In this document: positions 1 through 23,656 of the stretch, piece by piece
Layout: each line of letters starts with the position of its first letter
Position numbering within the stretch: position 1 is the first letter of the stretch
IMG/VR virus record: IMGVR_UViG_3300036985_000870
Span: 1 to 23,656 of that record
Length of the DNA stretch: 23,656 nucleotides
Reading direction: 5' to 3' (one strand)
DNA from: a virus
Notes under the pieces: generated by a model
The model's input: the letters and a program-made list of their open reading frames with translations, nothing else
What the model was told of the DNA's origin: nothing
Database searches by the model: none
Position numbers and translations under genes: made by a program

Positions 1-11
1 AACTGACCACA

Positions 12-428
12 TTATACAATCCCCTTTACGTATTTACCTTTACCCTTGAGTGTGAGAATATTCCCACGCATACGAGGGTCAAAGGATATATGAACCCAAG
101 TCTTTTCATAAATTAGTTGGTCAAACTTAAGATTACTCTTACTTAAGATATTAGATATAGTAAGTGGAGTGTGACCATAGGCTGTGAAGTCCACAGCATA
201 ACCATAAGTGTGTGATGAGTTACTAGTACCACCTACTGCTCTGTTAACATCAGGACTACGGTAACCACTATTAATTGTAATAGCTACATTGCCTAGTATT
301 TCTCTTACTTTCTCCATGTAGAAAGCAGTTGTGCGTAACACCTCTACTACTTCTTTAGATGGAGTATTATCTATCTTTTGATTAGTGACAGTTAATTCAG
401 CAAGAGAGAAGTGAGGGGTTAATTGCAT
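12..428 (-). CDS. M15-family peptidase, probable endolysin
   Basis: A 138-residue protein resembling peptidase M15A / D-Ala-D-Ala carboxypeptidase-like phage lysins, which cut peptidoglycan peptides using zinc. The frame shows the family pattern: a GYRSPDVN block with Arg about residue 57, then SSHTYGYAVDF giving His about 73 and Asp about 80, and WVHISFD giving His about 113 as the third zinc ligand. The open frame extends upstream to 506, but that Cys-rich extension is unlike the family and overlaps the next gene. I chose the ATG at 428 because it overlaps the preceding stop as TAATG, a translational coupling arrangement. It lies directly downstream of two small membrane proteins, so this is most likely the lysis cassette. 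No signal peptide is seen, so export would need a holin. Confidence 0.85.
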   Translation of the reverse strand: MQLTPHFSLAELTVTNQKIDNTPSKEVVEVLRTTAFYMEKVREILGNVAITINSGYRSPDVNRAVGGTSNSSHTYGYAVDFTAYGHTPLTISNILSKSNLKFDQLIYEKTWVHISFDPRMRGNILTLKGKGKYVKGIV

Positions 429-640
429 TAAGCGTGTCCTATAACTGCACGAGAAATATAAGAGATAACTGCACCTACAAGAGATGCAATCATCATACCC
501 ATCCAAAATCCACCACGACCCTTATTGGCTAAGGCAAGTAGTTCGTCTAGAGCATTTTCCATCTTGTCTATCTTCTTCTCAAGCATTTCTACTTTAGCAA
601 TGAGTTTACCATATTCAACTGAGTCTAGAATTTCGGACAT
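428..640 (-). CDS. small membrane protein with coiled coil, holin candidate
   Basis: A 70-residue protein. Residues about 8-40 form a charged heptad-like helix (KVEMLEKKIDKMENALDELL). A hydrophobic segment follows at about 46-65 (WMGMMIASLVGAVISYIS), ending in a short basic tail. This layout, an N-terminal coiled coil and one C-terminal membrane helix, matches many small phage holin or XhlA-like proteins. The stop overlaps the peptidase start by one base, tying the two genes in translation. A single-TM holin, a pinholin or an accessory lysis protein are all possible; the function is inferred from position and topology. Confidence 0.6.
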   Translation of the reverse strand: MSEILDSVEYGKLIAKVEMLEKKIDKMENALDELLALANKGRGGFWMGMMIASLVGAVISYISRAVIGHA

Positions 641-663
641 TTAATATTCTCTTATTATTTTTA

Positions 664-954
664 TTAAACTAAAGCTACTATAACAAATCCTACTAAGCCA
701 CCTAGCACAGTAGCCACCCAGTCCCAAAAGTCAGGAGTGTGGATGTCTTTATGCAGGTAGTCATAAATCTCTTTAAGTAGCGCAATGATAGCCACTACTA
801 CAATAGAGTAAGCCCCAATAAACGGTGTAAGCAATGCTGCTATGACTAGACCACCAATGAAGTGCATAAATTTATCTACAGGCACTTTACCTTTAAGAAA
901 AGATGGATAGAGTTTAGTTAATAGTGCATTTATTTTTGATATTAAAGTTTCCAT
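664..954 (-). CDS. multi-pass membrane protein, holin-like
   Basis: A 96-residue protein with about three hydrophobic segments: residues about 31-45, 48-62 and 78-96. Between them are DKFMHFIGG, a KEIYDYLH block and DFWDWVATVLGG. The DKxxHF...KE.YD...DwvatvlGG pattern resembles the YfiM/DUF2279-like and VanZ-like small membrane proteins, several of which occur in phages beside lysis genes. With the neighbouring single-TM protein and the M15 peptidase it forms a three-gene lysis block. Whether this or its neighbour is the true holin cannot be decided from sequence. An AAGG ribosome site precedes the ATG. Confidence 0.6.
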   Translation of the reverse strand: METLISKINALLTKLYPSFLKGKVPVDKFMHFIGGLVIAALLTPFIGAYSIVVVAIIALLKEIYDYLHKDIHTPDFWDWVATVLGGLVGFVIVALV

Positions 955-966
955 AATATGCCTTTA

Positions 967-1743
967 TTATTCTTGTATTTCAAAAATCTCTGCTCTCATT
1001 CTAACATTTGCAGAAGTAGTATGACCAGTTATTGCAACAGTTCCTGAATTATTTGTAGCTGAAACAGAAAGACCATTGGAAGCATTTATTGTTACAGTTA
1101 CATCAGTACTTTCATTTTGTTTATACACAGATGCAATGAAGTATTTATTAGTTCCAGTTTCATGTACATATAATGTTCCCATTGCAGCTTTATTACCAAA
1201 AACAGATGGAAATATTCCAACACCATCATGTGTATTTGCAGTTTTAACAACACTTCCAAGCATTGAGGTTGAAAAATGCCCATTAGCTTTTTTTCTAAAA
1301 TTCCCACTAGGACTTATTGTTAAAAGAGGAGCATAAGTTAATGCACCATAAGAAGTATAAGCACCTGAATAACTAAAAACTAATAAATCAGCATACACAT
1401 CAAAATTAGTTTCTATTTTCCAAGCATTTGATACGGCTGAACCTAGATGTGCAACTAACTCTAAAGAGCCACCACCGTTATGTACAGCAGAACCTAAATA
1501 AGCCCCTTCAAAATTATAAGGACCACCAACATATACTTGAGGTCTAGTAAAGTTACCCAAACCCCCTACTTGCATATGCCCACTAGAAAGAGCAGTGGCT
1601 AAAGGTGCAATACTAGCAGCACTAGCAGCAGCAGCTATAGCACTATCTTGAGCATCACTAGCAGCATTACTGGCTATAACAGAAGCATTTGCAGCATCAC
1701 CTGTTGCATCACCACTACCACCAACACCTCTAAAAATAGCCAT
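967..1743 (-). CDS. putative tail fibre or receptor-binding protein
   Basis: A 258-residue protein. The N-terminus (MAIFRGVGGSGDATGDA) is Gly-rich, followed at about residues 18-55 by an Ala/Ser-rich stretch rich in NAAS-type repeats. Such segments are common in phage fibre proteins that trimerise. Residues about 70-258 are rich in Gly, Ser, Thr and aromatic residues and look beta-stranded, with no recognisable enzyme motif, as expected of a fibre tip. It is preceded by an AAGGA ribosome site and starts two bases after the stop of the 56-residue protein. It could also be a capsid decoration or other virion appendage. Fibre is my best reading from composition and from its place near the lysis genes. 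Confidence 0.55.
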   Translation of the reverse strand: MAIFRGVGGSGDATGDAANASVIASNAASDAQDSAIAAAASAASIAPLATALSSGHMQVGGLGNFTRPQVYVGGPYNFEGAYLGSAVHNGGGSLELVAHLGSAVSNAWKIETNFDVYADLLVFSYSGAYTSYGALTYAPLLTISPSGNFRKKANGHFSTSMLGSVVKTANTHDGVGIFPSVFGNKAAMGTLYVHETGTNKYFIASVYKQNESTDVTVTINASNGLSVSATNNSGTVAITGHTTSANVRMRAEIFEIQE

Positions 1744-1745
1744 AG

Positions 1746-1916
1746 TTATTCCTTAGTATATACAGGTTTTACTACTACTGTTTTTTCTTTTACTAAGCTT
1801 TCTTGTACTTTTGGTTCTACAAATTCATACTGAGGATGCTTGTGCATTTCAATAATATCATGCTCATACTCAAAATTAGCAATAGTACCTGAAAGTTTAC
1901 ATTTAAATTGTGCCAT
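1746..1916 (-). CDS. small conserved-looking protein downstream of the coat gene
   Basis: A 56-residue open frame starting MAQFKCKLSGTIANFEYEHD and ending in a Lys/Val-rich tail (KTVVVKPVYTKE). A GGAG ribosome site lies nine bases before the ATG, and the stop falls two bases before the next gene start. It is acidic to neutral, with an FEYEHDIIEMHKHPQYE core and no membrane segment. It sits just after the coat-gene terminator, so it would be read by readthrough or by a promoter I did not find. Function is unknown; a minor virion or assembly role is only a guess from position. Confidence 0.6.
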   Translation of the reverse strand: MAQFKCKLSGTIANFEYEHDIIEMHKHPQYEFVEPKVQESLVKEKTVVVKPVYTKE

Positions 1917-1948
1917 CTTAAGATTCTCCGTGGTTAAATAATTATGCG

Positions 1949-1985
1949 AAAACCCCCTACCCTTTTTAAAAGGTAAGAGGTTTAA
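1949..1985 (-). terminator. rho-independent terminator after the coat gene
   Basis: On the minus strand, an AAACCTCTTACC arm pairs with a GGTAGGGGGTTT arm around a T/A-rich loop. The stem is about 12 bp, with a few G-T pairs and one bulged G, and it is followed by a short T run. It lies between the coat-protein stop and the next small gene. That is a typical place for a partial terminator that lowers expression of genes after the abundant coat protein. Confidence 0.65.
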
Positions 1986-1998
1986 ACCTAATTACTTA

Positions 1999-2925
1999 TT
2001 AGGCTGGAACAGTCAATGCAAAGCAAGCGTTATCACGTAACTCTTTAACACCGTACAATGTATCAGCAGTGTATAGAGTACCTAAGTATTCTTGTTTGTA
2101 TTGAGTTTGTGAACGAATACCTTGTTGTTCAACTAGCACAGCTGAATCTTTGTGACCTAGTAAAGCAACACGGCAAGCTGTTGAACCTGAAGTAGTATCA
2201 GCATTTGAAGAAACAAATACAGGGATACCGTACAAATTACCAATCTCACCGTTACGGATTGTGTTACCATTACCTTGCTCACCAACGAATGCTTGCTCTG
2301 TGTAACGAGCTAGACCCATTAATGTGTTACGTGATGATGGTGGTACTAAGAAGAAACGACCTTCCATAGGTACATCTGCATCATCTAAACGTTGAATTGT
2401 ACGACGAATAGCAGCATCAGTTAGAGCACCTAAGCCTGTGTTAGCACCTGCATTGTAAGCAGTTGTACCATCAGCACCTGAGAAAGCACCAGCATATGCA
2501 GAGTTAGCAATGTTACCACCATTGAAGCCACGACCTAAACGGATTAAGTCTGTGTCTACTTGACGAGATAAAGCATAACCAGCATCTTCTGTGTAGAAAC
2601 GACGAAGAGATGATAAAGCTTGTACTTCAGTGATATCTTCAATTAAACGTGAATATTCGTAGTGTTTGTCTACTAATACTTGTACTTCTGTTTCAGTAGC
2701 TGCTTGTAGAGTTACTTGTGTTTCAGCAGCTTTAAGAGAAGCTACACCACGAGTAGGAGAAGGGATATGAATAGTATCACCTTTCTTACCAGTGAAAGAC
2801 ATTTTCTTAAATAAGTTAGCTGCTACAAGAGATTTCTTATATGCAGCGATAATCTCATCACTCCAAATTTCTGGGATGAAACTATTTGCCGTCGTGTTTG
2901 TTACGTGGGTTGATCCTAAAGCCAT
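1999..2925 (-). CDS. major capsid protein (P22 coat / HK97-fold type)
   Basis: A 308-residue protein starting MALGSTHVTNTTANSFIPEIW. The SFIPEIWSDEI opening, the KKGDTIHIPSP block at about residues 47-57, the VDKHYEYSRLIEDI segment and the late GHKDSAVLVEQQ segment are typical of P22-type coat proteins found in podoviruses and related phages. It forms the icosahedral shell after assembly on the scaffold protein encoded just upstream. A strong AAAGGA ribosome site precedes the ATG and a terminator follows the stop, consistent with high expression. Codons are uniform and free of rare forms. No delta domain or protease is visible nearby, so maturation probably does not involve coat cleavage. Confidence 0.88.
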   Translation of the reverse strand: MALGSTHVTNTTANSFIPEIWSDEIIAAYKKSLVAANLFKKMSFTGKKGDTIHIPSPTRGVASLKAAETQVTLQAATETEVQVLVDKHYEYSRLIEDITEVQALSSLRRFYTEDAGYALSRQVDTDLIRLGRGFNGGNIANSAYAGAFSGADGTTAYNAGANTGLGALTDAAIRRTIQRLDDADVPMEGRFFLVPPSSRNTLMGLARYTEQAFVGEQGNGNTIRNGEIGNLYGIPVFVSSNADTTSGSTACRVALLGHKDSAVLVEQQGIRSQTQYKQEYLGTLYTADTLYGVKELRDNACFALTVPA

Positions 2926-2951
2926 TTTGTAATTCCTTTTCTAAATTGTTT

Positions 2952-3737
2952 TTATATTACCCTGTTCTCTCGATAAGCAATCATAATTTCATTTGCCATA
3001 CTATCGTATCGATCAGGATCGGTTTGCATAAGTTTAATAATATCGCTTCGACGATATTTCTTTTTTGATGTAGATTCAGTAGCACCTGATGTCCCCATAT
3101 CTGCCGATTTAAGTTGTTGCTCTCGGTCTAATTTAGAGGTATCAGTTACTTTCTTAGTGTACTCCTGACGTTCAATCCAAGTAGAGAGTAGTTCATCAGC
3201 AGAGTCAAAATCATAATCATTCTGTGCCCTGTTGTATAACTCCACTCGTACTTTTGATCCATTAACCCACTTACCAAAGTCTTCGCTTGATGCAATCTCA
3301 CGGAAGTTAGGATATTTAGAAGCAATCTGATTTTGCACAGTTGCTTGCTTCATAGCTATGGCTTGTTGTTTAGCATCCTGAATTGCTGGATGTTTATCAA
3401 TAGCCCTTTTAGTAGCGTTTATTGGATCAGAGTAAAAGTCATCATCACTAAGATCTGTTTCTACATCTGTCTGTAAGTTTCTAGAAGTTTGAGTCTTAAT
3501 AAAGTCATCTACTGTTCGACGTAGTTCGCCAACTTCATTGCCTTGCTTACCAATTAACTTCTCACTCTCTTGGTGCATTGCAATAATGTCTTGTAGCGAT
3601 TTGTTACGATATTTCTCTGGTAGATTGTCTACAACCTCTTCTTTACTAGAGGTATCCAAAGTTTCCGAGTTGTCAATACTATCAATTGATTCAGTCTCTA
3701 GATCATTAATTAAAACTTCATCTATTACTTTTGCCAT
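2952..3737 (-). CDS. capsid scaffold (assembly) protein
   Basis: A 261-residue, strongly charged protein. The N-terminal 60 residues are very acidic. The middle (about 60-100) has predicted coiled-coil character (MHQESEKLIGKQGNEVGEL). The C-terminal part is basic (STSKKKYRRSD) before a helical end. This polarity, its size and its position immediately upstream of the coat gene are typical of phage scaffolds, whose basic C-terminus binds coat protein. The frame is open to 3755, but I chose the ATG at 3737 because an AGGAG site lies eight bases before it and none precedes the upstream start. Alternative: an unrelated acidic virion protein, less likely given the neighbours. Confidence 0.75.
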   Translation of the reverse strand: MAKVIDEVLINDLETESIDSIDNSETLDTSSKEEVVDNLPEKYRNKSLQDIIAMHQESEKLIGKQGNEVGELRRTVDDFIKTQTSRNLQTDVETDLSDDDFYSDPINATKRAIDKHPAIQDAKQQAIAMKQATVQNQIASKYPNFREIASSEDFGKWVNGSKVRVELYNRAQNDYDFDSADELLSTWIERQEYTKKVTDTSKLDREQQLKSADMGTSGATESTSKKKYRRSDIIKLMQTDPDRYDSMANEIMIAYRENRVI

Positions 3738-3765
3738 ATTAAGTCTCCTGTGCATATAAGCATTT

Positions 3766-3800
3766 TAGGAAAAGAACTAACTACTTGGCTATCGTAGTTA
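3766..3800 (-). terminator. stem-loop after the zinc-ribbon gene, possible weak terminator
   Basis: A perfect 7-bp inverted repeat (TAACTAC at 3778-3784 with GTAGTTA at 3794-3800, 9-nt loop) overlaps the stop codon of the zinc-ribbon gene. On the minus strand it is followed by GTTCTTTTCC. The stem is AT-rich and the T run is broken, so it would be a weak terminator or an RNA-processing or stability element between the small genes and the scaffold gene. Confidence 0.35.
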
Positions 3801-4019
3801 CTCTTCTTTGTTAGCAACCATTCTGTGCTTTTTTTCCCAAGCGGCTGCTGCACCTGGAAAGCTACCTGAGTATCCTTCTAATGAGATAGTAGGTGTGCTA
3901 ATCATACGAGTAGCTTTACTATTACATATAGAACATTCAGTGTATTCTGTTGTGTTATCTACGTACCGTTCATCTGTATGATCACATGCGGTACACTTAA
4001 AATCAAGCATTATCCGCAA
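3798..4019 (-). CDS. FmdB-like zinc-ribbon protein, TTG start
   Basis: A 73-residue protein with CTACDH and CSICNS pairs: Cys at about residues 9, 12, 31 and 34. This is the FmdB-type zinc-ribbon layout (short N-terminus, CxxC, about 18 residues, CxxC, then a Ser/Gly tail). In the family the role is poorly defined; nucleic-acid or protein binding is assumed. The TTG at 4019 is favoured because GAGGAG sits seven bases upstream, whereas the first ATG (4010) is 16 bases from that site. It overlaps the end of the preceding gene. The C-terminal half (SGSFPGAAAAWEKKH) is not part of the ribbon. Similar proteins sit near capsid genes in many phages; the function here is unknown. Confidence 0.7.
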   Translation of the reverse strand: MRIMLDFKCTACDHTDERYVDNTTEYTECSICNSKATRMISTPTISLEGYSGSFPGAAAAWEKKHRMVANKEE

Positions 4020-4245
4020 TTTGTAACTCCTCGTAAGCTTGTTCTGATACTTGCTGTAAGGAGAGTAACCACTGTAAGATGTCTAGTTGACCCTTACGTT
4101 TGTGGAACCCCTCAAAGTTATCAGTACTACTTATCTGATTTGTTGCTTCATACATACCCTGAACATCTTCTATTAGATCTTTCCACCCTTTAGAAGACAT
4201 GGTACTAAATCTTTCTTCATAATAATCTTGTAATTCTCTATCCAA
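4003..4245 (-). CDS. small helical phage protein, TTG start
   Basis: An 80-residue, mostly helical and acidic protein (DYYEERFSTMSSKGWKDLI near the start, DILQWLLSLQQVSEQAYEEL near the end). No known motif is visible. It begins with TTG at 4245, nine bases after an AAAGG site; the first ATG (4200) has no ribosome site. It is the first gene after the strong promoter at 4297-4325 and its 3' end overlaps the zinc-ribbon gene. The pairing with a zinc-ribbon gene upstream of scaffold and coat suggests an assembly-related role, but this is only an inference from order. Confidence 0.65.
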   Translation of the reverse strand: MDRELQDYYEERFSTMSSKGWKDLIEDVQGMYEATNQISSTDNFEGFHKRKGQLDILQWLLSLQQVSEQAYEELQIADNA

Positions 4246-4296
4246 ACTATTGCACCTTTCTTAAAAATGTGTTATAATAGCTCTACTTATATAATG

Positions 4297-4325
4297 ATTA
4301 TACCACAAAGTTCTTTGTTTGTCAA
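4297..4325 (-). promoter_or_regulatory. consensus sigma70 promoter for the capsid genes, with dyad in spacer
   Basis: On the minus strand: TTGACA (4325-4320), a 17-base spacer, TATAAT (4302-4297), plus an extended TGG just before the -10. Both hexamers are perfect. The -35 overlaps the stop codon of the gene at 4322-4537. The spacer contains a perfect dyad, ACAAAG-TT-CTTTGT (4305-4318), a possible operator. Transcription should begin near 4290 and enter the small gene, zinc ribbon, scaffold and coat genes. Confidence 0.8.
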
Positions 4326-4537
4326 GTGATTATTTCTTCATCTATAATATTAAAAAATGCTTTTGCTTCTAATTCAGAATCAAACCAATACCATCCATCA
4401 ATAGGATAAGTGTTATCTGTGTAGGTTTCTTTCATTAATTCATAATTGGCATTAAGCACAAAATTTGGCGCATATAGCAATTCACCATCTATCTTATAAA
4501 ATCCACTTGTGTTTCCAGCTATTATTATCTCTGACAT
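4322..4537 (-). CDS. hypothetical small acidic protein
   Basis: A 71-residue acidic protein (MSEIIIAGNTSGFYKIDGEL...). It has alternating hydrophobic residues and several aromatics (GWYWFDSE), suggesting a small beta-rich or mixed fold, and no Cys pair or membrane helix. An AAAGGG ribosome site precedes the ATG. It is the last gene of the upstream transcription block, directly after the fibre and the 99-residue protein, so it may be linked to the fibre as a chaperone or base attachment. I do not recognise a family. Confidence 0.6.
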   Translation of the reverse strand: MSEIIIAGNTSGFYKIDGELLYAPNFVLNANYELMKETYTDNTYPIDGWYWFDSELEAKAFFNIIDEEIIT

Positions 4538-4552
4538 TTGAAACCCTTTATT

Positions 4553-4852
4553 TTAAACTGCGATTGAGTTAACCATATCAGGTTGAGCCATTACCCACTT
4601 ATAACATTTTTCTAAAAATGTAGTACCTTCACAAGATTCAACTTGTCCTACAGGTATTAAATAACGTTTAAAATCTACAGTAGTAGTATTCTCATTCTCA
4701 GGTTTTACAATATATCCTGAAACATCAATAATTACGATATGACGAGAATTTGTAGTACCTTGTCTATTTATGATTGCTGATGTAATACGAAAGTATGCTC
4801 CTAAAAAAGGAACTCCATAGTTTGATTCTTGTATATCTAATTGAATAGCCAT
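4553..4852 (-). CDS. hypothetical protein near the tail fibre, beta-rich
   Basis: A 99-residue protein beginning MAIQLDIQESNYGVPFLGAY. It has the alternating pattern of a small beta-sandwich (FRITSAIINRQ, HIVIIDVSGYIV). Small proteins opening with similar text often follow fibre genes in phages, but I cannot assign a named family with confidence. The ribosome site AAGGA lies about ten bases before the ATG. It lies between the long collagen-like fibre and the 71-residue protein, all read in one direction. A structural or fibre-assembly role is inferred from context only. Confidence 0.6.
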   Translation of the reverse strand: MAIQLDIQESNYGVPFLGAYFRITSAIINRQGTTNSRHIVIIDVSGYIVKPENENTTTVDFKRYLIPVGQVESCEGTTFLEKCYKWVMAQPDMVNSIAV

Positions 4853-4880
4853 TTATTTATTTTCCTTAGTTTAAAATTGT

Positions 4881-6797
4881 CTAACCAAATTCGTAACTTA
4901 TTTCAGTAGTTTCAACAGTAGCTAACCAGCGTAAATTAGTTGCTGCTGCCCCTGTAACAGTTATTGTTAAACAACCAATAGTTGTATTTGCTGAAAGTGC
5001 TACTGTATATCCTGCTGCATTACTAATAGCTGTAACTGTTGATGCAACAAGTGTTGTTGTACCTACACCTGTATCCCTCCTGAGCAAGCCTTCAATTTTA
5101 AAAGCTGAAGCAGCGTTCCCACCTGCTGGTTGTTGCCTACAAACTATTTGCCCAGTAAATACAATAGCATTTTTGTCTGGAATACTTATTTGATTTGTAC
5201 TACTAGCAGTTCCTGCGAATGTAACTAAAACAGCAGATGTACCATTAGTAGTAGCTATTCCTAAAATATATTTTCCTGCTTGAGTACCACCAGTTCCACC
5301 TAAGGAAGAAGACATTGGTGTACCAAAAGTATATTTAGCATTTACTGCGGAATTATAACCATTAATAGATACTGCATTAGCTCTAGTAGTAAAACCATTA
5401 CCTAGTGCCATAGCATCATTAGCATTTGCATTGGAACTATTACCAATTGCTATTGAATTTGTATTTTGTGCAGTAGCACTAGCACCTATTCCTATTGAAG
5501 AATTACCTAAAGCATTGGAATCTTGACCAATGGATACACCATAAGAACCTGTTCCTCTAGCTCCACCACCAATAGCAATTGCCCCTATTTGAGTAGCTCC
5601 CGAATATCCATCAACCCTTCCATTACCTATTGCAATAGCACCATTGCCACTTGCATATCCACCATTCCCCATAGCAATAGATGGCACACCTGAAGCAACA
5701 GGTCGTAGGAGTGTTGTTGCATTTTCTGCATAATACCTCATGGATTTTTTATTACCAGTAATCCAATTAGTACCATTACTAACGATTTCAGTACCTTCAC
5801 CTAATCGTAAAGTTATTGTAGTGCTACCATCAATTGTTTCTGCACCGTTAGGGTCAATTGTAATAACATGAGTTGAAGTTGAAGAGGTATTCCAAATAGT
5901 TACATTAAATCCTGAACCAAGTGTCGCTGCTGCCGTTAAACTAACAGTAAATGTCCCCGAAGTACAGTTAATTACTTTTCCTAAATCACCAGTAACAATC
6001 GTATAGGCTGCTGTTTTATTATCTATAGTTAGAGAAGAACCGCCACCGCCACCACCGCCACTAGATGCAATTGTAAATGATGGGTATGTGCCTGTAATTG
6101 TAACATTAGAACCAGCAGTTAAACTAACCACTTGGTCAGGTGCTGTATTTGTTATACTAAAGGTACCTGATGATGTTATTGGACTTCCTGTTATAGAAAT
6201 ACCAGTACCAGCAGTTGCAGCAACACTAGTAACAGTACCACCACCTCCAGCTGATACAGTGGCAGGAATCCATTTACTTGTAGCAGAGTTATAAGTAAGA
6301 ACTTGACTATCAGTTGCAGAAGCTACATTTACATCATCTAGAGAGGCTAGAGTAGAGGGTCCTGTTTGCTTTAGGCTTTGTATAATATTTTGAATATTCT
6401 CAGGTAAGGTAAACTGACCTGCATCAATCACACTACCATCTGAAAGTTCTAGTGTTAAACTATTATCAAAATCTAAATAAGCATTAACAACAGAAACACC
6501 ATCTTGACCTTTCTCTCCATCAAGACCATCCTTACCATCTTTACCATCAAAGCCCCTAGGACCTTGTAAGCCATCCTTACCATTCTTACCTTGCACACCA
6601 TCTTTACCAGCAACACCTTGAGGACCTTGTTCGCCTTGATTACCTTTAGATGGAATAGTGTTAGCTACTACTTGTATCTCTTGTCGAATAACGGCAAGTT
6701 CGTACTCTACCTCTTTACGAGGTTTACCTACGAACCCTTCCAATATCTTATCCATCTCTGAATTAGACATATTCATTATGTCATTTAAATCACTCAT
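4881..6797 (-). CDS. tail fibre with collagen-like and YadA-like repeats
   Basis: A 638-residue fibre protein. Residues about 1-50 form a helical, charged anchor. Residues about 54-100 are collagen-like G-x-y repeats (GEQGPQGVAGKDG and following). At about 140-185 is the LASLDDVNVASATDSQVL linker seen in many phage fibres. Residues about 250-350 are a beta module ending at GTNWITGNKK. Residues about 375-470 carry repeats of the AIAIGNG / SIGIGASA type, like the YadA trimeric adhesin head. The C-terminus is beta-rich. All repeat classes are obligate trimers, so a trimeric, elongated receptor-binding fibre is well supported. AAAGGA precedes the ATG, and the start is four bases after the portal stop. 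Confidence 0.82.
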   Translation of the reverse strand: MSDLNDIMNMSNSEMDKILEGFVGKPRKEVEYELAVIRQEIQVVANTIPSKGNQGEQGPQGVAGKDGVQGKNGKDGLQGPRGFDGKDGKDGLDGEKGQDGVSVVNAYLDFDNSLTLELSDGSVIDAGQFTLPENIQNIIQSLKQTGPSTLASLDDVNVASATDSQVLTYNSATSKWIPATVSAGGGGTVTSVAATAGTGISITGSPITSSGTFSITNTAPDQVVSLTAGSNVTITGTYPSFTIASSGGGGGGGSSLTIDNKTAAYTIVTGDLGKVINCTSGTFTVSLTAAATLGSGFNVTIWNTSSTSTHVITIDPNGAETIDGSTTITLRLGEGTEIVSNGTNWITGNKKSMRYYAENATTLLRPVASGVPSIAMGNGGYASGNGAIAIGNGRVDGYSGATQIGAIAIGGGARGTGSYGVSIGQDSNALGNSSIGIGASATAQNTNSIAIGNSSNANANDAMALGNGFTTRANAVSINGYNSAVNAKYTFGTPMSSSLGGTGGTQAGKYILGIATTNGTSAVLVTFAGTASSTNQISIPDKNAIVFTGQIVCRQQPAGGNAASAFKIEGLLRRDTGVGTTTLVASTVTAISNAAGYTVALSANTTIGCLTITVTGAAATNLRWLATVETTEISYEFG

Positions 6798-6800
6798 AAA

Positions 6801-8795
6801 TTAAACTTCCTTTACAGGATTGTTATTCATTTGCATTTTGACAATTTCTCTATTTTGATCACTGTCTACTGCTTTTAAGTTTAAAGCTTTCTCTTTAAGC
6901 ATTAGATCTGCTACCTTAACTCGACGTTCAAACTCTCTATCATCACCTTGACCAGCCTCTAGATTAGTAGAGAGAGCTGCAACTAGTTTAGCTTTTACTT
7001 CTTCAGGTTTAAGTTGAGTCTCAACAGCAATTTGTTGAGCCTCTGCTTGTTGTTTACCAGCCTTAGTATTAAGATCTGCTGTTTGAGCTGCTAATAGACT
7101 CATTTGCATCTGTACTTGTTGTTGTTGCATCTGTTGTTGTTGAGGATCAGGTTGTTGTGACTGAGCTAATTGCTGTAATAACTGCGTTTTATTAGCTAAG
7201 TTAGAAGTTTCTAGAACACCTTGCATCAAGATAGATAGTAAAGGACTATCTGGACCTAGAGTTTTCATTAAGTTGATGAATTGTTGCTGTTCTACCTCAC
7301 GAGCAAGCATACCTAGTGTAGAACTAGGGATAAACTTCCAGTCTTGTGTCTTAAAGTGTTCAGGATCAAACTGCATGAACCTCCAAGCTGCCTTCTCTAC
7401 GAATGGAATGAGAAATTGGTCTTGAAAATTGACTAAAGTACGTTTGTTTTTTTTAATAATAGCAGAAAGAGCGAACGACATGTTAGCACCTTCAGGTTGT
7501 GACTGCATTGCAGCAGTATCCATAGTACCTGTAGCTTGTAAAAGCATCTGTTCGAACTGTTGAGCAGTCTGAATGTTAGCACCATCTACTGAACCGAACT
7601 TAAATGGCATCAGAATTTCAGCTGGATTACCATTAGTAAGGATAGTTTTACCTGGACGTACCTCAAACTTACTACCACGAGGTAGACGAGTAGCATCCAT
7701 AGCCATCATAGGCACGGTTGCAAGGGCTAAACTATCTAAGTGGCTACGTAACTGTGCATCAATTGCTTTCTGCATGTTGTAGCCCTTCTCTGCAACTCCA
7801 CGACCCCAGAATCTGTTAGGGATTGAGTCATCTTGATAGGCTACTATTGGACGATCTTTCATCATGTAAGGAGATTTCTCTGCCTTAAGTAGAGAAGACT
7901 CGTTAGCAATAACTACTACTGCTTCTACTAGATCTCCATACTCTTCCATCAACTCACTTATATCTTCATCTTTGCCTTCTTCTTCACCAAACAAACTTAC
8001 TACATCTCCATCTTCAGTAAGAGAAGCTTCTAGTAGATTCTTAGGAACTAAACCATAGTAACGAAGAATTCTAACCTTATCATCATCATATTGGTCATCA
8101 ATAAAACTAGCCTCTAGATCACTATCAGGAGGAGCATCATCACCTAAAGATTTAACATCTTTATATATACCCTGAGAAATAGCTTGAGCTACTGAATGAG
8201 CAGATACAAACTCTTCAATCGCTACACCCATAGCATCTTCAACAGAAGTAGCATTAGGGTCTATAAGGAAGTTCTGAGGATTGATTGGACGTAGAGCTAC
8301 TCGTACTTTCTCTACTTCTTGTACACCAATAGCAGATACATCTAAACCTTCAATAGGTTGAGTACTTGGGAATAGTTCTTTAGTCTTCTTGACAGTAATC
8401 TCACCAATACCTGTACCATAAATAGAAGCTAACAGGATTACATCTCCTACTGCTTTACGAACTTTGTTCTTCTTGAAGCACTCTTTCATGTAACGCTTCA
8501 TGTACTCTATGTCTGCTGGATCATTATCCTCCATGTCATCTTCGATGTCAAACAGATAGTCACCTTGACCAAAGACTGCCTCTTCTATCTCTGCAGTGTG
8601 GTTCTCAATAGCTTGTTGTAAAGCAGGAGAAGTAATACGACTACGTTCTGACAGCCTAGTAGTATCTTCTGCAGCCCAGATGCCTCGCCATAAGCGTTCG
8701 TACTCTTTCCAATCCTCAAGATAGTTAGTATCACGATGATCTCGCCACTCAGTAACGCTATCATTAATCCAATCTACTAGTTTATTAGAACTCAT
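6801..8795 (-). CDS. portal (head-tail connector) protein
   Basis: A 664-residue protein directly after TerL, in the standard TerL-portal order. It begins with a Trp-rich helical region (WRDHRDTNYLEDWKEYERLW) and ITSPALQQAIENHTAEIEEA. It contains RPINPQNFLIDPNATSVEDA and PNRFWGRGVAEKGYNMQKAID, both typical of podovirus-type portal proteins, in which a dodecamer forms the DNA channel. Near residues 545-610 is a Gln-rich stretch (QQQQMQQQQVQMQM) before a helical C-terminus, probably the barrel region reaching into the head. The length fits this portal class. The start overlaps no other gene; only a weak GGGAT site precedes it, so coupling to TerL translation is likely. Confidence 0.85.
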   Translation of the reverse strand: MSSNKLVDWINDSVTEWRDHRDTNYLEDWKEYERLWRGIWAAEDTTRLSERSRITSPALQQAIENHTAEIEEAVFGQGDYLFDIEDDMEDNDPADIEYMKRYMKECFKKNKVRKAVGDVILLASIYGTGIGEITVKKTKELFPSTQPIEGLDVSAIGVQEVEKVRVALRPINPQNFLIDPNATSVEDAMGVAIEEFVSAHSVAQAISQGIYKDVKSLGDDAPPDSDLEASFIDDQYDDDKVRILRYYGLVPKNLLEASLTEDGDVVSLFGEEEGKDEDISELMEEYGDLVEAVVVIANESSLLKAEKSPYMMKDRPIVAYQDDSIPNRFWGRGVAEKGYNMQKAIDAQLRSHLDSLALATVPMMAMDATRLPRGSKFEVRPGKTILTNGNPAEILMPFKFGSVDGANIQTAQQFEQMLLQATGTMDTAAMQSQPEGANMSFALSAIIKKNKRTLVNFQDQFLIPFVEKAAWRFMQFDPEHFKTQDWKFIPSSTLGMLAREVEQQQFINLMKTLGPDSPLLSILMQGVLETSNLANKTQLLQQLAQSQQPDPQQQQMQQQQVQMQMSLLAAQTADLNTKAGKQQAEAQQIAVETQLKPEEVKAKLVAALSTNLEAGQGDDREFERRVKVADLMLKEKALNLKAVDSDQNREIVKMQMNNNPVKEV

Positions 8796-8796
8796 T

Positions 8797-10056
8797 TTAA
8801 TATCCCGTTATGTTATCTAAAGGTTCGTACTGCTCTTCACTATCGTAATCGTGAAAGTATTCTACTATCTGTATCTGATCTATGTATGCTACTGCATCTA
8901 TTAAGTCATCGTGTAACTGTGAGTTAGGGAAGTTGACTAGTTGATCTATGAACTCGTTATTCCAAGAGCCATAGTTTAACGAGACCTTTCCGTGTTCAAA
9001 GCGACCTTGGAGAGCCCAGACGATTCGATCTGTTTTCTTTTGGTTACCATGTGTAACGTCATCAATCCTAAAGTAGTGATTGTGCCTACGCATAAGGTCA
9101 GTAAGGTAAGGTAGTGCTGCATTCTTTAAGCTCCCTTTTTCAATCCCAACTGCAACAGGTTCGTACTTAACAACTGCAGACATTATCTGAGAACAAGTCT
9201 CTTTAATATCCCACCTACCGTGGAGTACATCAGCAATCCACCAACCACCATCGTGTACCTTGACTATAGCTATAGCCGTCTCATCAAGCTTTTTATTTTT
9301 ATTACCTGACTCTCTATCCACGTTGATAAAGCCAGCCAAGTCAACTGCAACGAAATAACGACCTTCACTAGGTTCTTCTTCATCTATTTTTATCCAATCT
9401 TCTTTAAATAAATCTCGTGATGCTGCTTCAAATGAAGCCATAAACTCTTGTCTAAACGCAAAGCTAGACATAGATAACTTAGCTGCTTCTATCTCATCCT
9501 TTGGTAGAAGAGGATTATCGTAGGACGTATAGTGAAAAGCCTTCCAGTCAGGATCCTTCTCTCCCTCACTGTACTTAAATAACTCGTAGAAGTGGTTACG
9601 TCCTTTAGGTGTCCCAATAAATAAAGCACCACCCCTAACGTCTGCTAACGCAGGTCGTAAGATCTGTTCGAATACCTGAGGTTTCATGTCAGCGTACTCA
9701 TCGATCACTACATATGCTAAACCTACACCCCGAAGAGTATCTGGTCTATCTGAACCCTTGAGATAAATCTTACGTCCGTTAATTAGAGTTAACACCGAAG
9801 TGTTCTCGTGAGCAGACGCTGTAACATCTCTTGCTATTTCTTTAAGAAGAGACCAGAGAATATCCCTTGCTTGTTGATACGTCGGAGCTACGTAGAAGAC
9901 ATCCTTCTCTGTACTCTTTAAAGCCTCTATGATCAAGGTCCAAGCAGCTAGACGAGACTTACCAAAGCGTCGTCCTGCAGCAACTACTTTAAACCTATGT
10001 GGATCGTTGAATATCTCTAATTGTTTATCGTGTAACTTAACCTGTAGATTTGCCAT
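8797..10056 (-). CDS. terminase large subunit (ATPase and nuclease)
   Basis: A 419-residue packaging motor. The N-terminal ATPase has Walker A AAGRRFGKS at 26-34, Walker B YVVIDE at 115-120 with catalytic Glu 120, and the coupling-type motif FIGTPKGRN near 147-154. The C-terminal RNase H-like nuclease shows AVDLAG with Asp 239, GIEKGSL with Glu 306 and the HDDLIDA pair at 382-388, the acidic cluster that binds metal. It cuts concatemeric DNA and pumps it through the portal encoded next. No good ribosome site is seen before the ATG, which lies four bases after the preceding stop, so translational coupling is likely. The length is usual for this group. Confidence 0.93.
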   Translation of the reverse strand: MANLQVKLHDKQLEIFNDPHRFKVVAAGRRFGKSRLAAWTLIIEALKSTEKDVFYVAPTYQQARDILWSLLKEIARDVTASAHENTSVLTLINGRKIYLKGSDRPDTLRGVGLAYVVIDEYADMKPQVFEQILRPALADVRGGALFIGTPKGRNHFYELFKYSEGEKDPDWKAFHYTSYDNPLLPKDEIEAAKLSMSSFAFRQEFMASFEAASRDLFKEDWIKIDEEEPSEGRYFVAVDLAGFINVDRESGNKNKKLDETAIAIVKVHDGGWWIADVLHGRWDIKETCSQIMSAVVKYEPVAVGIEKGSLKNAALPYLTDLMRRHNHYFRIDDVTHGNQKKTDRIVWALQGRFEHGKVSLNYGSWNNEFIDQLVNFPNSQLHDDLIDAVAYIDQIQIVEYFHDYDSEEQYEPLDNITGY

Positions 10057-10059
10057 AGA

Positions 10060-10641
10060 TTAGAAGGAGAATCCACCTTGTAACATAAGTTCATAACCTT
10101 TAGGTGTTAGTCGACCAGATGCATCTACAAAACCATTATCTGATAGTTGTTTATGGTATTGACCATAGACTTCAGGAGTCTTATCATACGAATTATAAGC
10201 AGCTCCTACACTAGCACTATCTTTAGGATTAACTGTAGGAACATTAAGATCTAAATTCATATCATATCCATAAGGAGTATAGTTTCCAGAAGCAGATAGA
10301 TTACCATCCTGATAACTACCATAGTAATTACCTTTAGTATCAGTTCCCATATTATAGGGACCAGTTGAATAGTTTACATTGTTAACACCGTTTACTGTAC
10401 CAGATGCAGATAACTCACCCTCAGGTGTATAGTAGGAACCTCTAAGATTAGTAGAACCTCCAACTAGATCTCGAGAAGCACCTACTGAACCATACTCTCC
10501 ATCATAGGATACATCCCCTTTAAGAACCCTATTAGTAAGATCTCCTAGAAGAGATAAGGACATACTACCTAATCGTTTAGATAGGTTTACTGGTCCAGAG
10601 GGAACTAGACCATACTGGGTGAAACCATTACTCTCATCCAT
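10060..10641 (-). CDS. Gly/Tyr/Ser-rich protein between terminase genes
   Basis: A 193-residue low-complexity protein. Residues about 40-150 consist of irregular beta-hairpin-like units built on G-x-LSASG (seen twice) and YY/NY-G patterns (SYYTPEGELSASG, GNYYGSYQDGNLSASG). This is reminiscent of amyloid or curli-like or porin-like repeats but matches none I can name. The C-terminal part ends with DNGFVDASGRLTPKGYELML, which looks like a separate small fold. The start ATG overlaps the end of the TerS-candidate gene by eight bases, with GAGGA upstream. Its position between the terminase genes suggests a packaging or virion-associated role; this is unproven. Confidence 0.65.
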   Translation of the reverse strand: MDESNGFTQYGLVPSGPVNLSKRLGSMSLSLLGDLTNRVLKGDVSYDGEYGSVGASRDLVGGSTNLRGSYYTPEGELSASGTVNGVNNVNYSTGPYNMGTDTKGNYYGSYQDGNLSASGNYTPYGYDMNLDLNVPTVNPKDSASVGAAYNSYDKTPEVYGQYHKQLSDNGFVDASGRLTPKGYELMLQGGFSF

Positions 10642-11104
10642 TCTCTATTACTTCCTCTTCTATATACTCATCCGTACTTACGTACTCAGCCTCTATTGGC
10701 TCCTCATCATTCTCTTTAATACCTACCTCACCTACGCCCATGATCTGAATAGTAATCCCTTTGTTACCCTTATTCTCTTTCTCAAAATAAGATGTAGGGA
10801 TCATTCGATCTATGAGTAGCTTGAGACAAGCCATCTGATCAGTGTCATCATCATCTAAAGCTTTGTCCATCACCTTCTTAACTACAAGTGTACTCTTACC
10901 CTGCAACATAGCTGCAAGAAGTTCTTGTGATTTAGCTTTAGACTTCTCAGGTAGAATTGCAGGAGGACGATAGTCTTTCTTAGGTGGAGCAACCTTAACG
11001 GTTAACCCAAGAGAAGCTCTAATCTTATTTGTTTCCTCTCTACTTCTTCTTCCTTTTCTACGAGGCTTAGGTGCAGCCTTTACCGTATCGATTGTTTCCG
11101 TCAT
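10634..11104 (-). CDS. terminase small subunit candidate
   Basis: A 156-residue protein. The N-terminal 45 residues are very basic (PKPRRKGRRSREETNK). Residues about 55-110 are helical, with SQELLAAMLQGKSTLVVKKV then DTDQMACLKLLIDRMIP, a pattern seen in small phage DNA-binding proteins upstream of TerL (DUF5681-like). The C-terminus is strongly acidic. Its place two genes before TerL in the same operon supports the TerS assignment, where it would recognise the packaging site. No canonical winged or helix-turn-helix motif is certain, so the assignment rests on context and the conserved helical block. Confidence 0.6.
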   Translation of the reverse strand: MTETIDTVKAAPKPRRKGRRSREETNKIRASLGLTVKVAPPKKDYRPPAILPEKSKAKSQELLAAMLQGKSTLVVKKVMDKALDDDDTDQMACLKLLIDRMIPTSYFEKENKGNKGITIQIMGVGEVGIKENDEEPIEAEYVSTDEYIEEEVIENG

Positions 11105-11108
11105 TTAT

Positions 11109-11390
11109 TTAGTCTTTATCAAATGAGACACCAGCATAACCAGAAGGATTACGTTTAGTGTAGTTTTTAGCTGCACGGTTATTCTTCATGGTTTGTAACT
11201 TATCAGCAATATCACTAGGTACTTCTTCTTTAGGAGCTGCCATAGGTTTAGCAACTTTAGGAGTAGCAATCATAGATACTTTAGCCCTAAGCTTATAGTT
11301 CTCAGCTGCTCTGTTATTCTTCATAGTCTGCAGCTTATCTGCAATTTCACTTGGAACAACTTCTTTTGCTTTTGATTTCATTGTAGCCAT
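11109..11390 (-). CDS. small basic protein with an internal duplicated motif
   Basis: A 93-residue basic protein made of two copies of one 21-residue element (residues 12-32 and 57-77), sharing IADKLQTMKNNRAA and differing at two positions. They are joined by a Lys/Ala/Pro-rich linker (PKVAKPMAAPKEE) and end with a short GYAGVSF tail. The two DNA copies differ at eight synonymous codons but only two amino-acid positions, so the peptide is under purifying selection. It could bind two sites of a partner or DNA. AAGGG precedes the ATG. It lies between the HNH-like gene and the TerS candidate. No family is recognised. Confidence 0.7.
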   Translation of the reverse strand: MATMKSKAKEVVPSEIADKLQTMKNNRAAENYKLRAKVSMIATPKVAKPMAAPKEEVPSDIADKLQTMKNNRAAKNYTKRNPSGYAGVSFDKD

Positions 11391-11411
11391 GAATAGTATT
11401 TCCCTTTTCTA

Positions 11412-11681
11412 TTAGTTATTACCTGGTTTAGAACGTTTACGTTTTACTTCTTTATCTGCATTTGCTTTAGCTGAGACGACCCGTACGTTAGACTTCTTAG
11501 TAGATCCACCAGAGTCTAGAGGTTTCTTGTGATCTGCTTGACGAGGATCACCTACTTTAAGTCCTGACTCTTTACGAGCCTTGTTACGAGCAGCACGGTC
11601 TTTAACACGCTTAGTGCTCTTGGTGTGTTCCCAATCTAATTCTTTTTTATAATCTCGTTTGCCGTTCGTCATGTATGGCAT
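11412..11681 (-). CDS. small HNH-like protein upstream of the terminase genes
   Basis: An 89-residue, very basic protein. The core GDPRQADHKKPLDSGGSTKKSN followed by NVRVVSAKANADKE fits the degenerate HNH fold in phages: DH for the metal and catalytic His, then G-G-S....N.R, then N as the third ligand. The zinc-binding Cys pairs of larger HNH proteins are absent. HNH proteins beside terminases take part in packaging cuts in several phages, and this one heads the same operon. I chose the ATG at 11681 because GGAG lies five bases upstream; an upstream GTG (11687) lacks a site. The RBS and start lie inside or beside a 17-bp repeat also found upstream of the promoter. Confidence 0.7.
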   Translation of the reverse strand: MPYMTNGKRDYKKELDWEHTKSTKRVKDRAARNKARKESGLKVGDPRQADHKKPLDSGGSTKKSNVRVVSAKANADKEVKRKRSKPGNN

Positions 11682-11697
11682 GCTCACTCCGTTCGCA
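11681..11697. repeat. 17-bp repeat copy 1 (TGCTCACTCCGTTCGCA)
   Basis: This copy covers the ribosome-binding site and start of the HNH-like gene. It matches the copy at 11783-11799 at 16 of 17 bases. The two copies bracket the leftward promoter, so they could be binding sites for one regulator, or one could act at RNA level on the ribosome site. Confidence 0.6.
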
Positions 11698-11745
11698 CTA
11701 AAGAGTGCACTTCTTAAGATAGAAAATCTAACTAACTATGTAATC

Positions 11746-11774
11746 ATTATAACACAGAAGATTCTAAAAGTCAA
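11746..11774 (-). promoter_or_regulatory. leftward sigma70 promoter for the structural operon
   Basis: On the minus strand: TTGACT (11774-11769), a 17-base spacer, TATAAT (11751-11746), with an extended TGT element before the -10. It points into the HNH-like, TerS, TerL, portal and fibre genes. The start site should be near 11739, giving a leader of about 58 bases. The spacer holds a short AGAA-GA-TTCT dyad. Confidence 0.8.
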
Positions 11775-11782
11775 GCATTTTC

Positions 11783-11799
11783 TGCTCACTACGTTCGCA
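11783..11799. repeat. 17-bp repeat copy 2 (TGCTCACTACGTTCGCA)
   Basis: The second copy lies nine bases upstream of the -35 of the leftward promoter and 45 bases from the -35 of the rightward one, between the two divergent promoters. Candidate operator; see the copy at 11681-11697. Confidence 0.6.
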
Positions 11800-11843
11800 A
11801 TCCTAGAAGAAAGATTTATTTTAAGAGTTTGCTATCTATGATA

Positions 11844-11872
11844 TTGACTTTTATAGAAAAGTATGCTATAAT
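11844..11872 (+). promoter_or_regulatory. rightward sigma70 promoter for the early region
   Basis: TTGACT (11844-11849), 17-base spacer, TATAAT (11867-11872), with extended TGC. It is back to back with the leftward promoter, the two -35 boxes being about 70 bases apart. Transcription would start near 11879 and run through more than 1.1 kb without a clear gene before the 46-residue membrane protein. A TCTAAAT/ATTTAGA stem-loop lies in the leader at 11906-11930. Confidence 0.8.
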
Positions 11873-12091
11873 AGAACTATATAGTAAACACAAAGTAAAA
11901 CTCTTTCTAAATTCAGATTTTAGATTTAGAGATACTTTGAGTAATGTCTCAGATCTATATAGTCTCTTTCCGTTACACTCTTCTCAATTCCCTTCTCTTT
12001 TGTCCGTAGAAGCACATTATGCTTAGGATACGTTCCAATTTAGCCTTTGTTGTGTGTGGTGTGATACATCATAATAAATCTTGTTAATGCA

Positions 12092-12124
12092 CATGACACC
12101 CCCCCTATATCATTCTATGTCATG
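12092..12124. repeat. inverted repeat CATGACA...TGTCATG around a C7 run
   Basis: Perfect 7-base arms (12092-12098 and 12118-12124) enclose a 19-base loop that begins with seven C. It is followed by a second small hairpin, CTTACC-TTC-GGTAAG, at 12131-12145. It lies in the gene-poor control region. No T run follows, so it is not a terminator; a protein-binding dyad or RNA element is possible. Confidence 0.5.
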
Positions 12125-12171
12125 CTATTGCTTACCTTCGGTAAGTTAAAGACAGAAGTGATTGACCTATG

Positions 12172-12202
12172 TGTAGTATACGATGTAGTATCTATGTAGT
12201 AT
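12172..12202. repeat. three TGTAGTAT boxes at 11-12 base spacing
   Basis: TGTAGTAT occurs at 12172-12179, 12184-12191 and 12195-12202, close to one helical turn apart, and again at 12344-12351. A TTGACC box at 12162-12167 lies 18 bases before TAGTAT at 12186-12191, so a weak promoter may also be present. Regular helical spacing suggests binding sites for one protein, such as an initiator or repressor. Confidence 0.5.
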
Positions 12203-12212
12203 ACTCATACTC

Positions 12213-12248
12213 TATCTAATACTCTTAGTATCTTTACTTATGTAATCT
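12213..12248. repeat. 36-nt repeat element, copy 1
   Basis: The copy runs TATCTAATACT...TAGTATCT...TTATGTAATCT and contains an ATACT-CTT-AGTAT dyad (12219-12231). It matches the copy at 12332-12367 in all three blocks, with two compensating one-base length differences. It sits just after the TGTAGTAT boxes. Confidence 0.55.
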
Positions 12249-12331
12249 TTATTGTCTAGATTATTTTTGTAGATGGATATGTGTTGTGTGGTGCACATAG
12301 AGGTATCAACTTATGTATTCTCTACACTATC

Positions 12332-12367
12332 TATCTAATACTTTGTAGTATCTACATTATATAATCT
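12332..12367. repeat. 36-nt repeat element, copy 2
   Basis: Second copy, with an ATACT-TTGT-AGTAT dyad (12338-12351) that includes a TGTAGTAT box and ends in an AT-rich TTATATAATCT block. The AT-rich end and the paired dyads resemble origin or regulator-binding modules. No function can be assigned. Confidence 0.55.
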
Positions 12368-12428
12368 AAGTGTATGTTTCTTAAAGCCTTTTACAATCGC
12401 TTTATCTGTCCTCAAAGCCTCGTCAATA

Positions 12429-12537
12429 TATTGCATGAGTTTGCCTTCCGCCAATGAAACGCTAGCATAAGACCGCAGACTGTCATTGGCGTCAGCACTA
12501 CGACATCGCCAGCTCGTCGTGTGAACTCTATGCAATA
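12429..12537. ncRNA. possible structured RNA with three-way-junction fold
   Basis: Three nested perfect or near-perfect stems. The outer stem is TATTGCATGAG (12429-12439) with CTC-t-ATGCAATA (12526-12537), 11 bp with one bulge. Inner stem A is CGCCAATGA (12449-12457) with TCATTGGCG (12483-12491), 9 bp. Inner stem B is CAC-t-ACGAC (12496-12504) with GTCGTGTG (12516-12523), 8 bp with one bulge. Together they form a three-way junction. The GC content is visibly higher than the flanks. The rightward promoter at 11844 would transcribe it, though it could also act on the other strand. A 33-codon minus-strand frame with a ribosome site (12335-12436) overlaps part of it. No known RNA family recognised. 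Confidence 0.4.
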
Positions 12538-12618
12538 GACTGACTCACGTCCATCTAAAGAAAGCAAAGTCAAGAACATGTTTCGCTCGAGTCCCTCGCT
12601 CAGAGAGTGTAGTGAGAC

Positions 12619-12635
12619 GCTCATTGGGTATGAGC
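12619..12635. repeat. GCTCAT-tgggt-ATGAGC hairpin
   Basis: A perfect 6-bp stem with a 5-base loop in the control region, between the candidate three-way junction and the paired conserved-loop hairpins. It is part of the same dense cluster of stem-loops. Confidence 0.4.
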
Positions 12636-12647
12636 TGAATTACTAGC

Positions 12648-12674
12648 GGACGACATCAAACAAAAGCGTCGTCC
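12648..12674. repeat. conserved-loop hairpin 1
   Basis: A perfect 7-bp stem, GGACGAC with GTCGTCC, and a 13-base loop ATCAAACAAAAGC (12655-12667). The loop matches that of the hairpin at 12751-12779 at 12 of 13 bases, while the stem sequences are unrelated. No T run follows, so it is not a terminator. Confidence 0.6.
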
Positions 12675-12750
12675 TTGCTAAGAGAGAGGATTCCGTTTCC
12701 GCCCCAGCAAACGAATTATACAGCTATTGAAATAAGATTAGTAAAGGGCT

Positions 12751-12779
12751 ATCATCACATAAAACAAAAGCGTGATGAT
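12751..12779. repeat. conserved-loop hairpin 2, possible terminator
   Basis: A perfect 8-bp stem, ATCATCAC with GTGATGAT, and a 13-base loop ATAAAACAAAAGC (12759-12771), followed by TTTCG; the stem's last T makes a run of four. It could end a short RNA started at 11879, but the stem is AT-rich and the loop conservation points to a binding role as well. Confidence 0.6.
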
Positions 12780-12822
12780 TTTCGTCAATAAACCACTGCC
12801 GAAACCGTAAATATCTAAAAAC

Positions 12823-12907
12823 AATTTCATTGCTCACGATTACATATTAATAACTTCTATTAGATTATAGATTGTGTTTGAGTGTAACATCTAAGACCAA
12901 TGAAATT
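12823..12907. repeat. 10-bp inverted repeat with a 65-base loop
   Basis: AATTTCATTG (12823-12832) is the exact complement of CAATGAAATT (12898-12907). A TTACA/TGTAA pair and a CTAT/ATAG pair lie inside. It is the last element of the stem-loop cluster before the TTGACA box at 12922, for which no convincing -10 is visible. Confidence 0.45.
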
Positions 12908-13021
12908 CTTTTCAGCTACCCTTGACAAACCTTATTTCAACCATGTCGATACGCATGCCAAGGCAGAACTGAACCTCTCTTACTGTCTTCTTTATCTTTA
13001 TCTTAATTGGAGTATTATCAA

Positions 13022-13162
13022 ATGGAAAACTTAATCTTATTATTAGTATTTATTGGTTGTTTGTGTGGTGTGTTTTGTATAGCTGATTTATGTGTTACAC
13101 TTATAGCTAAACGGAAACATGCTAAACAATCTAAACTTAATGGTTTCAATTATAAACTTTAA
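13022..13162 (+). CDS. small single-pass membrane protein
   Basis: A 46-residue open frame, MENLILLLVFIGCLCGVFCI then a basic tail (AKRKHAKQSK). One hydrophobic helix covers residues about 4-28, including several Cys, with the positive C-terminal tail expected to be cytoplasmic. A TTGGAG site lies nine bases before the ATG, and the frame lies between the structured control region and the first large early gene. Small early membrane proteins often act on the host envelope, for example in superinfection exclusion, but nothing in the sequence proves this. Confidence 0.55.
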   Translation: MENLILLLVFIGCLCGVFCIADLCVTLIAKRKHAKQSKLNGFNYKL

Positions 13163-13181
13163 TCTTAAATTAACAACCGAC

Positions 13182-13201
13182 GAGGTAGCGGTTACTACCT
13201 C
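13182..13201 (+). terminator. GAGGTAG-CTACCTC stem-loop in the leader of the next gene
   Basis: A perfect 7-bp stem with a CGGTTA loop, followed by an AT-rich stretch with broken T runs. It lies between the 46-residue gene and the 285-residue gene, so it may attenuate transcription or protect the downstream message. Confidence 0.4.
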
Positions 13202-13236
13202 ACATTTATCATTTAATTATTAAAAGGAATCAAATC

Positions 13237-14094
13237 ATGTTAAAAGCAATATCAAAAGCAATTCAAGCAATGTTCACAAACAACTCTCGAAGTGAACAAA
13301 TAAGTAACACCAAAGAAATACAAAAACCAGTTCAAAAAGAAGTCAAAGATACATTAAGTCACATTGCTAGTAGTAGCTTCACCTTTCAAACAATTATCGC
13401 AGGTGAACAAGGTGAGACACTACAACATCTTGGTGCTCGTAACTTACTATGGCATGTAGGTGGAGCTATCGCTAGACACCCAGCCATTGTAAATTATGGC
13501 TTAACACGCAAAGAAATCAGCGAAGGTAATGGCAACACAAGCCAGTTGGACGGTGTGCTTGAGAAACAACCTCTAGACCTTGAAACACTCTTAAAAGGTT
13601 TCTTGTTCCTAACAGAAAGACTTGAGGATTTAGCAGAGTTCGAGGATTATGATACACGAACAGGTGCTCCAACAAACCCATTTGCGTGGTATAACATTCC
13701 AACACTTGAGAGTTACATTCGTAACTTCCAGAACTACCGCACAGAAAGAGTGAACACCCAACGCCAAGACCATGCACGAGCATTAGGTATTAAACAAGAT
13801 TTACCTAAAGCTGATGTGTCTAGTGAACTAGATGAACTAGTAAAGAATGCTATGGAAACCTTACGAGGATTCATGCCACGAATTGGTGATAGCTCTCTAG
13901 AGGACTTAGAAAGTATCATAGCTGATATGAAAATTGACCCTTTATACATCATTCATCAATCAGCAGTAGGTATGCTAGACAGAGCTAAAGCAGCTTTGAT
14001 GGCAGGTAAAGCAGGTTACATTGACCCTGAGATTCTAGCATTCGCTCGTTGGACATGCCGTCCACAGCAAGGTATGCAAGCACCTCAAGACTAA
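13237..14094 (+). CDS. early protein of unknown function
   Basis: A 285-residue protein with a basic, amphipathic start (MLKAISKAIQAMF), a Lys/Gln-rich linker to about residue 40, then a mostly helical body. Visible features are GEQGETLQHLGARNLLWHVGGAIARHP, an acidic FLTERLEDLAEFEDYD segment and GYIDPEILAFARWTCRP near the end. No catalytic motif, zinc site or membrane helix is certain. AAGGA lies about eight bases before the ATG, and a strong terminator follows the stop. It is the first large gene after the rightward promoter, so it is probably expressed early. Codon use matches neighbouring phage genes. Confidence 0.7.
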   Translation: MLKAISKAIQAMFTNNSRSEQISNTKEIQKPVQKEVKDTLSHIASSSFTFQTIIAGEQGETLQHLGARNLLWHVGGAIARHPAIVNYGLTRKEISEGNGNTSQLDGVLEKQPLDLETLLKGFLFLTERLEDLAEFEDYDTRTGAPTNPFAWYNIPTLESYIRNFQNYRTERVNTQRQDHARALGIKQDLPKADVSSELDELVKNAMETLRGFMPRIGDSSLEDLESIIADMKIDPLYIIHQSAVGMLDRAKAALMAGKAGYIDPEILAFARWTCRPQQGMQAPQD

Positions 14095-14107
14095 GTAACC
14101 AGTAGTG

Positions 14108-14144
14108 AATAGCCCACCAAAACATCGGTGGGTTATTTATTTGT
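14108..14144 (+). terminator. rho-independent terminator after the early gene
   Basis: An 11-bp stem, AATAGCCCACC with GGTGGGTTATT (one G-T pair), around an 8-base loop and followed by a T-rich TATTTGTC stretch, 13 bases after the stop codon. It would separate the first early unit from the amidoligase cassette. Confidence 0.8.
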
Positions 14145-14166
14145 CTATCCATTATAGTAAGGTTGC

Positions 14167-14285
14167 TAAAAAATGCCACTCGCTCGCATTCGCTCGCTCG
14201 TCTCTTTCGCTCTCTTACGCTCGCTCTATTGCCCTCATTGCATTCGGGTAGGTCAAGGGCACCCGAGACGGTCATATCAGGGGGC
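14167..14285. other. GC-rich CTCG-repeat tract and alternative hairpins
   Basis: Positions 14170-14227 are a pyrimidine-rich tract of CGCTCG/CTCGC units, unlike the AT-rich surroundings. Then TGCCCT (14230-14235) can pair with AGGGCA (14256-14261), and TCGGGT (14244-14249) with ACCCGA (14261-14266). The two pairings interleave and share a base, so they compete. The tract ends with GAGACGGTCAT, an 11-mer found twice more in the window. No gene is credible here. It may be a regulatory leader or a recombination scar. Confidence 0.45.
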
Positions 14286-14317
14286 GAACCGAACATAAAT
14301 CAAAAGGGATCCTACAC

Positions 14318-14476
14318 ATGAAATTACTATTAGGTTTAGTTTCAGTATTAATTATTCTTGTATCTGTTGACTTATCTTCAAATGTATGCTATGTAGTTCT
14401 AACAGATAGAAATGGACAACACTCAATCTTAACAGGGACTCGTGACTATTATGATAATCTCGAAGTATTCGACTGA
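14318..14476 (+). CDS. small membrane-anchored protein
   Basis: A 52-residue open frame, MKLLLGLVSVLIILVSVDLS then NVCYVVLTDRNGQHSILTG and an acidic end (DYYDNLEVFD). The first 18 or so residues form a Lys-led hydrophobic helix, a membrane anchor or signal sequence without a clear cleavage site or lipobox. The tail looks like a small beta unit, probably outside the cytoplasm. An AAGGG site precedes the ATG by about eight bases. It overlaps the next small frame by 26 bases. Function is unknown. Confidence 0.6.
   Translation: MKLLLGLVSVLIILVSVDLSSNVCYVVLTDRNGQHSILTGTRDYYDNLEVFD
14367..14395 (+). promoter_or_regulatory. possible promoter ahead of the amidoligase operon
   Basis: TTGACT (14367-14372), 17-base spacer, TGC then TATGTA (14390-14395). 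It shares TTGACTT and GTATGCTAT with the rightward promoter at 11844 in the same register, although the -10 matches only three of six bases. It lies inside the small membrane-protein gene, 213 bases before the amidoligase start. Confidence 0.35.
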
Positions 14477-14639
14477 TACATTAAATGAAATGTATTGTCA
14501 CTTGTATTTTAAGAAGTTTAATAGACTTCCTAAAAGTAGTAGCAGTATAGACCGTAAGACCTTGATACAGTTAGTATCGAGTTTATCAACCAAGAAGGAG
14601 CAAGTAAATGAGACCGTTTACCAACAATCAGTTTTATAA
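14451..14639 (+). CDS. small basic protein, hypothetical
   Basis: A 62-residue frame starting at ATG 14451 (an upstream GTG at 14442 is also in frame). It is basic and helical, with MYCHLYFKKFNRLPKSSSS and DRKTLIQLVSSLSTKKEQ. It overlaps the previous gene by 26 bases and the amidoligase gene by 32 bases, and only a weak ribosome site precedes it, so translation would depend on coupling. The SIDRKTLIQLVSSL segment looks like genuine helical protein. No function recognised. Confidence 0.45.
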   Translation: MIISKYSTDTLNEMYCHLYFKKFNRLPKSSSSIDRKTLIQLVSSLSTKKEQVNETVYQQSVL

Positions 14640-16161
14640 AAACAATTGTGAGATCCCTAATCTACATCCAGACTTTAAGATGGAAATAGAAGGGGGGTTC
14701 AACAGTTATGGTAGAGAAGTAACTCTTAAGAAATACTATGTCAAAGGTAGTGCATTATCTATCACTAGTTCCATGACAATTATCAACGAAGAATGGTATC
14801 ACATATTCTCAGTCAGCAATAGTGGCTACATGCGTGATTACAATTCAACAGTATCTGCAGCAGCTGGGCTAGTTCACATTCGTAACAGTTGGGATGGTGA
14901 GAATGCTACAGTAGATGCTATGTATTACAAATCTAATCCAGTTAAACTATTCTTAAAGAATGGGACGCTTCGTAAAGGTATCTACAAAGAAGTATCCAAG
15001 CGTTTAAATTCTGAGAGATGGTGTAAGAGTGGATACACTCACGAATTACTTAACGAGTGTATCGCTGCTCAACCTGAAGTAATTATTGCAGATGCTGATA
15101 CTCTTGTAGGTTACATGAGTAGTATGTTTAACATAGAATTATTCAAGTGTCACTTGACAGGGGGAGTATTTCCTTACTACTTAGGTAGAGGTTACCAGTT
15201 CTCTGAAGGTATTCGTCAGGTTCATGGTGCTAATTCTCCTACAGATTTTGGATTCAATCGTCACGAGTATCAACATGGTTACATCTTCTTACGTGATGAC
15301 GAGTGTCTTATCCAAGGTAGAGTATACAAACGTGATGAAGTTACTATGTGTGAGTGTCCAGTGTGTCATCGTGAGGTTCCTGATCTATCTATCATAGATG
15401 GGGCATGTCACAAGTGTAACGAGAACCTATACAAGATACACAACTACAGCACCAAGGTTCCCGAATTACTCAAGTTCAAGGCTAAGAATGTTAAACCTTC
15501 TACTGTATATCTAGGTATAGAGTTAGAGTATGAGTCAGATGATCGTGATGTATCTAAGATCAAGGTAGGTAAAGCTTTACAGGGTCATGCCATTATGAAA
15601 CACGATGGCTCTATCAAGAATGGCTTTGAGATTGTTACTTGTCCTGCTACTCTAGACATTCACTTGGAAGAGTTCAAGAAGTTCTATAGTTCATATGGTT
15701 CTCTTGGTCTATTCCCTGATAAGAACACAGGTATGCATGTGCATGTAAGTCGCAAGCCTCTCAATGTATTTACTATAGGTAAGATGACTGAGTTCCTTAA
15801 TCGTAATGACAACAAGTCATTCATTGCTCACATTGCTGGTCGTATCGACAATCAATATGCTAGGATTACTGGTAGATCTGTCACCTATCCATTCATCAAT
15901 GGGCAACAGGGTGAACGATACAATGCACTTAACTTATCTAATCGTGATACTATTGAGTTCCGTATCTTCAGCACACCTAAGAGTTGGGAAGAGTTCTCTA
16001 GTAGGCTTGAGTTCTGTCAAGCGTTGACTGACTATTGTCAACCAGCTCAAGTTAATGTCCCACTCAAACAACTTACGGGACATCGTAGCTTTATACATTG
16101 GGTTATGCTCAATCGTAAATCATACCCTGAATTATCTAACTGCTTGAAAGGATTCGCATAA
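14608..16161 (+). CDS. amidoligase-family protein with zinc-finger insert
   Basis: A 517-residue protein whose C-terminal half (about 300-500) fits the putative amidoligase family (glutamine-synthetase/GCS-like fold, COOH-NH2 ligases). The signs are LGIELEY near 302, KHDGSIKNGFEIVTCP near 330-345, TGMHVHVS near 374-380, and RYNALNLSNRDTIEFRIF near 437-455. These enzymes are predicted to form amide bonds between a carboxylate and an amine using ATP. Residues about 247-275 hold a four-Cys zinc-binding module (MCECPVCH...CHKCNE). The first 240 residues match no family I know and may bind the substrate. AAGGAG precedes the ATG. The stop overlaps the GATase start (TAATG), so the two are made together. 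Confidence 0.8.
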   Translation: MRPFTNNQFYKNNCEIPNLHPDFKMEIEGGFNSYGREVTLKKYYVKGSALSITSSMTIINEEWYHIFSVSNSGYMRDYNSTVSAAAGLVHIRNSWDGENATVDAMYYKSNPVKLFLKNGTLRKGIYKEVSKRLNSERWCKSGYTHELLNECIAAQPEVIIADADTLVGYMSSMFNIELFKCHLTGGVFPYYLGRGYQFSEGIRQVHGANSPTDFGFNRHEYQHGYIFLRDDECLIQGRVYKRDEVTMCECPVCHREVPDLSIIDGACHKCNENLYKIHNYSTKVPELLKFKAKNVKPSTVYLGIELEYESDDRDVSKIKVGKALQGHAIMKHDGSIKNGFEIVTCPATLDIHLEEFKKFYSSYGSLGLFPDKNTGMHVHVSRKPLNVFTIGKMTEFLNRNDNKSFIAHIAGRIDNQYARITGRSVTYPFINGQQGERYNALNLSNRDTIEFRIFSTPKSWEEFSSRLEFCQALTDYCQPAQVNVPLKQLTGHRSFIHWVMLNRKSYPELSNCLKGFA

Positions 16162-17072
16162 TGTGTATTGCTATTTATAAACCAGAAGGTGTATTGATTG
16201 ACAAGGCTACACTAGCTCAATGTTATTCTGCTAACTCTGATGGTGCTGGTTATATGTTCCATAAGAATGATAAACTGTATGTCAAGAAAGGTTTCTTCTC
16301 TTTCGAAGACTTCTGGAAATCGTATCGTCGAGATAAAACAAAAGAGACGGTCATTCATTTCCGTATCAAGACTCATGGCTTAATCAATGAGGCTAACTGT
16401 CATCCTTACAAAATCAATGATAACTTTGCATTCGTGCACAATGGTATGATCTCAGGGTATACTGATCCAGCTAAGTCTGACACTTGGTTATTCAATGAGG
16501 ATATCTTACAACCATTTGTAGATAAGTGGGGCAACTTAGGTTTATTCCAAGACCCTGTACAAAAACTTATCGAAGCTCGTATTGGTTACAGTAAGCTTAT
16601 CTTTATGGATAACACAGGTAATACTAAGATCTTTAATGAGGACAAGGGTGTATGGGATAATGATGTATGGTATTCTAATTCTAGTTACAAGAAGCCAGCT
16701 CCTTATGTACCACCACCACCTAGCACATATTATCCACCTCGTCAAGCTTCTTTTCTTACTAATCGTTACTACGATAACAAGCAGACTTGGGCTTACAAGA
16801 AGGAGAACATAGCACTAGGTGAGTTGGTGACTCTGCTTAGTGGACAGTATGATGCTGGCACTCGATCATACTTCCCTAAAGATTCTGTGTGGGAGATCGT
16901 TGCAGTTAATCGTGACTACTCAGTAGACTTAATGGCTGACTCAGCTGATGAGAATAATGATACTCCTAACTTCCTATACAACATCAAGTTCATGGACATT
17001 GAGTTGTTAGAGGATGACTATGAGGCACCAGTAGAAGCAGGTAATGTTATTTATCCGTATGGAGGAATATAA
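16161..17072 (+). CDS. class II glutamine amidotransferase (Ntn-type)
   Basis: A 303-residue protein. After Met removal the N-terminal Cys2 (MCIAIYKPEG) is the expected nucleophile of class II glutamine amidotransferases. NSDGAGYMF (26-33), HFRIKTHG (66-73), NCHPYK (79-84) and FVHNGMISG (91-99) follow the fold's glutamine-binding and oxyanion pattern. It would release ammonia from glutamine for a partner ligase, most likely the amidoligase or ATP-grasp enzyme beside it. A Pro-rich linker (PYVPPPPSTYYPP, about 187-199) leads to a C-terminal domain at about 215-290 (LGELVTLLSGQYDAG...VWEIVAVNRD) that looks like an SH3-like barrel. Start and stop are coupled to neighbours; GGAGG precedes the next gene. 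Confidence 0.85.
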   Translation: MCIAIYKPEGVLIDKATLAQCYSANSDGAGYMFHKNDKLYVKKGFFSFEDFWKSYRRDKTKETVIHFRIKTHGLINEANCHPYKINDNFAFVHNGMISGYTDPAKSDTWLFNEDILQPFVDKWGNLGLFQDPVQKLIEARIGYSKLIFMDNTGNTKIFNEDKGVWDNDVWYSNSSYKKPAPYVPPPPSTYYPPRQASFLTNRYYDNKQTWAYKKENIALGELVTLLSGQYDAGTRSYFPKDSVWEIVAVNRDYSVDLMADSADENNDTPNFLYNIKFMDIELLEDDYEAPVEAGNVIYPYGGI

Positions 17073-17074
17073 TC

Positions 17075-17455
17075 ATGGAATATAATAGAGGTGATAAAGT
17101 TGTAGTAACAGAAGACTTTGAGTATGATGGTGCTACCTTCCTAGCAGGTATGACAGGGACTGTTCTCAAGTTTCATTCAGATAGGGGTGTAGGTGGTGTA
17201 GTATCTATTGAGTGGGATCATGAAGATAAACAAAACTTCCACTCATGTGGTGGTCTTTGTCTTACTCATCGAGGCTATAACCTAGATGCATTTGAAGCTA
17301 GGCTAGGTCCTATTGGAACAGATGTTAAGGCTAACCCTCTACCTGATGATCCTAGGTTGCGTGGTATTGCAATCAAGATTAAGCAGATGGAAGCTAGGTT
17401 TAAACTTAAACAGTTACAGAAACTCAAACAAAAGGAGGTAGTGTATGACTTTTAA
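17075..17455 (+). CDS. SH3-like barrel protein of the amidoligase cassette
   Basis: A 126-residue protein. Residues about 3-50 read GDKVVVTEDFEYDGATFLAG, MTGTVLKF and GGVVSIEWDHED, the strand pattern of a small SH3/KOW-like barrel of the Mib-type group. A CGGLCLTH loop near 67-74 has one Cys pair. The C-terminal third is helical and Lys/Gln-rich (KIKQMEARFKLKQLQKLKQK). GGAGG lies before the ATG, two bases after the GATase stop, and its stop overlaps the ATP-grasp start by 11 bases. It could be a scaffold or substrate-binding partner for the three enzymes. Function is inferred. Confidence 0.65.
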   Translation: MEYNRGDKVVVTEDFEYDGATFLAGMTGTVLKFHSDRGVGGVVSIEWDHEDKQNFHSCGGLCLTHRGYNLDAFEARLGPIGTDVKANPLPDDPRLRGIAIKIKQMEARFKLKQLQKLKQKEVVYDF

Positions 17456-18227
17456 ATTATTCCCATACAAGATGGGTTCTATCTCAGGTAAGGCTCTAGC
17501 TAATGCTCTAGGCATTAAGCGTATCCGCCCTACTTATGAGGCTAAACGACGGGACATCATCATTAACTGGGGCAACTCTCGTCCGTCAGAGAGTGTGCCT
17601 TATGCTGAGAAGGATCTTAATAAGCACAGTGCTATTGCTATTGCATGTAACAAGCTTAAGACCTTTGATCTACTGTATGAGCATGAGTATCCCTATCTAC
17701 CGCAGTATTGTCTAAGTAGATATCAAGCATCTACTATGCTCTATAATGCTACTAATGGGGGCGAACGATTAGGTAAAGAATCTATTTATTGTAGAACAGA
17801 CTTGACAGGGCATAGCGGACGTGGTATAGTAATAGCTAAGACCACTCTAGATTTAGTAGTGGCTCCGTTGTATACTCTTGGTACTAGGCATAAGCATGAG
17901 TATCGTGTACATGTATTCAGAGAGACGGTCATAGACGTACAACAAAAGAAACGCAGATCTAATTGGACTGGTGGTGACACTGGTATACGCAATCACTCTA
18001 ACGGTTACATCTATGCTCGTGCAGACATAGACTATCCTGTAGAGATTCAACATGCTGCAATACAGGCAGTTAAGTTGTTAGGTCTAGACTTTGGTGCAGT
18101 TGACATTGGCTATCGAGAACGAGATAATAAAGTATTCTTGTTCGAGGTCAACACTGCTCCAGGTCTTACTGGAACTACGTTACTAAAATATGCACAAACT
18201 TTTAAGGAGTATCTAAACAATGCATGA
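17445..18227 (+). CDS. ATP-grasp ligase
   Basis: A 260-residue protein with the ATP-grasp layout. The opening includes RRDIIINWGNSRP (35-47), seen in a phage and bacterial group of ATP-grasp proteins. A conserved CRTDLTGHSGRGIVI stretch (116-130) is the glycine-rich flexible loop. EYRVHVF (152-158) is a core strand, AVDIGY (218-223) carries an Asp, and FLFEVNTAPGL (231-241) has the Glu-x-Asn metal pair. ATP-grasp enzymes make acyl-phosphates from carboxylates and join them to amines or thiols. With the GATase and amidoligase it suggests stepwise building of an amide-linked compound or tag. AAAGGAGG precedes the ATG inside the end of the previous gene. Confidence 0.82.
   Translation: MTFKLFPYKMGSISGKALANALGIKRIRPTYEAKRRDIIINWGNSRPSESVPYAEKDLNKHSAIAIACNKLKTFDLLYEHEYPYLPQYCLSRYQASTMLYNATNGGERLGKESIYCRTDLTGHSGRGIVIAKTTLDLVVAPLYTLGTRHKHEYRVHVFRETVIDVQQKKRRSNWTGGDTGIRNHSNGYIYARADIDYPVEIQHAAIQAVKLLGLDFGAVDIGYRERDNKVFLFEVNTAPGLTGTTLLKYAQTFKEYLNNA
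17802..17830 (+). promoter_or_regulatory. possible internal promoter in the ATP-grasp gene
   Basis: TTGACA (17802-17807), 17-base spacer, TGG then TATAGT (17825-17830). The -35 is perfect and the -10 matches five of six bases. It lies inside coding sequence that also encodes the conserved glycine-rich loop, so chance is possible. Confidence 0.35.
18100..18128 (+). promoter_or_regulatory. possible promoter for the replication genes
   Basis: TTGACA (18100-18105), 17-base spacer, GATAAT (18123-18128). Perfect -35 and five of six at -10. It lies 92 bases upstream of the 49-residue gene that opens the replication block. Confidence 0.45.
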
Positions 18228-18369
18228 CGCCCTAGAAATACTTGATGAGCTAGATACAATTCTAGCAATGCACTACATTAATGATGATGAACTTATTGCT
18301 ATTATCTTTAAATATGTAGAACAAAAACGGACTGAGTTTCAACCAGCATGTGGTGAATGTGGAACTTAG
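18220..18369 (+). CDS. small acidic protein with C-terminal CxxC
   Basis: A 49-residue frame beginning MHDALEILDELDTILAMHYI and ending PACGECGT. It is acidic and helical with one CxxC at the end, too little for a full zinc finger alone. An AAGGAG site lies about ten bases before the ATG, and the gene overlaps the end of the ATP-grasp gene by eight bases. It leads into a 64-residue zinc protein and the primase, so it belongs with the replication operon. No family recognised. Confidence 0.6.
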   Translation: MHDALEILDELDTILAMHYINDDELIAIIFKYVEQKRTEFQPACGECGT

Positions 18370-18406
18370 TCGAATATTACATAACATAAAAGGAAGGGGT
18401 ATACCT

Positions 18407-18601
18407 ATGAGATGTCAAGCGTGTGATTGTGAACTAAGTGACTATGAAGCTACTAGAAAAGATTCTCATGGTACCTATCTAGATCTTTGTAGTGACTGTT
18501 ATTTTACTGTGCGGGACGAAGTTCCAAGCACAGCTCGTAAAGATTTAGAGACAGTTATTTCCATTGATTCGGAGGAGATACCAGAAATTAATGGAAATTA
18601 G
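18407..18601 (+). CDS. small zinc-finger-like protein
   Basis: A 64-residue protein starting MRCQACDCELSDYEATRKD. Two Cys pairs (CQAC at residues 3-6 and CSDC at about 28-31) are spaced like a treble-clef or DksA/TraR-type zinc finger. The tail is acidic (DLETVISIDSEEIPE). An open frame begins at 18350, but I chose the ATG at 18407 because AGGAAGGGG sits just upstream and the extension runs into the end of the previous gene. Similar small zinc proteins precede primase genes in T7-like phages. It may bind DNA or host RNA polymerase; the role is not known. Confidence 0.65.
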   Translation: MRCQACDCELSDYEATRKDSHGTYLDLCSDCYFTVRDEVPSTARKDLETVISIDSEEIPEINGN

Positions 18602-18610
18602 GAGAAGTTA

Positions 18611-19327
18611 GTGACACAATTCATTAAACATTTACCTTGTCCTAGGTGTAATAGTAAGGACAACTTAGCTGAGTATGACGACCATTTCTTTTGCTTTGGT
18701 TGCAAATATACTAAGCAGAAAAATGACATAAAGTCAATACGTGAGAAGGTAGAATCACGAACGTCTCTGCTTAATGTGGTTAACGATGTTCGTTCTCCTA
18801 CTCTAACTTATGATTTACCTAAGGAAGCTAAGCAATGGTTGTTCAGTTATGGTATTACAAACGATGAAATTACTAACTCTAAAATGGGGTGGGATGTGAA
18901 GAACCAACTACTAGTTTTACTTAACATGCCTCAGTATTGGCAAGGTCGCAGCTTCATGAAAGGTAGACCTAAGTATTCCTCTTACGGTAGAAAGCCCTTG
19001 ACTTATTATGGAATGAGTGATACTATAGTATGTGTAGAGGATGTACTATCTGCAATCAAGATAGCTAGACTCTCACCATCTTATTGTGCTACACCTTTGT
19101 TAGGTTGTAGTATGACACGAGACACTATACAAACGCTCTCTAAGCGATTTAAAATGGTTATCCTATGGCTAGATAGGGATAAAGCTAAAGAAGCTATAAG
19201 AATCTCTAGGGAATTCAAACAACGAGGAATACCTACAAGGATTGTTATCTCTCCTGAGGATCCTAAAGAATATACAAAGGAGGAACTAACTGAATGGTTG
19301 AACTTCAAATCATCAATGTTTTCATGA
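18611..19327 (+). CDS. DNA primase (zinc finger plus TOPRIM)
   Basis: A 238-residue primase like the N-terminal half of T7 gp4. A zinc-binding domain, CPRC...CFGC with Cys 10, 13, 28 and 31, reads the template trinucleotide. After a linker comes a small primase body with WQGRSFMKGRPKY (110-122). The TOPRIM motifs follow: CVEDVLSAIK with Glu 143, and ILWLDRDKAKEA with Asp 188 and 190, which bind metal for RNA primer synthesis. It starts with GTG at 18611; GGAG lies seven bases before it and no ATG fits. In T7 the helicase is fused; here it is a separate gene overlapping by 34 bases, so the two proteins probably act together at the fork. Confidence 0.87.
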   Translation: MTQFIKHLPCPRCNSKDNLAEYDDHFFCFGCKYTKQKNDIKSIREKVESRTSLLNVVNDVRSPTLTYDLPKEAKQWLFSYGITNDEITNSKMGWDVKNQLLVLLNMPQYWQGRSFMKGRPKYSSYGRKPLTYYGMSDTIVCVEDVLSAIKIARLSPSYCATPLLGCSMTRDTIQTLSKRFKMVILWLDRDKAKEAIRISREFKQRGIPTRIVISPEDPKEYTKEELTEWLNFKSSMFS

Positions 19328-20532
19328 AGGATAGAAAAGACTTTACAAAGTATTACAAGTATGTTAATATAAACTATATCAAGAACAACTATGTTAACAT
19401 CTATAAAGTCTTTAACGTTCTCTCAATCTATTACTCTAAGTACTCTACTAAAGACAACTGTAGCGTAGAGGATTTGGAGTTATGTTACTTAAGTAATTAT
19501 CTTTTGCAGGACTCTGAGCGTAAGGAACTTAGAGAATTACTAGAATCTATCTTTAGTCTAGAGGTAAACCTAGAGGGAGTGATTACTCTTCTAGAAGAAC
19601 ATCGTCGACGTTCTCTCGCTGGAGACATCGCTAAGATGGCTCTAGATGTAGAGGATGGTAGGACTCCAGTAGAAGATTTACTCTCTCTATTCTCTGAGTT
19701 TGAGTTACAAGAAGTAGAAGACAATACTCCAGTAACTGTCAACATGAATCTTGCAGAGTTATACACCTCTCAAGTAGCAACACCTGGTCTACGATGGAGA
19801 CTTAAGTTCTTGAATGAATCTTTCGGTTCTCTTCGTAAGGGTGACTTCGGGTTTATCTTTGCTAGACCTGAGACTGGTAAGACTACCTTCCTTGCTAGTG
19901 AGATCTCTCACATGGTAGAACAAACAGATGGTAACATCTTATGGTTCAACAATGAGGAGCAGGGTAACAAGGTTGGTATTCGTTGCTTCCAAGCTGTCCT
20001 AGGTATGACTACGGATCACTTATGGGGCGACCTAGAACGCAATCAAAAGGTGTATGACATGAAGACTAAGGATCAGATTAAGATCTACGACTTCGAAGAT
20101 TCATCTAGCATCCAACGCATCGAACAGATTCTTAAGACAACTAAACCTGCTCTTATCATCTTCGATCAGATAGATAAACTCAAAGGCTTTAAGGCAGAGA
20201 GAAAGGACCTTGAGCTTAAGGCTATCTATCAATGGGCTCGTGAGATATCCAAGAACTACGCACCTGTCATCGCTGTATCTCAAGCTTCAGGTGAAGCAGA
20301 AGGTAAGACTTGGTTAACGATGGATATGGTTGATGGCAGCAAGACTGCGAAGCAAGGCGAAGCTGACTGGATCTTAGGCATTGGTAAAGAATCAGATAAC
20401 ACTAGTCGATTCAGATACTTTAACATCTGTAAAAACAAACTGTTAGGTGATGCTGATACTCTACCTGAGAAGCGACACGGTAGTGCCAAGGTTATGATTA
20501 GGGCGGAGGTGGCTCGATACGAGGACTTATAA
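19294..20532 (+). CDS. replicative DNA helicase (DnaB/T7 gp4 type)
   Basis: A 412-residue protein. Residues about 1-140 form a helical, Tyr/Lys-rich N-terminal domain. The RecA-like motor follows, with Walker A FARPETGKTTF (189-199), a switch block GNILWFNNEEQ near 213-223, Walker B PALIIFDQIDK near 283-293 and a motif-III-like VIAVSQASG near 325. The closing DTLPEKRHGSAKVMIRAE resembles the hexameric helicase end. It would unwind DNA ahead of the polymerase and recruit the primase. AAAGGAGG lies ten bases before the ATG at 19294. The N-terminal domain is not the primase, consistent with a split T7-like primase-helicase. Confidence 0.9.
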   Translation: MVELQIINVFMKDRKDFTKYYKYVNINYIKNNYVNIYKVFNVLSIYYSKYSTKDNCSVEDLELCYLSNYLLQDSERKELRELLESIFSLEVNLEGVITLLEEHRRRSLAGDIAKMALDVEDGRTPVEDLLSLFSEFELQEVEDNTPVTVNMNLAELYTSQVATPGLRWRLKFLNESFGSLRKGDFGFIFARPETGKTTFLASEISHMVEQTDGNILWFNNEEQGNKVGIRCFQAVLGMTTDHLWGDLERNQKVYDMKTKDQIKIYDFEDSSSIQRIEQILKTTKPALIIFDQIDKLKGFKAERKDLELKAIYQWAREISKNYAPVIAVSQASGEAEGKTWLTMDMVDGSKTAKQGEADWILGIGKESDNTSRFRYFNICKNKLLGDADTLPEKRHGSAKVMIRAEVARYEDL

Positions 20533-21684
20533 ATGAAAGAACTAGTATTAGATGTAGAAACAACAATCTCTAACAAGGGTAATCCTTTTGATCAGACTAA
20601 CAAACTATGTTATGTGGGGATAAGTAGTGGGCTGTACGATATAGAATACTCACACGATCCCTATGTACCTAAGCTTCAAGAGATTCAACAAAAGATTGAT
20701 GAGTCTGATATTTTAATTGGGTTTAATATTAAATTTGATTTGCATTGGATAAGACGATATGGAATTACTTTTAGCAATAAGCGTATTTGGGATTGCCAAC
20801 TGGTACACTTTATACTTACTGGACAAACCGAATCGTATCCTTCCCTTAATGGGGTCGCTGCTCATTATGGTCTGGGTACTAAGCTTGATGTGGTTAGCTC
20901 AGAGTATTGGAAAAATGGTATAGATACACCTGACATACCTAGAGATACCCTTGAAGAGTACTTGCAGGGTGACCTAGACTTAACACACCAAGTCTATCTC
21001 AAACAGCTAGAAGAAGTTAATGCTAGTAGCTTACAACTACAGCGACTAATCAGTTTACACAATCAAGATCTCCTAGTCCTTCAAGACATGGAGTTTAACG
21101 GTTTACTTTACAACGCAACAAAGAGTGAGGAATTAGCAAATGAATTGGATGCACAAATCGTCGAGCTTGATAACGAGTTGTATCAGTACCATAACTGTGA
21201 TCGTTTTAATCCCAATAGTGGTGAGCATCTCAGTTCTTTACTTTATGGGGGAAGCATCAAGCTTTCTCGCAAAGTACCTGCTGGAGTTTACAAGACAGGT
21301 GCTCGCAAAGGTGAGGCAAAAGAAAAGTGGGAAGACTATGTAGTAGACTTGCCTAGACTCTTTACTCCTCCTAGAGGTTCAGAGTTAGCTAAAGAAGGTT
21401 ACTTCTCTACTGATGAGGCTACACTCAAGTCCCTTAAGAGTAGGAACCAACACTCTCTCAAAGCCATACAGACACTACTCACTAGGTCTGACTTAGAGAA
21501 GAGAGTATCAACGTACTACAGAGGCTTACTCAAGTTAGCAGCTGAACTTAACTGGAAGGAGAACAAGATACATGGACAACTTAATCAATGCGTCGCTCGT
21601 ACAGGACGTCTGTCAAGTAGTAAACCAAACCTGCAAAACTTCGACGGAGGAATCAAAGGTCTCTTCTATTCTAGATTTACTTGA
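20533..21684 (+). CDS. family A DNA polymerase, N-terminal part (split gene)
   Basis: A 383-residue piece of a T7-like DNA polymerase. The 3'-5' exonuclease motifs are complete: LDVET (Asp 7, Glu 9), GFNIKFD (Asp 69) and YLQGDLD (Tyr 143, Asp 147). The polymerase part begins at about residue 180 and includes VARTGRLSSSKPNLQN near 353-368, the end of the thumb/palm entry. The frame then stops at TGA (21682-21684), just after GLFYSRFT, where an intact polymerase would continue into motif A. An HNH gene follows. This product could retain proofreading-type exonuclease activity but lacks motifs A, B and C. The start lies directly after the helicase stop. Confidence 0.85.
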   Translation: MKELVLDVETTISNKGNPFDQTNKLCYVGISSGLYDIEYSHDPYVPKLQEIQQKIDESDILIGFNIKFDLHWIRRYGITFSNKRIWDCQLVHFILTGQTESYPSLNGVAAHYGLGTKLDVVSSEYWKNGIDTPDIPRDTLEEYLQGDLDLTHQVYLKQLEEVNASSLQLQRLISLHNQDLLVLQDMEFNGLLYNATKSEELANELDAQIVELDNELYQYHNCDRFNPNSGEHLSSLLYGGSIKLSRKVPAGVYKTGARKGEAKEKWEDYVVDLPRLFTPPRGSELAKEGYFSTDEATLKSLKSRNQHSLKAIQTLLTRSDLEKRVSTYYRGLLKLAAELNWKENKIHGQLNQCVARTGRLSSSKPNLQNFDGGIKGLFYSRFT

Positions 21685-22262
21685 TGCTTACGAGAAAGAT
21701 GTGTACCTTGAACGCTTATGGGAGGACTTATACTAGATGCTACTACAAGCAGAAAGTACTTGACTAGAATGGAATCTTATGGTATACTAATAGTATAACA
21801 ATAGGAGAATCCCATGAAACCTTATGATCCAGTAAAAAGAAGAGAAGAATATCTAAAAAATTATGATAAATATAAAGAGCAAAGAAAAACCTATGCAGAA
21901 AACAATAAAGACTCTAAAAATAAAGGAGCCTTAGAGTATTATTATAAAAAGAAAGTTGAAGACCCAGTGAGATACTTACTAAAGTATGCAAAGTTAAGAG
22001 CAAAACAAAAAGGAATAGAATTCTCTTTAGTTAAAGAAGATATAATTATTCCAAAGTTATGCCCTTACTTACAAGTACCACTAACAATAGCAGGTGATAG
22101 AAAACATTCACCATCAATAGATAGAATTGACCCTTCATTAGGTTATAGTAAAGGTAATATAGAAATTATATCTACTTTAGCGAACTCAATGAAGTGGAAC
22201 TCCACGAAAGAAGAGTTAATTCAATTCTCTAAATCAGTTCTTTTAAAGGAGGGTATATTGTA
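21685..22262 (+). mobile_element. HNH-endonuclease insert splitting the DNA polymerase gene
   Basis: About 580 bases separate FYSRFT of the first polymerase half from LLQADAKQL of the second. The insert holds a promoter and an HNH homing-type endonuclease gene, and the 5' end carries a partial copy of the LLQA coding sequence (21737-21753 matches 22263-22279 at 14 of 17 bases). I see no group I (P, Q, R, S) or group II domain V sequence, and the HNH stop abuts the second half, so there is little room for a splicing core after it. A free-standing homing gene insertion fits better than an intron. Edges are approximate. Confidence 0.65.
21760..21788 (+). promoter_or_regulatory. promoter for the HNH gene
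   Basis: TTGACT (21760-21765), 17-base spacer, TGG then TATACT (21783-21788), followed 25 bases later by the HNH start with AGGAG. It gives the insert its own expression, independent of the polymerase operon. Confidence 0.65.
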
Positions 22263-22263
22263 A
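21814..22263 (+). CDS. HNH homing-type endonuclease
   Basis: A 149-residue protein. A basic, Tyr/Lys-rich N-terminus (about 1-75) is followed by CPYLQVPLTI near 88-97. The HNH core is SPSIDRIDPSLGYSKGNIEI near 103-122, continuing STLANSMK to about 130. The Asp-Arg-Ile-Asp, GY.KGN and late Asn match the phage HNH pattern of metal-binding and catalytic residues. Such enzymes make a break in an allele lacking the insert and spread by repair. Its codons are richer in AAA and ATA than the neighbours, suggesting recent arrival. AGGAG precedes the ATG by about seven bases. Its TAA overlaps the ATG that begins the second polymerase half. Confidence 0.85.
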   Translation: MKPYDPVKRREEYLKNYDKYKEQRKTYAENNKDSKNKGALEYYYKKKVEDPVRYLLKYAKLRAKQKGIEFSLVKEDIIIPKLCPYLQVPLTIAGDRKHSPSIDRIDPSLGYSKGNIEIISTLANSMKWNSTKEELIQFSKSVLLKEGIL

Positions 22264-22982
22264 TGTTACTCCAAGCGGATGCAAAACAACTGTAACTGGA
22301 GTGGGTAGGAGCCACATACTTAAGTCAAGATCAGACAGCTATCGAAGAGATTCTTAATGGGGTAGACCAGCATGCAGACAACCAACAAAGATTTGGACTA
22401 CCAAGTCGACTTATTGCTAAAACGTTCGTGTTTCGACTCATCTACGGAGGATCAGCGTACTCTTATGCGAATGATCCTAACTTCTCAAGTATTGGAGATG
22501 AAACGTTCTGGCAAGGAGTCATCGATCAGTTCTACGCAAAGTACAGTGGACTAAAGGTATGGCATGAGCAGTTACTAGAACGAGCTATGCGTGATGGTCG
22601 TATCGAGATGCCTACTGGTAGAGTCTACAAGTTTGAACCTGAGGTTAAGTATGGTAAGGTTAAGTTCCCTCGTACTAAGATCTTAAACTATCCTGTACAG
22701 GGCTTAGGTGCAGACCTTATGGCACTAGCTAGGGTCTCACTTCGTAACAGATTAAAAGATAAAGAAGGAGTCTTTATGGTCAACACAGTACATGACTCAA
22801 TAATACTTGACTTTGATCCTAAAGTATGGGATAATATTAGTCTAGTGCAGTTAGTTACAAACTGTTTTAACGATGTACCACTTAACTTTAAAAAGATATT
22901 TGGTTCGGAGTTCAATCTACCTATGAGGGTTCAGTGTGAAGTTGGACCTGACTGGGGCAACATGGAGGAAGTTAATGCTTAG
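22263..22982 (+). CDS. family A DNA polymerase, C-terminal part with in-frame stop
   Basis: Codes for the palm and fingers of the split polymerase. ATG 22263, with AAAGGAGGG nine bases before, begins MLLQADAKQL, which holds the motif A Asp. An in-frame TAA at 22293-22295 then interrupts it, and the frame continues as LEWVGATYLSQDQTAIEEIL. After that come SRLIAKTFVFRLIYGGS (motif B region), ILNYPVQGLGADLMALARV and VNTVHDSIILD (motif C). Compared with the expected DAKQLEW, the sequence has six extra bases (TAACTG or CTGTAA). The longest stop-free start is a GTG at 22428, but it has no ribosome site and would cut into motif B. Unless the stop is bypassed, no polypeptide carries all three motifs. 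Confidence 0.75.
22807..22835 (+). promoter_or_regulatory. possible promoter ahead of the small SSB-tail gene
   Basis: TTGACT (22807-22812), 17-base spacer, TGG then GATAAT (22830-22835), inside the polymerase gene and 140 bases before the next start. The extended TGG and five of six -10 bases fit the promoter pattern seen elsewhere in the window. Confidence 0.4.
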
Positions 22983-23265
22983 AATTAAAATTATTGATGT
23001 GGGTACCCCTAGCTCTCACCAATCAGCTAATGGCTTAGAGTATCAAGCTATAGAAGTTATCTTCAGGGATAATGAGGACCAAGTCTTATCTAAAAGATTA
23101 TTCTCTTTCAGAAATAAGAATGTGTACAGAGCTGCGAGTAGTTGGACCAAGGGTACCGTAATAGATATTGTAGACGAGGCTGACGCTAAAGGCTTTACTC
23201 AATGGGTTGACTTTGATTTAGTACAACCTTCAAAGGGTGGAGAGGATGACGATGTTCCCTTCTAG
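22975..23265 (+). CDS. small protein with SSB-like acidic tail
   Basis: A 96-residue protein, MLRIKIIDVGTPSSHQSANG at the start, with a beta-rich middle (YQAIEVIFRDNEDQVLSKRLFSF, GTVIDIVDEAD). It ends GGEDDDVPF, the acidic Phe-ending tip used by bacterial single-strand binding proteins to recruit partners. I infer an OB-fold ssDNA-binding or mimic protein. The frame opens at 22936, but ATG 22975 is chosen because GGAGG lies six bases before it and it overlaps the polymerase stop (ATGCTTAG). A second SSB gene lies just downstream, so this may be an accessory protein. Function is inferred from the tail and position. Confidence 0.65.
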   Translation: MLRIKIIDVGTPSSHQSANGLEYQAIEVIFRDNEDQVLSKRLFSFRNKNVYRAASSWTKGTVIDIVDEADAKGFTQWVDFDLVQPSKGGEDDDVPF

Positions 23266-23344
23266 TAAGACTTGGATCACAGTATTAGAAATAGTTACTT
23301 GTATTCACATTATCGTAAATGTATATCATCACTGGAGTATTTAA
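23246..23344 (+). CDS. very small membrane protein, possible
   Basis: A 32-codon frame, MTMFPSSKTWITVLEIVTCI and on to VYHHWSI. One hydrophobic helix spans about residues 9-27. It overlaps the previous gene by 20 bases; GGAGAGG suits the second ATG at 23252 (30 residues) better. It ends just before the SSB start, whose GGAG site lies inside it. Peptides this short can arise by chance, so this is a candidate only. Confidence 0.35.
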   Translation: MTMFPSSKTWITVLEIVTCIHIIVNVYHHWSI

Positions 23345-23346
23345 AT

Positions 23347-23656
23347 ATGGCAATTAAAATTAAAGCAAAGTTGTTCTGGGCTCAACTAAACGAACCTAAC
23401 GAAATGTCTGGTAAGTATCAAGTAGACTTAGCTAACCTAAGTGCAGATGCTGTCAAAGAGTTAACTGCTCTAGGTATCAATGTTAACAAGCGAGACGATG
23501 ACGAGTATGAACGAGGTCACTACATTACCTGTAAGTCAACCTACCCAATCAAAGCTATTGATGGTGATGGTGTACCTATTTCTACTGATGTTCGTATTGG
23601 TAACGGTAGTGAAGCTATTGCCGTTGTGGATTCTTATGAGTGGAAGTTCAAAGGTA
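23347..23656 (+). CDS. single-stranded DNA-binding protein, partial
   Basis: The first 103 codons of a gene that continues past the window. MAIKIKAKLFWAQLNEPNEM, then KYQVDLANLSADAVKELTALGINV, and RGHYITCKSTYPIKAIDG match the start of T7 gp2.5-like or DUF2815-type phage ssDNA-binding proteins, which coat single strands at the fork and help polymerase and helicase. GGAG lies nine bases before the ATG. Its place after the polymerase fits. The C-terminal acidic tail, if present, is outside the window. Confidence 0.75.
   Translation, partial: MAIKIKAKLFWAQLNEPNEMSGKYQVDLANLSADAVKELTALGINVNKRDDDEYERGHYITCKSTYPIKAIDGDGVPISTDVRIGNGSEAIAVVDSYEWKFKG

Follow-up and report, generated by a model that had tools for sequence, protein, structure and literature searches.

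The window, a 23.7-kb virus fragment, encodes a compact form of a phage ligase cassette, consisting of a long amidoligase, a class II glutamine amidotransferase (GATase), a small barrel-like protein, and a RimK-like ATP-grasp ligase. Cassettes of this kind are already known; new here are a variant that we term class B and a conserved basic C-terminal segment shared by its small proteins. From the gene set, the enzyme folds and residues, the linkage of the genes, and this tail, we infer a possible reaction, a role for the small partner, and a biological effect. The reading that we tentatively favour, at somewhat below an even chance, is that the cassette acts on a polypeptide, with the small protein as substrate or adaptor.

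All four ORFs are intact and lie on the + strand, as do all cassette features given below, at 14608–16161, 16161–17072, 17075–17455, and 17445–18227; they encode proteins of 517, 303, 126, and 260 amino acids. In gene order, they are joined by a 1-base overlap, a 2-base gap, and an 11-base overlap, and ribosome-binding sequences at the internal junctions support the start sites. That of the ATP-grasp gene, AAGGAGG (17432–17438), lies within the end of the small gene, ahead of the ATG at 17445. Median dN/dS is 0.21 for the amidoligase, 0.13 for the GATase, 0.39 for the small protein, and 0.14 for the ATP-grasp (28 pairs each), confirming that the cassette genes are under purifying selection. 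The gene order is identical in every close relative whose contig spans the region. A sequence-only reading of this DNA had proposed tight coupling of the four genes and a place between early and replication genes; both hold, with early ORFs on one side and primase/helicase genes on the other. Neither outcome that it named as refuting was observed: the modelled amidoligase has the expected fold, the ATP-grasp assignment stands by profile, and relatives keep the genes linked.

The replication half of the window resembles that of the Zobellviridae Methylophilales phages MEP401 and MEP402; by megablast, the window has almost no near relatives among phage records. The interval between the cassette and the primase encodes a small CxxC protein (18350–18601, + strand), a conserved neighbour in 49 of 54 class B loci and also in MEP401/402, for which no Pfam family was found. 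Because it is also present in phages without an ATP-grasp, it is probably part of the replication block. Further downstream, the DNA polymerase gene is split (20533–21684 and 22428–22982, the latter matching PF00476), as are the polymerases of MEP401/402, and a 149-aa ORF without an Rfam intron match lies between the halves (21814–22263); there are no Rfam matches in 12000–23656. On the early side, a GC-rich low-complexity stretch with repeated gctcgc-like motifs was noted by eye at 14160–14300, between an early ORF (13237–14094) and the cassette.

The amidoligase (14608–16161) scores 24.7 bits against PF12224 (Pfam cut-off 22), and 43 of its 44 aligned relatives match the same family with E values up to 0.01. 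An AlphaFold2 model built from the 44-sequence alignment reached a pLDDT of 84.8, while one built from a 16-sequence alignment was too weak (pLDDT 58). In the stronger model, residues 293–517 (15484–16158) form a catalytic domain with a YbdK/glutamine synthetase-type fold that aligns to 1r8g/1tt4 by VIA-align (for YbdK, Z 12.4 and rmsd 4.0 over 207 residues), and Foldseek also matches YbdK and glutamine synthetases. This domain contains the motifs GxExE, DGSxxNGFE, HVH, and RYN...TIExR, which have aligned counterparts in the class A phage amidoligases described below (hhalign 97.5%). Fold and acidic and histidine motif residues alike are those of GS/GCS-type carboxylate-amine ligases, and based on the model, we assign the protein as an amidoligase with this fold, in agreement with the family first named for it.

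Two further features of this protein are an N-terminal domain (residues 1–248; 14608–15351), which the short amidoligases of LUZ24/CW02-type cassettes lack, and a Cys4 motif, C250-x2-C253 ... C267-x2-C270 (15355–15417), whose four cysteines are invariant in 44 sequences and which is probably a zinc ribbon. No fold was identified for the N-terminal domain, as the structure matches span residues 293–517 only. The sequence-only reading had the three enzymes right but overlooked this domain, the Cys4 motif, and the conserved tail of the small protein.

The second ORF (16161–17072) encodes a class II GATase, an Ntn hydrolase with catalytic Cys2. Cys2, Arg68, Asn94-Gly95, and Asp107 are invariant in 12 sequences, consistent with the ammonia-releasing enzyme that had been proposed; Met-Cys occurs near the GATase start in all 54 class B loci, and the profile matches GlmS (1xff, E 8e-8). 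The scores lie below the curated Pfam cut-offs for GATase_4/6 (17.8 vs 23 and 16.7 vs 27 bits), and we therefore regard the protein as a divergent class II GATase, identified through its residues and profile match and not through its Pfam score.

The last ORF (17445–18227) matches phrog_2599 (E 7e-68) and, by profile, solved RimK-type enzymes in the PDB (E 4e-7), which agrees with its original assignment as an ATP-grasp; D220, E234, and N236 are invariant. Its closest solved relatives are the RimK-type glutamate ligases, which comprise ~300 residues compared to 260 here. Since its score against the RimK family TIGR00768 is 27.5 bits, far under the cut-off of 143.4, we describe it by sequence as RimK-like, not RimK. 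Toward its C-terminus, it additionally scores above the cut-off of PF07478, a family of D-Ala-D-Ala ligases. In total, 312 phage records match this ATP-grasp.

The ATP-grasp profile was used to find loci in IMG/VR and GTDB genomes, and profiles of every cassette protein were then run over the flanking DNA; where the flanks are readable, the loci belong to one of two classes. Class A contains a COOH-NH2 ligase, a ~190-aa protein, a short amidoligase, and a GATase, often together with a gamma-glutamyl cyclotransferase (GGCT) and a class I amidotransferase, and annotated phage records confirm this classical gene set. Class B contains the long amidoligase, the GATase, and the ATP-grasp, without PF14395 ligase or GGCT. 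With all three enzymes present, it comprises 54 loci, the window included, two of which (L139 and L156) match only weakly. The order is almost always amidoligase-GATase-(small protein)-ATP-grasp on one strand, and no locus with readable flanks combines the long amidoligase with a COOH-NH2 ligase. The PF14395 ligase was not found in the window, which is a fragment, in four relatives (36–44-kb records), or in MEP401/402, with seven class A phages positive as controls. Likewise, GGCT was not found in seven class B or MEP records, with CW02 and LUZ24 positive as controls; it is also missing from some class A loci. The sequence-only reading had not noticed the absence of these two usual partners. 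One distant class B-like locus, L147, has the order GATase, amidoligase, ATP-grasp and lies on a 12.9-kb contig (JAHEYD010000038.1) binned as Candidatus Nitrosotalea, which also encodes tailed small proteins and a primase-like ORF; this contig from an archaeal bin is probably viral.

The combination of amidoligase, GATase, ATP-grasp, COOH-NH2 ligase, and GGCT has been described as a putative peptidoglycan modification cassette in LUZ24-like, phiEco32-like, RIO-1-like, and CW02 phages (PMC5498523, PMC11945000); the cassette genes are listed without that name in PMC3890496. The sequence-only interpretation is upheld for the families and their coupling but did not take into account that the cassette was already described in many phages. 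Its statement that the product in phages is not established agrees with the cassette literature (PMC5498523, PMC11945000, PMC10580990). The LUZ24, phiEco32, CW02, and RIO-1 cassettes share with the window a PF12224 amidoligase, a class II GATase, an ATP-grasp of the same family (33–45% identity), and a position before primase/helicase, and small barrel-like proteins are interleaved in CW02 and CVT22 as in the window. Class B differs from them in lacking GGCT, the PF14395 ligase, and the ~190-aa protein encoded between that ligase and the amidoligase, and in possessing the extra N-terminal domain and Cys4 motif of the amidoligase and small proteins with a basic tail.

For amidoligase (31–35% identity) and GATase (55%), the nearest isolate relatives are those of MEP401 and MEP402 (Zobellviridae), in which the pair sits, as in the window, before the CxxC protein, primase, and helicase, but without an ATP-grasp or a tailed small protein. 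Their amidoligase and GATase have been noted previously, along with those of >30 metagenomic genomes, and the function was called open (PMC10580990). The two genes are also adjacent in Marvin, ctgrD200, and Acinetobacter phage 313, and no ATP-grasp was found in the whole records of any of these phages, MEP401/402 included. Because the pair stands without an ATP-grasp in MEP401/402, Marvin, and ctgrD200, amidoligase and GATase are the core pair, and the ATP-grasp is an add-on. Apart from L139, the class B sequences cluster in a single group of the ATP-grasp tree, apparently nested in class A, with weak deep supports and long branches; in its simplest reading, the tree suggests that one ATP-grasp lineage stayed while its partners were swapped.

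The small protein (17075–17455) has no Pfam match. Its residues 2–68 match phrog_22041 (E 7.8e-6), the family of CW02 gp6 (E 2e-42), which is encoded inside the class A cassette of CW02, and an SH3-like fold is plausible. Toward its C-terminus, it carries the basic segment LRGIAIKIKQMEARFKLK (17357–17410). Class B small proteins have divergent N-terminal parts and share this segment, with the consensus [VI][IC]xK[IV][KR]Q[LM]xx[RK] and the core [VI]xxK[IV][KR]Q[LM]; the window gene is among the carriers. A first profile, derived from nine ORFs that lie between GATase and ATP-grasp, was applied to 30 other loci in which those two genes touch. Of the 21 ORFs starting 3 bases past the ATP-grasp stop, it matched 18, against 0 of 2131 other ORFs (Fisher p 9e-42, a strong value that nonetheless overstates independence, as the 21 downstream ORFs are mutually homologous and the loci related). 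With a second profile, built from ORFs at both positions, 40 of 52 class B loci proved to have a tailed, fast-evolving small protein immediately upstream or downstream of the ATP-grasp gene, with up to four per locus; the marginal loci L139 and L156 were left out of these counts. The remaining 12 of the 52 have no recognisable tailed small protein, so it is either dispensable or unrecognisable there. The codons of the segment vary synonymously, so selection acts on the protein, not on an RNA signal. These observations concern the upstream segment and exclude the final few residues of the small proteins; their terminal YAF/YDF is dictated by the start codon and ribosome-binding site of the following gene, with which it overlaps.

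In the proposed mechanism, the class II GATase would release ammonia from glutamine, and the GS-fold amidoligase, using ATP, would activate a carboxylate and convert it with that ammonia to a carboxamide or another amide. To this product, the RimK-like ATP-grasp may contribute a peptide or isopeptide bond. The small co-translated protein would be the modified substrate or, alternatively, an adaptor docking the enzymes on a host protein; we favour such a polypeptide target or adaptor because the small proteins are linked to the cassette and tailed. In a more specific form, which we consider unlikely, class B would be a phage protein-tagging system in which two or three ligase activities recognise the common C-terminal segment of divergent small proteins. 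If so, these proteins would be exchangeable adaptors or modified products. Pup/PafA and LysW/LysX share the idea of a GS-fold or ATP-grasp ligase paired with a small protein, and PafA and Dop appear in the Foldseek list. However, the likeness is one of concept, and the last residue of the class B small proteins is variable (F, V, I, T, and others) instead of a conserved Glu/Gln, so that Pup/LysW-like conjugation through a C-terminal Glu is not supported.

Small early proteins with shared C-termini also occur in Citrovirus-type Zobellviridae, where 6 to 18 per genome end in one common peptide that differs between genomes: LENE in CVT22 (L160), LEND in Pecta (L167), LENK in Asterion (L168) and Klyazma (L172), MENE in T2S1 (L171), and LEEN followed by V, I, L, or A in CW02 (L025). 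The peptide overlaps the ribosome-binding site of the next gene. We rejected the explanation that the CVT22 and CW02 tetrapeptides are mere Shine-Dalgarno sequences, as codon changes are almost only synonymous and five ORFs that lack GGAG still retain the peptide. LUZ24 and phiEco32 do not have it, nor do two relatives without a cassette or the majority of the other class A loci, and because it is clade-restricted, we do not use it as a main argument. If the protein-tagging form of the hypothesis is correct, these peptides (LENE, LEND, LENK, MENE, LEENx) would be the class A counterpart of the class B tail.

Among the alternatives, the strongest, although somewhat unlikely, is that cytosolic UDP-MurNAc-peptide precursors receive a changed stem peptide, amidated and extended by one residue, and that the wall so modified serves against superinfection or in the control of lysis. 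Related cassettes have been interpreted in this way in the literature (PMC5498523, PMC11945000; Iyer 2009 as cited in PMC10580990), which also cites Hardies 2013 on these cassettes. The interpretation is consistent with the D-Ala-D-Ala ligase match of the ATP-grasp and with an M15_3 peptidase in the window (12–506, − strand; E 7.5e-21), a possible endolysin of a class that cuts cell-wall peptides. However, the proposal rests on enzyme class, and PMC5498523, PMC11945000, and PMC10580990 cite no experiment for a wall role; in neighbourhood clustering, no wall gene lies next to the cassette, and a wall role would leave the shared small-protein tail unaccounted for.

Amidoligases, GATases, and ATP-grasp enzymes build small amides in bacteria, and the product could also be a small peptide-like metabolite or signal directed at the host, at a competitor phage, or at a defence system. 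The amidoligase-GATase pair of MEP401/402, which stands alone, fits a one-step small-molecule amidation, but neighbourhood clustering revealed no linked transporter, carrier, or tailoring gene, and the small-protein tail again goes unexplained, making this possibility improbable. Hypermodification of phage DNA bases with amino-acid-like groups is very improbable, for although all these phages have the cassette immediately ahead of primase/helicase, its recurrent neighbours include no enzyme that forms or exchanges bases. Moreover, 11 of 16 restriction enzymes cut the DNA of U17, a LUZ24-like phage whose cassette is of class A, and U17 is not among the phages called modified (PMC11945000). Of the three targets initially left open, a protein and a surface polymer still stand, and modification of DNA bases has become unlikely.

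Phage amidoligase/ATP-grasp cassettes are widespread, yet they are annotated as wall modification by analogy. Class B narrows the question of the ligase target to two or three enzymes, and the tail provides a concrete candidate partner; with so compact a gene set and a conserved tail, the question becomes testable with four genes.

Follow-up and report, generated by a model that had tools for sequence, protein, structure and literature searches.

A small break in DNA polymerase motif A accompanies an HNH endonuclease element in phages and may be skipped by the ribosome

Introduction

How can a DNA polymerase be made when a stop codon separates the catalytic aspartate of its motif A from the conserved glutamate? 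The question arises in a stretch of viral DNA of 23,656 nucleotides, the whole of which is called the window here (IMG/VR record IMGVR_UViG_3300036985_000870). On direct translation, motif A of its family A polymerase contains CTG TAA CTG GAG TGG at positions 22290-22304, and the TAA at 22293-22295 lies in the zero frame between the Asp and the Glu, which are consequently not in one open frame. A sequence-only reading of the locus had described one polymerase split by an HNH insert, and had held that a functional enzyme would require readthrough, RNA removal or another enzyme. Comparison with relatives that lack the insert, which that reading had proposed, and with others that carry it gives a different picture of how the locus arose and of what its expression may entail.

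Results

The two halves do belong to one family A polymerase: both exceed the cut-off of PF00476, and the first half (the N-half) also matches phrog_9556/phrog_17. The N-half was correctly said to end after FYSRFT. Its C-terminus reads GLFYSRFT and is followed by TGA, and it is 90-93% identical in close relatives, where it has the same end. The second half (the C-half) starts with an ATG at 22263 after AAAGGAGGG, encodes MLLQADAKQL and then meets the TAA, so the described ribosome site, peptide and stop are all present; past the stop the frame continues as LEWVGATYL (reading LEWVGATYLSQD...) and is open to 22982. Aligned with Taq polymerase, the D..E, K..YG and HD motifs are all in place. Since motif A aligns with LDYSQIELR of Taq, DAKQLEW contains the catalytic Asp as its D and the conserved Glu as its E, and the catalytic residue does lie on a peptide of ten amino acids. 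The six extra bases at the scar are likewise real. They are missing from all element-free relatives, and 11 of 13 distinct close relatives read CAA TTA GAG TGG at this position. The spacing from Asp to Glu equals that of DYSQIE in Taq only when the extra bases are left untranslated; judged from the sequence, a single open frame would contain both residues only if the ribosome skipped six bases.

Table 1. Features of the polymerase locus in the window
Feature	Position	Strand	Description
Polymerase N-half gene	20533..21684	+	3'-5' exonuclease and start of polymerase domain; ends LFYSRFT-TGA
Spacer	21683..21736	+	+1-frame peptide DAYEKDVYLERLWEDLY-TAG; ancestral inter-gene stretch
Native remnant of C-half start	21720..21753	+	GGGAGGA, then ATG CTA CTA CAA GCA GA, cut by the element
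Promoter-like sequence at element 5' end	21760..21788	+	TTGACT-17-TATACT; 10/12 consensus matches, TG before the -10 box
HNH endonuclease gene	21814..22263	+	149 aa; TAA overlaps next ATG (TAATG)
Element-borne recoded C-half start	22245..22292	+	AAAGGAGGG, ATG, then LLQADAKQL in other codons
Scar, presumed stop-hop site	22290..22298	+	Take-off CTG, stop TAA, landing CTG; resume codon GAG at 22299
Polymerase C-half body	22296..22982	+	Motifs B (RLIAKTFVFRLIYGG) and C (TVHDS) intact; PF00476 match

Contrary to what had been supposed, the division into two halves does not stem from the HNH insert. The same two polymerase genes are present in about 140 relatives where the HNH gene is absent, among them close IMG/VR relatives, and in the isolated phages MEP401 and MEP402; the closest group has 82 nt between the end of the N-half and LEW, and other relatives have 22-306 nt. 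The authors of the MEP401 study noted split polymerases in most of its group and suggested an intron (PMC10580990). The polymerase is thus ancestrally two genes across MEP401-type phages. The spacer between the genes encodes a conserved peptide: in the +1 frame, 10 of the 15 variable sites among 12 distinct sequences are third positions, and the peptide, which follows the N-half stop, is conserved as DAYEKD(V/I)Y(L/I)ER(L/Q)WEDLY. Either a small overlapping gene or an N-half tail reached by frameshifting may be encoded here. The spacer frame has its own ATG start in the group of L026 and L039, and in the group of L042 and L057-L086 the two polymerase genes overlap, with the C-half ATG in the +1 frame inside the last N-half codons, where a +1 shift would fuse them.

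The HNH gene does lie between the halves, as described, but its position is more exact than that: it sits inside the first codons of the C-half and brings a recoded replacement for them. The native ATG CTA CTA CAA GCA GA occupies 21737-21753, and the insert starts right after it; in element-free relatives this native remnant runs directly into DAKQLEW. The element thereby cuts into the beginning of the second gene and brings a new ribosome-binding site, an ATG and MLLQADAKQL in synonymous codons. Its HNH gene matches phrog_3322 (endonuclease, E=3e-30) and phrog_3118 (HNH endonuclease, E=3e-12), with no Pfam model above its cut-off, and related genes occupy this site in 12 further distinct contexts. 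Boxes equivalent to the TTGAC and TATA boxes of the window are also readable in the elements of L016, L025, L147, L037 and L228. As in a mobile element, the site is occupied in some phages and empty in close relatives, occupied in L016 and empty in L008, occupied in L147 and empty in L393-L397. When native remnant and element copy are compared in 11 elements, 28 of 50 codons are different and 26 of these 28 changes are synonymous, where 22% would be expected from random single-base changes; the element copy has therefore been maintained at the protein level. A donor phage, and not selection that followed the insertion, may be the source of some of the changes, and the peptide is preserved either way. 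Two other readings of the element were set aside. A duplicated motif A at 21737-21771, taken as a second scar, is accounted for in its TGACTAGAATGG part by the promoter-like boxes, and an intein does not fit an HNH gene that has its own start and stop between flanks closed by stops.

Removal of the element as an intron, or its precise excision from RNA or DNA, would restore the gene, and RNA removal was among the solutions first proposed. HNH genes frequently ride in group I introns, including introns of phage polymerase genes, the MEP401 authors suggested an intron (PMC10580990), and Roseobacter phage CRP-7 has the same HNH family inside a group I intron. We nevertheless consider this explanation improbable. 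No Rfam intron model matched the window or seven other carriers at gathering or relaxed thresholds, while CRP-7, the positive control, was detected at 1e-18. The native 5' remnant ends before the AKQ codons, so joining the native flanks cannot give DAKQLEW, and a product that uses the element copy keeps the extra 2-8 bases; splicing tried junction by junction restored DAKQLEW in no case. The CRP-7 intron (L444, 2589-2799; Rfam E=1e-18), which contains the related HNH gene, interrupts a ribonucleotide reductase that is annotated as two genes.

The break at motif A is a rule of the element and not an accident of one contig, a recurrence that could not be seen from the one sequence. Of the C-half contexts compared, 156 are distinct. 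The 143 that lack the element at this site all keep the frame, reading DAK(Q/A/G)-LEW, and the 13 that have it are all broken at motif A, none of them in phase (Fisher p ~1e-14 even with the nine junction forms counted as nine events, a nominal value, the carriers being related). The nine forms fall into the classes +2, +4, +6 with a stop, +8 and -1 (Table 2). A stop is present in all three +6 junctions (TAA, TAG, TAG) and a sense insertion in none, and a zero-frame stop stands directly after DAKxL in five of the nine forms. The carriers reach far across the family, the C-halves of the five most distant being 40-53% identical to the queries used. L231 (L036) provides an internal control: a related HNH gene is located at the end of the N-half instead, and motif A is intact. 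Positions 2947-3625 of L231 hold this HNH gene and, after it, a second copy of the final 28 N-half codons that has no start codon. A degenerate search with GATGCNAARCARN{4,16}GARTGGGT returned only the known carriers and no additional ones. Mycobacterium phage jiawei was dismissed as a carrier, its HNH gene simply following an intact polymerase.

Table 2. Junction forms between the element copy and the native C-half
Carrier	Junction	Class	Occurrence
Window	CTG TAA CTG GAG	+6	Seen only in the window contig
L319	CTT TAG CTC GAA	+6	
L316	CTT TAG CCC GAA	+6	
L016, L017, L025, L088	CTT T CTT GAG	+4	Four metagenomes
L315	CTT C CTT GAA	+4	
L147	CTG TAG AG	+2	
L314	CTT TAG AA	+2	
L318	CAA ATATG CAG CTT GAA	+8	
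L037, L228, L040	GCA AAG C..	-1	Three contigs

These counts bear on whether the break is an artefact of sequencing or assembly. The exact +6 form of the window occurs in a single contig, as an artefact might, but the +4 break recurs in four metagenomes and the -1 break in three, always linked to the element. The phenomenon is therefore no assembly error of one contig, and we regard an artefact as extremely improbable.

Selection is still acting on the downstream gene. In all 13 element-bearing contexts the C-half body is intact, and carrier C-halves are all open to the normal end. Pairs involving carriers have dN/dS values of 0.03-0.22, within or near the 0.05-0.19 of element-free pairs. C-half flanks recombine between phages, so part of this purifying selection may predate the arrival of the element. 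The junction form turns over, as its nine forms attest, while brokenness persists, and the -1 break is common to L037 and L228 despite HNH regions that are only about 86% identical. Positions 6290-6450 of L040 hold a relic element in which the HNH gene is reduced to its last codons, while the recoded start, the -1 junction and an intact C-half are kept; an apparent open frame of 720 aa on this contig was disregarded, since it conflicts with the stops in direct translation.

The main rival to a translational explanation is that the C-half is inactive or nearly so, damaged by a selfish nuclease, with the phages surviving on the host polymerase, on leaky expression at a very low level or by mixed infection. 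Zero-frame translation would yield only a short peptide in every carrier, and recent homing into fresh backgrounds would hide decay (L016 differs from the element-free L008 at about ten C-half sites). Set against this, every C-half is intact, that of the HNH-less relic in L040 included, no in-frame decay or deletion was seen, and the peptide of the element copy is maintained by synonymous changes. Nor would loss of an essential gene explain why the breaks are limited to a few bases. A spare polymerase also fits poorly: a second family A or B polymerase (PF00476, PF00136) was found on none of the contigs L016 (37.6 kb), L228 (41.9 kb) and L040 (50.8 kb). We judge loss of function unlikely, but more probable than the other rivals.

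Discussion

The pattern of a broken frame in 13 of 13 contexts with the element and in none of 143 without it suggests that ribosomes probably skip the flaw. The best explanation, to which we give about an even chance of being right, is that an HNH cassette was inserted, that indels in motif A destroyed its target, and that a ribosomal hop or slip restores DAKQLEW. In this scheme a mobile HNH cassette has entered the initial codons of the second gene in a polymerase that was naturally encoded by two genes, and supplies a probable promoter, the nuclease and a recoded start (ribosome-binding site, ATG and LLQADAKQL), so that the second gene is almost rebuilt. At the junction between the copy and the native LEW, every carrier has a small indel by which the frame is broken or a stop is gained. 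We infer that the nuclease targets the DNA of motif A, whose conserved code makes it a natural site for homing. Since the target would reappear once the start was rebuilt, a carrier would have to alter the DNA without altering the protein, and synonymous recoding and untranslated indels would be the only ways left. Indel and recoding together would then make the carrier immune, and with no room in motif A for an added residue, an indel would survive only where the ribosome is able to skip it.

In every carrier LLQADAK(x)L would have to run straight on into (L)EW, without any extra residue. The window has the layout of a textbook stop-hop, in which peptidyl-tRNA-Leu would leave CUG at the UAA and land on the next CUG (+6), giving exactly DAKQLEW. 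L319 would make a similar +6 hop with CUU and CUC, L016 and L315 a +4 hop from CUU to CUU, and L318 a hop over 8 nt from Gln CAA to CAG. The -1 form of L037, L228 and L040 could slip by -1 at A_AAG, a known tetranucleotide for -1 shifts, and in L314 the CUU would re-pair on UUA. A stop after the take-off codon combined with a matching landing codon is found in the window and in L319; L316 (CTT to CCC) and L147 (CTG to GTA) lack a good landing codon, which counts against the explanation. A conserved stimulatory RNA structure at the junction was not supported, the hairpin of the window (z = -1.5) not being shared. The landing Leu codons of the window and L016 (CTG and CTT) equal the take-off codon, while nearly all close element-free relatives have TTA; this could reflect selection for hopping or donor sequence that was carried along.

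That expression needs some special event, as the sequence-only reading maintained, stands, and plain readthrough of the stop is a poor candidate for that event. For the UAA of the window readthrough would be simple, and the CUU U of the +4 form resembles the +1 shift of RF2, which we count in favour of ordinary +1 frameshifting. One or two extra residues would then enter motif A; in the window two would fall between the Asp and Glu of motif A, a distance that is identical in Taq and the aligned relatives, and the +2, +4, +6, +8 and -1 forms would not be unified. We think this reading quite improbable. The window contains no tRNA or suppressor gene. A polymerase of three parts, in which a C-half that starts further downstream assembles with the decapeptide MLLQADAKQL and its catalytic Asp, is very improbable. 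The enzyme already works in two parts and the decapeptide has a good ribosome-binding site and an overlap of its ATG with the HNH stop, but the carriers share no start after the break: none is near in the window or in L319, and ATG-QNNF occurs in the +4 form only. It is also improbable that a central strand of the palm would be supplied in trans.

Rather more tentatively than for the hop or slip itself, with the chances somewhat against it, we propose that widespread phage HNH elements immunise their carriers through an indel in a catalytic motif that the ribosome skips, and that CUG-UAA-CUG in the window is the first in-frame stop-hop from nature. Split polymerases, HNH genes beside split genes, the bypass of gene 60, synthetic stop-hops and gene parts that are carried along are individually known; in the open-licence papers searched we found neither their combination nor the rule that this element scars a catalytic motif out of phase. 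Almost the only natural example of translational bypassing of the bacterial type has long been T4 gene 60. The phages described here offer at least nine small coding gaps that differ from one another, all at a single conserved position in an essential enzyme, each linked to a nuclease and each exact in length. If the proposal is right, it offers a general route from mobile endonucleases to recoding and a set of natural stop-hop sites, and it accounts for the broken polymerases that gene finders report. If it is wrong, the persistence of phages with a disrupted catalytic motif in every carrier needs explaining.

One system close to the locus is the split DNA polymerase of the OM43 phages of MEP401 type, which is the same polymerase in the same two-gene layout (PMC10580990), without the HNH element and without the break in motif A. 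Endonuclease genes also lie beside two-part replication enzymes that work in pieces in nrdA/mobE of Aeh1 and gene 43A/43B of Aeromonas phage 25 (PMC2988022); no scar that requires recoding has been described there. Many short inserts in coding genes are skipped by ribosomes in the byp elements of Magnusiomyces capitatus (PMC5009743), which are mitochondrial and are not linked to the target of one endonuclease. Synthetic stop-hops in E. coli resemble CTG-TAA-CTG in having matched codons around a stop, with 9 nt decoded as one amino acid (PMC5009743), but these are laboratory constructs, and a natural in-frame stop-hop was not known to a 2016 review (PMC5009743). The fungal mitochondrial mORF hybrids (atp6 of Allomyces; atp6, atp9, cox2 and nad3 of Glomus) likewise have an element that carries a diverged, mostly synonymous version of the gene part that it displaces (PMC3630166); there the 3' end is supplied, in phase, whereas the phage element supplies the 5' end and is in phase in 0 of 13 cases. 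T4 gene 60 with MobA offers a further parallel. An HNH endonuclease splits an essential replication gene, and a coding gap nearby, with a stop after the take-off codon and a matched landing site, is thought to protect against the nuclease (PMC5009743, PMC2988022), the 50-nt gap being thought protective against MobA itself (PMC5009743). That gap, however, is 50 nt long, is located away from mobA and needs a nascent peptide and a hairpin, whereas the phage element described here has its gap of 2-8 nt, or its -1 break, at its own 3' junction, in an active-site motif and in many forms.
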